DNA of 64,000 bases from an uncultured Ferrovum sp. (GTDB lineage: Bacteria; Pseudomonadota; Gammaproteobacteria; Burkholderiales; Ferrovaceae). The stretch covers positions 1 to 64,000 of the forward strand of contig CAITLJ010000073.1 of NCBI GenBank assembly GCA_903893215.1. The letters run 5' to 3'. Position numbers and translations under genes: made by a program. This document shows, in pieces, positions 1-64,000 of the stretch. Numbering within the stretch: the stretch's first letter is position 1; each line of letters starts with the position of its first letter. Below the pieces are notes generated by a model. That model was not told the origin of the DNA. It searched no databases and worked only from the letters and a program-made list of their open reading frames with translations.

Positions 1-124
1 GGTTCCCGGTCGGGGGCACGCAGTGCGCACCGCACGGCGCGTATCGGAGGCGCTGAATTATTCTTAAGCGCCTTTTCGGTTCGCATTCTAGATCAGTTTG
101 CCGGATGCGATAAAGCGATTTCCC

Positions 125-189
125 GCCCGCAATCGGAACTCGGCAATCGGTAGTCGGCAATCCGCAATCCGCAATCTGCAATCCGCAGA
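125..189. repeat. Short degenerate heptad repeat (gcaatcc-like)
   Basis: The stretch downstream of the P-type ATPase stop codon repeats units related to GCAATCC / GGCAATCGG several times in a row (ggcaatcc, gcaatcc, gcaatct, gcaatcc). Positions 1-206 hold no gene that I can support; a translated frame through the repeat gives only the low-complexity pattern expected from a 7-bp period. The repeat lies just 3' of a minus-strand gene, but it does not form an obvious hairpin terminator. Confidence 0.6.
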
Positions 190-206
190 TGCCAGCCGGC
201 AGCCGG

Positions 207-2720
207 TCAGGCGGCAAACCACCAGGCCTTGGTGCGCTCCAGCACCAGCACGCTGAGCACAGCGCCGAAGGCACACACACCCAGGTCGACCCAATGGGTG
301 GGGCCGAAACGGAACAGCGCCTGGGCGGGTGGCCAGCACAGCGCCACCGCCAGCACGCTCAGCACGCCCACCACCAGAATGCCGAGGGAGCGGTTGGGAC
401 GGACGAACGCGCCATACAGGGTGGCTGAAAACGAGCGGTTGACCAGGATCAGTCCCACGTTGGTGAGCACCAGCGCGGTAAAGACCAGCGCGCGCAGATC
501 ATTGTCGGACAAGCCCTGACGTGCTTCGATGATCAGTCCGGTACCCAGGGTGACCAGCACCACAAGCCCTTGCACCACCGCCCAGAGGATGCGCTTGCGC
601 AGCAGCAGGGGACTTGCGGGATCGCGCGGTGGCCTGCGCATGACGTCGTCTTCCTCGCGCTCGGCCTCGAACACGATCGAGCAGGCGGGGTCGATCACCA
701 TTTCCAGAAACGCGATATGGATCGGTGTGAGCATCAGCGGTAACCCCAGTATGAGCGGCATCAGGGCCAATCCGGCGATCGGAATATGGACTGCCACGAT
801 GTACTCGATCGCCTTGCGCAGGTTGTCGTAAATGCGCCGGCCCAGCCGCACGGTTTTCACGATTGAGCTGAAGTCGTCGTCCAGCAGCACGATGGCAGCC
901 GCTTCGCGCGCCACATCGGTGCCGCGTCCACCCATGGCAATGCCGATATCGGCTGCCTTGATGGCAGGGGCGTCATTCACGCCATCGCCGGTCATGCCGA
1001 CCACCGCACCACCTGCCTTGAGGCTCTGCACCAGGCGCAGTTTTTGCGTCGGCCGGACGCGCGCAAAGACGGCCACGGTCCTTACGCGCAGGGCCAGGTC
1101 GGCGTCGGAGAGCAGCGCGATCTGCTCACCGGTGAGCACGGCCCCGGCCTCGATACCCGCTGCGCTGGCAATGGCCACAGCAGTGCGTGGATAGTCGCCC
1201 GTGATCATCACCACGCGGATGCCGGCACTGCGGCATTCCGCCACAGCGGCTGGCACGTTTGGGCGCAGGGGGTCGGCGAAGGCGATCAGCCCGGCAAATT
1301 TGAAGGGCAGGCCACGCGGTGCGTCTGGCAAAGCCGCGAGTGTGCTCGCAGGTATATCGGCGCGCGCCAGTGCGAGCACGCGCATGCCCTGATCGGCGAG
1401 CGCGTTCACCCGGTTCTGCCAGTGCGCCTGCTGCGCGGCCTCGAGCGCGCAGAGCGCGGCGATGGCCTCGAAGGCGCCTTTGGCGCAGGCCAGGCCGTCT
1501 TGTCCGGATGGCGCGTCGGCAGCGATGGCGGTCGGCGCAGCGTATGGCGGCGCAGACTCAGCCCGGGCGGTAGCGGCGAACACCTGCGTGACCGCAAGCA
1601 GATCTGGCCGCAGGCCATAACTGCGCACCGGAACGCAGGTCTGGAACTGCCGGAGTTCGCCTTCGATGTCGGTGGTGGCCCGCGCCAGCACTGCCAGTTC
1701 CATCGGGTCGGTAGCGTCGCGCGGACAGGCATACAGTGCGGTGACCAGCGCCTGTTCGCCCTCCAGCGCGACCGCCTGCATCCGGTTTTCAGTGAGCGTG
1801 CCGGTCTTGTCGGTGCAAAGCACGGTCATGGCCCCGAGCGTTTCGATGGCGCTGGCGCGCCGGGTGAGTACCCGCGCCAGCGAGATGCGCCAGGCACCCA
1901 TTGCCATGAACACTGCCATCACCAGCGGGAATTCTTCTGGCAGCAACGACATCCCCAGGGCGATGCCCCCCAGGATCGCCTGCAGCCAGGAACCGCGCAG
2001 CAGCCCGAACAGCAGCACGGTGAGCGCACCGGCAATCGCACCCACGATGGCGAAGTCGCGCACCAGCCATTGCATCTGGCGTTGCAGTTGCGGTTGTCCG
2101 GTCTGGATGGTTGCCAGCACGCCACCAATCTTGCCCATCTCGGTGCGTGCGCCAGTGGCGGTCACCAGCGCCTGCGCCGTTCCACGGACAACCAGCGTAC
2201 CCGCGAATGCCCGTCCGGCGTCGTGTGCGTCGACCTGTTTGGGCACCGCCATTGACTCTCCGGTCAGCAGCGATTCATCCACTTGCAGTTCCTGTACCAC
2301 CATCAGGTCGGCATCGGCGGCCACCCGGTCGCCTTCACCCAGCACCAGCCGGTCACCCACCACCACATCCCGTCCGGCAATCAGGCGCGCCTGACCATCA
2401 CGGATCACCCGCGCCCGCGGGCTGGCAAGGTCGGCCAGCGCCTCCAGTACGCGCTCGCTGCGTGACTCCTGGATGATGGTGATGGTCACCGACAGCGAGG
2501 CAAATACCATCAGCAGCAGCGCTTCGACCCGGTTGCCCAGCAACAGGTAGACCCATCCCCCCGCCAACAGCAGCGCAAACATGGGCTGCCGCACCACGTC
2601 CCACAGGATGCGCAGCAGGTTGCGGTGGTCTGGCGAGGGCAGTTCGTTAAAGCCGTCCAGTTTCAGTCGTGCCGCAGCCGCAGCCGCGCTCAGCCCGTTG
2701 CTCTCCACTTCGCTGACCAT
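207..2720 (-). CDS. Cation-translocating P-type ATPase (P2-like)
   Basis: An 837-aa integral membrane ATPase that should couple ATP hydrolysis to cation movement across the inner membrane. Visible in order: N-terminal cation-ATPase segment, first membrane pair near residues 45-85, actuator motif LLTGES, membrane segment 4 with LPEEFP, phosphorylation motif DKTGTLTEN, hinge motif TGDGVNDAPA, and a C-terminal membrane domain. The ion is unknown: segment 4 has PEEFP rather than the PEGLP of typical Ca2+ pumps, and segment 6 (EMVIDPACSIVFEAE) also departs from Ca2+ and Na+/K+ pumps. It begins 20 bp after the upstream sugar dehydrogenase gene and is likely the last gene of a three-gene minus-strand operon. 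Confidence 0.93.
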   Translation of the reverse strand: MVSEVESNGLSAAAAAARLKLDGFNELPSPDHRNLLRILWDVVRQPMFALLLAGGWVYLLLGNRVEALLLMVFASLSVTITIIQESRSERVLEALADLASPRARVIRDGQARLIAGRDVVVGDRLVLGEGDRVAADADLMVVQELQVDESLLTGESMAVPKQVDAHDAGRAFAGTLVVRGTAQALVTATGARTEMGKIGGVLATIQTGQPQLQRQMQWLVRDFAIVGAIAGALTVLLFGLLRGSWLQAILGGIALGMSLLPEEFPLVMAVFMAMGAWRISLARVLTRRASAIETLGAMTVLCTDKTGTLTENRMQAVALEGEQALVTALYACPRDATDPMELAVLARATTDIEGELRQFQTCVPVRSYGLRPDLLAVTQVFAATARAESAPPYAAPTAIAADAPSGQDGLACAKGAFEAIAALCALEAAQQAHWQNRVNALADQGMRVLALARADIPASTLAALPDAPRGLPFKFAGLIAFADPLRPNVPAAVAECRSAGIRVVMITGDYPRTAVAIASAAGIEAGAVLTGEQIALLSDADLALRVRTVAVFARVRPTQKLRLVQSLKAGGAVVGMTGDGVNDAPAIKAADIGIAMGGRGTDVAREAAAIVLLDDDFSSIVKTVRLGRRIYDNLRKAIEYIVAVHIPIAGLALMPLILGLPLMLTPIHIAFLEMVIDPACSIVFEAEREEDDVMRRPPRDPASPLLLRKRILWAVVQGLVVLVTLGTGLIIEARQGLSDNDLRALVFTALVLTNVGLILVNRSFSATLYGAFVRPNRSLGILVVGVLSVLAVALCWPPAQALFRFGPTHWVDLGVCAFGAVLSVLVLERTKAWWFAA

Positions 2721-2740
2721 TCGCAGACGCTCCTTTTGCG

Positions 2741-4177
2741 TTAATGCTTGGCTTGGGGCGTGGACACCAGTTCGCCATGCAGCGCGCGATACCTGCTTGC
2801 CGCAGCGACGGGGGCTGCACCAGCGCGCATCACCCGCTGTCGGCTCACCCGCCAGATGGTGTTGCCCACGTCATCGGCCACCAGCAGCGCACCCTGCTGG
2901 TCGAGGATCACGCCGACCGGCCGGCCATTGGCGCGCTCGTCGGTACTCAGGAAGCCGGTCAGCACATCCAGCGGAGCGCCCGGCAGCGGCTTGCCATGCC
3001 GGAAAGGCACAAAGATCACCTTGTAGCCGCTGAATGGCCGTCGGTTGATCGAGCCATGCTGTCCAACGAACATGCCCTCGCTGAATGCGTCCGGCAGTTG
3101 GGTGCCAGCCGACCAGACCAGGCCCAGCGATGCGGTGTGTGCACCAAGCGCGTAGTCCGGCACGACCGCGGTGGCCACCAGATCCGGCCGGGGTGGCAGT
3201 GCCCGCGCATCGGGATGCGCGCCAAAGTAGCTGTACGGCCAGCCGTAGAAGGCACCCGGATGCACCGCGGTCAGGTAATCCGGCACCAGATCGCTGCCAA
3301 GTTCGTCGCGTTCGTTCACCACGGTCCACAGCGCGCCAGTGTCGGGCTCCCAGGCCAGGCCATTGGCATTGCGCAGCCCGGAGGCAAACACCCGATGCAA
3401 TCCGGTGCGCAGGTCAATTTCCCAGATGGCAGCGCGCTCCACTTCAGCGGCAGGTCCGCGGTCACCTGCATTACTGTTCGAGCCGACCGTCACGTACAGA
3501 TGCTGGCCGTCGGCGCTGGCGATCAGATTTTTGGTCCAGTGATGATTGATCACGCCGGCTGGCAGGTCGACTACCTTGACCCCCGGCTGCCGGATCGTCA
3601 GGTCGCCGGTGTGGTAACGAAAGCGCATCACGGCGTCGGTGTTGGCCACGTAAAGATCCTCACCGACCAGTGCCATGCCGAACGGAGAATGCAGACCGGT
3701 CAGCAGTACCGAACGCGTGTCTGCCATGCCGCTGCCGGTGCTGTCGCGCAACAGCGTGATGCGGTTGGCACTGACGGCGCTGGCACCGGTCTGCGCCAGC
3801 ACCAGCGACAGCAGCCAGCCACGCAATCCCACGGCATCGGCCGGCTGCGGCGGCGCGCCGGTTTCGGCGACCAGCACATCCCCATTGGGCAGCAGATAGA
3901 GCCAGCGGGGATGGTCGAGGGTTGTGGCAAAGGCGGCCACCTGCGTACCTGCCACCGGGGTGGGCGCAGCGTCCGCGGCCCAGCCTTGTGCGCGGGCATA
4001 ATGCAGCGTCGGTATCAGCGCGGTTTTAGGGGGCGGCAGCACCGGCTGGGGGCCGATTCCGGCGCTGAACGGCAGGGTGGCCGTTTCGCTGCAGCCGGTG
4101 AGTGCGGCAAGCAGTACGATGGTCCATGGCACGCCGGCCCGGTTCCGCGGCGCATTCATCTGCCGGCGCCCGCGCAT
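2741..4177 (-). CDS. PQQ-type sugar dehydrogenase (sorbosone dehydrogenase-like) lipoprotein
   Basis: A 478-aa protein with an N-terminal lipoprotein signal ([10 protein letters not shown], Cys about residue 29) followed by a beta-propeller of the glucose/sorbosone dehydrogenase family, which oxidises sugars or aldehydes with PQQ in the periplasm. Family-like segments include [38 protein letters not shown] and the [12 protein letters not shown] strand near the end. The start is not certain: the ATG at 4177 overlaps the stop of the CHRD gene as TGATG, suggesting coupling, but the ATG at 4159 would give a more compact signal peptide. The substrate cannot be inferred, and cofactor genes are not in the window. 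Confidence 0.85.
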
Positions 4178-4617
4178 CAGGGGGTGAGCTGCGCCCGCAC
4201 CTCGCCGCGCGGATTGGCTTCGCTGTGTACATTCACGTAGAGCTCGCCGGCCAGGTAGCGCTTGTACTGCGCTTCGGTCAGCACGGTGCCGGCTGGCACC
4301 GTCCAGGTCTCGCCGGCTTTGACCAGGTCCACGATGACGGGGCCATTCTGCCCCTGGGTGGCCATGTGGATGTGGGCCTTGGTGCCAACCATGTCATAGG
4401 TGCGGACGCTGCCACTCACTGTCCTGTCATCATTGATGCTGATGGTGCCACTGCCCGAGGCCTTGGTGCTGACGGCCGGAATCTCCTGATTGCCAAGCAG
4501 TGCCACAAATATTTCCTTGGCCTCAACGCGCTGCGCCAGTGACAGGCCAATTGCAAGCAGGCAGGCCAGCGCGATGGGCGCGTGGCGCCGCAGGCAGGGT
4601 TTGGTGGTGATGGTCAT
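4177..4617 (-). CDS. Exported CHRD-domain protein
   Basis: A 146-aa protein with a signal peptide (hydrophobic run [14 protein letters not shown], cleavage near RVEAKE) and a single CHRD (chordin-like) domain. Typical CHRD features are visible: the start [10 protein letters not shown], the [17 protein letters not shown] stretch and the ending [21 protein letters not shown]. In bacteria these are small secreted or periplasmic proteins of unknown role. The ATG at 4617 is chosen over an upstream in-frame ATG at 4797 because it is preceded by a GGAG-like site and starts a clean signal peptide. It heads the operon with the sugar dehydrogenase and the P-type ATPase, and diverges from gshA. Confidence 0.88.
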
Positions 4618-4674
4618 GACGGCACTCCGCAAGGTTGGCTCTGTCGGATGCTTACGCGCGCCAGCGTCAGGGTC

Positions 4675-4690
4675 TGTGCGCAAACGCTCT
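4675..4690. promoter_or_regulatory. Candidate palindromic operator (gshA/CHRD intergenic)
   Basis: The sequence TGTGCGCAAACGCTCT matches the proposed consensus TGTRCGYNNRCGYACA at 14 of 16 positions. Its centre is about 65 bp upstream of the CHRD start and 114 bp upstream of gshA. It is the weakest of the promoter copies; assignment rests on the better copies elsewhere in the window. Confidence 0.4.
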
Positions 4691-4796
4691 GTGCTGGCGC
4701 GCCCGGTAGCTTGCTTCGGTTTCAGGGCATACTGCGCGCTTGGCTGGCCGCGTTCGGGGTTGGCAGGACAGAATTCTTGGAAGGAAGGGTAGGGCA

Positions 4797-6341
4797 ATGG
4801 TGGACCAAATCAAGCAGATGGCGGCCCGGCTGCAGGGTATTGCGCCCCAGGCGTTGGCTGGCATCCGGCGTGGTGTGGAGAAGGAAAGCTTGCGCACGGA
4901 CGCCGACGGCGCACTGAGCCTGACGCCGCATCCGGCGGCGCTCGGGTCGCCGTTGACCCACGCACAGATCACCACGGATTTCTGTGAGTCGCAGGTGGAG
5001 CTGGTCACCGGCGCCCACCCGAGCGCTGAGGCGTGCCTGCAGGAGTTGCGCCAGATTCACCAGTTTGTCTATCGCCAGATCGGCGAGGAGCGCCTTTGGG
5101 TGGGCAGCATGCCCTCCAGGCTGCCGGTGGACGAGACCATTCCGATTGCGCGTTTTGGCGTCTCCAATACCGGGCGCGCCAAAAGTGTGTACCGCATGGG
5201 CCTCAGCCATCGCTACGGTCGGCGCATGCAGGTGATTTCTGGTATCCATTACAACTGGTCGATGCCGGGCCTGGATACCGACGACTATTTTGCGCTGATC
5301 CGCAATTTCCGCCGCCATTCCTTCCTGCTGCTGTTGCTGCAAGGGTCATCGCCCGCAGTGTGTGCCAGTTTTGTGGCCGGGCGGCCGCATCGGCTGGTGC
5401 CGATCAATGGCAATACGCTTGGACTGCCGCATGCCACTTCCCTGCGCATGGGGCGGCTGGGGTACCAGAGCGACGCACAGTCGGCGTTGTCGGTGAGCTA
5501 CAACAATCTTGAGTCCTATGCAGCCTCGCTGGAACGCGCGCTCACCGAACCGCATGCGGAATACGAGGCCATCGGCATTCATGGCGTGAATGGCGAATAC
5601 AACCAGCTGGCCACCTCGCTGCTGCAGATCGAGAACGAGTTTTACAGTACGATCCGCCCCAAGCGGGTGATCAAGGCCGGGGAGCGTCCGCTGCATGCCC
5701 TGCGCGAACGCGGCGTGGAGTACGTTGAAGTGCGTTGTATCGACCTCGACCCGTTCGAGCCGATCGGTATTTCCGAAACCATGGCGCGTTTTCTTGACCT
5801 GTTCCTGCTGCATTGTCATGTCACGCCCAGTCCGCCGGATTCGCCGGCGGAGATTCCGGTGTTGCTGCACAACCAGTCGCTGACCAGCGAACGTGGCCGC
5901 GAGCCGGGGCTGCTGCTGGAGCGCGCGGGTCATCCGGTGGAGATCATGGTGTGGGCACGCGAGCTGCTGGCCCAGATGACCCCGATCGCCGACGCACTCG
6001 ATGGCGTCACCAGCGGGGGCTACCACGCGGCCTTGCAGGCCATGCACGACCTGCTCGACGATCCGGCGCAGCTGCCCTCCGCCCGTTTGCTGGCGCAGAT
6101 TTGCAGTACCCCGGAGAGCTCCTACATTGATGTGATCCGCAACCAGTCGGAGTGGGCACGGGCCGCTGTGCTGGCGCTGGACTGGCCAGCACAGGCGCAG
6201 GCCGGGTTCGAGCAGAGTGCGGCGGAATCACGGCTGGCCCAGCAGCAGGTCGAAGCGGCCGACGTGCTTTCCTTTGAGGCTTTTCGGCTGAATTACGTGT
6301 CTCCGGCACGATTGCGCGTCCAGGCTCCCGGGCAGTCATAG
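4797..6341 (+). CDS. gshA: Glutamate--cysteine ligase
   Basis: A 514-aa cytosolic enzyme joining L-glutamate and L-cysteine with ATP, the first step of glutathione synthesis. Length and sequence fit the E. coli GshA class (about 518 aa), not the shorter plant/alphaproteobacterial type. Family features include GVEKESLRT near the N-terminus, TDFCESQVELVT, HYNWSMPGL, QLATSLLQIENEFYSTIRPKR and YVEVRCIDLDPFEP. The ATG at 4797 is chosen over the in-frame 4740 start because GGAAGGAAGGG lies just upstream and the extra N-terminal residues do not fit the family. It stands alone, diverging from the CHRD operon. No gshB is present in the window. Confidence 0.96.
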   Translation: MVDQIKQMAARLQGIAPQALAGIRRGVEKESLRTDADGALSLTPHPAALGSPLTHAQITTDFCESQVELVTGAHPSAEACLQELRQIHQFVYRQIGEERLWVGSMPSRLPVDETIPIARFGVSNTGRAKSVYRMGLSHRYGRRMQVISGIHYNWSMPGLDTDDYFALIRNFRRHSFLLLLLQGSSPAVCASFVAGRPHRLVPINGNTLGLPHATSLRMGRLGYQSDAQSALSVSYNNLESYAASLERALTEPHAEYEAIGIHGVNGEYNQLATSLLQIENEFYSTIRPKRVIKAGERPLHALRERGVEYVEVRCIDLDPFEPIGISETMARFLDLFLLHCHVTPSPPDSPAEIPVLLHNQSLTSERGREPGLLLERAGHPVEIMVWARELLAQMTPIADALDGVTSGGYHAALQAMHDLLDDPAQLPSARLLAQICSTPESSYIDVIRNQSEWARAAVLALDWPAQAQAGFEQSAAESRLAQQQVEAADVLSFEAFRLNYVSPARLRVQAPGQS

Positions 6342-6435
6342 CGTCGCCTGGCGCACGGTTTGATCGGGAGATGACTGCGTAGTCTGGTGCCATCGGTCAA
6401 TCATGGCCGACATTCCCCTCTCACCGGAGACCGTC

Positions 6436-6591
6436 ATGGCACACAAAATCAAGACCCCCGCTGCAAAATCGGCTACGTCCCGCATGCCCGCTGCCGAGGC
6501 ATCCAAGCCGCAGGTGCCGCCTGCCGAACCAGCCCAGGTACTGGGTCGTCACAAGAACTCGGGCCAAAAGGACCACAAGGGTGCGCGCTGA
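6436..6591 (+). CDS. Small basic hypothetical protein
   Basis: A 51-aa ORF rich in Lys, Ala and Pro, with no membrane segment or recognised domain; it ends in a Lys/His-rich stretch (GRHKNSGQKDHKGAR). A GGAG sequence lies about 8 bp upstream of the ATG at 6436, which is why this start is preferred over 6403. The composition would suit a nucleic-acid-binding or disordered protein, but nothing specific can be assigned. It sits between gshA and the convergent CDF transporter gene. Confidence 0.5.
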   Translation: MAHKIKTPAAKSATSRMPAAEASKPQVPPAEPAQVLGRHKNSGQKDHKGAR

Positions 6592-6606
6592 ACGCTTCGC
6601 CAGCGC
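6585..6606 (+). terminator. Weak hairpin at the end of the small ORF
   Basis: GCGCTG (6585-6590) is an inverted repeat of CAGCGC (6601-6606) with a 10-nt loop, overlapping the stop codon of the 51-aa ORF. There is no T-run, so intrinsic termination is uncertain. Confidence 0.25.
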
Positions 6607-6646
6607 AGTCTGACGCTGCGGCAGGCCACCTCCGCGCACCACCGCT

Positions 6647-7600
6647 TCAGGAGGCGGCTTTGCCGATCCGCGCAAGCCAGGCCTCGCGGGTTTGCGGCCG
6701 GACGAATATGGCAACCACCTCGTGATGCGCGTCCTTGATCGCGCTTTCCAGCCTGGAGACACAGAGCTCGATTCCGGTGGTGGTGAGTCCGTCACGGAAC
6801 TCCACGCTCATGGCCGCGAACACCTGACTCGGCCCCATCTGCACGGTCATCACCGCATTGGCGTGACACACGTCGGAATCGGCTTCGGTGATACGCAGGA
6901 GCGATTCACGTACCTCGGGCAGCGCCGCTTCCCCAATCAGCAGCTCCTTGGTTTCGCGCGCAAACAGGATCGCCGTGATGGTGAGCACCAGTCCCACACC
7001 GATCGAGGCAACAGCGTCCGGTTCCGGGCGCTGCAGTGCCTGCGCTGCCGCGAGGCCGACGGTAGCGATCAGCAGGCCCAGCAGCGCAGCGGCATCACCA
7101 AACACGACGATGAACAGGCCGGGGTCCTTGCTGGCGTGCAGGGCACCAAAGTAGCCGAGCTGGCCTTTGCCGGCGCGAAAGGTCTTGAAGCCAAACCAGC
7201 CAGAAGCAACCTCACAGCAAAGTGACAGCAGCAGCACCAGGTAGTTGATCCAGCTGGTCTCGACCGGCTGCGGTGCTTGCAGATGCGCAACGCCTTCGTA
7301 GAGCGAAACACCGGCACCCAGGGCCAGCACCAGCAGCGATACGATGAAGCTCCAGAAATACAGCTCGCGGCCGTAACCGAGCGGGTGACCGGGGTCGGCG
7401 CGCTTGCCTGCGCGCGCAATGCCGTACAGCAGCAGACATTCGTTGATGGTGTCGACGAGCGAATGCACGCCTTCGCTCAGCATGGCCGAACTGCCGGTCC
7501 ATGTCGCTGCCGCGAATTTGATCAGGGCCACCACCAGACTGCCTGCCAGTGACAGATAAATCACCCGGCGGGTGCTGCTGACCGACGGTTGGGCTGGCAT
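6647..7600 (-). CDS. Cation diffusion facilitator (CDF) family transporter
   Basis: A 317-aa inner-membrane protein with about six hydrophobic segments and a soluble C-terminal tail, the layout of CDF metal/proton antiporters (Zn2+, Fe2+, Mn2+ and similar). The family signature SEGVHSLVDTINECLLLYG falls in transmembrane segment 2, with HPLGYGRELYFWSF following. The second half has the expected FGDAAALLGL motif in segment 5. The sequence resembles the SLC30A9-like branch more than E. coli FieF/ZitB, so the metal is not predictable. It starts 26 bp downstream of the gene ending at 7627 and probably belongs to the same transcript. Confidence 0.9.
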   Translation of the reverse strand: MPAQPSVSSTRRVIYLSLAGSLVVALIKFAAATWTGSSAMLSEGVHSLVDTINECLLLYGIARAGKRADPGHPLGYGRELYFWSFIVSLLVLALGAGVSLYEGVAHLQAPQPVETSWINYLVLLLSLCCEVASGWFGFKTFRAGKGQLGYFGALHASKDPGLFIVVFGDAAALLGLLIATVGLAAAQALQRPEPDAVASIGVGLVLTITAILFARETKELLIGEAALPEVRESLLRITEADSDVCHANAVMTVQMGPSQVFAAMSVEFRDGLTTTGIELCVSRLESAIKDAHHEVVAIFVRPQTREAWLARIGKAAS

Positions 7601-7626
7601 GCGCGCCCGGTTGATGTTGACGTGCT

Positions 7627-8289
7627 TCAGTCGCGCGCCGGCGTCGTTGCTGGTGCATCCTGGCCGCGGGCAAGCGCATGGGTCAGCAAGGCGCCTGCCA
7701 GCTGTGGCTGCGCCACCAGGGCGTCCAGCAGCACGGCGCCAAGCGGTGTGCCGAGCAGTGCAGCGCGGTCTGCCGGCAGGACGTGGCTGTAGGTGTGGGC
7801 GGGCGCGACGGGCGCTACGGGCGCGACTGGCAGCGTCCTGCTTTCAACACGTAGCGCGGTTGCCGGTCGTGGCTTCACCAGCGCCGGCATCGCAGCGGCC
7901 GTTGTCATGGGAATGACGCGCGCCGTGGCGGGTGCGGGCGCCGGTGTGAAGGCTTTGGTGGCAGGCAGGCCAGGTGCCGTGCTTGCTGGCGGCGCAGCCG
8001 TTGCGGTGCCTCTGGGGGCGCCCCGCGCCATCAGCAGCAGCAATGCGAAGCCTGCGCTGCTGGCGGCCAGGAGCGAGAACACGGCGTTGGCGCTGCCATG
8101 GATCACAAACGCATCATTCAGACCCCAAAGCAGCAGCAGTCCAGCCGCACTCCCCAGCCCGATCAACAGTGCAACGCGCCCGACACCGCCCGACCACCCA
8201 CTGCCGGCCAGGCCCTTGGTTGTTGGCGGGACGGTGTCGGTCACCCCGGGTTGCAGCGGTGCGATGACCGGTGGCGGGTCGATGATCAT
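7627..8289 (-). CDS. Hypothetical membrane protein with Ala/Pro-rich region
   Basis: A 220-aa protein not recognised as a named family. Residues about 35-90 contain two hydrophobic segments (VALLIGLGSAAGLLLLWGL and a second around AVFSLLAASSAGFALLLL); the middle is Ala/Pro/Thr-rich and looks disordered; the C-terminal part (LLGTPLGAVLLDALVAQ) may form a helix. The ATG at 8289 lies 8 bp beyond the DUF3309 stop and follows GGAAGG/TAGGTG, supporting this start over a much longer open frame upstream. An opposite-strand ORF over 7793-8431 has no such support. Function unknown. Confidence 0.65.
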   Translation of the reverse strand: MIIDPPPVIAPLQPGVTDTVPPTTKGLAGSGWSGGVGRVALLIGLGSAAGLLLLWGLNDAFVIHGSANAVFSLLAASSAGFALLLLMARGAPRGTATAAPPASTAPGLPATKAFTPAPAPATARVIPMTTAAAMPALVKPRPATALRVESRTLPVAPVAPVAPAHTYSHVLPADRAALLGTPLGAVLLDALVAQPQLAGALLTHALARGQDAPATTPARD

Positions 8290-8297
8290 GGCCGCAC

Positions 8298-8450
8298 CTA
8301 CATCCTTCCGGTCGCGACCAGGATCACCAGGATCACCAGCAGGAGGCCCAGTCCACCGCTCGGAGCGTAACCCCAGCCCCGGCTGTAAGGCCACGAAGGG
8401 AAAGCGCCCACCAGCAAAAGGATCAGGATGACCAACAGTATCGTTCCCAT
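8298..8450 (-). CDS. DUF3309 family small membrane protein
   Basis: A 50-aa ORF of the small DUF3309 family: starts MGTILLVILILLLVGAFPSW, continues with the conserved PYSRGWGYAPSGGLG core, then a second hydrophobic run, and ends ATGRM. Two short hydrophobic helices around a polar Tyr/Trp/Gly turn suggest a membrane miniprotein; the family has no established function. It leads the small minus-strand transcript that continues into the 220-aa membrane protein and possibly the CDF transporter. The region between it and gnd carries a near-perfect copy of the palindromic motif described at 8560. Confidence 0.85.
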   Translation of the reverse strand: MGTILLVILILLLVGAFPSWPYSRGWGYAPSGGLGLLLVILVILVATGRM

Positions 8451-8559
8451 GTGCGCTGCTCCGGGTGATTGCAACAGGTGTTCCGGCAGCAGGCTTGCCT
8501 GAGGATGCCTGCATCGGGTGGCTCACCACTGCAAGGTGCGCTGACCGGCGGGTAGCGTC

Positions 8560-8575
8560 AGTGCGCGAACGCACA
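8560..8575. promoter_or_regulatory. Candidate palindromic operator (DUF3309/gnd intergenic)
   Basis: AGTGCGCGAACGCACA matches the proposed consensus TGTRCGYNNRCGYACA at 15 of 16 positions. It lies in the divergent promoter region, centre about 103 bp from the gnd start and 117 bp from the DUF3309 start. Confidence 0.55.
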
Positions 8576-8670
8576 GCCTGCGCTGCTGCGCAGACACAGA
8601 CTTTGCGTTCACGTTGGGCATGCGCGACCTGCGCGGCGGGTGCGCGGTCGCCGGGCACAGGAGAGGCACG

Positions 8671-9696
8671 ATGCAGATCGGCATGATCGGACTGGGGCGG
8701 ATGGGAATGAGTCTGGTGGGGCGTTTGCTGGGCGATGGTCACACCTGCGTGGTGCATGACCGGTCCGCGCAAGCGGTCCAGCGCGCTGTGGCGCTGGGTG
8801 CCACCGGGGCACTCGCACTGCAACAGTTTGTCGAACGGCTGCAACCGCCGCGCGCGGTCTGGCTGATGTTGCCTGCCGCGGCGGTCGATGCAGTGCTCAT
8901 GCAGTTGATGCCGCTGCTGCAGCCGGGTGACCTGGTCGTGGACGGTGGCAACAGCCGTTTTCAGGACGATCTGCGACGCGCGACCCTGCTGCAGCCGCTA
9001 GGGATCAGTCTTCTGGATGTCGGCACCTGCGGCGGCGTGGCTGGCCAGACGCGTGGCTTTTGTCTGATGGTGGGGGGCGAGCCGGCGTCAGTGAAGCGCA
9101 TGGAGCCGGTGTTCGATTCGCTGGCACCCGGGGTACATGCCGCCGCACCAACGCCTGGCCGGCCTGCGGACGCGGGCACCGCCGAGCGCGGCTGGCTGCA
9201 TTGCGGTCGGCACGGTGCCGGTCATTTCGTCAAGATGGTGCACAACGGCATCGAATATGCCGTGATGGCGGGGCTGGCCGAGGGCCTCAACCTGCTGCAC
9301 CGTGCCAACGCGGGCGAACTGCAGGGCGTGATTGACGCCGAGACGGCACCGTTGCTGCATGCCGATGATTATCACTACCCGTTTGATGTGGCGGAAATCG
9401 CAGAGGTGTGGCGGCGTGGCAGCGTGATCAGTTCCTGGCTGCTCGATCTGACGGCGGCGGCGCTGGCGGCAGATCCGGCGCTGACGGGCTACGCTGGCCG
9501 GATTGCCGATTCCGGCGAAGGTCGCTGGACGGTGCAGGCGGCGATCGATCTGGCGGTGCCGTTACCGGTGATCAGCAGTGCCCTGTATGGCCGGTTTTCG
9601 TCGCGTGGGGTGGATGACTTTGCCAACCGGGTGCAGTCGGCGATGCGTCACGATTTTGGCGGCCACCCCGAGCCGCCGCCTTCGCGCATGCCCTGA
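8671..9696 (+). CDS. gnd: 6-phosphogluconate dehydrogenase, decarboxylating (short form)
   Basis: A 341-aa cytosolic enzyme oxidising 6-phosphogluconate to ribulose-5-phosphate and CO2. It starts with a Rossmann dinucleotide motif (IGMIGLGRMG), then the substrate motifs VDGGNSRFQDD, DVGTCGGVAGQ and KMVHNGIEYAVM, which contains the catalytic Lys and the HNGIEY signature. At about 340 aa it belongs to the shorter GntZ/YqeC-like class, which is often NAD+-preferring, not the 470-aa E. coli type. The ATG at 8671 follows AGGAGAGGCACG and is preferred over an in-frame start at 8614. With the phosphoketolase and acetate kinase in the same window it would supply pentose phosphate. Confidence 0.92.
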   Translation: MQIGMIGLGRMGMSLVGRLLGDGHTCVVHDRSAQAVQRAVALGATGALALQQFVERLQPPRAVWLMLPAAAVDAVLMQLMPLLQPGDLVVDGGNSRFQDDLRRATLLQPLGISLLDVGTCGGVAGQTRGFCLMVGGEPASVKRMEPVFDSLAPGVHAAAPTPGRPADAGTAERGWLHCGRHGAGHFVKMVHNGIEYAVMAGLAEGLNLLHRANAGELQGVIDAETAPLLHADDYHYPFDVAEIAEVWRRGSVISSWLLDLTAAALAADPALTGYAGRIADSGEGRWTVQAAIDLAVPLPVISSALYGRFSSRGVDDFANRVQSAMRHDFGGHPEPPPSRMP

Positions 9697-9774
9697 ACCC
9701 GGCTGGTTCGCTGGTACCACGAAACCATACTTTTGCTTGGTCATTGATGCGGTTTGATGGGCTTCGTCGTGCAG

Positions 9775-9798
9775 ACCGCTTGTGGCAATATAAGCGGT
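9775..9798. promoter_or_regulatory. Inverted repeat upstream of the ketoacyl synthase gene
   Basis: ACCGCTT (9775-9781) is a perfect inverted repeat of AAGCGGT (9792-9798), separated by the AT-rich tgtggcaata stretch that also contains a possible -10 element (caatataag). It is 26 bp upstream of the FabH-like gene and could be an operator or part of its promoter. Confidence 0.35.
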
Positions 9799-9823
9799 TT
9801 ACCCACAACAAGAGCATCGCGTC

Positions 9824-10945
9824 ATGAGTGCTGTCGTCATCAGCGGTACCGGCGTGTACCAGCCGCCCCACACCATCACCAACGCCGAACTGGTCGCCTC
9901 TTTCAATGCGTTCGTCGACCTGCACAATGCACAGCATGCGGCTGCCATCGCGGCGGGCACCGAGCCGGCCCTGGCGCACTCGAGTGTGGAATTCATCGAA
10001 AAGGCTTCCGGTATCAAGCAGCGCTATGTGATGGAAAAGACCGGCATCCTCGATCCACAACGCATGTGTCCACATTTGGCTGCGCGCGCCAATGACCAGC
10101 TTTCATTGATGGCCGAGATCGCCGTCGCCGCTGCGCAGCAGGCGCTGGTGCAGGCCGGCAAGACGGCCGATCAGGTCGATATGGTGATCTGCGCTGCTTC
10201 CAACATGCAGCGCGCCTATCCTGCGATGGCGGTTGAAATCCAGCAGGCGCTGGGGGCTGGCGGATTCGGTTTCGACATGAATGTGGCGTGTTCTTCGGCC
10301 ACCTTTGCATTGGAACAGGCCTACAACGCTTTACGTGGCGGTTCGGCTGCTTGCGTGCTGGTGGTCAATCCGGAAATCACCTCCGGTCATCAGGAGTGGC
10401 GCGACCGAGACTGTCATTTCATTTTCGGCGACGTGTGCACCGCGGTGATCCTGGAGCGGACCGAGACCGCTACCTCGTCAGATCAGTGGGAAGTGCTGGG
10501 TACCCGACTGGTCACCAAATTCTCCAATGCCATCCGCAATAATTTCGGTTTCATGAATCGCAGCGAGGATAGTGATCCCAAGGGGCGCGACAAGACCTTT
10601 GCCCAGGAAGGCCGCCGCGTCTTCAAAGAAGTGGTGCCGATGGCAGCTGAGCATATAGGGAGCCAGTTGACCTCACTGAACTTTACGCCGGCGCAGGTTC
10701 GCCGCTTCTGGTTGCATCAGGCCAACCAGGGCATGAACCAGCTGGTGATCAAGCGCCTCATCGATCAGGAATCCACGCCGGACGTGGCGCCCCTGATCCT
10801 CGACGAGTTTGCCAACACGGCCTCGGCTGGTTCGATCGTGGCGTTTCACCGCCATCGTGGCGACCTGCAGGCCGGTGACGTGGGCGTGATCTGCTCGTTC
10901 GGTGCCGGTTATTCGATTGGCAGCGTGGCGGTGCGCAAACGCTGA
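9824..10945 (+). CDS. 3-oxoacyl-ACP synthase III family protein (FabH-like)
   Basis: A 373-aa thiolase-fold condensing enzyme. The catalytic triad of KAS III is visible: Cys in DMNVACSSATFALEQA, His in FWLHQANQGMNQLV and Asn in EFANTASAGSIVAF. It is longer than housekeeping FabH (about 320 aa) because of an insertion near residues 30-100 (VDLHNAQHAAAIAAG ... GILDPQRMCPHLAARAN), a form seen in auxiliary FabH2-type proteins of some Proteobacteria. It should condense an acyl-CoA with malonyl-ACP, but its acyl substrate cannot be read from sequence. No other fatty acid synthesis genes are nearby, so it may be an auxiliary rather than the main initiating enzyme. Confidence 0.85.
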   Translation: MSAVVISGTGVYQPPHTITNAELVASFNAFVDLHNAQHAAAIAAGTEPALAHSSVEFIEKASGIKQRYVMEKTGILDPQRMCPHLAARANDQLSLMAEIAVAAAQQALVQAGKTADQVDMVICAASNMQRAYPAMAVEIQQALGAGGFGFDMNVACSSATFALEQAYNALRGGSAACVLVVNPEITSGHQEWRDRDCHFIFGDVCTAVILERTETATSSDQWEVLGTRLVTKFSNAIRNNFGFMNRSEDSDPKGRDKTFAQEGRRVFKEVVPMAAEHIGSQLTSLNFTPAQVRRFWLHQANQGMNQLVIKRLIDQESTPDVAPLILDEFANTASAGSIVAFHRHRGDLQAGDVGVICSFGAGYSIGSVAVRKR

Positions 10946-10963
10946 GCGTGGCTTGGCAGGGTG

Positions 10964-10994
10964 GTGCCTGGCGTGGCCTCGCCTCGCCAGGCAC
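10964..10994 (+). terminator. Hairpin downstream of the FabH-like gene
   Basis: GTGCCTGGCG (10964-10973) is perfectly complementary to CGCCAGGCAC (10985-10994) with an 11-nt loop. It lies 19 bp after the stop codon, between two convergent genes. No T-run follows on either strand, so factor-independent termination is uncertain. Two copies of GATCCAGTGAC follow just downstream. Confidence 0.5.
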
Positions 10995-11055
10995 TGGCAG
11001 CCATCCGCCAGTGGTGGCGATCCAGTGACGGGGATCCAGTGACAGCCATCCAGGG

Positions 11056-12198
11056 TCAGCCGCGGAAAATGTCGAAGGGTTCGATTTTCAGCACCCGGCG
11101 CACGCCAAAATAGCTCGAGATGCCGGCAATGATCACCACCATGCCGAACGCCAGGCCCAGGTTCCAGAAGGTGATGATGGCGGCGTAGTTGGGCAAACGT
11201 GCATGCATCAGGGTGATCATCAGTGTGACCAGCCCGATACCCAGGCCAAAGCCGGTCATGGCAGTGAAGGTGGCCATGAACAGGATCATCACCACCAGGT
11301 CTCGGCTGCGCGCCCCGATCGCCTTCAGTGCGCCAAACTTTTCCAGGTTCTCAAGGATGAAGCTGTAAAAGGTCTGCCCCGAAATCGACAGTCCGACCAC
11401 AAAGCTGATCACGGTCATCAGCAGGATATTGGTACCTATGCCGGTCTTGTAGGTGTAGTAATCAGAGATGCGCGTGTTGAATTCGGCGGCTGTCACCGCC
11501 ACGTAGCCGAGGGTGGCGACGGCGCGCTCGATACGCGGCACGTCTGCCGGGCTCTTCGGTTGCAGCAGCACGTAGGAGATGGTGAAGCGGGTGGTGGGCA
11601 GGTACTGGATGGCCCGGGTATAGGTGGTGTAGAGGGTAGGCAGTCCGTTCAGCCCGTTGGAGGCCACCCGCGCGATGCCTACGATCACGCCGCGGAAGTC
11701 GTTGAGTTCAAAACTTGTGCCGACCTTGGGGTTCTCGAGCTTGCTGAACTCGGCATCGTTGACCACAAAAAAGGAGTTGTCGGCATAGATGTCCTCGATC
11801 TTGCCCTGCTCGATGGCCGGGCGGCCAAACAGGCTGGTGTCGTCCAGCCCGATCACGGTCACCGACTGATAGGTACCACTGGCGAGCCTGACCTGCGCGC
11901 CCCCCACGAACAGTGGTACGGCGTACTTCACGCCGTCCATGCTGCGCACTGCATCCAGCAGGTAGTCCGGCAGGGGAACGGCGCTGGAGGCGTTGTTCAC
12001 TGCCGGATCCATCACCCACATCGCCGCACCGACATTGGTCACCGTGGCGTAGGCGCGGTTGAGGATGCCGGCAAACATGGCCGTCATCTGCATCATCAGG
12101 AACACCGCAAAGGTGATGCCGATCAGCAGGGCGCTGAACTTGGCGCGGTCGTTCACCAGCAGCTTGAAGCCGATCCGCAGGATGCCCGTATGTTTCAT
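11056..12198 (-). CDS. ABC exporter permease (FtsX/DevC-like)
   Basis: A 380-aa inner-membrane permease with the MacB/FtsX layout: one N-terminal transmembrane helix (FSALLIGITFAVFLMMQM), a periplasmic domain of about 230 residues, then three C-terminal transmembrane helices ending in a short cytoplasmic tail. The overall sequence resembles DevC of DevBCA-type exporters. It is the last gene of a four-gene operon and its ATG overlaps the stop of the outer membrane factor gene by 4 bp. With the ATPase and membrane fusion protein it would form a tripartite ABC efflux machine. The substrate is not predictable. Confidence 0.9.
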   Translation of the reverse strand: MKHTGILRIGFKLLVNDRAKFSALLIGITFAVFLMMQMTAMFAGILNRAYATVTNVGAAMWVMDPAVNNASSAVPLPDYLLDAVRSMDGVKYAVPLFVGGAQVRLASGTYQSVTVIGLDDTSLFGRPAIEQGKIEDIYADNSFFVVNDAEFSKLENPKVGTSFELNDFRGVIVGIARVASNGLNGLPTLYTTYTRAIQYLPTTRFTISYVLLQPKSPADVPRIERAVATLGYVAVTAAEFNTRISDYYTYKTGIGTNILLMTVISFVVGLSISGQTFYSFILENLEKFGALKAIGARSRDLVVMILFMATFTAMTGFGLGIGLVTLMITLMHARLPNYAAIITFWNLGLAFGMVVIIAGISSYFGVRRVLKIEPFDIFRG

Positions 12199-13706
12199 GG
12201 CGCGCTGCGCCAGCCGCCACCCAGGGCCACAAACAGTGCCACCGTGTCCTGATGGCGTTGCACCTGTGCCTGCAGCGTGCCGATCAGCGCTTGCTGATAG
12301 GCACCATCGGCGGCCATCACGGCCACGCCATCGCTCAGGCCGGCGCGATAACTGGCCTCGGTCAACGCCAGCGCATCAGCGGCGGCTACCTGCGCATTGC
12401 GCTGTGCCTGCAGTCCCTCGGCATCGAACTCCAGCGCTTTCAGGGTATCGGCCACCTGCGCGAAAGCACCCAGCACGGTCTGTCGGTATTGCGCCTGTTG
12501 TGCATCGAAGGCGTCCACTGCGGCCTGCTGCCGTGCCCGCAGGGCACCGCCGTTGAACAGGGGCGCCGTGAGTGACGGGCCAAGGCTCCAGAACCGGCTG
12601 GCGGCCGAACCCAGCGCGCCAAATGTCCCCGCCGCGGTGCCATAACTGGCGCTGAGCAGCAGGTCGGGGTAGCGCGCCGCCGAGGCCACGCCAATCGCCG
12701 CGCTGGCGGCGTGCAGGGTCGCTTCGGCGGCCAGGATGTCCGGACGTTGATGCACCAGTTGCGAAGGCACCCCGGCGGGCAGGTCGAGTGGCAGGGTGAG
12801 CGAGTCGAGTGCGACCTCGGGCACGATGGCCAGCGACGGCACCTGCCCCTGCAACAACGCCAGCAGGTCACCGGTTTGTGCGCGCTTGAGTTGCAGCGGG
12901 GCAAGCAGGGTTCGGGTGGCGGCAATTGCGCTGCGCTGGGTGAGTACATCGGCAAAGGGCGCCGTTCCTGCCTGCGCGCGCGCCTCGACGCTGTGCAATT
13001 GGTCCTGTTGCAGGCGCAGCAGCCGCTGGGTCGCGGCAATCTGTGCGGTGTAACCGGCGCGCGCAATGCAGGCATTCACCAGGTTGGCCGTCAGGGTGAT
13101 GTAGCTGGCCTGCAGGTTGTAGGCCTGCAGGTCGACTTCGGCACCTAGCCCCTCGATGGTGCGTGTCTGCCCGCCGAACACGTCGGGCGCATAGCTGACC
13201 GTGCCGCTGGCGCTGTAAAGGTTATAGACGCCGTCAGTGAGCGCCGGGTTCTGCCCGGCAAGTTCGCTACGCGCGCGCGTGGCACCCAGACTGGCGGTCA
13301 GCTGCGGCGCGAACAGTCCCTGACCGGCGCGAAGCAGGTGCTGCGCCTGACGCAGGTTGGCTTGCGCAATCTGCACGCTGGGATTGTGGGCGAGCGCCTG
13401 TTGCACGGCAGCGTCAAGCGGGGCAGAACCAAACAGCGTCCACCAGTCAGCCGGCACTGGTGTGGCTGACGCAAAGCGCTGCGTCTGGCCAGCCACTTCC
13501 ACAGTGGCGGCCAGTGGCGGCCCTGCAGCAAAATGGTCGGTGTCCGGTGCCGTTGGGCGAACAAAATCAGGACCGACGGTACAGGCCGCCAGTGTGCAGG
13601 CGCATAGCGTCATGCCCAGCCGGCGCAGTCCGTCGCCGGTTTGCCGCCCAATGCGGATCCGCGGTGGGGTAGCAAGCCCTGGCGCAGCGCTGCTGTCTGG
13701 CGTCAT
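12195..13706 (-). CDS. Outer membrane efflux factor (NodT/OprM-type lipoprotein)
   Basis: A 503-aa TolC-like channel protein. The N-terminus carries a lipoprotein signal (LCACTLAACTVGPDFVRPTAP, lipobox Cys followed by the conserved TVGPDF..P start of the NodT family), then two outer-membrane-efflux repeats rich in long Ala/Gln/Leu helices (SVQIAQANLRQAQHLLRAG; PDILAAEATLHAASAAIGVASAARYP). It would form the trimeric outer membrane tunnel for the exporter encoded around it. Four-bp overlaps with both neighbours place it firmly inside the ABC operon, although NodT-type factors more often partner RND pumps. Confidence 0.93.
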   Translation of the reverse strand: MTPDSSAAPGLATPPRIRIGRQTGDGLRRLGMTLCACTLAACTVGPDFVRPTAPDTDHFAAGPPLAATVEVAGQTQRFASATPVPADWWTLFGSAPLDAAVQQALAHNPSVQIAQANLRQAQHLLRAGQGLFAPQLTASLGATRARSELAGQNPALTDGVYNLYSASGTVSYAPDVFGGQTRTIEGLGAEVDLQAYNLQASYITLTANLVNACIARAGYTAQIAATQRLLRLQQDQLHSVEARAQAGTAPFADVLTQRSAIAATRTLLAPLQLKRAQTGDLLALLQGQVPSLAIVPEVALDSLTLPLDLPAGVPSQLVHQRPDILAAEATLHAASAAIGVASAARYPDLLLSASYGTAAGTFGALGSAASRFWSLGPSLTAPLFNGGALRARQQAAVDAFDAQQAQYRQTVLGAFAQVADTLKALEFDAEGLQAQRNAQVAAADALALTEASYRAGLSDGVAVMAADGAYQQALIGTLQAQVQRHQDTVALFVALGGGWRSAP

Positions 13707-14869
13707 GGTGGCGTCGGCGCTGCCATCGGGCTGGCCAGCGGCGGGGTCGCCGGATCGGGCGGGACGGGTGTCGGCGTGGTGCCGGCTTTTGGGCCGATGA
13801 ACACGTCCACCAGTTGGCCTGGATACGCCATCACCGGAGAGGTCATCGTGAAACGGAAGATCACCGGCATCACCCGCAGGTCGACCCGTTCCTGCCGCTG
13901 GTTGGAGAGCTCGATCTTGGGCGTCAGGTAGGGCTGCACCCGCACGAATTCCAGCGGAATCTTGACATTGGTGCCGCGCAGCGACATCTGTGCCTGGATC
14001 TGCCCGGGCGCGGGCAGGCGCGAGACCAGGATTTCGTCGATAAAGCAGCGCACGGCCAGCGTGGACTGGATGGCACTCATCACCACCAGCGGATCCTGCC
14101 CCTGGGTATAGGCGTTGTAAACGCCAAGGATGGCGGCATAACTGCCCGCCGTGGCATTCACCGCCAGGACCACCCCGTCGGTCTGCGCCTTCAGCGCGTA
14201 CTTTTGTTGCAGGCTGCGTGCCGCCAGATAGGCCTGTTGCAACGCGCCGACCTGCCGGCGCTGGTTGCTGATGTCATAGCGCCAGGCCCCCGCGCGGGTC
14301 AGCGCCAACTGGCGGTTGGCCACCACCAGCGCACTGGTGGCCTGCAGGGCGGCGTTCTCGGCCGTGTCGAGCACATCCTTGCTGACCGCATGCGGATCGA
14401 GATCGAAGGCCGCCCGGCGCTTGTCGTATTGGTCGCTTGCCGCCTTGAGCGTGGCGGCGGCCTGTTCGGCCTGCGCCTGCGCAATTGCCAGTGTTTCGCG
14501 ACGTGGCTGTGCCACCAGTTCGTCGAGCAGCGATTGCGCGGCGGCCGCTTGCAGGCGCAGTTGCTCGGTACTGGCCTGCTGCACGCTATCGTCGATCTGC
14601 AGCAGGCGCTCGCCAGCCTGGACATGCTGACCCTCGTGCACCAGCACCTGCACCACGCGCCCCGGCACCTCTGGGTACAGGTTGATGTTGGTGCCGCCGC
14701 CCTGATCACTTTCCACGATGCCATTCGCATAGATGGCGGTAGCGAAGGGGTTGCTGACCGGAGCGAAGACCGGGGGCTGCGCCTTGCGCTGGATGCCGAA
14801 CACCACGGCGGCGGTGATGCCGATTAGCAAGCCCAGCGCAGAGAGCAGAAAGATCAGGCGCGATCTCAT
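13703..14869 (-). CDS. Membrane fusion protein (HlyD/DevB family)
   Basis: A 388-aa periplasmic adaptor with a single N-terminal membrane anchor (LIFLLSALGLLIGITAAVVFG), a biotinyl-lipoyl-like segment (NLYPEVPGRVVQVLVHEGQHVQAGERLLQID), a long alpha-helical hairpin around residues 95-220, the second lipoyl half (LKAQTDGVVLAVNATAGSY), and a C-terminal barrel ending in a Pro/Thr-rich tail. It links the permease to the outer membrane factor. It overlaps the ATPase gene upstream and the outer membrane factor gene downstream by 4 bp each, so the subunits should be translated in concert. Confidence 0.9.
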   Translation of the reverse strand: MRSRLIFLLSALGLLIGITAAVVFGIQRKAQPPVFAPVSNPFATAIYANGIVESDQGGGTNINLYPEVPGRVVQVLVHEGQHVQAGERLLQIDDSVQQASTEQLRLQAAAAQSLLDELVAQPRRETLAIAQAQAEQAAATLKAASDQYDKRRAAFDLDPHAVSKDVLDTAENAALQATSALVVANRQLALTRAGAWRYDISNQRRQVGALQQAYLAARSLQQKYALKAQTDGVVLAVNATAGSYAAILGVYNAYTQGQDPLVVMSAIQSTLAVRCFIDEILVSRLPAPGQIQAQMSLRGTNVKIPLEFVRVQPYLTPKIELSNQRQERVDLRVMPVIFRFTMTSPVMAYPGQLVDVFIGPKAGTTPTPVPPDPATPPLASPMAAPTPP

Positions 14870-15585
14870 TCGGTACCCTCGGACTGTGTGCGGATGTGGC
14901 CGTCTTCCATGTGCACGATGCGGTCGGCAAATTCATTGATCCGCGCGTCGTGGGTCACGATCAGGATGCAGCGCTGGCCGTTGAGCACCTGACTCTTCAC
15001 GAAGGAGATGATCATCTTCCCCGTGTCGCCATCCAGTGAGGCAGTCGGTTCGTCCAGGATCAGAATCTCCGGGCTGCCGACGATGGCGCGCGCAATGGCT
15101 ACCCGCTGCTGTTCGCCGCCCGACAGCTTGATCGGCAGGATCTCGCCGCGGCCCCCCAGTCCCACGATGCTCAGGCACTTTTGTGCTTCGCCGATCGCCT
15201 CGTTCCAGTTGCGCTCCTTGAGGATCAACGGAATCGCCACGTTCTCTGCCGTGGTGAGTCGTGCAAACAAATGAAAATCCTGAAATACGAAGCCGATCGT
15301 ATTGAGACGGAAGTCGGACAGGGCATCGGCGTCGAGGGTCCAGATGTCGACGCCTTTGACTTTTACCGTTCCGGTGTCGGGGCGCAGGATGCCGGAGATC
15401 ATGCTGAGAAAGGTGGTCTTGCCACTGCCGGACGGGCCGACCAGAAACACCATCTCGCCGAAGTGCGCCACAAAATCCACCCCGTCGACGGCCGTCATCC
15501 GCGCCTCCCCTTCGCCAAACACCTTGGTCAGGCCACTTGCTGCAATCGCCTCCACCGCAGGGGTACTGTTCAGGACTGCGCTCAT
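14866..15585 (-). CDS. ABC transporter ATP-binding protein (MacB/LolD-like)
   Basis: A 239-aa nucleotide-binding subunit. Walker A is GPSGSGKTT, the Q-loop lies in GFVFQDFHLFARLTTAEN, the signature is LSGGEQQRVAIARA, Walker B is ILILDEPTASLD and the switch histidine is in LIVTHDARI. The ATG at 15585 opens the family-like start and is preferred to an upstream in-frame start at 15807, whose extra residues look non-coding. It is the first gene of the exporter operon running ATPase, fusion protein, outer membrane factor, permease. The ATPase energises a mechanotransmission-type exporter. Confidence 0.93.
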   Translation of the reverse strand: MSAVLNSTPAVEAIAASGLTKVFGEGEARMTAVDGVDFVAHFGEMVFLVGPSGSGKTTFLSMISGILRPDTGTVKVKGVDIWTLDADALSDFRLNTIGFVFQDFHLFARLTTAENVAIPLILKERNWNEAIGEAQKCLSIVGLGGRGEILPIKLSGGEQQRVAIARAIVGSPEILILDEPTASLDGDTGKMIISFVKSQVLNGQRCILIVTHDARINEFADRIVHMEDGHIRTQSEGTE

Positions 15586-15773
15586 GCCGATCAACCTCGC
15601 GTCAGCCCGGGCTGGCGACGCAGTGCATCTGCAATCTGTGCTGCCCGAAGCGCTGGGTCTGTTCGGCAACCGACGGCGCCCTCGGCGGATGGCTGCACGG
15701 TACCGCAGCACAATGCAGCTGGCACGGGCATTGCCTACACTGAACGTCCCGTCCCTCGTCAGGAACCCCGTCC

Positions 15774-16847
15774 ATGTTCTGGTTTGCCTTGCTGAGCCTG
15801 CTTGCACTGCCCACGCTGGGGGCCGCGGCCAGCCAGTCCCCTGCGGTGGCCGTCACCAGTTCGGCGGAAGTTTCGGGTGCGTCTGGCACCAGTGCGGGGC
15901 AGGGTCGCTGCCTGACCGAGTGCACGCCAAGGATAGGCATCATTTCGGCCTTCGGTGCGGAGGCTGACCTGCTGCTGGCGGCGCTGCAGCAGCGACGGGA
16001 TTGGGAGATTGCCGGCAACCGTTACACCACGGGGATGTTGCAGGGACAACCGGTGGTCTTGGTGCTCAGCGGAGTGAGCATGGTCAATGCCGCCATGACT
16101 GCGCAGCAGTTGATCGACCACTTCCACCTGCAGCGCCTGCTGCTCAGCGGCATTGCGGGCGGGATCGATCCGGCCGACCACGTGGGGGATGTGCGCGCCC
16201 CGGAGCGATGGGCATTGCCGCTGGAAACCTGGTGGGGACCTGACGGTGAGGTACCAGCACCTTGCGGCACGGCGGGTGACCTGAGCTGTCTGGGCTTGAA
16301 ACTGTTCGCGCCAGACGGCGTCACAGCACCGGATTTCCGCTTGGGGCAGGGCGCGCTCGCCACCGGACTGCGCATGCGCGAGAGCTTTGTGCGCAACGCC
16401 GCCACCGGGCTGGCTGGCGAATTCCGCATGAGTTTTCCGGTCGATCCGGACATGTTGGCGGTGGTCCGCACCCTCCAGCCCGGGCTGACGCGCTGTGGTC
16501 CGGTGCTGCCGGAGCGCTGCGTTGCCACGTTGCCAACCCTGCGGGCCGGCGGCACCGGGGTGTCGGTGCCAGTGTTTCTGGCCAATGCCGGGTATCGCAA
16601 CTATCTGTTCAACACGCTGCACGCCAGGGTGCTCGACATGGAAACGGCGGCGGTGGCGCAGGTGGCCTACGCCAACCAGTTGCCGTTCCTTGCGTTTCGC
16701 AGCGTGTCGGATCTGGCTGGTGGCGCACCGAACGGTGATGTCGGAACCCTGTTTCGCAGCGGTCTGGCTGAAACCAACGCCTCACGGGTGACCTTGGGTT
16801 GGCTGGCCGCCTGGGGACGGCTGCAGGGTTTGGCCAAGGGTGACTGA
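15774..16847 (+). CDS. Exported phosphorylase-superfamily nucleosidase (MTA/SAH nucleosidase-like)
   Basis: A 357-aa protein that begins with a signal peptide (FALLSLLALPTLGAAAS) and continues with a PNP/UDP phosphorylase fold resembling 5'-methylthioadenosine/S-adenosylhomocysteine nucleosidase. Family features: start IGIISAFGAEADLLLAAL, LLSGIAGGID, VLDMETAAVAQVAY carrying the ribose-binding Met-Glu, and FRSVSDLAGG carrying the catalytic Asp. Compared with cytosolic Pfs/MtnN (about 230 aa) it has a presequence and a long internal insertion around residues 145-230. It likely cleaves or binds nucleosides in the periplasm. It diverges from the exporter operon and converges on the SH3-domain gene. 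Confidence 0.82.
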   Translation: MFWFALLSLLALPTLGAAASQSPAVAVTSSAEVSGASGTSAGQGRCLTECTPRIGIISAFGAEADLLLAALQQRRDWEIAGNRYTTGMLQGQPVVLVLSGVSMVNAAMTAQQLIDHFHLQRLLLSGIAGGIDPADHVGDVRAPERWALPLETWWGPDGEVPAPCGTAGDLSCLGLKLFAPDGVTAPDFRLGQGALATGLRMRESFVRNAATGLAGEFRMSFPVDPDMLAVVRTLQPGLTRCGPVLPERCVATLPTLRAGGTGVSVPVFLANAGYRNYLFNTLHARVLDMETAAVAQVAYANQLPFLAFRSVSDLAGGAPNGDVGTLFRSGLAETNASRVTLGWLAAWGRLQGLAKGD

Positions 16848-16863
16848 CGCTGCAGACTTCGGC

Positions 16864-17110
16864 TCAGCGGTTACCGCCGCTTTCGCGGCCGCCACCGCCA
16901 CCTGGGCGTCCACCGCCACCGCCACCGCCGCCCGGATGGCCGCCGCCGCCAGGTGGACCACCACCGGGATGGCCGCCACCGCCACCTCCGGGCGGAGCAC
17001 CGCCACCACCGGGATGGCCGCCGCCACCTCCGGCGGGCAGACCGCCACCGCCACCGCCGGGCGGAGCACCGCCACCGCCAAGGTGAGCGCCACCAAACCC
17101 GCCGCCGGCT
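16864..17110. repeat. Gly-codon-rich low-complexity tract
   Basis: About 250 bp of imperfect GGN/CCN repeats (ccaccgccacc, gggatggccgcc and similar units) encode the glycine-rich tail of the SH3-domain protein. The tract is likely to vary in length between strains by slippage. Confidence 0.7.
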
Positions 17111-17790
17111 TGCCCAACCCCTGCGGATGGCGTGGTGCCACCAATCGCACCACCGGAAAAGCGCGGACCGCCTGGTGCCGGATGGTTTGGGGCACCTGCG
17201 TTGGCGCGGCCAGCACCTGAAGGCAACTGGGCGGCGCCTTGCGCGCCGCGTGGCCGGGTCATGCCCGGCGCAGGACCGCCGCCACCCCGTTGGTCGGGGG
17301 GAGGCGCACTGGCACGATTGGGCATGGCACGATCAGGCATGGCACGATCGGGCATGGGACGACCGCCCGACGGCCGCCCGCCTCGGTCCAGATCCCGGCC
17401 GCGCCACTCCTGCCGACGGCCAAACCACGGTTGACCTTGATAGTAGGAACCCCAGTAGGCGCCGAGCGCGAAGCCGATCACCGGAATGCCGAAATTGTTG
17501 CCGTAACCCAGAAGCGGGTATTGGTTGCCCTGGTCCAGGTAGGCCAGGTTGCCGGCATACACCCAGCCGCGCGCGCCAGTGGGCCCAATCGTATCGCACC
17601 AGCCATAACCGCTGGTGCAGCCCTGCACCGACATCAGGCTGTCCGGCGGAAACTGTGCCACCAAGGGGTAGTCACGCGCTGGACCCGCGCGCATGTTGAT
17701 CCATTTCAGGGCTTGCGCCTGCTGGGCCAGTACGGGCAACGACAGCCCGAGCAGCAGGCTGGCGCTCAGCAGACGGCGGATTGGCAACAT
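16864..17790 (-). CDS. Exported SH3-domain protein with Gly/Pro-rich tail
   Basis: A 308-aa protein with a signal peptide (LSASLLLGLSLPVLAQQ), a bacterial SH3 domain over about residues 28-90 (KWINMRAGPARDYPLVAQF ... GWCDTIGPTGARGWVYAGNL), a short hydrophobic Tyr/Gly segment (IPVIGFALGAYWGSYY), then a long low-complexity C-terminal half. That half includes a PMPDRAMPDRAMPNRA repeat and about 100 residues made almost only of Gly, Pro, Ala and His. The SH3 domain suggests binding to peptidoglycan or another envelope component. The tail could be disordered or surface-exposed. Exact role unknown. Confidence 0.8.
   Translation of the reverse strand: MLPIRRLLSASLLLGLSLPVLAQQAQALKWINMRAGPARDYPLVAQFPPDSLMSVQGCTSGYGWCDTIGPTGARGWVYAGNLAYLDQGNQYPLLGYGNNFGIPVIGFALGAYWGSYYQGQPWFGRRQEWRGRDLDRGGRPSGGRPMPDRAMPDRAMPNRASAPPPDQRGGGGPAPGMTRPRGAQGAAQLPSGAGRANAGAPNHPAPGGPRFSGGAIGGTTPSAGVGQAGGGFGGAHLGGGGAPPGGGGGGLPAGGGGGHPGGGGAPPGGGGGGHPGGGPPGGGGHPGGGGGGGGRPGGGGGRESGGNR
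17308..17360. repeat. 18-bp tandem repeat inside the SH3-domain gene
   Basis: Three successive near-identical 18-bp units (ggcatggcacgatcgggc-like) encode repeats of the hexapeptide MPDRA(M/P). The repeats are in frame, so unit loss or gain would keep the reading frame. Confidence 0.7.
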
Positions 17791-17853
17791 GACGGCATTC
17801 CTTGCAGCGACAGGATATTGAGTATCCCGCGGGCAGGGTGCGCCGTCTGTCCG

Positions 17854-18249
17854 TCAGCGAACTCCGGCGTTTGCCTGGGTGTGACTGCGGACCAGTTGCA
17901 GGGCGGTGCGACCCAAAAACAGCACGCTGCCGGCCAGGCATACCCGCAGGCTGAGCAGGTCGGCCGCCTGCATGGTCGGCATCCGGTGCAACTGCACCGC
18001 AAGCCACAGCGCCATCAGCAGGGCGAACAGGCCAGTGAGGCCGGTTTGCAGGATCTGCTCACGCGAGACAACCGGCGCTGCAGACATTCCATCGTGTGCC
18101 ACCAGCAAGGCTGCACGACGTTGCAGACGACGCTGGCGAGCATTGCTCAGCGCACGCCGCAGTTGCAGTTCCTCCACACCCTGGATCAGCATGAAGGCAC
18201 TGCTCAGCAGCACGGCGAAATAAATCGGCATCACATCGGTGGTAGTCAT
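17854..18249 (-). CDS. Hypothetical membrane protein
   Basis: A 131-aa protein with three predicted hydrophobic segments: about residues 8-25 (IYFAVLLSSAFMLIQGV), 68-88 (GLTGLFALLMALWLAVQL) and 98-116 (LSLRVCLAGSVLFLGRTAL). Between the first two lies a basic stretch (LRRALSNARQRRLQRRAALL) that probably sits in the cytoplasm. I do not recognise the family. It precedes the SH3-domain gene on the same strand with a gap of about 60 bp, so they may be co-transcribed. Confidence 0.6.
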   Translation of the reverse strand: MTTTDVMPIYFAVLLSSAFMLIQGVEELQLRRALSNARQRRLQRRAALLVAHDGMSAAPVVSREQILQTGLTGLFALLMALWLAVQLHRMPTMQAADLLSLRVCLAGSVLFLGRTALQLVRSHTQANAGVR

Positions 18250-18362
18250 GGCGGCATTCCTTTGCTGGATCGTTGAACTGATTCCAGCTTAGGAAATGAA
18301 CGCCACTTCGTTTGTGAAGATCGATGTACTGGCCGTGCCCGTGCGACGGTCTGTTGCAGCCT

Positions 18363-18875
18363 TCAGGCCGCGGCCCAGGTCCGGTTGCCGGCGAGCACCC
18401 GGCTGACCTGCTCTGCATCCGCCACATCGCCGTGCACGGTCAGCACAAACTTGTCCATCCGCACGGCTGTCTCGTAGCGGATCGCCTGATCCTTGGGCAC
18501 ACCGATCTGGCTTAGCGCGGCACCCAGTGCCGACAGGCCACCGACCACCACCGCTCCCTCCAGCGCACTCACCAGCAGCGCCACCAGAGGCCCCGCCAAC
18601 GCGACGACGCCAATGCCCGGCAGGAAGAACATGGCCGGTGTGAACAGCAGGCCCCATAAGCCGCCCCAGAGTGCGCCGGTGCCGCCCCAGGCTTTGACCC
18701 GGTCGCCAGCGGTGTAGAAGCCGACCGGATGCTCCTCGCTGTGATAACCCTTGCCTACCAGCGACAGTTTGCGCAAATCGACGCCAGCATGACCCAGCGC
18801 GCGGATGGCATCTTCGGCTTCGCCGTGGGTGTTGAACACATAGAAGGGCAGCACCTCGCTGCTGCTGTCCATCAT
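18363..18875 (-). CDS. Glycine-zipper membrane protein (general stress-type)
   Basis: A 170-aa protein with an N-terminal alpha/beta segment resembling the general-stress YflT/heat-induced domain (FYVFNTHGEAEDAIRALGHAGVDLRKLSLVGKGYH), a central hydrophobic Gly/Ala-rich hairpin (about residues 55-110), and a C-terminal strand (YETAVRMDKFVLTVHGDVADAEQVSRVL). It is a paralogue of the proteins at 47626-48207 and 49842-50369, sharing the zipper and the YET.VR...V.VH/Q block. The ATG at 18875 overlaps the TGA of the upstream BON gene (ATGA), supporting this start and a two-gene operon. Confidence 0.75.
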   Translation of the reverse strand: MMDSSSEVLPFYVFNTHGEAEDAIRALGHAGVDLRKLSLVGKGYHSEEHPVGFYTAGDRVKAWGGTGALWGGLWGLLFTPAMFFLPGIGVVALAGPLVALLVSALEGAVVVGGLSALGAALSQIGVPKDQAIRYETAVRMDKFVLTVHGDVADAEQVSRVLAGNRTWAAA

Positions 18876-19525
18876 GCCACCACAGTCAGGTGATCGACCA
18901 CGCTGTGCACGCCCGGCGTGCCCCACGCCGAATTGCGCGCGAGTTCACGTTCGGCCCAGCTGTGCACGGTCCCGCTCAGGGTGATGTCGCCACCGCTGAC
19001 GGCCACGGAAATGTTCTGTGCGTCCTTCACTGCCTGACGCTTCAGGGTGGCTTCAATGTCGGCCTTCACGGTGCTCAGCGACACGCCGCTGTTCAATGCT
19101 ATGTGATCAACGATACCGGTCACACCAAGCAGGTAGCGCACCGCATTGACCGCAGCGCGCCGCTGGTATTCCCAGTCCACCTTGCCGGTGAGCGTGACCG
19201 AACCGTTTTGCACCGATACCTTGATGGCATCCTGACCCAGATACGTGGTCCACTGCAGTACGTTGGTGACCGAGCGGGCAATGTCGCTGTCATTGCGTTT
19301 GCTGGTGCCCGGCAGGTTGACGTCGATTTCGATGGCCAGTGCCTTGACCCCGGCCACGCGCTGGGCCGCGCGCTCGGCGTCCCATTTGGCGGTAAAGCTG
19401 TCCACGTGCCCAGCCAGGGTGACCACCCCGGCCGTGACTTCCACGCCAATCTGGGCCGCGTTCACACTCGGTTCCCACTTCAGTTCGGCGATCACATCCT
19501 GTTGCAGTTGGCTATCGGTTTTCAT
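18872..19525 (-). CDS. BON-domain protein with three BON repeats (OsmY-like)
   Basis: A 217-aa protein consisting of three BON domains (about residues 5-70, 78-145 and 150-215), each with the V.V..G.VTL.G.V pattern: IGVEVTAGVVTLAGHV, IKVSVQNGSVTLTGKV and ISVAVSGGDITLSGTV. BON domains bind phospholipid surfaces, and OsmY-type proteins are stress-induced. No signal peptide is visible from the ATG at 19525, which follows GGAAG; an in-frame start at 19600 does not add one. It is coupled to the downstream glycine-zipper gene by a 4-bp overlap. Confidence 0.87.
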   Translation of the reverse strand: MKTDSQLQQDVIAELKWEPSVNAAQIGVEVTAGVVTLAGHVDSFTAKWDAERAAQRVAGVKALAIEIDVNLPGTSKRNDSDIARSVTNVLQWTTYLGQDAIKVSVQNGSVTLTGKVDWEYQRRAAVNAVRYLLGVTGIVDHIALNSGVSLSTVKADIEATLKRQAVKDAQNISVAVSGGDITLSGTVHSWAERELARNSAWGTPGVHSVVDHLTVVA

Positions 19526-19628
19526 GGTTAAGCTTCCATCTTGTTGAGGAAGCTCCAGCATGGGCGGCCACGGTACTGACTTCCGTTCGTCCTCGGACAT
19601 AGGCCGACACCCAGGCGCTGTGGCCGTA

Positions 19629-19656
19629 ACCTGACGGGCGCCCGCGCCCGTCAGGT
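19629..19656 (-). terminator. Hairpin after the pilin operon
   Basis: ACCTGACGGGCG (19629-19640) pairs perfectly with CGCCCGTCAGGT (19645-19656) around a 4-nt CCCG loop. It lies 14 bp past the pilE stop, between it and the next same-strand gene. The 12-bp GC-rich stem fits a transcription terminator, although no strong T-run follows. Confidence 0.65.
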
Positions 19657-19669
19657 AAGCGTGCCGTGT

Positions 19670-20119
19670 TTACCAGCAGGGCGGCGTAAGCGACGTGTAG
19701 TTCAGATTGCTCTGGATGCCCTGGTCGGTGATCTGATAGTCACCGCAGGCGTCGCTGGTCTGCACGCTGCCGCGCAGCGCCTGCGCGGTGAAATTGGCGT
19801 TGCTGTTGCTGGTGCTCACGGTGAGGGTGTACGTGGTCGGGCCACCGGTACTGATGGCTACCGGAAAACTGCCGCTGTAACCCAGATTGCTGGCGGTCGC
19901 CGTGTACGCATTATTGGTGGCGTAATACCGCTCCTCGCGCGCCGCCAGGTCGAGCAGGGCGTTCTTGGCATCGACGCGGCGGCTCTTTGCCACCGAGACG
20001 TTGTATTGCGGCAGCGCGATCATGGCCAACACGCCCACCATTGCCACCGCGACCATCAGTTCGATCAGCGTGAAGCCGATCGCCCGGCGTGCCGGCTTCA
20101 GGTGCACGACGCAGCTCAT
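19670..20119 (-). CDS. pilE: Type IV pilus minor pilin PilE
   Basis: A 149-aa prepilin with a type III signal: a short basic leader, then the cleavage/methylation motif GFTLIELMVAVAMVGVLAMIA with the conserved Glu at mature position 5. The sequence after the helix (LPQYNVSVAKSRRVDAKNALLDLAAREERYYATNNAYTATASNLGY) is the PilE family pattern, and a C-terminal Cys pair (DACGDY ... TPPCW) is typical. It is the last gene of the minor pilin operon, overlapping the pilY1 stop by 4 bp. It should be part of the complex that primes pilus assembly. Confidence 0.92.
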   Translation of the reverse strand: MSCVVHLKPARRAIGFTLIELMVAVAMVGVLAMIALPQYNVSVAKSRRVDAKNALLDLAAREERYYATNNAYTATASNLGYSGSFPVAISTGGPTTYTLTVSTSNSNANFTAQALRGSVQTSDACGDYQITDQGIQSNLNYTSLTPPCW

Positions 20120-23100
20120 CGCAGCTGCGTCCAGTTCAGGCGTTTGGTCTTGCTGTTCTTCGTTGGATTGATCTGGGTGGCGCTTCCCACGCCGGATGCG
20201 GTCTGGTTGATCAGATAAGGATTATTGAGCGCACTCACCACCGACGGCGTACCGGTGGCATTCAGCGCGACACCGGTCACGCTCACCTTCACGTTGGCAT
20301 TGGTCGGACTGGTCACCTGCACGAACTGGTTGTTGCTGTTCGGAAAGAAAGAGTTGGAAAAGCTGCTGCCATCGGTCGGCACGAAGGCCATCGTCCAGCC
20401 AGAGGGCAGGGTGGAACTGCAGGCAAAGATCGAGTCATTTGGCGGAATGGTGGTGTTGGCCACCAGCGCCCCCTGGTAGATGACCGGGTTGTAAATCACC
20501 TGCTCGCCGGTCACCGGCAAATTGGCCAGCCAACCAAACTGGTTGTAGGTGCTGCAGCCAGTGACGTTGCTGGCACCTGTCCAGCACACCGGATTGCTGC
20601 TCACGGTGCGGGTGCCGACGATGGCGCCGGAAGAGGCGGCAATCTGGGTGATGGTCTGGGTGGCCAGGATTGGTGCACTGACCCCGCTGACAAAGGCCAG
20701 CGTGGCCTTGGGTGCGGTGGTGCCGGTCAGGGTGGCATACGCTACCGTGGGGTTGAGCGTATTCCAGGCGGTCATGTTCCAGTCCCAGATGCCATAAATG
20801 CTCTGCTGGCCGGCGGCATAACTGACGGCTGCGGTGGTGGTGGCCGGGAATTCCTGTCCGGTGCCGAATTCGACCATCACGCGCGAGGTGCTACTGCCGG
20901 GACTGACCGGGGTCGATGCCACGATCAGTCGGGTGGTGATCGGTTGATTGGTGGTGACCCCGCTGGCGGTGATCAGCGGCGTGGAGAACAGCGGGGCTGG
21001 ACTGGTGCCGCCAAAGCTCGAGACGCCCCAACTGGCCGGGCTGCTGCTGGTCACGTCAAAGCGCCAGATGTTGCCGAGCAGGTCGCCGGCATAGATGTAA
21101 TCCACGGTGTGATCGCCGTCCAGATCGACGGGCGTGGTGTAAGCGATGCCGTTGGCGCGCCCCTTGCCGGTGGGATCGGTGCCGGCATCGAGGTAGTAGG
21201 CGGTCTGTGCGCCGCTGACCGGGTCCACCGTGATGATGTAGATGCCGGCATGGCCGCCGCTGCTGTTGAAGCCGTTGCCGAACACCACCCCCCACATGCC
21301 GTTGTGGAAGCGCCGGATCATCGGCGTGCCGTAGGTGTTGCCCAGATAGGCACCGCAACCCGCTGCACTGCAGGGCATGTTGCTGCTGGTCCACTCGGCC
21401 AACACGACATTTTTGGCATTGCTTTCGGTCAGTTTGGAAGGGTCGGTGATATCGATTGCGAACACAGCATTGCCGCCGGCGCCCTGACCGCTGACCAGCC
21501 AGGTATGCCACGCCTTGTTGTAAAACACATCACCGGTGCCGGGTGTGGCATCCACCGAAAAGGCGTGGACATATTGCGGTGACGCATAGTCCACTGTGGC
21601 ATCAGTGCCACTGTGGATGGCCTGTACCACCGTACCCGGCATGTAGGCCATCACCTCTGCGCCATCGTTGGGTGTGGTGGTGGTGGTGAAGTTGCCGAAG
21701 GGATTGCCCGAGCTGGTCGCCCCGTCATAGGCGCCGGTGCGGAAGCCATGCAGCATGCCATCGTTCGAGCCGCTGTAGACCAGATTCGGCCGGGTCACCC
21801 AGGTGGTGGCAAAGCTGGGGTAAGTCTGGGCAGTGGTCGCGTTTTCTGGCGGCGTCGCAGACGGATAGAGCAGGTCGGTCCAGGTGGCACCATACGGGCT
21901 CATCGGCGGTCCCACCCAGGTCGGATTGGAGTGCTGGATGTCGCCCAGCACGCTGGTGCGCAGGCGGTAGGTGCCGCTGCCCGTGCTGGTCTGTTCGTTC
22001 GTGCGGTCGCCGCGCAGGAACGCCAGGCGATTGCTGGTCTGGGTGGCGTCGCCAGCATCCAGCGCGGCCTGCTGCGCAGAGGTCAGGCTGGCCCACTGCA
22101 GCGGGATGCCCTGGGTGCCGTTCCAGGTCAGGATGTTGCGTGCGCTGGGGCCCTGCGCCACGCCGCCGGTGGTACCTGTGGCGGCACAGGTGCCACCGGT
22201 GAGCACGCAGGACGCATCCCAGTTGAACGCGTTGCTGATCGAGACCAGTCCGGTGGTGGCATTGTAGGTGAGGTTTTGCGAGGTCAACTGGCCCCACCAG
22301 TTGTTCGGATGGAAGTACGACAGGTAAACCTGCGTGCCAGTGCGCACCTGCGCTGCCTGTTGCGTGTTCACGCCAGCCGAAGAGTCGGACTGATCGGCCG
22401 GGGTGGCCTGAAAGCAGGTGATCTCGTGGATGTTGCGCGAGCCGCCGGTCGAACCGGCAAAGCCGAAGCGCAGGTTGGCAGGCAGGGTGCCGTTGCTGAC
22501 GCTGATCGACTGCTTGGTCAGCACCGGCTGATAGACCCCGCCACTGATCTTGTAGGACAGGCTGAGCTTGCCGTCCGAGGTGATCTGCAGGTTGTAGGTG
22601 ATCGGTGTGCCCTGGCCTCGCTTGGTGGCGCTCTCGTTGGCGATCTTGGTCGAGAACACCGTGTTCGCCCCGCTGATCAGCGCGTAGTCGAGCACCGACA
22701 GGCCGGTGGAGCGGGGATTGGTGACCCCGCCCGAAAAGTCATAGATCGCACCGGTGCTGCAGGTTTTCTTGACGGCCGTGGCTTGATCGCTGCTGCTCAG
22801 CGTGGACGGATAGTATTGTGGGTAGCTGGCATTCAGCCAACTCCAGGCCACATTGCCGGCCCCGCGCAGGCCCACCCGGTTGGGTACGTAGCCATTGCCG
22901 GTGGCGGTGTTGTCGCTGGCATTAAGAAAGTTGCCGTATTCGTCGATGCCCAGGCCAACGTAACCGCCCACCAGACCTTGATAGGGTGTGTTGCTGTTGG
23001 AACAGGAATAGCCCAGACTGCCGCCCCACGAGCCGATCTGGCTTGGGGTGGCAAGCGCGCCATCCATCAGGAAGAACGAGATGCCGTCGGCGCCGTCCTT

Positions 23101-23499
23101 GCCGCTGCCACCCGAATCCCCCAGGTAGGTTACGGTGGTGAAGGTGGCACTCACGCCCTGGTCGGCGGGGAAGGTGAAGTTAGATACCACCGCACCGTTC
23201 TGGCTGTTGTTGTCGGTGAAGCGTAACGCACCCTGTCCGGCTGCATCGGGCAGGGTGCCGGTGGAACCACCCAATTTGGCATTGCTGTCGCCGGAATAAT
23301 AGGGCAGGCCAACGCATGCAGGGATCGATCCGGTATTGTTGCCGGCGGTCAGACAGGCACCGTTGATGGCGGACCAGTTGAGGGTGGAGGCGGCCTGCGT
23401 CAGGTCGTCCTGGATGTTGATCGCTTGTGCCTGCCCACCAAGGCAGGCGAGCACCAGTGCGGTGACACGTCGAAGCGGACGGGGGTGGCGCGGGTTCAT
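20116..23499 (-). CDS. pilY1: PilY1-type pilus tip protein with N-terminal lectin-like domain
   Basis: A 1127-aa exported protein. After a signal peptide (VTALVLACLGGQAQA), residues about 27-355 look like an L-type lectin/ConA-like sandwich: ADGISFFLMDG, GYVGLGIDEYGNFLN and FGFAGSTGGSRNIHEITCF. Residues about 500-1000 hold the PilY1/PilC beta-propeller with the calcium-site block DLDGDHTVDYIYAGDLLGN followed by IWRFD. PilY1 caps the pilus and mediates adhesion and retraction control. The common N-terminal von Willebrand A domain is not evident. The ATG at 23499 follows GGAGG; it begins 1 bp past the pilX stop and overlaps pilE downstream. Confidence 0.9.
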   Translation of the reverse strand: MNPRHPRPLRRVTALVLACLGGQAQAINIQDDLTQAASTLNWSAINGACLTAGNNTGSIPACVGLPYYSGDSNAKLGGSTGTLPDAAGQGALRFTDNNSQNGAVVSNFTFPADQGVSATFTTVTYLGDSGGSGKDGADGISFFLMDGALATPSQIGSWGGSLGYSCSNSNTPYQGLVGGYVGLGIDEYGNFLNASDNTATGNGYVPNRVGLRGAGNVAWSWLNASYPQYYPSTLSSSDQATAVKKTCSTGAIYDFSGGVTNPRSTGLSVLDYALISGANTVFSTKIANESATKRGQGTPITYNLQITSDGKLSLSYKISGGVYQPVLTKQSISVSNGTLPANLRFGFAGSTGGSRNIHEITCFQATPADQSDSSAGVNTQQAAQVRTGTQVYLSYFHPNNWWGQLTSQNLTYNATTGLVSISNAFNWDASCVLTGGTCAATGTTGGVAQGPSARNILTWNGTQGIPLQWASLTSAQQAALDAGDATQTSNRLAFLRGDRTNEQTSTGSGTYRLRTSVLGDIQHSNPTWVGPPMSPYGATWTDLLYPSATPPENATTAQTYPSFATTWVTRPNLVYSGSNDGMLHGFRTGAYDGATSSGNPFGNFTTTTTPNDGAEVMAYMPGTVVQAIHSGTDATVDYASPQYVHAFSVDATPGTGDVFYNKAWHTWLVSGQGAGGNAVFAIDITDPSKLTESNAKNVVLAEWTSSNMPCSAAGCGAYLGNTYGTPMIRRFHNGMWGVVFGNGFNSSGGHAGIYIITVDPVSGAQTAYYLDAGTDPTGKGRANGIAYTTPVDLDGDHTVDYIYAGDLLGNIWRFDVTSSSPASWGVSSFGGTSPAPLFSTPLITASGVTTNQPITTRLIVASTPVSPGSSTSRVMVEFGTGQEFPATTTAAVSYAAGQQSIYGIWDWNMTAWNTLNPTVAYATLTGTTAPKATLAFVSGVSAPILATQTITQIAASSGAIVGTRTVSSNPVCWTGASNVTGCSTYNQFGWLANLPVTGEQVIYNPVIYQGALVANTTIPPNDSIFACSSTLPSGWTMAFVPTDGSSFSNSFFPNSNNQFVQVTSPTNANVKVSVTGVALNATGTPSVVSALNNPYLINQTASGVGSATQINPTKNSKTKRLNWTQLR

Positions 23500-23500
23500 C

Positions 23501-24100
23501 TTATTGTCCTCCAAGATCACGGATCACGCTGCTCACGCTGTAGGTGCTTTGCACCACCGAGACGGCATTGGCATTGCCGCCGTAACCCACCGCGGTCACC
23601 TGGTACAGCTTGGCCTGGTTGGCCGCCGAGGCACCCAGATAAGCGATGTAGATCTGCGGTGCCGCAAAATAAGTGCCGCTGCCACCGCTGGCGGAGGTGA
23701 CCAGTGCATTTGCCCCGTTGACCGAGGGAGGCGCATAGGCGGCCCCCAGATTCGCCCAACTGCCGTTCACCATGGCGCTCTGGCTGACCGGATTGGCGCA
23801 TACCAGCGGTGCCTGCAGAAGTCCCGTGCAGTTGACGCCGGTGGTCGCGTTGTCGGCCTGGGCAAGCCACCATTCGCCGTATTGCAAGGCGGTTTGCGCG
23901 GTCTGGAAGGCGTGCTGTTTTTCGCCGGTATTGGCAGTCATGCGCGTGTCCAGGCCCACCGAACGCATCATCGACAGGCCAAGCAGGGTGATCAGCAGCA
24001 TCATCAGCAGGCTGATGATCAGCGCTGACCCCGCTTGGTCCGGGCGCCTGGTCAGTGCGTGTGCAACGCGCATCCACCGGCAAGGGATGGTCATGTTCAT
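23501..24100 (-). CDS. pilX: Type IV pilus minor pilin PilX
   Basis: A 199-aa protein with an N-terminal hydrophobic helix (GSALIISLLMMLLITLLGLSMMRSVGL) of the PilX type, in which the usual Gly-Phe-Thr prepilin site is replaced by the Gly-Ser-Ala start seen in PilX proteins. KQHAFQTAQTALQYGEWWL is the family block following the helix. The ATG at 24100 overlaps the pilW TGA by 4 bp; a much longer open frame upstream lies inside pilW and is not credible. It acts with PilV, PilW, PilE and FimT in the priming complex. Confidence 0.88.
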   Translation of the reverse strand: MNMTIPCRWMRVAHALTRRPDQAGSALIISLLMMLLITLLGLSMMRSVGLDTRMTANTGEKQHAFQTAQTALQYGEWWLAQADNATTGVNCTGLLQAPLVCANPVSQSAMVNGSWANLGAAYAPPSVNGANALVTSASGGSGTYFAAPQIYIAYLGASAANQAKLYQVTAVGYGGNANAVSVVQSTYSVSSVIRDLGGQ

Positions 24101-24804
24101 AACAGGTTGAGCACCGGAATCACCTGGGTCAGGGCAGGCAGGGCGGCGGGCTGGCCGGCCTGTCCGGCAAGCGGATTCAGAAAGGTGAGCGTGACGCGCA
24201 CCGAGTAGATGTTGGCCCAGTTGGCCGCGGTCATTGCCGAGGCCGCGATGTATTGGGTGCTGGCTCCGCTGGCACTGGTATCCACGCCATACAGCACCGT
24301 GAAGCTCTTCACGCCTCCGGCGAGCGGCGTGGTCACACCATTCACCGTGCAATCCAGAAAACCGCTGCTGTCCAGACTGAAGGTGTTCACCATCACCAGC
24401 GGGCTGGTGCCGGTATTGGTCTTGCCACTGCAATCCATCACCCCGTCGGTGGTGCCGGCCTCGTAGCGCACCACCAGGGTGTCACCACTGCTGGCGCTGG
24501 TGCCGACCAGACCCTGGCCGGCCACGCTGAAGCTGCCCTTGGCGGGCAGTTCCACCGCCAGGGTGGAGGTCTGCGGATTGGGAAAATAGCCGGCATTCTG
24601 CACGGCATCGGTCAGCCGGGTGAGCAGCAGGCGCTGGTCTTCCTGCAACTGTTCCAACTGCGACTGTGCTGAGTTGTTGATCCGGGTGGACATCAGCATG
24701 CTCAGCATGCCGGTGGAAAGTGCCATGGTGATGGCGAGTGCCACCATCAGTTCGACCAGGCTAAAGCCACGCGCAATCACAGATTCGGGCCGGCATGCGT
24801 TCAT
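24097..24804 (-). CDS. pilW: Type IV pilus minor pilin PilW
   Basis: A 235-aa prepilin with the cleavage motif RGFSLVELMVALAITMALSTGML and the downstream QSQLEQLQEDQRLLLTRLTDAVQNAGYF stretch that identifies PilW. A Cys pair (MDCSGK, LDCTVN) lies in the globular part. The ATG at 24804 overlaps the pilV TGA. Reading further upstream in this frame only passes through pilV. Confidence 0.9.
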   Translation of the reverse strand: MNACRPESVIARGFSLVELMVALAITMALSTGMLSMLMSTRINNSAQSQLEQLQEDQRLLLTRLTDAVQNAGYFPNPQTSTLAVELPAKGSFSVAGQGLVGTSASSGDTLVVRYEAGTTDGVMDCSGKTNTGTSPLVMVNTFSLDSSGFLDCTVNGVTTPLAGGVKSFTVLYGVDTSASGASTQYIAASAMTAANWANIYSVRVTLTFLNPLAGQAGQPAALPALTQVIPVLNLL

Positions 24805-25337
24805 GGCATCACCAGCAGCTGGTATTTCTGCGCGGTGGCAGCACTGCTGCCGCTGGTCGTGGCATTGGCTGAAATGGTTTTTTCGTTCCAGTCCACCTCG
24901 ATGGTGCAGGTGACCGGGTTCACGCTGGTGGCTGCTGCGCAGGATACATTGGCGCCACTGCCCGGAAGCAGCGTCTGCAGCCCGGTCAGCCAGTTCTGCA
25001 GGTCGTAGCCGGCCATCTGGACCGGAGTGCAGGCGGCACTGGCGCAATTGGCCGTCTGGCCGGCCAGCGTGCTGTTGAGCGTAGTGGTGTTGCCGCTGCC
25101 CAGGGTGGCCACGGCGGTGGCCGGGGTGGCCGCCCAGTAAGGATCATTGGCGCGCATAGCTGCGGCCAGCGAGGCTGCTTGCAATGCGATCATCGAACGT
25201 TGCGCGGAATTGTGTGTGGCACCGATGATCAGTGCCTGCAGTTTGGCGGTGCCGAACAGCGCCACCGAGATCACGAGCAGCGAGATCAGCACCTCGATGA
25301 TGCCGAACCCCCGCTGAGCCTTGGCAACGACCATCAT
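24801..25337 (-). CDS. pilV: Type IV pilus minor pilin PilV
   Basis: A 178-aa prepilin with the motif QRGFGIIEVLISLLVISVALFGTAKLQ, characteristic of PilV, then SAQRSMIALQAASLAAAMRANDP. A conserved Cys-containing stretch (NCASAACTPVQMAGYDLQNW) follows. Starts at 25337 or the adjacent ATG at 25334, immediately after the fimT stop (2-bp gap). Confidence 0.9.
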   Translation of the reverse strand: MMVVAKAQRGFGIIEVLISLLVISVALFGTAKLQALIIGATHNSAQRSMIALQAASLAAAMRANDPYWAATPATAVATLGSGNTTTLNSTLAGQTANCASAACTPVQMAGYDLQNWLTGLQTLLPGSGANVSCAAATSVNPVTCTIEVDWNEKTISANATTSGSSAATAQKYQLLVMP

Positions 25338-25339
25338 CG

Positions 25340-25891
25340 TCACGTGCAGTTGCCTGTCCCGACAGATTGCACGACCGAGCGTCCGGCTGGCGTGATCGCC
25401 ACGCAACGGGTCAATTGTGTACTGCTGGTGGGCTCATGCAGGGTGAGGGTGACCGGATTGGCCGGCAAGGCAGAAATCGAACCCTGCCGGTTGAAGGTGA
25501 CGCTGCCCACACTGTTGTCAGCCAGAAAGGTGGCGGTACCTGGTGACTGGGCCTGCCAGCGCAGCGCGATGTCGCCGGCATCGAACGTGCCATTGCCATT
25601 GGCGTCATAAAACACCAGCCATCCAACTTGCCAGGCCGTGGTGTTGGCGGTGCAGCTTTGCCCATCATTGCTGGGGCAGACGGTCACGTTCTGCCCGCGT
25701 TTGATGGCTTCGCTGCGCGCAAACTGCAGGTCGCGCGCAAGGTTGTTGGCCTCGCCCAGCATGCGATACCCCTGCGCGGTGCGGCTGAAGGTGGGAACGG
25801 CACTGGTCAGGATGATGGTGGCCACACCCATCACCACCAGCAATTCCACCAGGGTGAAACCGTGAACGAACGGTATGGAAGGAGGGCGCAT
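25340..25891 (-). CDS. fimT: FimT/GspH family pseudopilin
   Basis: A 183-aa prepilin with the cleavage motif HGFTLVELLVVMGVATIILTSAVP and the GspH/FimT block NNLARDLQFARSEAIKRGQNVTVCPS. The C-terminal region (FNRQGSI ... CVAITPAGR) is also family-like. FimT proteins are minor pilins, in some species linked to DNA uptake. The ATG at 25891 follows GGAGAAGACC and is preferred over 25930. It is the promoter-proximal gene of the operon. Confidence 0.9.
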   Translation of the reverse strand: MRPPSIPFVHGFTLVELLVVMGVATIILTSAVPTFSRTAQGYRMLGEANNLARDLQFARSEAIKRGQNVTVCPSNDGQSCTANTTAWQVGWLVFYDANGNGTFDAGDIALRWQAQSPGTATFLADNSVGSVTFNRQGSISALPANPVTLTLHEPTSSTQLTRCVAITPAGRSVVQSVGTGNCT

Positions 25892-26197
25892 GGTCTTCTC
25901 CGCGAACTTTGACAGGGCGTGCTCAACCATCTCGTAAACTTGGATTTATTAAAAACTACTGAATTATATTCATGCATTTAGCGCCGCCAGATCAAGTAAT
26001 TTCCCGATTTTATTTGGGCCCTGCGAGCAGCGTTGGCGTACTTCGCGCGTTGCGCCCTGGGCGCCTTGGCGGCCTGCGCATTGCCCCGGCTGCGCGGCCT
26101 GTGACGCGTTGCCTTGTGTTTGTACTGTGCGCAATCGAACAGAGCGGTCTGGCCGGGTTGGCCATGCTGCGGCTTGACCCTGTGCCGGAATGCCCCG
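25892..26197. promoter_or_regulatory. Divergent promoter region between fimT and the GGDEF-EAL gene
   Basis: This 306-bp gap has an AT-rich patch at about 25930-25990, unlike the surrounding DNA. On the minus strand it contains a perfect TATAAT at 25968-25963, about 72 bp from the fimT start, a likely -10 box for the minor pilin operon; no convincing -35 hexamer at the usual spacing was seen. The part nearest the GGDEF-EAL gene is GC-rich and shows no clear promoter or conserved small ORF. Confidence 0.5.
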
Positions 26198-28345
26198 ATG
26201 CCTGTCCGTCCGCACGTCCTGCTGATCAGTCCCCGCACGGAACTGTCAGCGCTGGCCCGTATGTCATTGCTGGAAGGCGGCTGGGAAAGCTTCGAGGTGG
26301 AAGGTGCCGGTTCCCTGCATGCCGGCCTGCAGCGCCTCACCACTGCGGGTGTCGACGCCATCCTGCTCGACCTGGTGTTACCCGATAGCGCCGGCCTGCC
26401 CACCCTGCAGCGGGTATTTCTGGCGGCACCGCACATCCCGATCCTGGTACTTGGTGACGACGACAGCCGGGCCCTGTTCCGCACGCTCCTGCAGGCCGGC
26501 GCGCAGGATTGCCTGGTGCGCACACGGATCAACAGCGACAGTCTGGCGCGCGCGCTGAACGGGGCGATCGGCCGCAAGATCGCCGAGGACGCCCTGTTTC
26601 TGGAGCGCGAACGTGCCCAGGTCACCCTCAACTCGATCGGTGATGCCGTGCTCAGCACGGATGTAAAGGGGCGGATCACTTATCTCAACGCCGTGGCCGA
26701 ACGGTTGACGGGCTGGAACCTGGCTGACGCGCGCGGTCGTGACCTGCGTCAGGTGTTCAACGTGATCAGTGCGGTGACCCGCGCCGTGGTCACCGATCCG
26801 ATCCTTGGGGCCATTGCGCATGACCATGTGATTGCCCTCTCGGCCGACAGTGTGCTGATCCAGCGCAGCGGGGCCGAGGTACCGATCGAGGACTCGGTGG
26901 CGCCAATCCATGGGCGCGGTGGCGACGTGAGCGGGGCGGTGATCGTCTTCCACGACGTGAGCGAGTCACGCAGCATCAAACAGCGCATGGCGTATCTGGC
27001 CCAGCACGACTTCCTCACCGACCTGCCCAACCGCGTGCTGCTGAACGAGCGCCTGCAACATGCGCTTGATTTGGGGAAACGTCACCAACGCCGGTTGGCA
27101 GTGATGTTTCTTGATCTGGATCATCTCAAGCACATCAATGATTCGCTGGGGCACTCGGTAGGAGACCAGTTGCTGACCGAAGTGGCGCGCCGCCTGCTTG
27201 CCTGCGTGCGGGGTTCCGACACCGTCAGCCGGCAGGGCGGCGACGAGTTCGTGGTGCTGCTCAGCGAGATCGAACAACCGTCGGATGTGGTGGCTGTGGC
27301 AGAAAAAATACGCACCGCGCTGGCTGGTGTGTATGACGTGGCCGATCATGCCTTGTACCTGACGGCCAGCATCGGCGTCAGCATCTATCCCGAAGATGGC
27401 GACACCGCCGAACTCCTCACCCGCAACGCGGATACCGCGATGTATCAGGCCAAGGCCGATGGACGCGACACCCACCGATTTTTCAGCGTGGAAATGAACC
27501 TGCGTGCGACGGAGCGTCAATCGGTGGAAGAGGGGTTGCGCCAGGCGTTGGCGCGACAGGAGTTCTTTCTGCAGTTTCAGCCCAAGGTGGATCTGGGTAG
27601 CGGTTGTATCACCGGGGCCGAAGCGTTGATCCGCTGGCGCCATCCGGAACGTGGGGTGTTGCTGCCAAGCCAGTTCATTCCGATCGCCGAGGATTGCGGA
27701 CTGATCGTACAGATTGGTGCGTGGGTGCTGGAAACGGCCTGTCGGCAGGCGCGCGACTGGATGCAGGCGGCGTCATCCTTCACGCAGATTTCGATCAACA
27801 TTTCGGCGCATGAGTTTGTCAGCAAGGGTTTCTATGAACGCGTGTGCCAGGCGCTGGGCGACAACCAGCTGCCCGCAGGGTGCGTGGAGCTTGAGCTGAC
27901 CGAAACTGCACTGATGCGCGATGCCGATGGCACGGTACGTATGCTCGGTGCACTGCATGCCCTGGGTGTCCGGCTGGCCGTGGATGATTTCGGCACCGGT
28001 TATTCCAGCCTGAGTTACCTGAAGCGCTTTCCGATCACCACGCTCAAGATTGACCAGTCCTTTGTGCGTGATGTGACCATCGATGAGGATGACGCCAATA
28101 TCGTGACCGCCATGGTGGCGATCGGCCACAGCCTGCGCCAGCAGGTGGTGGCCGAGGGGATCGAACAGCTGGCGCAACTGGCGTTCCTGCAATCCCTGCA
28201 ATGTCAGGAGGGGCAGGGTTTCCTGTTCAGCCAGCCGCTGGACGCAGACAGGTTCGGCAGCCTGCTTGCCGAAGGCGGACTCTGTGCCGTCACCGGCATC
28301 ACGTGGCCAGCTTCATTGGCAACAGTCGGTCGTATTCCCGCTTGA
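26198..28345 (+). CDS. REC-PAS-GGDEF-EAL c-di-GMP turnover protein
   Basis: A 715-aa signalling protein. Residues 1-120 form a receiver-like domain (VDAILLDLVLPDSAG with the phospho-acceptor Asp); 140-260 a PAS domain (TLNSIGDAVLSTDVKGRITYLN); 280-445 a GGDEF domain with intact GGDEF and an upstream RxxD (RGSD) inhibitory site; 455-700 an EAL domain with EALIRW, NISAHEF, ELTETALM, DDFGTGYSSLSYL, KIDQSF and EGIEQL all present. Both synthase and phosphodiesterase activities are therefore possible. The location beside the pilin operon suggests a role in pilus-based motility or adhesion, but this is inference. The 3' end overlaps the convergent crp gene by 47 bp. Confidence 0.92.
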   Translation: MPVRPHVLLISPRTELSALARMSLLEGGWESFEVEGAGSLHAGLQRLTTAGVDAILLDLVLPDSAGLPTLQRVFLAAPHIPILVLGDDDSRALFRTLLQAGAQDCLVRTRINSDSLARALNGAIGRKIAEDALFLERERAQVTLNSIGDAVLSTDVKGRITYLNAVAERLTGWNLADARGRDLRQVFNVISAVTRAVVTDPILGAIAHDHVIALSADSVLIQRSGAEVPIEDSVAPIHGRGGDVSGAVIVFHDVSESRSIKQRMAYLAQHDFLTDLPNRVLLNERLQHALDLGKRHQRRLAVMFLDLDHLKHINDSLGHSVGDQLLTEVARRLLACVRGSDTVSRQGGDEFVVLLSEIEQPSDVVAVAEKIRTALAGVYDVADHALYLTASIGVSIYPEDGDTAELLTRNADTAMYQAKADGRDTHRFFSVEMNLRATERQSVEEGLRQALARQEFFLQFQPKVDLGSGCITGAEALIRWRHPERGVLLPSQFIPIAEDCGLIVQIGAWVLETACRQARDWMQAASSFTQISINISAHEFVSKGFYERVCQALGDNQLPAGCVELELTETALMRDADGTVRMLGALHALGVRLAVDDFGTGYSSLSYLKRFPITTLKIDQSFVRDVTIDEDDANIVTAMVAIGHSLRQQVVAEGIEQLAQLAFLQSLQCQEGQGFLFSQPLDADRFGSLLAEGGLCAVTGITWPASLATVGRIPA

Positions 28346-29018
28346 CCACCGCGTAGCACTCGCAGGTCCGTTTTTCAAGGTTGGGCCGGTCGAGCACCTT
28401 GATGTGACCGCGCGCATAGCTGATCAGGCCAGCTTTCTGCAGTTTCAGTGCCGCCTCGGTCACCCCTTCGCGCCGCACGCCCAGCATGTTGGCGATCAGT
28501 TCCTGGGTCATCACCAGCTCATTGCTGCCCAGGCGATCAAGGCTCAGCAGCAGCCAGCGGCACAACTGCTGGTCGAGCGAATGGTGACGGTTGCATACGG
28601 CGGTCTGGGCCATCTGGGTGATCAGCGCCTGGGTATAACGCAGCAATAGGTGCATGGCCGGTCCTGACCGATTGAATTCCTCCTTCACGGCGGCGCCGCG
28701 CAGGCGCCAGCCCACCCCGGCACTTTGCACCACCGCCCGGCTGGGGGTGGACTCGCCACCCATGAACAGCGAGATACCCACCAGGCCTTCGTTACCAACC
28801 ACCGCAATTTCGGCGGAGGCGCCGTTTTCCATCACATACAGCAGCGAGACGATGCAGTCCTTTGGAAAATAGACATGGGACATGGTGCGGCCGGACTCGT
28901 ACAACACCTGGCCGAGCGTCATCGGCACTTCCTCGAGCAACGGGGCCCAGCGCTGGCGTTCGGCAGGCGGCAGCACGTCAAGCAGGTGATTGCCGCTAGG
29001 GCCGTCAGGTAATGGCAT
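28299..29018 (-). CDS. Crp/Fnr family transcriptional regulator (copy 1)
   Basis: A 239-aa regulator with an N-terminal cyclic-nucleotide-binding-like beta-barrel (residues about 20-130, VYFPKDCIVSLLYVMENGASAEIAVVGNEGLVG) and a C-terminal winged helix (MTQELIANMLGVRREGVTEAALKLQKAGLISYARG). There is no Fnr-type N-terminal Cys cluster, and the cAMP-binding Arg/Ser motif of Crp is absent, so the signal is unknown. The recognition helix VRREGVTEAA is almost identical to that of the second regulator at 48408. A perfect copy of the 16-bp palindrome lies about 131 bp upstream, suggesting autoregulation. Confidence 0.9.
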   Translation of the reverse strand: MPLPDGPSGNHLLDVLPPAERQRWAPLLEEVPMTLGQVLYESGRTMSHVYFPKDCIVSLLYVMENGASAEIAVVGNEGLVGISLFMGGESTPSRAVVQSAGVGWRLRGAAVKEEFNRSGPAMHLLLRYTQALITQMAQTAVCNRHHSLDQQLCRWLLLSLDRLGSNELVMTQELIANMLGVRREGVTEAALKLQKAGLISYARGHIKVLDRPNLEKRTCECYAVVKREYDRLLPMKLAT

Positions 29019-29141
29019 GGTCTGGAATGTCCTGTTGGATGAACTGGAGCGATGCAGTGGTATGGCGCGGTTGTCTGACCTTGGCAGACGCCGATCGATG
29101 GCTCAACGGTCTGCACTCTACGTAGGAAAGGCCGAGGGCTT

Positions 29142-29157
29142 TGTGCGTAAGCGTACA
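29142..29157. promoter_or_regulatory. Candidate palindromic operator upstream of crp copy 1
   Basis: TGTGCGTAAGCGTACA matches the proposed consensus TGTRCGYNNRCGYACA at all 16 positions. It lies in the gap between the pgm stop (29174) and the regulator start (29018). Confidence 0.6.
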
Positions 29158-29173
29158 TAACGAAATAAGGTCA

Positions 29174-30808
29174 TCAAAAACTGCCAAAACATTCAGCAAT
29201 GCGGGTTGCGCGGGCGAGCAGATGCAGAAGGTCCGTCGCGTCGGATTGGCTTTCGGCATAAATCCGCACCAGTGCTTCGGTGCCCGAAGGCCGCAAGGCG
29301 AACCAGCCGTCAGGCAGGTCGATGCGCACGCCGTCGAAGGGCTGCCCGTTGCCGGGCGCCTCGGTCAGCACGCGCAGTGGCGGTGGTCCCGCGCCGGGCA
29401 GGGTGGCCAGTTGTGCCGCATGCAGGGCGCGGATCCTGGCGCGTTGCGCAGCGGTGGCGGGTACAGCGCGTCGTCCTTCAAACGCGCCCCCCAGCCGACG
29501 GGTCAATTGCAGGTGACGGTGGTCGGGGGGGGCCTTGTCGTGGGCCGTGATCTCGGCGGCCAGTAGCCCGGCCACCATCCCGTCCTTGTCCGTGGTCCAG
29601 ACCTGGCCATTGCGGCGCAGAAACGTGGCCCCCGCGCTTTCTTCGCCGGCAAATGCCAGTGCCCCGTTAGTGAGTCCACGCACGAACCATTTGAAACCGA
29701 CCGGCATGTCCAGCAGGCGCAGGCCGCGCTGTTGCGCGATGCGCTCCAGCAGGCGGGTGGTGACCATCGATTTGCCGATGCCGGCACCCTGCGGCCAATC
29801 GCTGCGATGGCCGAACAGATAATCGGCGGCAGCAGCCAGATAATGATTGGCAGGTATCAGTGTGCCCTGCGGTGACACGATACCGTGGCGATCGTGGTCG
29901 GTATCACAGGCGATGGCCAGATCAAATGCCGGCGCGCGGGCGATCAGGGTCTGCATCGCGTCCGTCGAGGCGGGATCCATGCGGATCTGCCCGTCCCAAT
30001 CAGGGGGCATGAAGGCAAACTGCGGGTCCACCGTGGCATTGAACAGGTGCAGGCGCAAATGATGCTGGGCGGCAATCCGCGGCCAATACTGCAGGCCGGC
30101 GCCACCCATGCAGTCCACGGCAATCTCCAGGCCGGCCGATGACAGCAGGGGCATGTCAAGCACGGCAGGGAGATCATCCACATACGGCTGCATGAAATCG
30201 TGGATCAGCGCCGCACAATGCGCGTGCGCATAGGGTCCTCCGGCATGCAGGGCGCGAACGGCGCGCAGTTCGCTGCGCAGGTGGCCGTTGGCAATCTGCT
30301 CGATGCGCTCGGTGATCGCCGTGTCAGCGGCGCCGCCGTGCGGCAGGTTGTATTTGTAGCCGCCATCGCGTGGCGGATTGTGTGACGGCGTCAGTGCGAT
30401 GCCATCAGCCAGCCGCGTCGAACCGCTTGCATTGTGGCGCAGGATGGCGTGCGACAGCACCGGCGTGGGTGTATATCCACCGGGCGGCGCCACACAGGCC
30501 TGTACATCGTTGGCCTGTAGCACACGCAGCGCAGTGGCGCACGCAGGCGCAGAGACGGCATGCGTGTCGATGGCAACAAACATCGGGCCAGTGATCCCGA
30601 TCATGCGGCGCACGTCGCAGATCGCCTGGGTAATCGCGATCACATGGGCGCGGTTGAAGCTGCGCTCGAACGCGCATCCGCGGTGACCGGAGGTGCCAAA
30701 ATGCACGCACTGGGCCGGGTTGGACGGATCGGGCAACAGGTCCTCGAACGCCGCCAGCAAGGCATCCACGTTGAGCAGCGCCGCGTGCCGGCGAACCGGC
30801 ACGGGCAC
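29174..30808 (-). CDS. pgm: Phosphoglucomutase (alpha-D-glucose-specific)
   Basis: A 544-aa enzyme interconverting glucose-1-phosphate and glucose-6-phosphate. The phosphoserine loop is LTPSHNPPRDGG, the Mg2+ loop CDTDHDRHGIV, the sugar-binding loop GEESAGATF, and the phosphate-binding end SGTEALVRIYAES. Length matches E. coli Pgm (546 aa). The start lacks an ATG: GTG at 30808 after GAGGTGA is preferred, with TTG at 30841 or GTG at 30823 as alternatives that would overlap the preceding gene. It would supply glucose-1-phosphate for UDP-glucose, the donor used by the NdvB-like enzyme. Confidence 0.93.
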   Translation of the reverse strand: MPVPVRRHAALLNVDALLAAFEDLLPDPSNPAQCVHFGTSGHRGCAFERSFNRAHVIAITQAICDVRRMIGITGPMFVAIDTHAVSAPACATALRVLQANDVQACVAPPGGYTPTPVLSHAILRHNASGSTRLADGIALTPSHNPPRDGGYKYNLPHGGAADTAITERIEQIANGHLRSELRAVRALHAGGPYAHAHCAALIHDFMQPYVDDLPAVLDMPLLSSAGLEIAVDCMGGAGLQYWPRIAAQHHLRLHLFNATVDPQFAFMPPDWDGQIRMDPASTDAMQTLIARAPAFDLAIACDTDHDRHGIVSPQGTLIPANHYLAAAADYLFGHRSDWPQGAGIGKSMVTTRLLERIAQQRGLRLLDMPVGFKWFVRGLTNGALAFAGEESAGATFLRRNGQVWTTDKDGMVAGLLAAEITAHDKAPPDHRHLQLTRRLGGAFEGRRAVPATAAQRARIRALHAAQLATLPGAGPPPLRVLTEAPGNGQPFDGVRIDLPDGWFALRPSGTEALVRIYAESQSDATDLLHLLARATRIAECFGSF

Positions 30809-30824
30809 CAGCAGCGAACTCACC

Positions 30825-31178
30825 TCAGCGGGTACGCACAAAGCGGCTGAGCAGGAAACCTGCTGCCAGTGCGATGCCGACGGCGGACAGCGGATGCTCG
30901 CTGACCAGATCGCGGGCGCCGCCGCTGACCCTGCGTTGGGCGCGGGTGATCTGTTCGCCGGTCTCGCTCAGCGAGTCGCTGGCGCGGTCGGCCGCGCTGG
31001 CCAGCCGGTTTACCACGGCATGCGCCTCATCGGTCAGGCGTCGGACGGCAGGGCGCGCCATTCCGGATACGTCAGTGATGGCGGCTTGCAATCCGCTGCC
31101 GGCACGGTCGATTGCGTCGCTGACCGGTTGGGCGCCGTGACTCAGGGCGCTGCCATCATGTTTGCTGGTGGTTTCCAT
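30825..31178 (-). CDS. ElaB/YqjD/DUF883-like membrane-anchored protein
   Basis: A 117-aa protein with a long amphipathic helical region (VRRLTDEAHAVVNRLASAADRASDSLSETGEQITRAQRRV) and a single C-terminal hydrophobic anchor preceded by a polar stretch (SEHPLSAVGIALAAGFLLSRFVRTR). This is the layout of DUF883/ElaB-type tail-anchored proteins, some of which associate with ribosomes at the membrane in stationary phase. It lies directly before pgm and behind the BON and SYLF genes on the same strand. Family placement is by pattern, not by strong identity. Confidence 0.7.
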   Translation of the reverse strand: METTSKHDGSALSHGAQPVSDAIDRAGSGLQAAITDVSGMARPAVRRLTDEAHAVVNRLASAADRASDSLSETGEQITRAQRRVSGGARDLVSEHPLSAVGIALAAGFLLSRFVRTR

Positions 31179-31211
31179 GGTGATTCCTTTTGGGTAATTG
31201 CTGCGGCAGGC

Positions 31212-31622
31212 TCAGCGCACTTCCAGTGCATTGTTGAAGTGCGTCGCACCTGGTGTTGCGTGCACCAGATCGGCGATCTGGTGCCGTTCAGAATCGTTCT
31301 TGACCGGACCATTCAGGGTGACCACGCCATTGCGCGTGCTGATCCGTATGTCTGCCGGGTTGCTGTCCATCACGGCGCGCGCCAGTCCGTCGCGCAGGTA
31401 CTGGGTGATGCGCAGATCCTCCGCCGTCAGCCAGCGGTCCTGCCGCGCCGGGCTGGGCGGATACATGGACGTGCGTTCCGGGTTGAGTCCATCGCCTTCT
31501 GCCATCACCACTGCGCGGGCGCGACCCGAGGGCAATCCCGCGCGTCCTGCCTGACCGTGACTGCCCTGCGACAGCAGGATCAGCACCAACAGGCAGGCAT
31601 TCGGTGGCAGGTCGGTGGACAC
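31212..31622 (-). CDS. Exported single-BON-domain protein
   Basis: A 136-aa protein with a short N-terminal hydrophobic segment (ACLLVLILLSQG) that could be a signal peptide, a linker of about 45 residues, then one BON domain at residues 70-135 (ITQYLRDGLARAVMDSNPADIRISTRNGVVTLNGPV). It uses a GTG start at 31622, 5 bp after the SYLF gene stop, so the two are probably co-transcribed. It is one of three BON-domain proteins in this window. Confidence 0.75.
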   Translation of the reverse strand: MSTDLPPNACLLVLILLSQGSHGQAGRAGLPSGRARAVVMAEGDGLNPERTSMYPPSPARQDRWLTAEDLRITQYLRDGLARAVMDSNPADIRISTRNGVVTLNGPVKNDSERHQIADLVHATPGATHFNNALEVR

Positions 31623-31627
31623 GTGAT

Positions 31628-32191
31628 TCAGCGCTTGATCCGCGAAACCTTGGTGCCTTCAATGCTCAGGCTGGCCATCAGGCCCTGCTGGTCAAAGATG
31701 AAGGCATAGGCGTCGTCTTTCAGGGTGGAAGTCGAGAGATTCTTGGCGGCACCCTCATTGACTACCACCACGGTCGGACCCACGCCGATCTCCCAGCCGC
31801 TCGACACGTCGAGATATTTCTCGGCCTTGTCGTTCATCAGGAACACCACATAGCCGTAAGATTCGGCGCCGGCTTGCCAGCCCCACGAGGCCGATACCGA
31901 GTTGAAATAACCGGTCTCGTGGCCATTGCGCAGCAGTTCGCCTTCGCCGTAGGCACCGCCAAAGATCAGACCGGCCTTGACGATTTTCGGAAACACCAGG
32001 ATGGCATGGGCCTTCTTGCCGATGCCTTCTGCGGTGGGGTTGGAGCGATAGAGCGTTTGCAGGGCCTGCTGGGCATCGCGGTTGAGGTCTTCCGCAGTGG
32101 CAGCCAGGGCTGGCGCGCTGCCAGCCAGACCGAGGCCGGTCGTTGCAAGCAGCAGGAAGGCGGTCAGTGTGGAACGTCGTTGCGTGTTCAT
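31628..32191 (-). CDS. SYLF-domain (YSC84-like) lipid-binding protein
   Basis: A 187-aa exported protein with a signal peptide (LTAFLLLATTGLGLAGSAPALA) and a SYLF/Ysc84 domain: KKAHAILVFPKIVKAGLIFGGAYGEGEL, VSASWGWQAGAESYGYVVF and VGPTVVVVNEGAAKN. SYLF domains bind membranes and phosphoinositides in eukaryotes; bacterial versions are envelope proteins of unclear role. The ATG at 32191 follows AGGAAACC and gives a proper signal peptide, unlike the upstream in-frame start at 32266. It diverges from the Spy-like gene. Confidence 0.85.
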   Translation of the reverse strand: MNTQRRSTLTAFLLLATTGLGLAGSAPALAATAEDLNRDAQQALQTLYRSNPTAEGIGKKAHAILVFPKIVKAGLIFGGAYGEGELLRNGHETGYFNSVSASWGWQAGAESYGYVVFLMNDKAEKYLDVSSGWEIGVGPTVVVVNEGAAKNLSTSTLKDDAYAFIFDQQGLMASLSIEGTKVSRIKR

Positions 32192-32362
32192 GGAAGGTTT
32201 CCTGCAGGGCGGTAAGGAAGCCCACTCTAGGCTGCACACCACACCCCCAACCGTTCGATGGCGCACTGATCCGGTTACGCTGCTGGCGGACAGTAGGGCT
32301 CGACCTGCGGACCATTCCGGTCACCGCAGCCTCTGGCTGCAAGCAAATGGAGTCCCCCCATC

Positions 32363-32899
32363 ATGATCAGACGTCCTGTCCTTTCCTGCCTTTTCCTGCT
32401 GGCTTTCAGTGACATCGCGCAGGCGGTGCTGGTGGAAGCACCGCCGCTTGCGGCCACGGCACCACCCGTGGCCGGCGCTGCGGCCGATGCGCCCGCCACA
32501 GGTGTCGCCGTAGCGCCGCACGGCGGTACCGCACACGTCGAAATGCGTATCCGTGCCATGCACGAGCGGCTGAAGATCAGCGCAGCGCAGGAACCCCAGT
32601 GGAAACACGTCGCCGATGTGATGCGCGATGACGCGCAGACCATCGAACGCTTGTCCGACGCACGCCAAAAGAACGCGCCTACCCTGACTGCGCCCGAGGC
32701 CTTGCGCAGCTATGGCGAACTGACCGCCGCGCATGCGCGTGGCGTCACGCAGTTGGCCGATGCCTTTGACGGGTTGTACGCAACGCTGACCCCCGCACAG
32801 AAGCAGACCGCGGATGCCGTGTTCCGCAGTCACGGGAAAGGTATGCCCATGCATGGTGGTGCGGGGATGCATGGTGGCATGCGGAAGCAGGGGACATGA
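32363..32899 (+). CDS. Spy/CpxP-like LTXXQ-motif periplasmic protein
   Basis: A 178-aa exported protein with a signal peptide (VLSCLFLLAFSDIAQA), a Pro/Ala-rich linker and a helical domain of the Spy/CpxP type. It contains two LTxxQ-like motifs, the clear one being LTPAQKQTADAVF near residue 150, and ends in a Met/His/Gly-rich tail (GMPMHGGAGMHGGMRK) that may bind metal ions. Spy-like proteins are periplasmic chaperones induced by envelope stress. The stop overlaps the next gene by ATGA. Confidence 0.82.
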   Translation: MIRRPVLSCLFLLAFSDIAQAVLVEAPPLAATAPPVAGAAADAPATGVAVAPHGGTAHVEMRIRAMHERLKISAAQEPQWKHVADVMRDDAQTIERLSDARQKNAPTLTAPEALRSYGELTAAHARGVTQLADAFDGLYATLTPAQKQTADAVFRSHGKGMPMHGGAGMHGGMRKQGT

Positions 32900-33198
32900 G
32901 CGCCGCTGCCTGCCACATGCGCACTGCCCTCACGCGCGTTCGGACACGCGCCGGGTGGTTGCCGTGGCTGACCGTACTGCTGCTGATCACTGCAACAGGG
33001 GCTTCAGCCGACCCCGGTCGCCGCGGCGGCGGCGAACACAATGGTCGCCCGGGACGCGGTGGCGATCATGGTCCGCGTTTTCATGAGCGTTACCCGCCCG
33101 TCTACCCCCAGCCGATCTACGTGCCGCCGCCGGTGTATTACCAGCCGCAGCAGCCCCCGGGCATCTCGCTGTTCCTGCCGTTCAACCTGCGTCGCTGA
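32896..33198 (+). CDS. Small exported Pro/Tyr-rich protein
   Basis: A 100-aa protein with a hydrophobic signal ([17 protein letters not shown]), a Gly/Arg-rich segment ([19 protein letters not shown]) and a Pro/Tyr/Gln-rich end ([22 protein letters not shown]). No family is recognised. It is translationally coupled to the Spy-like gene (ATGA) and lies 11 bp upstream of the phosphoketolase gene, so all three are probably one transcript. Confidence 0.7.
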
Positions 33199-33209
33199 GG
33201 AATATCCTG

Positions 33210-35660
33210 ATGGATCAATCGAGCAGTTCTGGCGCGTCCCTGCCGCGTCGCCGTGCCACCGATACGGTGCGTACTGTCGCCCTGCGCAACGCACACTGGC
33301 CGCTTTCCGGAGTCAGCCTGCAGCGCATCGACGCCTGGTGGCGCGCCGCCAATTACCTCTCGGTCGGGCAGATTTACCTGCTCGACAATCCTCTGTTGCT
33401 CGAACCGCTGCAGATGAAACACATCAAGCCGCTGGTGGTGGGGCATTGGGGTACCGTGCCCGGCCAGAATTTTATTTACACCCATCTGAACCGCGTCATC
33501 CGGCAACTCGATCTGGACATGTTCTATATCTCGGGGCCGGGCCACGGCGGGCAGGTGATGGTGGCGCAGAGCTGGCTGGATGGCAGTTATACCGAGACTT
33601 ATCCGCAGGTCACCCAGGACCTGGCGGGCATGCGCCGCCTGTTTGCGCAATTTTCCTTTCCCGGTGGCATTTCGAGTCATGCCGCGCCCACCACGCCAGG
33701 TTCGATCCATGAAGGCGGTGAACTGGGGTATTCGCTCAGTCATGCGTTTGGCGCGGCCTTCGACAATCCCGCGCTGATCGTGGCCTGTGTGGTGGGTGAC
33801 GGCGAAGCCGAAACTGGCCCGCTGGCCACGGCGTGGCACTCGAACAAGTTTCTCGATCCGGTGCGCGACGGTGCGGTGCTGCCGATCCTGCACCTGAATG
33901 GCTTCAAGATCAGCAGCCCCACGGTGCTTGCGCGGTTGTCGGCAGACGAACTGGACCAGTTCCTGATTGGTTGTGGCTGGATGCCGTGGTATGTAGAGGG
34001 CAGCGACTCGGATACCATGCACCAGCAGATGGCTGCCACCGTCGATCGCGTGATCGAAGATATCCAGCGCGTGCAGCGGCATGCGCGCATCCGTCAGGAC
34101 GGCACCCGGCCACGCTGGCCAATGATCGTGTTGCGCACCCCAAAAGGCTGGACCGGTCCGGGGGTGGTGGATGGCCTGCAGGTGGAGGGCACCTTTCGCA
34201 GCCATCAGGTGCCCTTGCTGGTCAGTCCCCAGCAGCCCGAGCATCTGCCGCTGCTGGAGGCCTGGATGCGAAGTTACGGCCCGGAGCATCTGTTTGACGC
34301 GCACGGCCGGCTGTTCAGTGAGGTGGCCGAATGTGCACCTGTTGATGGTCGCCGCATGGCAGTCAATCGCCACACCAACAGCGGCGTGCGTGCGCCGCTG
34401 CGCCTGCCTGCCATCGCCGACTTTGCGGTTGCGCTGGCGGCCCCGGGCGTTCGCGCGGCACAGGACAGCGCGGTGCTTGGCAACTGGTTGTGCGATGTGG
34501 TGCGCGCCAATGCCGGCGCTGCCAACTTTCGTATCTTCGGGCCGGACGAAACCTTGTCCAACCTGCTGGGCCCGGTATTTTCGGCCACTGTGCGGCAATG
34601 GCATGCGCGGCTGGAGGAAAGCGACGAGTTTCTTGCCAACGATGGCCGCGTCATGGATGCCATGCTGAGCGAGCACCAGTGCCAGGGCTGGCTGGAAGGC
34701 TACCTGCTGACGGGCCGTCACGGCCTGTTCAACAGTTACGAGGGTTTCATCCGCATCGTCGATTCGATGTTCAGCCAGCATGCCAAGTGGTTGAAGGTGG
34801 CCGCCGAATTGCCCTGGCGCAAGCCGCTGGCCTCGCTCAATTATCTGCTTACCTCGCACGTCTGGCAGCAGGATCACAACGGCTACAGCCATCAGGATCC
34901 CGGTTTTCTGGATCACGTGGTGAACAAGAAGGCCAGCATCGTGCGGGTGTACCTGCCGCCCGACGCCAATTGTCTGCTTGCCGTATTCGACCATTGCCTG
35001 CGCAGCCAACACCGGGTCAACGTGGTGGTGGCCGGCAAGCACAGCATGCCGCAATGGCTCGATTTTGACTCTGCATCAGCGCACTGCGCGGCCGGCATCG
35101 GTCGCTGGGCCTGGGCCAGTTCGGATGTCGATACCTGTCCGGACGTCGTGCTGGCCTGCTGCGGCGACACACCAACGCTGGAAGTGCTGGGCGCCGTCAG
35201 CATCCTGCGCAGCGCCCTGCCAACCCTGCGCGTGCGCGTGGTGAACGTGGTCGACCTGATGAGGCTGCAATCGCGCCGCCTGCACCCGCATGGTCTGGAG
35301 GATGCCGATTTTGACGCCCTGTTCACCACCGATCGGCCGGTCGTGTTTGCATTTCACGGTTACCCGGCACTCGTGGATCAGCTCACTTGCCGGCGTGCCA
35401 ACCGCCAGATGCATGTGCGCGGCTATCTGGAGGAGGGCACCATCACCACGCCCTTTGACATGCGGGTGCAGAATCGCATCGACCGGTTCCATCTGGTGCT
35501 GGATGTGCTGCGCTTTCTGCCGGATGCCGGGGCAGCTGAAGCCGCATTGACGGCAAAGATGGAACAGTCATTGGCAGCGCACGCCGTGTACGTGCGGGCA
35601 CATGGCGAGGACCTGCCAGAAATTCGTGACTGGATCTGGCCGCTGCAGGACGAAGCCTGA
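33210..35660 (+). CDS. xfp: Phosphoketolase
   Basis: An 816-aa thiamine-diphosphate enzyme cleaving xylulose-5-phosphate and/or fructose-6-phosphate with phosphate to acetyl phosphate plus glyceraldehyde-3-phosphate or erythrose-4-phosphate. The family start is clear ([14 protein letters not shown]), with the catalytic His loops SGPGHGGQ and [24 protein letters not shown], and the ThDP/Mg motif [19 protein letters not shown]. Length is close to the usual 790-830 aa. AckA is encoded convergently with no gap and would turn its acetyl phosphate into acetate and ATP. It is the last gene of a three-gene plus-strand operon. Confidence 0.96.
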
Positions 35661-35666
35661 TCAGGC
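35655..35666. other. 12-bp palindrome formed by abutting stop codons
   Basis: GCCTGATCAGGC is a perfect palindrome created because both convergent genes end in Ala codon GCC followed by TGA, with the two stop codons touching. There is no room for a conventional intergenic terminator. Confidence 0.8.
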
Positions 35667-36869
35667 GTGTACCGGGCTCGCCACCAGGCGGGCCAGCCGG
35701 GCGGTATGCCCGGCAATCACGGCTTCTTCATCCGTGCGCACCACGGCGATCTGCAGCTTGCTGTCACGCGCGTGGATCAGCTCCAGATCGACACTGTTGG
35801 CGCACTCGTCCAGCACCGCTCCCAGCCAGCCGCAGGCCGCACAGATACGGGCGCGGATCTCCGGTGCGTTTTCACCGATGCCAGCCGTGAACACCAGTGC
35901 ATCGATGCCACCCATCGCCGCTGTCATCTGGCCGATTTCTCCGGCCACCCGATAGACAAACAGGTCGAGCGCCTCGGCGGCATGCGGGTCGCTGCTACCC
36001 AGCAAGGTGGCCATGTCGCTGCTCACGCCGGAGACTCCGAGCAGGCCGGACTCTTCATACAGCATTGCACTTACCTGTTCTGCGCTCATCTGCAGGTGCT
36101 GCAACAGGTACAGCACCACACCGGCATCGAGCGTGCCGCAGCGTGAGCCCATCATCAGGCCGTCGAGCACCGAAAAGCCCATGGTGGCAGCCTGACTGCG
36201 ACCTTCCACCAGGGCACACAGGCTGGCACCGTTGCCCAGATGGGCGACCAGAACGCGCCCCTGTGCACCGCTGCCCAGCACTTCGGGCAACTTCTGCACG
36301 ATCGATTCGAATGACAGGCCATGAAACCCATAGCGCTGGATGCCCAGTGCGGTGATGCTGCGCGGCAGGGCACAGGCCCGCGCCACGCTGGGCTGGCCGT
36401 GATGGAAAGCGGTGTCAAAGCACAGCACCTGGATGGCATCCGGCCAGTGGGTGCGGGTGAGCTCAACTCCCGCCAGATTGTGTCCCTGATGCAACGGCGC
36501 CAGCGGTATCAGCGCCATCAGCGCCTGCAGGATGCGCGGATTGGCAATCACCGGCAAAAAGAACTGGTCGCCGCCGTGCACCACGCGGTGGCCGATCGCG
36601 TCGATCTGGCGATTGCCGCTACGGGTATCCAGCCACGCCACCACCCGCGCCAGCGCAGCCTCCGCATCGAAGGCTGCACCGGCATCCGGTTCATGGGTCT
36701 GGACCAGCATCGCGCCCTGGCCATCGCGGATTTCCATCGCCACCCCGTCAGCCTGGCGGGCAATCTGTCCGCCTGCCACCAGGGTGGTCTGCGCGCCAGC
36801 CGGATCGGTTTGGAACACCGAAAATTTCAGGCTCGATGAGCCTGAATTCAGCACCAGGATCGATTTCAT
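35661..36869 (-). CDS. ackA: Acetate kinase
   Basis: A 402-aa ASKHA-fold kinase interconverting acetyl phosphate + ADP and acetate + ATP. Visible motifs: N-terminal LVLNSGSSSLKFSVF, the substrate His/Arg region IGHRVVHGGDQF, catalytic Asp in LCFDTAFH, YGFHGLS, the phosphate loop HLGNGASLCALVEG, DGLMMGSRCGTLD and GIGENAPEIRARIC. Length is typical. It lies 18 bp downstream of the OmpA-like gene on the same strand, so it may share that promoter, and ends directly against xfp. No pta is in the window, which fits a phosphoketolase-fed route. Confidence 0.96.
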   Translation of the reverse strand: MKSILVLNSGSSSLKFSVFQTDPAGAQTTLVAGGQIARQADGVAMEIRDGQGAMLVQTHEPDAGAAFDAEAALARVVAWLDTRSGNRQIDAIGHRVVHGGDQFFLPVIANPRILQALMALIPLAPLHQGHNLAGVELTRTHWPDAIQVLCFDTAFHHGQPSVARACALPRSITALGIQRYGFHGLSFESIVQKLPEVLGSGAQGRVLVAHLGNGASLCALVEGRSQAATMGFSVLDGLMMGSRCGTLDAGVVLYLLQHLQMSAEQVSAMLYEESGLLGVSGVSSDMATLLGSSDPHAAEALDLFVYRVAGEIGQMTAAMGGIDALVFTAGIGENAPEIRARICAACGWLGAVLDECANSVDLELIHARDSKLQIAVVRTDEEAVIAGHTARLARLVASPVHA

Positions 36870-36887
36870 GGTGACGCCACCCTGCGC

Positions 36888-38084
<1,197 letters not shown>

Positions 38085-38144
38085 TTGCTTCTCCATGCCT
38101 TGTGATCAAGGTGTGCCAGTGTTCGGCCGCAGCGGGCGGATTTC

Positions 38145-38160
38145 TGTGCGTTTGCGAACG
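38145..38160. promoter_or_regulatory. Candidate palindromic operator A (ompA/ndvB region)
   Basis: TGTGCGTTTGCGAACG matches TGTRCGYNNRCGYACA at 14 of 16 positions. Its centre is about 68 bp upstream of the ompA-like start, close to where an activator or repressor would act. Confidence 0.5.
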
Positions 38161-38171
38161 TATCCGGCCTG

Positions 38172-38187
38172 CGTACGCCGACGCACA
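38172..38187. promoter_or_regulatory. Candidate palindromic operator B (ompA/ndvB region)
   Basis: CGTACGCCGACGCACA matches TGTRCGYNNRCGYACA at 15 of 16 positions. It is centred 27 bp from operator A and about 110 bp upstream of the ndvB start. Confidence 0.55.
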
Positions 38188-38289
38188 GAGCGGTCGCAGT
38201 GGACTGGATTGAATGCAGATGGGCTGGCTGGTGGTCGCGCGCACCCTGCGTCGTGCCCGATCCGGTGGACTGGATAGGGAGGTCACCAC

Positions 38290-41200
38290 GTGGATGGCGC
38301 ATGGCAAGACTGGATGGCTCGCTGGGTGGCACGTTGCCGCAATCTCTGGATGCTGCGGTCCCGTCAGGCGTGGCCGCGCCAGCACTTGCCGGGTCCGCAC
38401 ACCAAGGAACTGTTCAATGCCGATCAGATGGAGCGGCATGGCTACGTGCTGGCCGGCCTGCACCGCTTGGCCAAGGCGCGCGGCGGTGACCGTCTGCTGG
38501 CCGAACTTGCGATCAACGAGCAGGCTCTGGTCAATACCTGTCAGGTGCTGACTGCGGCGGTGCGCGCCAGCCGGCAGATTGCGCCGGCCGGCGAGTGGCT
38601 GCTCGATAATTTCTACCTGATCCAGGAGCAGGTGCGCACCGCACGCCGCCACCTGCCCAAGGGGTACAGCCGCACCCTGCCACGTTTGGCCGATGGCGAG
38701 TCGGCCGGGCTGCCACGTGCCTATGACATTGCGCTGGAGGCAGTGGCGCATGGCGACGGTCGCATCGATGCGGAGGGTCTGGCCCGCTTTGTCCGGGCCT
38801 ATCAGCAGCGTGTGCCACTGGATCTGGGCGAATTGTGGGCGATTCCGATCATGCTGCGCCTGGCTCTGATCGACAATCTGCGCCGCTTGGCCGAGCAGGT
38901 GGCCGAGAGCACGGCGGCCAAGGACCGCGCCGACCGGTGGGCGGACTGGATGATGGGCGTGGCCGAGCGCGACCCCAAAAGCCTGATCCTGGTGGTGGCC
39001 GACATGGCGCGCTCCGATCCACCGATGGCCACGTCATTCGTGGCAGAACTGGTGCGCAGGCTGCAGGGGCAAAGCGCCGCGCTGGCGCTCCCGTTGACGT
39101 GGATCGAGCAGCGTCTGGGTGAAAACGGCCTCACCATCGAGCACCTGGTGCAACTCGAATCGCAGAAGCAGGCAGCCTGCCAGTTGTCGATCAGCAACAG
39201 CATTGGCAGCCTGCGCCTGTTTGGCGCGCTGGACTGGCGTGATTTTGTCGAAAACCTGAGCGTGGTCGAACATACGCTGCTGCAGGATCCCGAAGACATT
39301 TACCGGCAGATGGACTTTGCCACCCGGGATCGCTACCGCCACGAGGTGGAATTGCTGGCCCGCCGCACCGGGCTGTCCGAACCCGCGGTTGCCGCGCATT
39401 GCCTGGCACTGGCGCAGGAGGCTGCCACCCATGGCCTGTCGGTGATCAATCCGGCCGATCGCGGCCGTCTGGGCCATGTCGGTGAATACCTGATCGGCGC
39501 CGGGCGCCACTATCTCGCCGCGCGGCTCAATCTGCGGCCTGCGTGGTGGCAAGTGCCGTTCCAGCTGGCCGGGCGGTGGCCGCTGCCCAGTTACGCGCTC
39601 AGCATTGTCGGGTGCACCCTGCTGATTGCCTGGCCATGGATGCACCTGCTCGACCAGCAGGCCCAGCCTCTGGCGCTGGCCTGTCTGTTGGGTGTGTTGC
39701 TGCTGTTTGCCAGCAATCATCTGGCAATTGCCGTGGTCAACTGGCTGGCGACGCTGGTGGCGCGGCCGCAGGTGCTGCCGCGCATGGACTATGCGGATGG
39801 CATCCCGGCCGAGGCGTGCACCGTGGTGGTGGTGCCCGCGATGTTGATCAGTGTCAGCGCGATTGACGCCATGTGCGAGGCACTGGAGGTGCGGTTTTTG
39901 GCCAACCGCGATCCGCAGCTACGCTTCGCCCTGCTTACCGATCCGCTCGACGCTGCCGAGCAGGTGCTGCCGGGCGACCAGGTCCTGCTGGATCGCGCCA
40001 GTGCGGCGATCGAACTGCTCAACCTGCGCTATCCTGCGGCCGAAGGTGACCTGTTTTTTCTGTTGCATCGGGCGCGTCAGTGGAACGCCGCCGAAGGGTG
40101 CTGGCTGGCACCCGAACGCAAGCGCGGCAAACTGGCGGCGCTCAACGGTTTGCTGCAGGGTGGCTCGCCAGAGGCGTTCAGCCATGTGTGCGGCCGGTTG
40201 ACGGGGCTGCGCAACGTGCGTTACGTGATCACCCTCGACGTGGATACCCGGCTGCCGCGAGATGCGGCGCGCCATCTGATCGGTGCCATGGCACATCCAC
40301 TCAACCGGCCAAGTTTTGATGCACAGCTTGGGCGCGTCACATCGGGTTACGGCATCCTGCAGCCGCGCGTGGCGATCAGCCTGCCCAGCACCCAGCGCTC
40401 CGGGTACGCCCGTATCTTTGGCAATGATTGCGGTATTGATCCTTATACCCGCGCGGTGTCGGATGTCTACCAGGACCTGTTTGGCGAAGGTTCCTTCATC
40501 GGCAAGGGCATCTACGAAGTCGAGACGTTTGAACATGCGCTGTCCGGGCAGCTGCCAGACAACCGCGTGCTCAGTCATGATCTGCTGGAGGGGTGTTACG
40601 CCCGGGCGGGCCTGCTCAGCGACAGCCTGCTGGTGGAGGACTGCCCGAGCCGTTACGCCGACGACGTGTTGCGTCGTCATCGCTGGATACGTGGCGACTG
40701 GCAGATTGCCAGCTGGATGTTGGGCTGGGTGCCTTTTGGTAGTGCACAAGCGCCGGTGCACAGTGTGCGCAACCCGCTTTCGCCGCTGTCGCGCTGGAAA
40801 ATTGCCGACAACCTGCGGCGCAGCCTGGTGGCCCCACTGCTGACCACCCTGCTGGTGCTGAGCTGGTGGCTGCTGAAGACCCCCGCGGCCTGGACCGCCC
40901 TGGTGCTGGTCGTGCTGTTCGTTCCCGCGCTGATTGCCACCGTGATCGACCTGTGTCGCAAGCCGGAGGATCTGCAGCTTGGTCTGCATTTTTCCGCCAC
41001 CATGCGCACTGGCCGCGATCGCGTGGTGCAAGTGCTCTTTTCGCTGGCCTGTCTGCTGCATGAAGCGCTGTATTGCCTGGACGCGATCCTGCGCACCCAA
41101 TGGCGCGTGCTGGTCTCACATCGCCATCTGCTGCAGTGGCAGGCGTCGCTGCTGGCGCAGGATTCCCTGCCTGCCGGCGTGTCGGGCACACCCGAGCGGA

Positions 41201-44200
41201 TGTGGCCGGTGTCGGTGGTGGCGCTGCTGCTCCTGGTGGGTCTGGCCGGGCTGCACGCCAGTGCGCTGCTGGTGGCTGCCCCGGTGCTGCTGCTGTGGAG
41301 TCTGGCGCCTCTGGTCGCTGCCTGGTTCAGCCGTCCGCGCCAAGCGCGTGAGGTCGATCTGGATGCGCGCCAATGGCGCTTTCTGGGAGGCATCGGGCGG
41401 CGCACCTGGCGGTTCTTCGAGCGCTATGTGGGCGCTGACGATCAATGGCTTCCGCCGGATAATTTTCAGGAGTACCCGGTGCGTGTGGTGGCGCATCGAA
41501 CCTCACCCACCAACATCGGCCTGGCCCTGCTGGCCAACCTGGCGGCGCATGACCTGGGTTACCTCAGCACCGGCAATGTCCTTGTGCGCACTGCGGCCAC
41601 ATTCGCCAGTCTGGCGCGGCTGGAACGTTATCGCGGCCATTTCTACAACTGGTATGACACCCGGTCGCTGCAGCCGCTGTTGCCCTTGTACGTGTCGACC
41701 GTGGATAGCGGCAACCTGAGCGCACATCTGATCACCCTGCAGGCCGGGTTGCTGGAACTGGGCAAGCTGCAACTGCTGGGAGGCCGTTGTCATGCCGGGT
41801 TGATGGATACCCTGCATGTGTTGGAGCAGTCACTCGCTGCCTTTGCACAGCCGGCGGCATTCAACCTGATGCCCCTCACCGAGGCACTCGCGGGCTGGCA
41901 AGCCGTGCCGGCAGGGCAGGGTGCTGCGCAGGTCTTTGGTGGCCTGCTCAACCTGCAGATGGCCGCGCAGACGCTGTTGTCCACCGTCCATGCCGATGAC
42001 GGAGAACTGGTGCCGGATGAGGACGGCCCGCGCGTCTGGATACAGTTGCTGCTTGCCCAGGCGCAGGACGCACTCGCCGAACTGACCCTGCTGGCACCTT
42101 GGGCAGACCCGCGCACCGTGCCGCCCGGTGAATGGTTGTGGCTGGAATTCGTGCCCTTACCCACGCTGGCGGCTGTGGCCAGCGGTGACCCGGCCGGTCT
42201 GGCGCGGCGCATTGCCAACCGCGCTGTGCGCGCCACGCCGGGGGCGGCGGCGGTCGAGACAGCCGCCGTCGCGACGGCTGCCAGCGCGGCGTGGTTACAG
42301 ACTGCATTGGCGGCCAGTCAGTTGGCGGCTGCTGCTGCCAGGGGGCGTCTGGCCGAGAGCCAGCGGCTGGCGACACAGGCCCATGACTTTGCGCAGGCGG
42401 ATTACGGCTTCCTGTACGACAGTACCCGCCGTTTGCTGGTGATCGGCTTCAACGTAGCCGAGCGGCGCTGTGATGCCAGCTATTACGACATGTTTGCCAG
42501 CGAGGCCAGGTTGGCCAGTTTTGTGGCGATCGCCGAGGGTCAGTTGCCACAGAGCCACTGGTTTGCCATGGGGCGTCTGCTGACCCGCACTGGCGGGACG
42601 GCGGCGCTGCTGTCCTGGAGTGGGTCCATGTTCGAGTACCTGATGCCGCTGTTGGTGATGCCGAACTACGGCGAAACCCTGCTGGATCGGACGTATCGAT
42701 CTTCGGTGGAGCGGCAGATCGAGTATGGCCGCCAGCGCGACGTGCCCTGGGGCATTTCCGAGTCGGGCTACAACATGGTCGATGCCGCGCTGAATTATCA
42801 GTATCGGGCTTTTGGTGTGCCCGGGCTTGGCCTCAAGCCGGGGTTGGCCGAAGACCTGGTGATTGCACCCTATGCATCTGCCCTGGCACTGATGGTGGCG
42901 CCGGCTGCCGCCTGCCGCAACCTGCAGCGACTGGCCACGGAGGGCGCTACCGGAACCTATGGCTTTTACGAAGCGGTGGACTACACGCCGGCAAGGGTGC
43001 CACGCCGGCAGTCCAGTGCGCTGGTGCGGTCCTTCATGGCGCATCACCAGGGCATGATCCTGCTGTCGCTCGATTATCTGATTGGTGGCCAGCCCATGCA
43101 GCGTCGCTTCTGCGCCGATCCGATGATCCAGGCCACCGTGTTGCTGCTGCAGGAAAAGATTCCGCGTATCGGGGTGTTCCGCTTTGACGGCGACGAGGTC
43201 ACGCCGGTACGGCCGTTGGCGACGGATCAGGCCACGCCGGGCCGGCGTATCGACAGTCCCTGGACGGTGCTGCCGGTGGTGCAACTGCTCTCCAACGGGC
43301 ACTACCATGTGATGGTCACCAACGCCGGCGGTGGGTATAGCCGCTGGCACGACCTGGCGGTCACACGCTGGCAGGAAGACCCCACTGCCGATGGCTGCGG
43401 TACTTTTTGCTACCTGCGCGATACCGCAAGTGGCACCGTCTGGTCGAATACCCATCACCCCACCCGGCGTCCGACCGGACGCTATGAGGCGATTTTCGCC
43501 GAGGGGCGCGCCGAATTTCGCCGCAGCGATCTGGACTACGAGGTGTATACCGAGCTGGTGGTCTCGCCGGAGGACGATATTGAACTGCGCCGGGTGCACA
43601 TCACCAACAACGCCCGTGTGCAGCGCGAGATTGAAGTCACCACTTATGCCGAGGTGGTGCTGGCCCCGCCAATGGAGGATGCCGTGCATCCCGCCTTCAG
43701 CAACCTGTTCGTGCAAACCGAGCGACTGGCCGATCGCCCGGCCCTGCTGTGTACCCGCCGTCCCCGCTCGGACAGCGAAGCCGTCGCGTGGATGCTCCAC
43801 CTGCTGGCGGTGCGTGGGGACTGCGGGCAAGTGAGTGTCGAGACCGATCGCGCGCGCTTCATCGGCCGCACCCGTTCGACGCGCAACCCGGCGGCGCTCG
43901 AAGACGGCGCGGTCCTGTCGGATACGGTGGGCTCGGTGCTTGATCCGGTGGTCGCCATCCGCACACGGATCACCCTCGATCCGCAGCAGTCGATCATCGT
44001 GGATATCGTGACTGGCGTCACCCTCACACGCGACGCTGCGGTGGGGCTGGTGAATAAATATCTGGATCGCCATCTGGCCGACCGCGTGTTCGACCTGGCG
44101 TGGACGCACAGTCAGGTGGCGCTGCGCCAGATCAACGTCACCGAATCGGATGCGCAGCGCTATGCACGCATTGCGGCCAGCGTGCTGTTTGCAGACATGG

Positions 44201-47200
44201 GCCTGCGCGCCGATCCTGCCATCCTGGCGCGCAACCGGCGCAGCCAGTCCGGATTGTGGGGCTATGCAATCTCCGGTGACCTGCCGGTGGTGCTGGTGCA
44301 GATCAGCGATCCGGCCGGCATCGAACTGGTGCGCCAGATGGTGCAGGCGCATGCCTACTGGCGCCTGAAGGGCTTGGCGGCCGACCTGGTGATCTGGAAC
44401 GAGGATCAGGCTGGTTATCGGCAGATGCTGCAGGAACAGATTCTGGGACTGATCGCGGCCGGCGCCGAGGCACACGTGGTCGACAAGCCGGGCGGAATTT
44501 TTGTGCGGCGGTCCGAGCAGATGTCGGAAGACGAGCGCACACTGGTGCAGGCGGTGGCGCGCGTGATGGTATGCGATCGACGCGGCACGCTGGCGGAGCA
44601 GGTGGACGGTCGCCTGCCTGGTGATGCGCGCAGCCTGTTCACCGGTCTGCCCCGCTTTCGCGTCACGCGCGCGCATCTGCCGGTCACCCTGGCCGAGCAG
44701 CCGAACCCGCTCTCGCGCGAGGTGCCACGGCAAGGCCAGCGCGGTATGGAGCACGGCCACAGCACGGTGTTCGGCCTTGACGGGCGGGCAGGGGCTGATG
44801 GCGCCGGGCTGTCGAAAGACAAGGGCCTGCAGTTTCCCAACCCATGGGGTGGGTTTTCCGCCGACGGTCGGGAGTACGTGACGCACCTTCAGCCTGGACA
44901 ACCCACGCCGGCACCATGGTGCAATGTGATTGCGAATGCCGGTTTTGGCACCGTGATTTCGGAAAGCGGCATGGCGTGTACCTGGAGTGAGAACGCCCAG
45001 CAATTCCGCCTGACGCCGTGGAACAACGATCCGGTGAGCGACGGTGGCGGCGAGGTGATTTACCTGCGTGACGAGGAAAGCGGCCATTTCTGGTCGGCCA
45101 CCGCGCTGCCTTGTCCGGGGCAGGGCGCCTACACCACCCGACATGGCTTCGGCTACAGTTGCTTTGAGCATGTCGAGGACGGCATTGCCTCGATCCTGAC
45201 GGTGTTCGTTGCGCTGGAGGGGGCAGTCAAGTTTTCCTTGCTGCAACTGGAAAATCACTCCGGCCGTCCGCGCCGCATCTCGGCCACCTGCTATGTGGAA
45301 TGGGTGCTCGGCGACCTGCGCCCGAAAACCGCCATGCATGTGGTGACCGAGCTTGCGCTGCCCTCGCGGGCCCTGACGGCGCGCAATGCCTACAACAATG
45401 ATTTTACGGGTCGGCTGGCCTTTCTTGATTGCAGCGATCCGGTACGCACGGTGACCGGTGACCGTGCCGAATTTCTGGGCCGCAACCGCACCCTGGCGCA
45501 GCCTTCGGCAATGGGCCGCGCCCGGCTGTCGAATGTGGTCGGGGCAGCCCTGGATCCCTGTGGCGCCATGCAGGTGATGGTGGACCTGCCCGCCGAGGCT
45601 TCCCATGAATGGGTGTTCCGCTTGGGATGCGGTGTGGATTCTGCCGACATGGCTGCCCAGATGGATCGTACCAGGGGGCGGATGGTGGCCCACGAGGCGC
45701 TGGCGGCGGTAAAGGACTACTGGCGCATCACGCTCGGTGCCGTGCAGGTGCATACCCCCGACGCGGCGCTCGACGTGCTGGTCAATGGCTGGCTGCTTTA
45801 CCAGACGCTGGCCTGCCGTTTGTGGGGACGCGCCGGGTTTTATCAGTCAGGCGGCGCCTTCGGTTTTCGCGACCAGTTGCAGGACGTGATGGCACTGCTG
45901 CATGCCGAACCCGGTCTTGCCCGTGCGCATCTTCTGCGTTGCGCAGAACGCCAGTTCCGCGAGGGCGATGTGCAGCACTGGTGGCATGCCAATTCGGGGC
46001 GCGGTGTGCGGACCCGCTGCTCAGACGATTATCTGTGGCTGCCTTTCGTGGTCTGCCGCTATGTACAGGTGACCGGCGACCGCAGTGTGCTCGACGAGAT
46101 GCGCAACTTTCTGGATGGCCGCGCCGTGGCCATCGGTGAGGATGCCTATTTTGACCTGCCGCTGGTGGGCGAAGAGCGGGCGACGCTCTACCAGCATTGT
46201 GTGCGTGCCATCCGCCATGGCCTGCGCTTTGGGGCGCATGGCTTGCCGCTGATGGGCTCCGGTGACTGGAACGACGGCATGAACATGGTGGGCATCCAGG
46301 GGCGTGGCGAAAGCGTATGGTTGGGCTTCTTCCTTTACCGCGTGCTGGAGGACTTTGCCGGATTGGCCGATGCCCAGCTGGATGCGCCCTTTGCTGCCGA
46401 GTGTCGGGCGGCTGCGCTGACCTTGCAGGAAAAAATCGAACTGGCCGGCTGGGACGGCGATTGGTATCGCCGTGCCTACTACGATGATGGCACTGCGCTG
46501 GGTACCCGGGATGCCAGCGAATGTCGTATCGACGCAGTGGCGCAGAGCTGGTCGGTGCTGTCGGGTGCGGCGCGGCCGGAGCGGGCGCAGGCGGCGATGG
46601 CCGCGCTGTCCCGTTGGCTGGTGCGGCCCGATGACCGGCTGATCGCCCTGCTGGATCCGCCGTTTGATCATGGGGCCGAGAATCCGGGGTATATCCGCGG
46701 CTACGTGCCGGGGGTGCGCGAAAACGGCGGCCAGTACACCCATGCTGCCGTCTGGAGCGTGATGGCGCTGGCCCAACTCGGCGACCATGAGGGGGCCTGG
46801 GCGCTGATGCGCATGATCAATCCCGTGCGCCATGGCGACAGTGGCCAGCATGAAGGGATCTACAAGGTCGAGCCTTATGTGGTTGCCGCCGATGTGTACG
46901 CCGTGGCACCGCATACCGGGCGTGGCGGCTGGACCTGGTACACCGGCTCGGCCGGCTGGTTTTATCGACTGTTGCTGGAATCGCTGCTTGGGGTGCAGCG
47001 CGCAGCCGGGGCGCTGGCATTCCGGCCATGTTTGCCGGCGGGCTGGTCAGGGTTCACGCTTGACTATCGTCATGCATCCGCCACCTACGCGGTGACCGTG
47101 GCGCAGGTGGCCGGACGGCCCGCTGGTCCGGTGGTGTGGCTCGATGGCGTGCTGCAGGCTGAGGCTTGGCTTACCCTGCAGGATGACGGCCAGTTGCATC

Positions 47201-47283
47201 AGGTGCGGGTGGAGCTGGGTCTGGCGTTGCCGGCACTGTCGATGCCTTTGCCCAGCGTTGCGCCTGCGCCAGTCCTGTTGTAA
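38290..47283 (+). CDS. ndvB: Cyclic beta-1,2-glucan synthase-like protein (NdvB/ChvB family)
   Basis: A 2997-aa inner-membrane enzyme, one of the longest genes here. It has an N-terminal soluble region; membrane segments near residues 430-495; a GT84 glycosyltransferase domain with LDVDTRLPRDAARH (about 650) and RHRWIRGDWQ (about 795); further membrane segments at 855-1030; glycoamylase and carbohydrate-binding modules (NAGGGYSRWHDLAVTRW near 1680, repeated later); and a C-terminal GH94 phosphorylase-like domain with GSGDWNDGMNMVG (about 2655). NdvB makes periplasmic cyclic glucans from UDP-glucose and trims their length by phosphorolysis. The GTG at 38290 follows a GGGAGG site with 7-bp spacing. 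Confidence 0.95.
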   Translation: MDGAWQDWMARWVARCRNLWMLRSRQAWPRQHLPGPHTKELFNADQMERHGYVLAGLHRLAKARGGDRLLAELAINEQALVNTCQVLTAAVRASRQIAPAGEWLLDNFYLIQEQVRTARRHLPKGYSRTLPRLADGESAGLPRAYDIALEAVAHGDGRIDAEGLARFVRAYQQRVPLDLGELWAIPIMLRLALIDNLRRLAEQVAESTAAKDRADRWADWMMGVAERDPKSLILVVADMARSDPPMATSFVAELVRRLQGQSAALALPLTWIEQRLGENGLTIEHLVQLESQKQAACQLSISNSIGSLRLFGALDWRDFVENLSVVEHTLLQDPEDIYRQMDFATRDRYRHEVELLARRTGLSEPAVAAHCLALAQEAATHGLSVINPADRGRLGHVGEYLIGAGRHYLAARLNLRPAWWQVPFQLAGRWPLPSYALSIVGCTLLIAWPWMHLLDQQAQPLALACLLGVLLLFASNHLAIAVVNWLATLVARPQVLPRMDYADGIPAEACTVVVVPAMLISVSAIDAMCEALEVRFLANRDPQLRFALLTDPLDAAEQVLPGDQVLLDRASAAIELLNLRYPAAEGDLFFLLHRARQWNAAEGCWLAPERKRGKLAALNGLLQGGSPEAFSHVCGRLTGLRNVRYVITLDVDTRLPRDAARHLIGAMAHPLNRPSFDAQLGRVTSGYGILQPRVAISLPSTQRSGYARIFGNDCGIDPYTRAVSDVYQDLFGEGSFIGKGIYEVETFEHALSGQLPDNRVLSHDLLEGCYARAGLLSDSLLVEDCPSRYADDVLRRHRWIRGDWQIASWMLGWVPFGSAQAPVHSVRNPLSPLSRWKIADNLRRSLVAPLLTTLLVLSWWLLKTPAAWTALVLVVLFVPALIATVIDLCRKPEDLQLGLHFSATMRTGRDRVVQVLFSLACLLHEALYCLDAILRTQWRVLVSHRHLLQWQASLLAQDSLPAGVSGTPERMWPVSVVALLLLVGLAGLHASALLVAAPVLLLWSLAPLVAAWFSRPRQAREVDLDARQWRFLGGIGRRTWRFFERYVGADDQWLPPDNFQEYPVRVVAHRTSPTNIGLALLANLAAHDLGYLSTGNVLVRTAATFASLARLERYRGHFYNWYDTRSLQPLLPLYVSTVDSGNLSAHLITLQAGLLELGKLQLLGGRCHAGLMDTLHVLEQSLAAFAQPAAFNLMPLTEALAGWQAVPAGQGAAQVFGGLLNLQMAAQTLLSTVHADDGELVPDEDGPRVWIQLLLAQAQDALAELTLLAPWADPRTVPPGEWLWLEFVPLPTLAAVASGDPAGLARRIANRAVRATPGAAAVETAAVATAASAAWLQTALAASQLAAAAARGRLAESQRLATQAHDFAQADYGFLYDSTRRLLVIGFNVAERRCDASYYDMFASEARLASFVAIAEGQLPQSHWFAMGRLLTRTGGTAALLSWSGSMFEYLMPLLVMPNYGETLLDRTYRSSVERQIEYGRQRDVPWGISESGYNMVDAALNYQYRAFGVPGLGLKPGLAEDLVIAPYASALALMVAPAAACRNLQRLATEGATGTYGFYEAVDYTPARVPRRQSSALVRSFMAHHQGMILLSLDYLIGGQPMQRRFCADPMIQATVLLLQEKIPRIGVFRFDGDEVTPVRPLATDQATPGRRIDSPWTVLPVVQLLSNGHYHVMVTNAGGGYSRWHDLAVTRWQEDPTADGCGTFCYLRDTASGTVWSNTHHPTRRPTGRYEAIFAEGRAEFRRSDLDYEVYTELVVSPEDDIELRRVHITNNARVQREIEVTTYAEVVLAPPMEDAVHPAFSNLFVQTERLADRPALLCTRRPRSDSEAVAWMLHLLAVRGDCGQVSVETDRARFIGRTRSTRNPAALEDGAVLSDTVGSVLDPVVAIRTRITLDPQQSIIVDIVTGVTLTRDAAVGLVNKYLDRHLADRVFDLAWTHSQVALRQINVTESDAQRYARIAASVLFADMGLRADPAILARNRRSQSGLWGYAISGDLPVVLVQISDPAGIELVRQMVQAHAYWRLKGLAADLVIWNEDQAGYRQMLQEQILGLIAAGAEAHVVDKPGGIFVRRSEQMSEDERTLVQAVARVMVCDRRGTLAEQVDGRLPGDARSLFTGLPRFRVTRAHLPVTLAEQPNPLSREVPRQGQRGMEHGHSTVFGLDGRAGADGAGLSKDKGLQFPNPWGGFSADGREYVTHLQPGQPTPAPWCNVIANAGFGTVISESGMACTWSENAQQFRLTPWNNDPVSDGGGEVIYLRDEESGHFWSATALPCPGQGAYTTRHGFGYSCFEHVEDGIASILTVFVALEGAVKFSLLQLENHSGRPRRISATCYVEWVLGDLRPKTAMHVVTELALPSRALTARNAYNNDFTGRLAFLDCSDPVRTVTGDRAEFLGRNRTLAQPSAMGRARLSNVVGAALDPCGAMQVMVDLPAEASHEWVFRLGCGVDSADMAAQMDRTRGRMVAHEALAAVKDYWRITLGAVQVHTPDAALDVLVNGWLLYQTLACRLWGRAGFYQSGGAFGFRDQLQDVMALLHAEPGLARAHLLRCAERQFREGDVQHWWHANSGRGVRTRCSDDYLWLPFVVCRYVQVTGDRSVLDEMRNFLDGRAVAIGEDAYFDLPLVGEERATLYQHCVRAIRHGLRFGAHGLPLMGSGDWNDGMNMVGIQGRGESVWLGFFLYRVLEDFAGLADAQLDAPFAAECRAAALTLQEKIELAGWDGDWYRRAYYDDGTALGTRDASECRIDAVAQSWSVLSGAARPERAQAAMAALSRWLVRPDDRLIALLDPPFDHGAENPGYIRGYVPGVRENGGQYTHAAVWSVMALAQLGDHEGAWALMRMINPVRHGDSGQHEGIYKVEPYVVAADVYAVAPHTGRGGWTWYTGSAGWFYRLLLESLLGVQRAAGALAFRPCLPAGWSGFTLDYRHASATYAVTVAQVAGRPAGPVVWLDGVLQAEAWLTLQDDGQLHQVRVELGLALPALSMPLPSVAPAPVLL

Positions 47284-47629
47284 GCAGCAGGCCAAGCAGG
47301 CCACGCAGCCAGACGCGTCCGCCCAGTTGGCGGGTGCGCGCGCACCAGCGCAGGTGAGCGATCACGGCGGTCAGGGTGCAGGCCAGCGCGGCTACCAGCA
47401 GCGCCACACTGGCGCGCATGCCGTTCTCGATCAGGGTCAGCACAGCGGCAGCAAAGGTGGCCAGCAGGGCTGTCCAGATCAGCAGGGCGCGAAGGATGGC
47501 CAGGTGCACCAGGGCAGACAGGGTATGGCTGGCTGCGCGGGTTTCCGCAGCCACCTGGTTCAACCATGCATCGCCCTCGTTGAGCAGACGGAGTGCCTGC
47601 CCGAACAGGCCCTGCGCAGGTTCGCTCAT
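47171..47629 (-). CDS. YqjE/phage-holin-like membrane protein
   Basis: A 152-aa protein with two or three hydrophobic helices (ALLIWTALLATFAAAVLTLI and ASVALLVAALACTLTAVIAHL) after an N-terminal amphipathic region, resembling the YqjE/DUF1469 family often named phage holin family. The C-terminal about 35 residues overlap the end of ndvB on the opposite strand by 113 bp. It is coupled to the upstream glycine-zipper gene by ATGA, supporting that it is real. No phage genes are nearby, so the holin label is only a family name. Confidence 0.65.
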   Translation of the reverse strand: MSEPAQGLFGQALRLLNEGDAWLNQVAAETRAASHTLSALVHLAILRALLIWTALLATFAAAVLTLIENGMRASVALLVAALACTLTAVIAHLRWCARTRQLGGRVWLRGLLGLLLTTGLAQAQRWAKASTVPATPDPAPPAPDATGRHPAG

Positions 47630-48207
47630 GCGTGTGAACCGGGTTGCCGGAATTCGGGAAATGGAATCGGCACTGCGTCTTCGACCACGCTGACGTCCTC
47701 GGCGCCCACTTCGGCCAGTACGCGTTCCGCGCGGCGGATTTCGGTGAGGTGATGGGTCTGCACGGAGACCAGGATCTGGCCGGCACGTACGCGGGTCTCA
47801 TAGTGCCGAGCAGTGCGCTCCGGAATGCCCATCCAGATCAGTGCCCCCGCAATTCCACCCACGGCGGCGCCCATGGCCGTGCCGCCGAGTGCGGCGATGA
47901 TCGGACCTGCGGCGATGAAAGGGCCTGCGCCCGGAATCGCAAGGATGCCGATGCCGGCCAGCAGGCCGAACACGCCACCGATTACGCTGCCGGTGCTGCC
48001 GGCACTGATCGCAGCCGGCAGCCTGCGACCGGTGGCCGCAGGGCCGGCCAAGGCCGAGTCGCGATCGCGGGCGAGTCCCAGCAGGCCATCGCGCTCTGGT
48101 AACAACAGCGAGATCTCGCTGGTCGGGAACCCCGCCCCTTTCAGACGGGAGACCACGGTTTCAGCTTGCAGCTGGGTTTTGACGATGCAGATCACGGCGC
48201 GCGACAT
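47626..48207 (-). CDS. Glycine-zipper membrane protein, paralogue 2
   Basis: A 193-aa protein: N-terminal domain resembling general-stress/DUF1269-like sequences (AVICIVKTQLQAETVVSRLKGAGFPTSEISLLLPE), a central glycine-zipper hairpin (GSVIGGVFGLLAGIGILAIPGAGPFIAAGPIIAALGG), and a C-terminal domain with YETRVRAGQILVSVQTH. It is clearly related to the proteins at 18363-18875 and 49842-50369. The ATG at 48207 follows TTGGAGAGTG; a longer upstream frame runs through the divergent promoter and into the opposite regulator gene and is rejected. It diverges from crp copy 2. Confidence 0.8.
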   Translation of the reverse strand: MSRAVICIVKTQLQAETVVSRLKGAGFPTSEISLLLPERDGLLGLARDRDSALAGPAATGRRLPAAISAGSTGSVIGGVFGLLAGIGILAIPGAGPFIAAGPIIAALGGTAMGAAVGGIAGALIWMGIPERTARHYETRVRAGQILVSVQTHHLTEIRRAERVLAEVGAEDVSVVEDAVPIPFPEFRQPGSHA

Positions 48208-48285
48208 GGGCACTCTCCAATCGATTGGCAGGACGGGCAGAGAGCCCCCAGCGGCCCATCTTGCGGCGCGCTGCGGGGCGCCATC

Positions 48286-48301
48286 CGTGCGCTGACGCGC
48301 A
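48286..48301. promoter_or_regulatory. Weak palindromic motif copy (glycine-zipper/crp2 region)
   Basis: CGTGCGCTGACGCGCA matches TGTRCGYNNRCGYACA at 14 of 16 positions and lies 58 bp from the stronger copy at 48344. It may be a secondary site or a chance match in GC-rich DNA. Confidence 0.3.
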
Positions 48302-48343
48302 TTCGCGCTGGCGTGCAGGCACGCACCGCCGGGCGCGCGGAAG

Positions 48344-48359
48344 CGTGCGTTTGCGTACA
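48344..48359. promoter_or_regulatory. Candidate palindromic operator (glycine-zipper/crp2 region)
   Basis: CGTGCGTTTGCGTACA matches TGTRCGYNNRCGYACA at 15 of 16 positions, centred about 56 bp upstream of the GTG at 48408 and about 144 bp upstream of the divergent glycine-zipper gene. Confidence 0.55.
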
Positions 48360-48407
48360 TCTTTTGCGCGCGGGGCGGGCCTACTGTGAGGCTGTTGCCG
48401 TTGCGTT

Positions 48408-49238
48408 GTGCAGCGGTCTGCCGATGGGGTGACGCACTTGAAACCAAACCATACGCCTGGGCCGGCGCCTGTGCTGCCTGCCCGCGAAGGCGCCGCGCCG
48501 GTGGCGGTGGTCGTACCGGGCCAACGCCATGGTACGCCGCCATCGCGCCAGGTCGCTTGTGAAAACCAGCTGCTGGCAGCCCTGCCGGATGCCGACCTGA
48601 AGCGCCTGCAGCCCAGCCTGACGCTGATTCCGCTGGAGTTTGGCGAATGGGTGCACGGCGAAGGCGAAGCGATCGGGCATGTCTATTTTCCGGGGCGCGC
48701 CCTGATTTCATTGCTGGCGGTGGCTGATGGGCATCCACCGCTTGAGGTCGGGCTGATTGGTCCGGAAGGCATGGTGGGTGTGGCCGCCGTGCTGGGTGGT
48801 GAGCAGTCCACGATCGGGGCACTGGTGCAGGGCGGCGGTCATGCCATGCGCATGGAGCTGGCGACCTTGCTGGAGCAGCTCGAACATCAGCCGGTGTTGC
48901 GACGCCTGCTGCTGGCCTATGCCGGCACCTTGATGATGCAGATTGCGCAGACCGCCGCCTGTAATCGCTTCCATGTCGTCGAACAGCGTCTCGCACGCTG
49001 GCTGCTGATGAGCAGTGACCGCCTGCTCACGGACAACTTTCGCATGACGCATGAATTTCTCAGCCACATGCTGGGTGTGCGACGGGTGGGGGTGACCGAG
49101 GCGGCGCAGGCGCTGCAGTCGCAGCACCTGATCTCCTACCATCGTGGCGACATCACCATACGCGACCGGCCTGGTCTGGAAGCGGCTGCCTGTCAGTGCT
49201 ACCACGTGGTGCGCGGAATGCATCCCAACTATTCCTGA
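48408..49238 (+). CDS. Crp/Fnr family transcriptional regulator (copy 2)
   Basis: A 276-aa protein as drawn from the GTG at 48408; TTG at 48438 after GGGGTGA is an alternative start that would shorten the poorly conserved N-terminal arm. The core is a cNMP-binding-like barrel (HVYFPGRALISLLAVADGHPPLEVGLIGPEGMVG) and a winged helix (MTHEFLSHMLGVRRVGVTEAAQALQSQHLISYHRGD). It is a paralogue of copy 1 with a near-identical recognition helix, VRRVGVTEAA, and also lacks an Fnr Fe-S Cys cluster. The palindromic motif lies just upstream. Confidence 0.88.
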   Translation: MQRSADGVTHLKPNHTPGPAPVLPAREGAAPVAVVVPGQRHGTPPSRQVACENQLLAALPDADLKRLQPSLTLIPLEFGEWVHGEGEAIGHVYFPGRALISLLAVADGHPPLEVGLIGPEGMVGVAAVLGGEQSTIGALVQGGGHAMRMELATLLEQLEHQPVLRRLLLAYAGTLMMQIAQTAACNRFHVVEQRLARWLLMSSDRLLTDNFRMTHEFLSHMLGVRRVGVTEAAQALQSQHLISYHRGDITIRDRPGLEAAACQCYHVVRGMHPNYS

Positions 49239-49278
49239 GATGCTGAGGTGGCGGCCGACAGGCCGCCACTGGCCGGGC

Positions 49279-49608
49279 TCAGTTGGCGATGGTGATCTCG
49301 CTGCTTACACCGGTCACGCCCGGGGTGCTACGCGCCGTGGCCACCGCGCGGTCGGCATCTTCCTGCGAGGGTGCGTTGCCGGTGAGTTCCACGCCGCCAT
49401 GGTCATCCGTGTTCACACTGATGTGCAACAGCGAGCCCATCTGGTCCTCGGCCAGCTTGGCCTTGATCTTGCCGGTGATTTCCGAACCCATCACATAACT
49501 CACCGGGGCGTTGGTATCACCGGAATCAGCAGCATGTGCCATCAGCGAACCGGCGGTGCCCGCCAGTGCAATCAGCAACACGCTGGAAAAACGAAAGTCT
49601 GTCTTCAT
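49279..49608 (-). CDS. Exported BON-domain protein
   Basis: A 109-aa protein with a signal peptide (SVLLIALAGTAGSLMAHAA) and a single BON domain (ITGKIKAKLAEDQMGSLLHISVNTDDHGGVELTGNAPSQEDADRAVATARSTPGV). This is the OsmY-like periplasmic layout. The ATG at 49608 follows AGGAAACATC. It converges on the crp copy 2 gene and diverges from the third glycine-zipper gene. Confidence 0.85.
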   Translation of the reverse strand: MKTDFRFSSVLLIALAGTAGSLMAHAADSGDTNAPVSYVMGSEITGKIKAKLAEDQMGSLLHISVNTDDHGGVELTGNAPSQEDADRAVATARSTPGVTGVSSEITIAN

Positions 49609-49841
49609 GATGTTTCCTCGGGTGGGTTGAGCGATGACGATGTGCTGATGCCAGATCAAGGTCTGTTCGCTCTCCCACGGATTCTGTCGGCTGACCCGCC
49701 TGCGGGTGCCGCGGGCTTTCCGGTGGGCTACCGCACGGAACGCAAGGGCTGCCAATCCTAGGCTGACGTGTTGACCCGCCGTGGATGCCAGGCTGGGGGG
49801 CTGCATCCATACCGAACGGCACAACTGCAGGAGCGAAAAAG
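49609..49841. promoter_or_regulatory. Divergent promoter gap between BON and glycine-zipper genes
   Basis: This 233-bp stretch separates two divergent envelope-stress-type genes and must hold both promoters. I saw no good copy of the 16-bp palindrome and no clear -35/-10 pair. Confidence 0.3.
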
Positions 49842-50369
49842 ATGAACAAGGAAGTGGTTTGCATCGTGCGCGATGCGCTCAAACCGGCACCGCTGGTGCT
49901 GCGTCTGACGCACGTCGGCATTTCACCCCAGGCCATTTCGGTACTGGTGCCCGACTGGCCGGCCGCGAATCCACCGGCAGAAGACGCCGGGCCGGGCGCC
50001 ACCGGGTTCAGCAGCGGACTGAAAGGCGGCTGCATGACGGATGCGGTGACCGAAGCTGCTGCTGCTGCTGCTGCTGCGCCCCCCGGTCTGTCCGGCCAGC
50101 GCTTTGGCCGTCTGGCGGGGCTTGGCCTGCTGGCGATTCCCGGCCTGGGGCTGTTTGTTGCCGCTGGGCCGATCATCGCCGCACTGAGTGCCGCCACCCT
50201 GGATCTGGCGCGCGGCCGGGTAGCGGCTGCACTGGTCACCATGGGGTTGCCGGAACTCGAAGCGCAGGATTGCGAAGCACGGGTGGTGGCCGGGCAGGGA
50301 CTGTTGTCGGTCCAGACGCGTGGCGATGTGCAGGCCCGCCAGGTGCGGATGGTGCTGGCTGCTGCCTGA
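49842..50369 (+). CDS. Glycine-zipper membrane protein, paralogue 3
   Basis: A 175-aa protein with the same order as its paralogues: N-terminal stress-type domain (VVCIVRDALKPAPLVLRLTHVGISPQAISVLVPD), a Gly/Ala-rich hydrophobic hairpin (LAGLGLLAIPGLGLFVAAGPIIAALSAATLD), and a C-terminal CEARVVAGQGLLSVQTRGD block. An Ala run of eight residues sits before the hairpin. The start at 49842 follows AGGAGCG. Its AGPIIAAL segment is identical to that of the 47626-48207 protein. Confidence 0.78.
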   Translation: MNKEVVCIVRDALKPAPLVLRLTHVGISPQAISVLVPDWPAANPPAEDAGPGATGFSSGLKGGCMTDAVTEAAAAAAAAPPGLSGQRFGRLAGLGLLAIPGLGLFVAAGPIIAALSAATLDLARGRVAAALVTMGLPELEAQDCEARVVAGQGLLSVQTRGDVQARQVRMVLAAA

Positions 50370-50418
50370 GCAGAGGGATGGGGTATGCTCGACACGTGTT
50401 CTTGTCTGGTGTGTCCTG

Positions 50419-50946
50419 ATGTCCACTTCGCCTGAAGTGCTCACCGTGCTGTTTGTCTGCATGGGTAATATTTGCCGCAGTCCTACCGCGCATGGCGTGT
50501 TTCGTGACCGCGTGCGGCAAGCCGGACTGGCCGGACGCGTGGTGGTGGATTCGGCCGGGACGCACGGCTATCACCCGGGTGCCGCACCCGACGCCCGCAC
50601 CCAGCAGGCCGCGCGTCTGCGCAACTACGATCTGTCGGATCTGCGCGCCCGCCAATTGCACGCGCACGACTTTACCGAAGCCGATCTGATCCTGGTGATG
50701 GATTGGGACAATCTGGCGCTAGTCGAGCAGGCCTGTCCGCCTGGGGCGGAACACAAGGTGCGGCGCCTTACCGAGTTTTGCTTGCTGCACGCGGGTGAGG
50801 TGGTGCCGGATCCGTATTACGGTGGGGAACAGGGCTTCGAGCACGTCCTCGATCTGATCGAGGACGCCTGCGACGGGCTGCTGCGCCATGTGCAGCAGCG
50901 TCTGGCCGCCAATCCGCAATCCAGCCGACGGGCAGGACCGCACTGA
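50419..50946 (+). CDS. Low-molecular-weight protein tyrosine phosphatase
   Basis: A 175-aa cytosolic phosphatase. The P-loop is VCMGNICRSP (C-X5-R-S) close to the N-terminus and the general acid Asp lies in VVPDPYYGGEQGFEHVLDLIEDA. These enzymes dephosphorylate tyrosine or arginine residues, often regulating exopolysaccharide kinases. No tyrosine kinase or polysaccharide export gene is adjacent, so its partner is unknown. The ATG at 50419 opens the conserved start, and the stop codon abuts that of the convergent gene. Confidence 0.93.
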   Translation: MSTSPEVLTVLFVCMGNICRSPTAHGVFRDRVRQAGLAGRVVVDSAGTHGYHPGAAPDARTQQAARLRNYDLSDLRARQLHAHDFTEADLILVMDWDNLALVEQACPPGAEHKVRRLTEFCLLHAGEVVPDPYYGGEQGFEHVLDLIEDACDGLLRHVQQRLAANPQSSRRAGPH

Positions 50947-51777
50947 TTACGCCTGCACGTTGAGGGCGTTGCCGGTCGGCCCATTCGAGGCGACCGCGCC
51001 TTGCAGGTCCCCCAGGAAACTGGTCAGGCTGGCGTTTGCCGGGTTGCCACCCATGGCGGTGACCAGCGCACTGAAGCTGCTCTGCAACTGGCTGAGCGCG
51101 TCCGTGCTGCCCTTTGCGGATGTGCTGCCGCTGACGCTAGTGCCGCTGCCATTGCTTGTGGCGGTCCCTGTGGTGCTTGCGCTGGCTACAGTGCCTGCCT
51201 GGGCATTCAGCGCATTGATCACATTGGTGAACCCGCTGGCCAGTGCGCTGGCACCACCGACCCGGCCGCGACCACCGCCGCCACCGCTGCCGTCATGATC
51301 ACCATCGCTGTCGGTGCCGCCGCCAGCCGCATTGCCCGACGCCGGACCGTTGGCATTGCCGTTCTGCGCCTGCATGGCGGCCATCAGAGTTTGCATGAAA
51401 TTGGTCATCGCTGCAGCGGCATCCGTGGTGCCGCCGGCCGCGCCTGTGCTGCCCGTGCTGTTCACATTGCCAGCGGCGCTGGCGCCGGCGGTGCCTGCCA
51501 CGGTGGTGGTGGCGCTGACCTGACTTGCCGCACCCGTGCTGCTGGTGGCGCTGGTGGCACTGGTGCCGCTGCTGGAAGATGTGCCGAGGCCAAGGGCACT
51601 CAATGCGTTGTTGATTGCCGTTGCAAAAGGGCTGCTGCTGGAGGACGAGGTGCTGCTGGCAGATTCGCCACCGCCGTGATGGTGGCCACCGTGGCGCCGC
51701 GTTCCACTGACTTGGCTGCTGGCGCTGCCGGACTGATTGAGGGTGGGCACGCTGCTCATGTTCACGTTGAATGTCAT
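50947..51777 (-). CDS. Ser/Ala/Gly/Thr-rich low-complexity protein
   Basis: A 276-aa protein, more than half Ser, Ala, Gly and Thr. It has a His-rich patch (RRHGGHHHGGG), a poly-Ser run, a few short amphipathic helices (FATAINNALSALGLG; MTNFMQTLMAAMQAQN; LASGFTNVINALNAQ; LSQLQSSFSALVTAMGG) and a Gly/Asp-rich acidic loop that could bind Ca2+ (GGGTDSDGDHDGSGGGGG). No signal peptide is visible. The ATG at 51777 follows a GAGG site. I do not recognise the function. Confidence 0.7.
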   Translation of the reverse strand: MTFNVNMSSVPTLNQSGSASSQVSGTRRHGGHHHGGGESASSTSSSSSSPFATAINNALSALGLGTSSSSGTSATSATSSTGAASQVSATTTVAGTAGASAAGNVNSTGSTGAAGGTTDAAAAMTNFMQTLMAAMQAQNGNANGPASGNAAGGGTDSDGDHDGSGGGGGRGRVGGASALASGFTNVINALNAQAGTVASASTTGTATSNGSGTSVSGSTSAKGSTDALSQLQSSFSALVTAMGGNPANASLTSFLGDLQGAVASNGPTGNALNVQA

Positions 51778-51903
51778 TTCGGATACCTCGTCATGTCTGG
51801 ATGGGGGGACTCTGCTAGGCTTAACGGCCGCCGCTTGAGCAGAATTCAGTCGATGCCCTGTAAAGTCAGGTAAAGGGCGCGCGTCACCGAGGATGTTGGT
51901 TCG

Positions 51904-52131
51904 ATGGACCCTGTTTGGATGGATGCCGGCAAACTGCAGCTGCTGGTGCAGCGCACCATGCCATTCGGCAAATACAAGGGGCGTCTGCTGGCCGACCTGC
52001 CAGGCCACTATCTCAACTGGTTTGCCCGGACCGGTTTTCCGTCCGGTGAACTTGGCGCGCTGCTGGCACTGATCCATGAGCTTGACCACAACGGGCTGAA
52101 GTCCCTGCTCGACCCGCTGCGCCTGCCGTGA
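51904..52131 (+). CDS. DUF3820 family protein
   Basis: A 75-aa protein of the DUF3820 family, recognisable by TMPFGKYKGRLLADLPGHYLNWFARTGFPSGELGALLALIHEL. Related proteins have been called putative quorum-sensing-regulated virulence factors, but the molecular role is unknown; the MPFGKYKG motif resembles short nucleic-acid-associated motifs. It stands alone between the low-complexity gene and the next small ORF. Confidence 0.88.
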   Translation: MDPVWMDAGKLQLLVQRTMPFGKYKGRLLADLPGHYLNWFARTGFPSGELGALLALIHELDHNGLKSLLDPLRLP

Positions 52132-52194
52132 TCTCCATCGTACAATTGCGGGTTGGCCGCACCGCCAATGTCCGAAAACCTGGAGCATGCTGCT

Positions 52195-52386
52195 GTGAAG
52201 AAAACCGATCTGGAATTGTTGAAGGCCAAGAAGCTGGGCAATCGCCTCAGCCGGGAAGCGGCGGCCGCGCACGGCGGCAAGCCGGGGCAGGCAGGCCGAC
52301 CCACTGCCAAGGCGCCGGCAGGCAGCCTGATGGACCGTCTGCTGGGCAAAGTGACCCCGGCGCCTTCTAAAGACGGGAACAAATAG
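52195..52386 (+). CDS. Small Lys/Ala-rich hypothetical protein
   Basis: A 63-aa ORF starting KKTDLELLKAKKLGNRLSRE and ending SLMDRLLGKVTPAPSKDGNK, rich in Lys, Ala and Gly with no membrane segment. A GTG at 52195 is preferred because GGAG lies 9 bp upstream; in-frame ATGs at 52168 and 52153 have no Shine-Dalgarno. Function unknown. Confidence 0.5.
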   Translation: MKKTDLELLKAKKLGNRLSREAAAAHGGKPGQAGRPTAKAPAGSLMDRLLGKVTPAPSKDGNK

Positions 52387-52396
52387 GTCGTTGGTC

Positions 52397-52411
52397 AGCC
52401 TTACGAAGGCT
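52397..52411. terminator. Short hairpin downstream of the small ORF
   Basis: AGCCTT and AAGGCT form a 6-bp stem with a 3-nt loop, 11 bp after the preceding stop codon. It is followed by other short inverted repeats, but no strong T-run. Confidence 0.3.
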
Positions 52412-52478
52412 TGGTGCACACAAAATTGTGCGGCGCAACCCGCGCTCTTGATAAGGAAAACCCTTACAATAGTGTGGC

Positions 52479-52497
52479 ATTGATAGTTTTCATCAAT
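52479..52497. promoter_or_regulatory. ATTGAT-N7-ATCAAT palindrome upstream of the fdn operon
   Basis: An inverted repeat ATTGAT / ATCAAT separated by AGTTTTC, inside an AT-rich patch about 85 bp before the fdnG start. The 7-nt spacer is wrong for an Fnr box (TTGAT-N4-ATCAA); the layout, with an internal ATAG, is closer to a LysR-type (for example OxyR-like) site. Assignment is tentative. Confidence 0.4.
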
Positions 52498-52582
52498 CAG
52501 CACAGCACCGTCGCGTTGTCCCGGTCGCGCTTCATCGCCAGCATGTCTGGCGGGCCGGGCCCCATTTCAGGAGTCACTCGTC

Positions 52583-55500
52583 GTGGATATCAATCGCAGA
52601 CAGTTTTTCAGGACCTGCACCGCAGGCCTGGGGGGCTCAAGTCTGGTCATGCTTGGATTTTCGCCGCTTGCAGCGCAAGCCGAAACCCGCCAGTTCAAGC
52701 TTGCCCGCACCACCGAAACCCGCAACACCTGCCCGTACTGCTCGGTGGGTTGCGGCATCATCATGCACAGCCTGGGTGACAAGGCCAAGAACGCCACCTC
52801 GGAAATCATCCATATCGAGGGTGATCCCGACCACCCGGTCAACCGCGGCACGCTGTGCCCGAAGGGCGCCGGCCTGCTCGACTTCGTCAAGAGCCCGTCA
52901 CGCGTCAAGTTTCCCGAAGTGCGCGAAGCCGGCTCCAACGAGTGGAAGCGCATCTCGTGGGACGAGGCGCTGGATCGTGTGGCCAAGCACATGAAGGCCG
53001 ACCGCGACGCCAACTTCATGGCCAAGAATGCCAAGGGCGATACCGTCAACCGGTGGACCACCACCGGCATGCTGGCGGCATCGGCCTCCTCCAACGAGTC
53101 CGGCTACCTGACCGGCAAGGTCATGCGCAGTCTCGGCATGCTGGTGTTCGACAACCAGGCTCGCGTTTGACACGCTCCCACGGTGGCCGGTCTGGCCCCG
53201 ACGTTTGGACGCGGTGCAATGACGAACCATTGGGTCGACATCAAGAACGCCGATGTGATCCTGATCATTGGCGGCAATGCCGCTGAAGCACACCCCTGCG
53301 GTTTCAAGTGGGTGACCGAAGCCAAGGCGCACCGTAAGGCGCGTCTGATGGTGGTCGACCCCCGTTTCACGCGCTCGGCGGCCATGGCCGACCTGTATGC
53401 GCCGATCCGCGTGGGCAGTGATATCGCCTTCATCGGCGGCATGATCAATTACCTGATCAGCAACAACAAGCTGCAGATGGAGTACGTCAAGGCGTACACC
53501 AACGCGTCGTTCATCATTGGCGAAGCGTATGGTATCCAGGACGGTATTTTCAGCGGCTACGATGCCGAGAAGCACAAGTATGACCCGGCCTCCTGGGCAT
53601 ACGAACTCGACAAGGATGGTTTTGCCAAGGTGGATCCCACCCTGGAACATCCGCGCTGCGTGTTCCAGATCATGAAGCAGCATTTCGCGCGTTACACGCC
53701 CGAGATGGTGAGCAAGATCTGCGGTACGCCGCTCGATACGTACAAGAAGGTTTGCGAACTGGCCGCCAGCACCAGCAGCCCAAAGCGCAACATGACCATC
53801 ATGTACGCCCTGGGGTGGACGCATCATTCGCAAGGGTCCGAGATGATCCGCGCGGGTGCCATCCTGCAGTTGTTGCTGGGCAATATTGGTGTGGCGGGCG
53901 GCGGCATGAACGCGCTGCGCGGCCATTCCAACATCCAGGGTCTGACGGATCTGGGCTTGCTGTCCACGTCCTTGCCGGGTTACCTGCAGCTGCCGAAGGA
54001 AAGCGACGTCAAGTTTGACGACTACATGACGCGCCTGACGCCCAAGCCGCTGCGGCCCAACTCGACCAATTACTGGGGCAACTACCCGAAGTTTCATGTG
54101 AGCCTGATGAAGGCGTGGTACGGCAAGAACGCCACCAATGAAAACAACTGGGCCTTCGATTATCTGCCCAAATATGATGCGTCTTACGACATCATCAAGA
54201 CCTTCGACCTGATGTTCGACGGTAAGGTCAATGGCTATATCTGTCAGGGTTTCAATCCGCTCAGTTCCTTTCCGGATACCAACAAAATCCGGGCCGCACT
54301 GGCCAAGCTGAAGTTTTTGGTGATCATCGATCCGCTGACCACCGAAACCTCGAATTTCTGGCAGAACCACGGCGAGTTCAATGACATTGCCACGGCTGAT
54401 GTGAAGACCGAGGTGTTCCGTTTTCCGACCACCTGCTTTGCCGAGGAAGAAGGCTCGCTGACCAACTCCAGCCGCTGGCTGCAGTGGCATTACAAGGGCG
54501 CCGAGCCGCCGGGCGAAGCCAAGGGTGATCCGGAAATCATCGGCGAATTGTTTGTCCGGTTGCGCGCACTGTACGCCAAGGAAGGTGGAGCCTTTCCGGA
54601 TCCGATCCGGGATCTGACCTGGACTTACAAGGTGCCCAACTCGCCCTCGCCGGAAGAGCTGGCGCAGGAGTACAACGGTCGCGCGCTGGACGACATTGTC
54701 GATCCCAAGAAGAAGGACACCATCCTCGCCAAGAAGGGCGAACTGCTGTCTACTTTTGCGCATCTGCGGGATGACGGCACCACTTCGGCCGGCTGCTGGA
54801 TTTATACGGGCGCCTGGACCGAGAAGGGCAACATGATGGCTCGGCGTGACAACTCCGACCCGTGGGCAATCGGTCAGACCCTGAACTGGGCGTTTGCCTG
54901 GCCGGTCAACCGTCGCGTGCTGTACAACCGCGCGTCGGCCGATCCGTCCGGCAAGCCGTGGGACCCGAAGCGCAAGCTGGTGTTTTGGAACGGTGAGAAG
55001 AACACCGGCTCGGATGTGCCGGATTATCGGCCAGATGCCGCGCCGGACGACGGCGTGGGTCCGTTCATCTTGACCGCCGAGGGCGTGGCGCGTTTGTTTG
55101 CGCCCACCGGAATGGCCGAGGGTCCGCTGCCCGAGCATTACGAGCCGTTCGAGTCGCCGCTCACCGTCAACCACATCAACCCGGGCAAGCCGCTGGCCTT
55201 CAATAACCCGGCTGCACGCATGTTCAAGAAGGACCGCGAGAAACTGGGCAAGCCGGACCAGTTCCCCTACGCCGCCACCAGCTATGGCATGACCGAGCAT
55301 TTCCACGGGTGGACCAAGCACCTGAAGGGCAATGCCGCGATCCAGCCCGAGCAGTTTGTGGAGGTGGGTGACGAGTTGGCCAAGGAGAAGGGCATCAGCA
55401 ATGGTGACCGGGTCAAGGTGAGCTCGAAGCGCGGTCACATCGAAGCCGTGGCCGTGGTGACCAAGCGCCTGCGTGCGCTCGATTGCGGTGGTACCCGGGT

Positions 55501-55648
55501 GCACCAGATCGGCTTGCCGAACCACTGGGGCTTCATGGGCCTGGCACGCAAGGGCTTCTCGGTGAACACCCTGAGCCCAAGCGTTGGCGACGCCAACACC
55601 CAGACGCCGGAATACAAGGCGTTCACCGTCAACATCGAGAAGGCGTAA
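52583..55648 (+). CDS. fdnG: Formate dehydrogenase-N alpha subunit, selenocysteine-containing
   Basis: A 1021-aa periplasmic catalytic subunit oxidising formate to CO2 at a molybdenum bis-MGD cofactor. It has a Tat signal ([10 protein letters not shown]), a [4Fe-4S] motif with Cys50, 53, 57 and 92, and an in-frame UGA at 53168-53170 (residue 196) in NQARV-U-HAPTVAG, where E. coli FdnG also has selenocysteine. The frame continues without break through the MopB and molydopterin-binding C-terminal domains. A SECIS-like hairpin follows the UGA. GTG start at 52583 after AGGAG. Standard gene callers would split this gene in two at the UGA. First gene of the fdnGHI-fdhE-selB operon. Confidence 0.97.
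53168..53170 (+). other. In-frame UGA read as selenocysteine
   Basis: Both flanks of this TGA are strongly conserved FdnG sequence in the same frame ([10 protein letters not shown] before, [21 protein letters not shown] after), and a tRNA-Sec gene and selB lie in the same locus. Confidence 0.96.
53182..53199 (+). promoter_or_regulatory. SECIS-like hairpin for Sec insertion
   Basis: GGTGGCCGGTCTGGCCCC starts 11 nt after the UGA, as in E. coli fdhF. GG pairs with the final CC, a T is left bulged, GGCC pairs with GGCC, and the apical loop is GGTCT. A bulged U below a GGUCU loop is the known SelB recognition feature. Confidence 0.85.
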
Positions 55649-55653
55649 TCACC

Positions 55654-56622
55654 ATGTCCTCATTGCAAAGTCTGGATATCAAGCGCCGCTCGGCCACCAC
55701 CCTGCCTTCGCCGCAAGCCCGCGAAACGCTGGAAGTGGCCAAGCTGATCGATGTGTCGAAATGCATCGGTTGCAAGGCCTGTCAGGTGGCCTGCAGCGAA
55801 TGGAACGACATCCGCGAGGAAGTCGGTCACAACGTCGGCGTGTACGACAATCCTGCCGACCTCACCCCCAAGGCCTGGACGGTGATGCGTTACTCCGAAG
55901 TCGAGGAGAAGAAGGGCGAGGAGATGAACTTCGAGTGGCTGATCCGCAAGGACGGCTGCATGCATTGTGCCGAGCCGGGCTGCCTGAAGGCCTGCCCGTC
56001 GCCGGGCGCCATCGTGCAGTACTCGAACGGCATCGTCGACTTCATTGAAGAGAACTGTATCGGTTGTGGCTATTGCGTGGCCGGTTGTCCCTTCAACGTG
56101 CCGCGCATCTCGAAGCAGGACAGCAAGGCGTACAAGTGCACGCTGTGTTCGGATCGCGTCTCGGTGGGTCTCGAGCCGGCCTGTGTGAAGACCTGTCCCA
56201 CCGGTGCCATCACCTTCGGTTCGAAGGAAGACATGATCGACCACGCAGCTGAACGGGTGGTTGACCTGAAGGAGCGCGGTTACGCCAACGCCGGCCTGTA
56301 CAACCCGGAAGGGGTGGGTGGCACGCATGTGATGTATGTGCTGAAGCATGCCGACAAGCCGGAGATCTACCACGGTTTGCCGAAGGACCCCAAGATCAGC
56401 GCCACCGTCGGGCTGTGGAAGGGCGTGCTGAAGCCGCTGGTGATGCTGGGCATGGGGTTGACCGCACTGACCGGCTTCTTCCATTACGTGAAGGTGGGGC
56501 CGAATGACGCCGAAGCGCATCCGGACGAACCGGGTGATGGCAACGAACCCAAGGTGATCCGGTCTTCCGGTCCCGCGCAGATGGAAGGTACCGCCAGTAC
56601 CAAGCAGGAGGGCCAGGCATGA
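55654..56622 (+). CDS. fdnH: Formate dehydrogenase-N iron-sulfur beta subunit
   Basis: A 322-aa electron-transfer subunit with four [4Fe-4S] clusters: [40 protein letters not shown] and CTLCSDR...C...CPTGAI. A single C-terminal transmembrane helix (about residues 253-275) anchors it to the inner membrane as in E. coli FdnH. It passes electrons from FdnG to the cytochrome b subunit. It begins 5 bp after the fdnG stop and overlaps fdnI by ATGA. The C-terminal tail after the helix is longer and more acidic than in E. coli. Confidence 0.95.
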
Positions 56623-57278
56623 AACCCGCAAATCTGATCCAGCGTTACTCGGACAGTGATCGCATCAACCACTGGATTGTGGCGATCGCCTTCGTGCTGG
56701 CCGGCCTGTCGGGCCTTGCCATGTTCCATCCGGGCTTCTTTGCGCTCACCGGCCTGTTTGGCGGTGGTCCCTGGACGCGCACCCTGCATCCGTACATTGG
56801 TCTGGTCATGTTCACCGCCTTTGTATCGATGGCCAAGCGCTTCTGGACGCACAACGTGATGGAGCCGGTGGATTACCAGTGGCTGCGCCTGATCCGCGAC
56901 GTGCTGGTGAACCGTGAAGACCGCCTGCCGAAGATCGGCAAGTACAACGCCGGCCAGAAGCTGTTGTTCTGGATGCTGGTGGCGGCCTTGCCCACCCTGT
57001 TTGTCACCGGCCTGATCTTCTGGCGTGCGTGGTTTGCCCAGTATTTTCCGATTCCGGTGATCCGGGTGGCAGCGCTGCTGCATGCGCTGGCGGCCAGTGC
57101 GCTGATCATCGGCATCATGGTGCATATCTATGCCGCCATCTGGGTCAAGTACACGGTTGGTGCCATGATCCGTGGCACGGTGACGCACAAATGGGCGCGG
57201 CTGCATCATCCCTTGTGGTATCAGCAAGTTACCGGGCAGTCCGTGACTGGTCAGACGCCACCGCCGGGCCAGGAATGA
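56619..57278 (+). CDS. fdnI: Formate dehydrogenase-N cytochrome b556 gamma subunit
   Basis: A 219-aa inner-membrane cytochrome b with four transmembrane helices ([81 protein letters not shown]). Histidines expected to bind the two haems are present (NHW, HPY, LLHALA, VHIYAA). It delivers electrons from formate to quinone. It overlaps both neighbours by 4 bp. Confidence 0.95.
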
Positions 57279-58246
57279 GCGGTACTGCCAGCGACCCGCG
57301 CAGCGAACGCCTGCTGCTCGAGCCGGAAGAAATCCTTGCGCGGCAGGCGTACGAAATTCCGCGCGTGCGCCTGCCCGCACGCGGCAGCCTGTTTGCCGGT
57401 CGCGCCGCGCGGCTGCGCAGGCTGGCCCAGGGGCACACCCTGGCGGATTATCTTGGGTTTGTGGCAGCGGTGGCCGAGGCCCAGCAGGCTTGCCTGCTGG
57501 CCTTGTCCGATCCGCCCTTGCCGCCGGCCGAAAAGCAGGAACAGAACCGTGAGTTCGGCATGCCGGTACTCAATGCACTCACACTGCACCGGGATCCGGT
57601 GTGGCGCGCCATCCTGCGCGACCTGCTGGCACGGTTGGTGCAACTCGACCTGCCGGCCGAACTGAAGGCCACACTGGAGCGGTTCGCAGGCCAGAGTGAT
57701 GATTATTTTGAGGCGCAGGCCAGCAAGTTGCTGGCGTCCAACCTGCAAGGACTGAATGTGGCTGTGGCGCCCTTGCTGGCTGCGGCGCTGCAGGTGTACT
57801 GGGTGGCGATGGCCACCGCGTTGGGGGAAGAGGCCTTTCCGCAGTTGCCGATTCCCAACGTGTGTCCCTGTTGCGGCACCCGTCCCACCGCCAGCGTGGC
57901 GCGCATCGGTGCGGCCGAGGCCGGGTACCGTTACCTGCATTGCGCGCTCTGTGCTACCGAGTGGCACATGGTGCGGGTGAAATGTGCCAATTGCGAAAGC
58001 ACCAAGGATATCTATTACCAGAGTATCGATGATGGTCGGCCTGGCCGCGAACACGCGATCAAGGCGGAGTGTTGCGATGCCTGCAACACCTACCTGAAGG
58101 TGTTGTACATGGAGCGCGACGCCGAAATGGAGGCCTGCGCCGATGATCTGGCCAGCATTACGCTGGACGTGCTGGTGAGTGAAACCGGCCGCCCGGGCAG
58201 TGGCGTCAACTACATGCTGGTGCAAGGAAACTCGGGTACCCCGTGA
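57275..58246 (+). CDS. fdhE: Formate dehydrogenase accessory protein FdhE
   Basis: A 323-aa cytosolic maturation factor required for assembly of respiratory formate dehydrogenases. The C-terminal half contains rubredoxin-like iron-binding pairs: CPCCGTRP, CALCATEW, CANCEST and CCDACNTYL. The ATG overlaps the fdnI TGA (ATGA), and its own stop overlaps the selB GTG, placing it inside the operon. Confidence 0.95.
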   Translation: MSGTASDPRSERLLLEPEEILARQAYEIPRVRLPARGSLFAGRAARLRRLAQGHTLADYLGFVAAVAEAQQACLLALSDPPLPPAEKQEQNREFGMPVLNALTLHRDPVWRAILRDLLARLVQLDLPAELKATLERFAGQSDDYFEAQASKLLASNLQGLNVAVAPLLAAALQVYWVAMATALGEEAFPQLPIPNVCPCCGTRPTASVARIGAAEAGYRYLHCALCATEWHMVRVKCANCESTKDIYYQSIDDGRPGREHAIKAECCDACNTYLKVLYMERDAEMEACADDLASITLDVLVSETGRPGSGVNYMLVQGNSGTP

Positions 58247-60159
58247 TCGTTGGCACGGCAGGTCATATTGACCATGGCAAGAGCACCCTGGTGCGCGCGT
58301 TGACCGGGGTGGACACTGACCGGCTGCCCGAGGAGAAGGCTCGCGGCATTTCGATTGATCTGGGTTATGCCTATTTGGCCGAACCCGGGGTGGCACTGGG
58401 CTTCATCGACGTACCCGGACATGAGCGCTTCGTGCACACCATGCTGGCCGGTGCCGCCGGCATCGATTACGCCTTGCTGGTGATCGCTGCCGACGACGGC
58501 GTGATGCCGCAAACCCGCGAGCATCTGGCCATCCTCGAATTGCTCGGCGTGCAGCGGGGCCGTGCGGTGGTGACCAAAAGTGATCGGGTCGACCCTGAAC
58601 GCGTGGTGGCGGTGCAGGCAGAAGTGCACGCCCTGCTGGCACAGGGCAGCCTGGCAGGCAGTCCGGTCGATGTGGTGGCCGCGCACACCGGGGCTGGCGT
58701 GCCTGAACTGCGCGCTGCGCTGCTCGCCGAGGCGCGCGCACTGCCGACCGCCATCGGCCAGCAGGGTTTCCGTCTGGCGGTGGACCGCAGCTTTGTGCTC
58801 GGCGGTCTGGGTACCGTGGTCACTGGCACGGTGTTCTCCGGTCGTGTGCAGGTGGGTGACATGCTGGAGACCGCGCCTCACGGTCACGCCGTGCGTGTGC
58901 GTAGCCTGCACGCCCAAAACCAGGTGGCGGAATTTGCCACCACCGGCATGCGTTGCGCGCTGCAGATTACCGGCGTTCAAAAAGATCAGGTGACACGCGG
59001 CGACTGGATCGTTGCTGCACCAGCGCAGACCAGCTCGACGCGTTTTGACGCCTGCATCCGCCTGTTGCCCGGTGAAGCGCGTGCACTCAAGCACTGGACG
59101 CCGGTGCACCTGCATCTGGGCGCGGCGCACACCCCGGCTCGGGTCGCCTTGCTGCGTGACGACGACCTGCAACCCGGCGAGGAAACGCTGGTGCAGATTG
59201 TGACCGACCGACCACTGGGCTGCTGGCATGGCGACCGCTTTGTGCTGCGGGATCAGTCAGCGCGGCGCACTATTGCGGGCGGTCAGGTGATCGATCCGCA
59301 GGGCTGGCCGCGACATCGGCGCAGTCCGGTGCGTCTCGAAATGCTGCGGGTGCTGCAACTGGAGACTGTCCAGGCCCGTGTGGCTGGGCTGCTTGCGTTG
59401 GCCCCCGCCGGCGTCGATCTTGATGCGCTGGAGCGCAGCTTCAATCAGCCGCTCGATGCCGTGCTCGACGGATTACCCCAAGTGCAGCGGGTGCGCCATG
59501 CCAACATCACGCTGGCCTTTGGGGCCGGGCGTTGGCAGGCACTGCGCGCGCTGCTCGCGCAGGCAGTGGAACAGTTTCATGGGCAATTTCCCGGTGAACT
59601 CGGGCCATCGCCGGCGAGGCTCAAGCGGATCGCCTGCCCGACCCTCGGTGAGCCCGCTTTCCTGGCCTGCCTGCAGGACTTGCTCGCCTCTGGTGCGCTG
59701 GCGCGCAGCGGCGCCTGGCTGCATCTGCCGGGTCATCGGGTGGCCCTGACTGCCGCACAACAGGCGCTGGTCGCGCTGCTGGAGCCCTTGTTGCAGGCCG
59801 GCACCTATGATCCGCCGTGGGTGCGCGATCTGGCGGCAGCCACGCGGACCGCCGAGGCAGAGACGCGTGCCGTGCTGCTGGCGTTGGCAAGGCAGGGACG
59901 GGTGTTCCAGGTGGTGAAGGACCTGTTCTACACCAGTCGCAACATTGGCGTGCTGGCCGAACTGGCGCGCACCCTGGAGGCACGTCATGGTGCGGTGCGT
60001 GCCGCGGAGTTCCGTGATGCCACCGGTCTTGGCCGCAAACGGGCCATCCAGATCCTCGAATTCTTTGACCGGGTGGGCTATACCCGGCGGGTGCATGACG
60101 ACCATCGCCTGCGCGGAGACAGCCTGTTTGCGGTGGAGAGTGGTCAATCCGGCATCTGA
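58243..60159 (+). CDS. selB: Selenocysteine-specific elongation factor
   Basis: A 638-aa translation factor that carries Sec-tRNA(Sec) to SECIS-adjacent UGA codons. The N-terminal EF-Tu-like GTPase has GHIDHGKST, DVPGHERFV and VTKSD; the middle contains the beta-barrel domains; the last roughly 270 residues form the winged-helix repeats that bind SECIS RNA, ending in the LGRKRAIQILEFFDRVGYTRR helix. Length is near E. coli SelB (614 aa). GTG start at 58243, overlapping the fdhE stop. selC lies 69 bp downstream; selA is not in the window. Confidence 0.96.
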   Translation: MIVGTAGHIDHGKSTLVRALTGVDTDRLPEEKARGISIDLGYAYLAEPGVALGFIDVPGHERFVHTMLAGAAGIDYALLVIAADDGVMPQTREHLAILELLGVQRGRAVVTKSDRVDPERVVAVQAEVHALLAQGSLAGSPVDVVAAHTGAGVPELRAALLAEARALPTAIGQQGFRLAVDRSFVLGGLGTVVTGTVFSGRVQVGDMLETAPHGHAVRVRSLHAQNQVAEFATTGMRCALQITGVQKDQVTRGDWIVAAPAQTSSTRFDACIRLLPGEARALKHWTPVHLHLGAAHTPARVALLRDDDLQPGEETLVQIVTDRPLGCWHGDRFVLRDQSARRTIAGGQVIDPQGWPRHRRSPVRLEMLRVLQLETVQARVAGLLALAPAGVDLDALERSFNQPLDAVLDGLPQVQRVRHANITLAFGAGRWQALRALLAQAVEQFHGQFPGELGPSPARLKRIACPTLGEPAFLACLQDLLASGALARSGAWLHLPGHRVALTAAQQALVALLEPLLQAGTYDPPWVRDLAAATRTAEAETRAVLLALARQGRVFQVVKDLFYTSRNIGVLAELARTLEARHGAVRAAEFRDATGLGRKRAIQILEFFDRVGYTRRVHDDHRLRGDSLFAVESGQSGI

Positions 60160-60228
60160 GCCGGAACCAATCATCGGGCCCGCTTGCCTGACGATTGTAG
60201 AAGTTGCATAGCGTGTTTTGTGGAAAGA

Positions 60229-60321
60229 GGAAGGGAAGCGTCCCTGGTGGGGCGGCCGGGCTTCAAACCCGGTTGGGGGTGTCAGTCACTCCCGGGTGGG
60301 TTCGACTCCCACTCCCTTCCG
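60229..60321 (+). tRNA. selC: tRNA-Sec (anticodon UCA)
   Basis: The 93-nt gene has an 8-bp acceptor stem (GGAAGGGA with TCCCTTCC), anticodon loop CTTCAAA with anticodon TCA at 60263-60265 in the CCGGG/CCCGG stem, a long variable arm (GGGGGTGTCAGTCACTCCC), a T loop GGTTCGAC, and discriminator base G at 60321. The D-arm region resembles E. coli selC closely. The 3' CCA is not encoded (CCC follows), so it must be added after transcription. Confidence 0.97.
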
Positions 60322-60374
60322 CCCGGCTCTGATCGAGGCCGCCCGGCAGCGTCGATGGCGGGTGGCACCTGCGC

Positions 60375-60947
60375 TCAGTGGCGGGTGTAGTGATAGCACT
60401 CGTTGAACACACCGGCCCTGCGTGCATGCAATTCGCGGTCACGGTTCAGGTTGAGGCCACGAAAACCGAACGCTTGCGCAATCCCGTTCAGCCGGCGCGG
60501 CAAGCGCTTGGACATGCGTGAGATGTACAGCAGCAGATGTCCGTTGTGGTTGAGGCGCTGCTTGGCGCGTGCGATCACGTCATCCGGGTTGGGGATCACG
60601 CTGATCACGTGCACTGCCGTGATCACATCGACCGGTCCGATCTTTTCCAGCGCACCGTCTGCGTCCAGGCAGTGCACCGCCCAGCGACCTGCCTCCAGGT
60701 GGCGCTCGCATTCCTTGCGAGCAATGTCGAGGGATTTCTGGTCGATGTCGACAAAGTGGTAGGTGTGTTTTTTCGGCAGGTGCTTGATGTATTCACCGGT
60801 TCCGCAGCCGATGTCGAGCACCACCTTTGGCGTTTCCATGCGACGCAGGGTCTGCGTCAGGTGGTGATAACTGGAGCGCTGCATCAGGGCCCAGGTATAG
60901 GCATAGACCGGACGCCAATACGTCCATATGTTCTTCGGCTGGCTCAT
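60375..60947 (-). CDS. Class I SAM-dependent methyltransferase
   Basis: A 190-aa methyltransferase with the SAM-binding motif VVLDIGCGTGEYIKHL, the acidic residue of motif II (FVDIDQKSLDIARKE), CLDADGALE and the post-I block VITAVHVISVIPNPDDV. The substrate is not predictable. The ATG at 60947 is chosen over 61013 because the conserved N-terminal part (YWRPVYAYTWALMQRSSYH) starts soon after it. It is transcribed toward selC and stands alone. Confidence 0.85.
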   Translation of the reverse strand: MSQPKNIWTYWRPVYAYTWALMQRSSYHHLTQTLRRMETPKVVLDIGCGTGEYIKHLPKKHTYHFVDIDQKSLDIARKECERHLEAGRWAVHCLDADGALEKIGPVDVITAVHVISVIPNPDDVIARAKQRLNHNGHLLLYISRMSKRLPRRLNGIAQAFGFRGLNLNRDRELHARRAGVFNECYHYTRH

Positions 60948-61060
60948 TGAATATGAAAGTGATGTGACAGGTGAGAGAGTAAAGCACTCCCGCCGTTTCG
61001 TCAGTTCCATCATTCAGGTTGGGGTGGCCAGCGAACCCTCCCGTTGGCCGCCCGCAGCGC

Positions 61061-62056
61061 TCAGAGTCCGTCCAGAACGGCCTTGCGCTTGGTATCGAAT
61101 TCCTGCTGGGTGATCAGGCCTTTCTGGCGCAGACGCTCGAGCGTGGCCAGACGCCGCTCGGCGGCACCATCCTCTGCATTGCTCGCGGCACTTGCAGTAC
61201 TGCCTGACGCGCCCGCACTGGCACGCGCTGACAGCGTGTCCGCCGTGGCAGGTGCAGCCAGCATGGGGGCGCGTCCGCCAGAAGCGGCACCGAGCGCGGG
61301 TGTGACCACGGCCGGCGCGGCCAGGGTACCGAAGTAGCCCAGCTTCTCGATTGGCACGCCCAGCCAGTCTGCGCGGCTGGCCACGATCGGCTGCCAGGAG
61401 GTGCCGTGCACGGCCTCGGCGGTGGTCAGCCCGGCGTGGCGGCTGGCCTGTTCAAAGCTGCGCAGGGTGCCATTGGCTTTTAGCGCGTCTCCAAAATTCA
61501 CCCGGGTCATGCCAAGGATCAGGTTGAGGCGCCCATCGGCCACAAAGATCCGGCCGGTGGTGACGGATTCGGTCTCGGTCAACGACAGCGGCTTGTGCGT
61601 GCCAGTGACAGCAAAGAGCACGTCCTCGCCGGAGCGCGCCGTGCCGAGCGCCACGCGCAGTGGCGGCACCAGTTCGGCCACCTCGGCGCGCGAGAACAGC
61701 GGCCGGTCGCTGAAACTGGCATTGGCAGCGCCGAGCAGTTCTTTCAGCAGGCTGCCCAGCCTGTCCTCGTCGACCACCAGCGGAAAGCTGGTGGCCGCGC
61801 CGTTTTCAGCCGGCACGATACGCACGTAGCTGTACTTGCCACGATAGACCTCCTGGCCTGCGCCCTGCATTGCCGGTGGCTGCACGGCAGCCGGCATGGC
61901 CGGTTGCGCTGCTGTGGCGGTGCCGTCGTCCCTGAGCAAGGCCTGACCGGCGGATTGCAGGGTGCCACAGCCGCCGAGCATGCTGCCCGAGAGCAGCAGG
62001 ACGGCCAGTTGCAAGCCGGCGCGCGGCCCGATGACACGTGAGCCCGATTGAGCCAT
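61061..62056 (-). CDS. Lipoprotein with C-terminal SHOCT domain
   Basis: A 331-aa protein with a lipobox (LLLSGSMLGGCGTLQSA), a Pro/Ala/Gln-rich linker, a central domain of about 160 residues of unknown family (YSYVRIVPAENGAATSFPLVVDEDRLGSLL ...), a second Ala/Ser/Pro-rich linker and a typical SHOCT motif at the end (RLATLERLRQKGLITQQEFDTKRKAVL). SHOCT motifs mediate oligomerisation in secreted or membrane proteins. The ATG at 62056 follows GGGGGAATA and starts the lipoprotein signal. Confidence 0.78.
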   Translation of the reverse strand: MAQSGSRVIGPRAGLQLAVLLLSGSMLGGCGTLQSAGQALLRDDGTATAAQPAMPAAVQPPAMQGAGQEVYRGKYSYVRIVPAENGAATSFPLVVDEDRLGSLLKELLGAANASFSDRPLFSRAEVAELVPPLRVALGTARSGEDVLFAVTGTHKPLSLTETESVTTGRIFVADGRLNLILGMTRVNFGDALKANGTLRSFEQASRHAGLTTAEAVHGTSWQPIVASRADWLGVPIEKLGYFGTLAAPAVVTPALGAASGGRAPMLAAPATADTLSARASAGASGSTASAASNAEDGAAERRLATLERLRQKGLITQQEFDTKRKAVLDGL

Positions 62057-62147
62057 GGATGGGTATTCCCCCGAATTCCTGTTGTACATGCCTGATCCCG
62101 TGAGCGTAAGCGATGACCGCTGCGCATTATGGCGACAGGAAGCGGGT

Positions 62148-63149
62148 TTACGCCAGTCGCCGCGCGTCCTGCTCGAGTGCCAGGGCAGCGCCCAGGATGG
62201 CCGGGAAGGGCGCATGGATCACCTGCGTCGGCACGCTGCGCAGGTAGCTGCCGAAGCGTCCCTTGTCTTCAAAGCGGGCGCGGAAGGGGGAGCTGGCAAA
62301 CCAGGCGCCGAGCCGTGGCACGATGCCGCCGCCAATGTAAACGCCGCCGCGCGCCCCCAAAGTGAGCGCCAGATCGCCAGCCACAGTGCCCAGCAGGGCG
62401 CAGAACACGTCCAGGGCCTCGCGGCAGGCCGGACACTGGTCCGCCACACCCAGCGCGCTGATTTCGGCTGCAGCGCGATGCTGTGGCACGCCAACATGTT
62501 CCGGTGCCACTGCCTGGTAAAGTGCCTCCAGACCCGGACCGGAGAGGGCGCGCTCGGCGGAGACATGGCCCAGCGAGGTCTCGGCGAATTGTGGGGCAAT
62601 GCGTTCGATCAGTTGCGCTTCGCGCGACGTGCGCGCCGCCAGGCTGACGTGGCCGCCTTCGCCTTCAATCGGCAGGTAGCCGTCCGAGGTATGGAACAAG
62701 CCGGACACGCCAAGGCCGGTGCCAGCGCCGAGCAGGGCAAGGGGGGCGTTGGCACGCGCCGCGCCGCCGCCGATGGCCTGCAGGTCGCTGCCGCGCAGCG
62801 CAGGCAGTGACAACGCGAGGGCAGTAAAGTCGTTCAGCGCGCGCACGTGGTCCAGATGCAGGCCGGCCTGCAGCGCGGCGAGCGAAAAATCCCAGTGGTT
62901 GTTGGTCATGGCCACGCGGTCGCCATCGAGCGCCGTGGCAATGCCGAAGGCCAGCCAGCGTGGTGCTGGCAAGGCATATTTTTTCAGATAGTGTTCGATG
63001 GCTTGCTGTGGGCCGCTGAAGTCGGCGCACGGCAGGGCCACACAGTGCTCGGGGCTGGCCGCTTCGGCAGGCTGGATGGCAAAGCGGGCATTGGTGCCGC
63101 CGATGTCGCCGAGCAGGCGCGGAAACGAGGCAGTGGCAGACAGGGTCAT
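62148..63149 (-). CDS. glk: Glucokinase
   Basis: A 333-aa cytosolic enzyme phosphorylating glucose with ATP. Typical Glk features: LLGDIGGTNARFAI for ATP phosphate binding, LNDFTALALSLP with the catalytic Asp, the GAGTGLG loop, EGEGGHVSLA with glucose-contacting residues, and VYIGGGIVPRLG. Length is close to E. coli Glk (321 aa). It lies 91 bp upstream of the SHOCT lipoprotein gene and 102 bp downstream of recQ. Confidence 0.95.
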   Translation of the reverse strand: MTLSATASFPRLLGDIGGTNARFAIQPAEAASPEHCVALPCADFSGPQQAIEHYLKKYALPAPRWLAFGIATALDGDRVAMTNNHWDFSLAALQAGLHLDHVRALNDFTALALSLPALRGSDLQAIGGGAARANAPLALLGAGTGLGVSGLFHTSDGYLPIEGEGGHVSLAARTSREAQLIERIAPQFAETSLGHVSAERALSGPGLEALYQAVAPEHVGVPQHRAAAEISALGVADQCPACREALDVFCALLGTVAGDLALTLGARGGVYIGGGIVPRLGAWFASSPFRARFEDKGRFGSYLRSVPTQVIHAPFPAILGAALALEQDARRLA

Positions 63150-63251
63150 GATGGGCAGCGCAGGGTGGATGCGCCGAGTATGGAACGGAATTACGGGCAG
63201 TGAAAGTCGCGAGTTACAACGGAGGCAGACCGGCTGCGCCTTCAGCCGGGT

Positions 63252-64000
63252 TCAGTCCGCAGTGGCGATCACTTCCAGCAGTTCTCCGCCGTAGCGTTCG
63301 AGCTTTTTCACTCCCAGCCCCGGCATGCCAGCCAGCGCGTCCAACGTGTCCGGCCGTGCCTCCACCAGGGCGAGCAGCGTGGTGTCCTGAAAGATGACAT
63401 AGGCCGGCACGTTCTGCGCCGAGGCGGTGCGGCGCCGCCAGGCGCGCAGGGCGTTGAGCAGACGCTCACCGGCCGGTGACAGGTCGACCCCGGCGGGGAC
63501 GCTGCTGCGCGTGGCACTGGTGCGTTTGGGCAACGCCTCTCGCGGCTGCCGCAGGATGAGCGGGATTTCGCCACGCAGCACGGGGCGGGCGGCCTCGGTC
63601 AGCCGGTAAGCGCCGTAGGCGCTCAGGTCGGGACTGACCAGGCCCAGGGCCACCAGCTGACGCAGCACGCTGCGCCAGTGGTTGTCGTCGAGGGCATGAC
63701 CGATGCCGAAGGTGGGCAGCCGATCATGGCCCAACTGCAGCACGCGCTCATTGCGCCGGCCGCGCAGCACATCGATCAGGTGACCGGCACCAAAACGCTG
63801 GCCGGTGCGCACGATCGCTGACATCAGCATGCGCGCAGCCTCGGTGCCATCCCAGGTGGCTGGCGGGTCCAGGCAGCTGTCGCAGTTGCCGCAAGCTTGT
63901 GCCGACTCGCCAAAATAATGCAGCAGCACCTGACGGCGGCACTGAGGTGCCTCGCAGTAACCCAGCATGCTGTCCAGGCGCAGGTGCTCCACCCGCTTCT
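63252..64000 (-). CDS. recQ: ATP-dependent DNA helicase RecQ (C-terminal part)
   Basis: Only the C-terminal roughly 249 residues are inside the window; the gene continues past the right edge. Visible are the zinc-binding Cys residues (YCEAPQCRRQ ... CGNCDSCLDPP), the RQC winged helix (GAGHLIDVLRGRRNERVLQLGHDRLPTFGIG) and the HRDC domain (AQNVPAYVIFQDTTLLALVEARPDTLDALAGMPGLGVKKLERYGGELLEVI). RecQ unwinds DNA in recombination and repair. The helicase core is not seen. Confidence 0.93.
   Translation of the reverse strand, partial: KRVEHLRLDSMLGYCEAPQCRRQVLLHYFGESAQACGNCDSCLDPPATWDGTEAARMLMSAIVRTGQRFGAGHLIDVLRGRRNERVLQLGHDRLPTFGIGHALDDNHWRSVLRQLVALGLVSPDLSAYGAYRLTEAARPVLRGEIPLILRQPREALPKRTSATRSSVPAGVDLSPAGERLLNALRAWRRRTASAQNVPAYVIFQDTTLLALVEARPDTLDALAGMPGLGVKKLERYGGELLEVIATAD

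Follow-up and report, generated by a model that had tools for sequence, protein, structure and literature searches.

PilY1 has been discussed mostly in terms of the von Willebrand A (vWA) domain of the Pseudomonas aeruginosa protein, viewed as both adhesin and force sensor. The modularity of the PilC/PilY1 proteins has already been published: their N-termini are variable, and 68 InterPro architectures have been counted (PMC8179133). When published PilY1 proteins were compared in 2026, vWFA and DUF4114 were the only N-terminal domains known (PMC13190605); PilY1.1 of Myxococcus xanthus, for example, has a DUF4114 head and has been linked to exopolysaccharide (PMC9109919). Variovorax paradoxus strain EPS has three PilY1 genes, two of them without a vWA site and one of these two with a possible calcium loop; the paper describing them makes no mention of lectins, nor does it identify the non-vWA paralogues as such (PMC3283707). 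A proven glycan-binding lectin module is borne by a pilin, the minor pilin PilC of Streptococcus sanguinis (PMC9934059). No PilY1 with an L-type lectin domain was described in the literature searched, in which subscription journals are thinly covered; the lectin-headed PilY1 class reported here appears to be new within that literature.

The window (the whole stretch of 64,000 nt that was analysed) contains a pilY1 gene that starts with an ATG at position 23499 and ends with a stop codon at 20116–20118. It is the fifth gene of an operon with the order FimU/GspH-PilV-PilW-PilX-PilY1-PilE (Table 1). By reading, residues 1–26 of the protein form a standard signal peptide with AQA at its end; with no pilin motif family matching, neither a class III signal peptide nor a pilin stem was found. 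The genome from which the window derives (3.27 Mb, 99.5% complete) shows ten matches to T2SSE-family ATPases and has two PilY1 genes. An adjoining gene coding for an RR-PAS-GGDEF-EAL protein was considered as a signalling partner and rejected; within the limited flanks available, a similar gene lies near only two of 80 related loci, so that the pairing is not conserved.

Table 1. Coordinates in the window of the pilY1 operon and of the PilY1 features discussed in the text.
Feature	Position	Strand	Basis
fimU/gspH-type minor pilin	25340..25930	-	PF12019, E 5.9e-23
pilV	24801..25406	-	TIGR02523, over its cut-off
pilW ORF (true start probably internal)	24097..25047	-	PF16074
pilX	23501..24118	-	PF14341 and PF13681
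GGAGG within the end of pilX, likely pilY1 ribosome binding site	23508..23512	-	read in the sequence
pilY1, lectin type, 1127 aa	20116..23499	-	ORF and start; PF05567, E 1.1e-36
Predicted L-type (legume) lectin domain, residues 27-366	22402..23421	-	PF18483; PDB profile search; AlphaFold2 model and fold searches
D138 of the ADG motif, putative sugar-site Asp, loop A	23086..23088	-	75/75; aligned with the peanut lectin ADG Asp
Putative Ca2+/sugar loop D186, E187, Y188, N190, D196 (residues 186-196)	22912..22944	-	conservation; Ca ligands of YwfG and SraP
Loop D and end of lectin domain, STGGSRNIHEI (350-360)	22420..22452	-	G352, N356, H358, E359 invariant in 75
Linker of low confidence, presumably flexible, joining lectin to carrier (371-379)	22363..22389	-	pLDDT <50, full-length model
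C-terminal beta-propeller carrier, residues about 526-1114	20158..21924	-	3hx6 match; PF05567 at 556-909
Propeller calcium loop DLDGDHTVD (792-800)	21100..21126	-	pattern match
pilE-type minor pilin, start overlaps the pilY1 stop	19670..20119	-	PF16732 and PF07963

The C-terminal propeller and its calcium site are intact, in agreement with an earlier note on this DNA, which was made from the sequence alone. PF05567 matched with 127 bits against a cut-off of 28.1 (E 1e-36), and in the full-length model (pLDDT 86, pTM 0.85) the propeller superimposed on that of P. aeruginosa PilY1 (3hx6) with Z 26.9 and an rmsd of 2.9 over 449 residues. Within the calcium loop, positions 796 and 800 are invariant in the family alignment, and 792 and 794 nearly so. 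The window protein therefore shares with P. aeruginosa PilY1 the propeller, the calcium loop and the minor-pilin operon, and by homology with known PilY1 proteins it is assumed to be located at the pilus tip. The heads differ, however: that of P. aeruginosa PilY1 is a Cys-rich vWA domain with a MIDAS, whereas that of the window protein is predicted to be an L-type lectin.

Several lines of evidence bear on this N-terminal domain. Pfam family PF18483 (Lectin_L-type_dom) matched residues 88–361 with E 5e-7 and 30.2 bits, below its curated cut-off of 78.3, which is a database threshold and not a biological feature. A profile built from 75 homologous domains matched legume lectins in the PDB, the best being peanut lectin (E 5.9e-6); of the 60 PDB chains listed, almost all bore plant lectin names. 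Residues 27–372 were modelled by AlphaFold2 with a pLDDT of 94.0 and a pTM of 0.93, and a Foldseek search with this model returned peanut lectin (E 1.2e-10) in a list that also included ERGIC-53, Emp47p, VIP36, a Methanocaldococcus L-lectin and YwfG. Superposition with VIA-align gave Z 21.3 for the P. angolensis lectin (rmsd 2.5 over 205 residues) and Z 20.5 for ERGIC-53 (rmsd 2.3 over 195 residues), and the full-length PilY1 model reproduced the domain. On these models, residues 27–366 of PilY1 are an L-type lectin domain. The lectin-like N-terminus proposed by the earlier note was thus borne out, with its extent refined, and the motifs quoted there are all present: ADG (137–139), VGLGIDEYGN (up to N190) and GFAGSTGGSRNIHEI (up to about residue 360). 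The structure prediction and fold search that it had suggested as a check pointed to an L-type lectin fold, neither a vWA nor an unrelated one.

Alignment of the 75 lectin domains showed A137, D138, G139, G159, G160, D186, E187, G189, N190, G352, N356, H358 and E359 to be invariant; D196 was kept in 74 of the 75, and position 188 was Tyr or Phe in all. When aligned with peanut lectin, D138 fell on the Asp of its ADG motif and D186 coincided with the V-E-F-D Asp. Judged by residue conservation, the Ca2+ ligands and the Asp-Gly-Asn sugar triad (D138, G159/G160, N190) are present; the Asp and Asn residues of the carbohydrate site, whose loss was to count against a lectin, are invariant in the homologues. 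The second (Mn2+) metal site of plant legume lectins is absent, the position of the Mn2+-binding Glu being occupied by Gly184 in 75/75 domains. In YwfG of Lactococcus (7yl4), Ca2+ is bound by D152, the main-chain O of Y154, N156 and D166, while mannose is contacted by D117, N156, G136, loop 13–14 and the stacking Y154 (PMC9815576); SraP of Staphylococcus (4m00) has the corresponding Ca ligands and no Mn2+ site (PMC4047093). The conserved site residues of the window domain are the same as those that bind Ca2+ and mannose in YwfG and Ca2+ in SraP. Because ligands of the YwfG/SraP type are kept and Gly184 replaces the Mn2+-binding Glu of the plant proteins, the predicted site is of the Ca-only L-type lectin kind. 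Both bacterial proteins, which appeared in the fold search, are adhesins that bear such a lectin at their distal end and share with the window PilY1 the ligand pattern D-x-Y-x-N...D; unlike it, they are cell-wall-anchored Gram-positive proteins unconnected with pili. The fold, the site residues and the known L-lectins together suggest that the domain binds Ca2+ and sugar, although the invariant residues in themselves indicate constraint and do not prove sugar binding.

No vWA family was reported by Pfam in the window PilY1 at E values up to 10, and no MIDAS lies inside the lectin domain. The sole DxSxS string in the protein (residues 369–373) was rejected as a MIDAS, since it falls at the domain end and linker and its Asp is outside the family consensus at that place (PxxQSxSS). 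With the model being that of an L-lectin, these results confirm that a vWA domain with a MIDAS is not evident. The second PilY1 of this genome, encoded on another contig (C48), is a mirror image of the window protein: it has a MIDAS-type DDSGS (79–83) and a TDG motif but no recognisable propeller calcium loop. It matched neither the Pfam vWA families nor the PDB, so that its reading as a vWA protein is by motif, and its similarity to the window PilY1 begins at residue 494 of the latter, in the carrier part, with 30% identity. The split between these two proteins is similar to that among the PilY1 paralogues of V. paradoxus EPS, and lectin-type PilY1 proteins were found in other Variovorax (loci L074, L077, L098 and L100). 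The earlier note had also suggested that vWA-based mechanosensing is lacking; this stands for the window protein only, because the genome has a second, MIDAS-bearing PilY1. The organism may still have a vWA-type function, and the C48 protein may perform the main adhesion.

A scan of a genome collection with the lectin domain found a relative encoded in at least 520 of 600 listed stretches; the best 80 of these 520 were taken as loci. A PilY1 propeller followed the lectin in the same ORF in 73 of these best 80 loci, and minor pilins were encoded nearby in most (PilE in 75, FimU, PilX and PilW in 71 each, PilV in 66). Hosts among the matches listed included Ralstonia, Cupriavidus, Variovorax, Polaromonas, Curvibacter, Caldimonas, Chromobacterium, Andreprevotia, Glaciimonas, Dyella, Rhodanobacter and Halothiobacillus, the lectin-PilY1 fusion being found across Beta- and Gammaproteobacteria; among those matches, the named relative with the most similar lectin domain was a Ferrovum MAG (71% identity). 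Lectin-type PilY1 nonetheless forms a minority with a patchy distribution. Of 300 genomes sampled evenly from the same order, 194 had PF05567 and 14, by reading, a lectin-type PilY1; in the window's family the lectin type was found in three of 32 genomes, all of the window's genus, and in a phylum sample (n = 398) full-length strong domain matches occurred in three genomes only, the window's own included. The viral contigs searched contained no relative, and the lectin domain had no match among PLSDB plasmids. A related lectin module is present also in DUF6701 proteins, the pilus proteins of the MshQ type.

In a propeller tree of 105 rows, built with the best 80 of the 520 lectin loci and only about 20 vWA or other PilY1 proteins, all lectin types formed one clade (SH-aLRT 100). 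Two non-lectin rows inside this clade are propeller ORFs split from the lectin ORF by a stop codon. Within this sample the lectin joined the PilY1 carrier once, and the idea that it had been transferred repeatedly to different carriers was rejected. Six sampled genomes (G104, G109, G190, G223, G228 and G311) show a single PF05567 protein, of the lectin type; G311 is only 82% complete, and a second copy that has diverged strongly could escape detection. Because these six genomes show no other PF05567 protein, the lectin-type PilY1 alone probably suffices for pilus assembly in them.

We put at about three in four the probability that the window PilY1 is a type IVa pilus tip adhesin with a Ca2+-dependent, glycan-binding L-type lectin head in place of the vWA domain. 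The propeller, with its own calcium loop, and the FimU-PilV-PilW-PilX-PilE minor pilins would carry the lectin on the pilus tip and prime assembly, while the short flexible linker would present it outward. One Ca2+, held by D186, the Y188 backbone, N190 and D196, would shape a sugar pocket built from D138, G159/G160, N190, the Y188 ring and loop D (350–354). This pocket would bind a glycan, the likeliest candidates being exopolysaccharides or surface polysaccharides of the same or neighbouring cells, and retraction, by pulling on the sugar-anchored tip, would lead to twitching and clumping. Exopolysaccharide as the ligand is a guess favoured by analogy with M. xanthus, whose PilY1.1 and PilY1.2 also have a non-vWA N-terminal head and have been proposed to bind polysaccharide in a Ca2+-dependent manner (PMC9109919, PMC13190605); their head, DUF4114, is however of another family, and no DUF4114 match was found in the window PilY1. 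PilC of S. sanguinis likewise represents a ConA-like lectin module borne by type IV pili, although there the lectin is fused to a pilin, in a monoderm, without the PilY1 propeller. Ferrovum is acidophilic, and the binding of an Asp-held Ca2+ may be weak at low pH; function would be in doubt if the host is an acidophile of this kind.

The lectin domain might instead be mainly structural, with Ca2+ serving stability, sugar binding lost and adhesion taking place via the propeller or other surfaces. The C-terminal half of the Legionella and P. aeruginosa PilY1 proteins does mediate host-cell adherence (PMC10374093), but besides the Ca ligands the sugar triad and the aromatic residue at 188 are kept in 75 divergent domains, and in YwfG the counterparts of D138 and of the glycines contact the sugar, not Ca2+; we thus consider this explanation unlikely. 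Somewhat less likely again is a role as a host-association adhesin, the ligand being not bacterial exopolysaccharide but a glycan that is linked to protein or belongs to a host (a plant, protist or animal surface). Many carriers among the matches listed are soil- or plant-associated (e.g. Ralstonia, Variovorax and Cupriavidus), and host glycans are the ligands of both SraP and S. sanguinis PilC; the window's relatives, however, are Ferrovum and environmental MAGs, and many of the other listed carriers are MAGs with no named host.

That the head is a diverged vWA domain missed by sequence methods is highly improbable. Some ComC/PilY1 vWA domains do fall below Pfam thresholds (PMC10374093), and the MIDAS-bearing C48 paralogue also lacks a Pfam vWA match. 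The vWA domain is nevertheless an alpha/beta fold with a MIDAS, a motif not seen in this domain, whereas the confident model of the window head matches L-lectins with Z about 21 over 205–217 residues; at the level of prediction, the AlphaFold2 model and its fold matches refute a vWA domain missed by HMMs.

If the window PilY1 is indeed a lectin-headed tip adhesin, it could represent a separate, single-origin class of type IVa tip proteins, found in Beta- and Gammaproteobacteria, for which Ca2+-dependent sugar recognition and not a vWA domain gates engagement with surfaces, a generalization for and against which we see the balance as even. Genomes with no PilY1 other than the lectin type would then have to prime pili, grip and perform any sensing of surfaces without a vWA domain, and L-lectins would serve two pilus systems, PilY1 and DUF6701. 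A conserved lectin-headed class makes the vWA domain one of several PilY1 heads, and it predicts glycan-specific gripping for such genera as Ralstonia, Cupriavidus, Variovorax and Chromobacterium and for Ferrovum-like bacteria. Changes at single positions, D138 and N190, could uncouple adhesion from pilus assembly, and the natural vWA-less genomes would offer a setting in which to ask whether surface sensing needs a vWA domain.

The genome from which the window derives encodes a second PilY1, on contig C48, which is the mirror image of the lectin-type PilY1 of the window as regards the MIDAS-type motif and the calcium loop: its N-terminal half carries a MIDAS-type DDSGS plus TDG, while no calcium loop could be recognised in its propeller. 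A response regulator-PAS-GGDEF-EAL protein and a protein with three BON-domain matches are encoded beside the minor-pilin operon in the window. The adjacency of the former to the operon was not conserved in the related loci, within their limited flanks.

Features discussed in this section
Feature	Location	Strand	Remark
Second PilY1	L003:846-4640 (contig C48)	+	MIDAS-type DDSGS and TDG read as motifs
DUF6701 protein, window's genome	C6:11005-12447		
RR-PAS-GGDEF-EAL protein	window 26114-28342	+	Divergent from pilin operon
Protein with three BON-domain matches	window 18872-19600	-	Immediately downstream of pilin operon
Lectin-domain proteins, divergent C-terminal half	L109:4914-7808		
	L121:3259-6639		
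	L126:660-3434		
	L135:4905-7739		

A related L-type lectin domain was found in DUF6701 proteins (MshQ-type) of other genomes of the order (loci L048, L050, L051 and L052); the DUF6701 protein of the window's genome showed no match to the lectin profile. At loci L040, L043, L044 and L046, the lectin domain is 461–619 aa long, compared with ∼346, and has a long, in part Thr/Ser-rich and repeat-like insertion after the Ca loop and before the last strands. In two MAG contigs, a stop (near 2008-2010 in L072 and 1375-1377 in L134) parts the lectin ORF from the propeller ORF.

Four further proteins (L109, L121, L126 and L135; 39–53% mutual identity) contain the same lectin domain as the window protein, followed by a C-terminal half barely recognised by PF05567 or the propeller profile. 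Minor pilin genes lie near three of them; the four may represent a further family of tip proteins.
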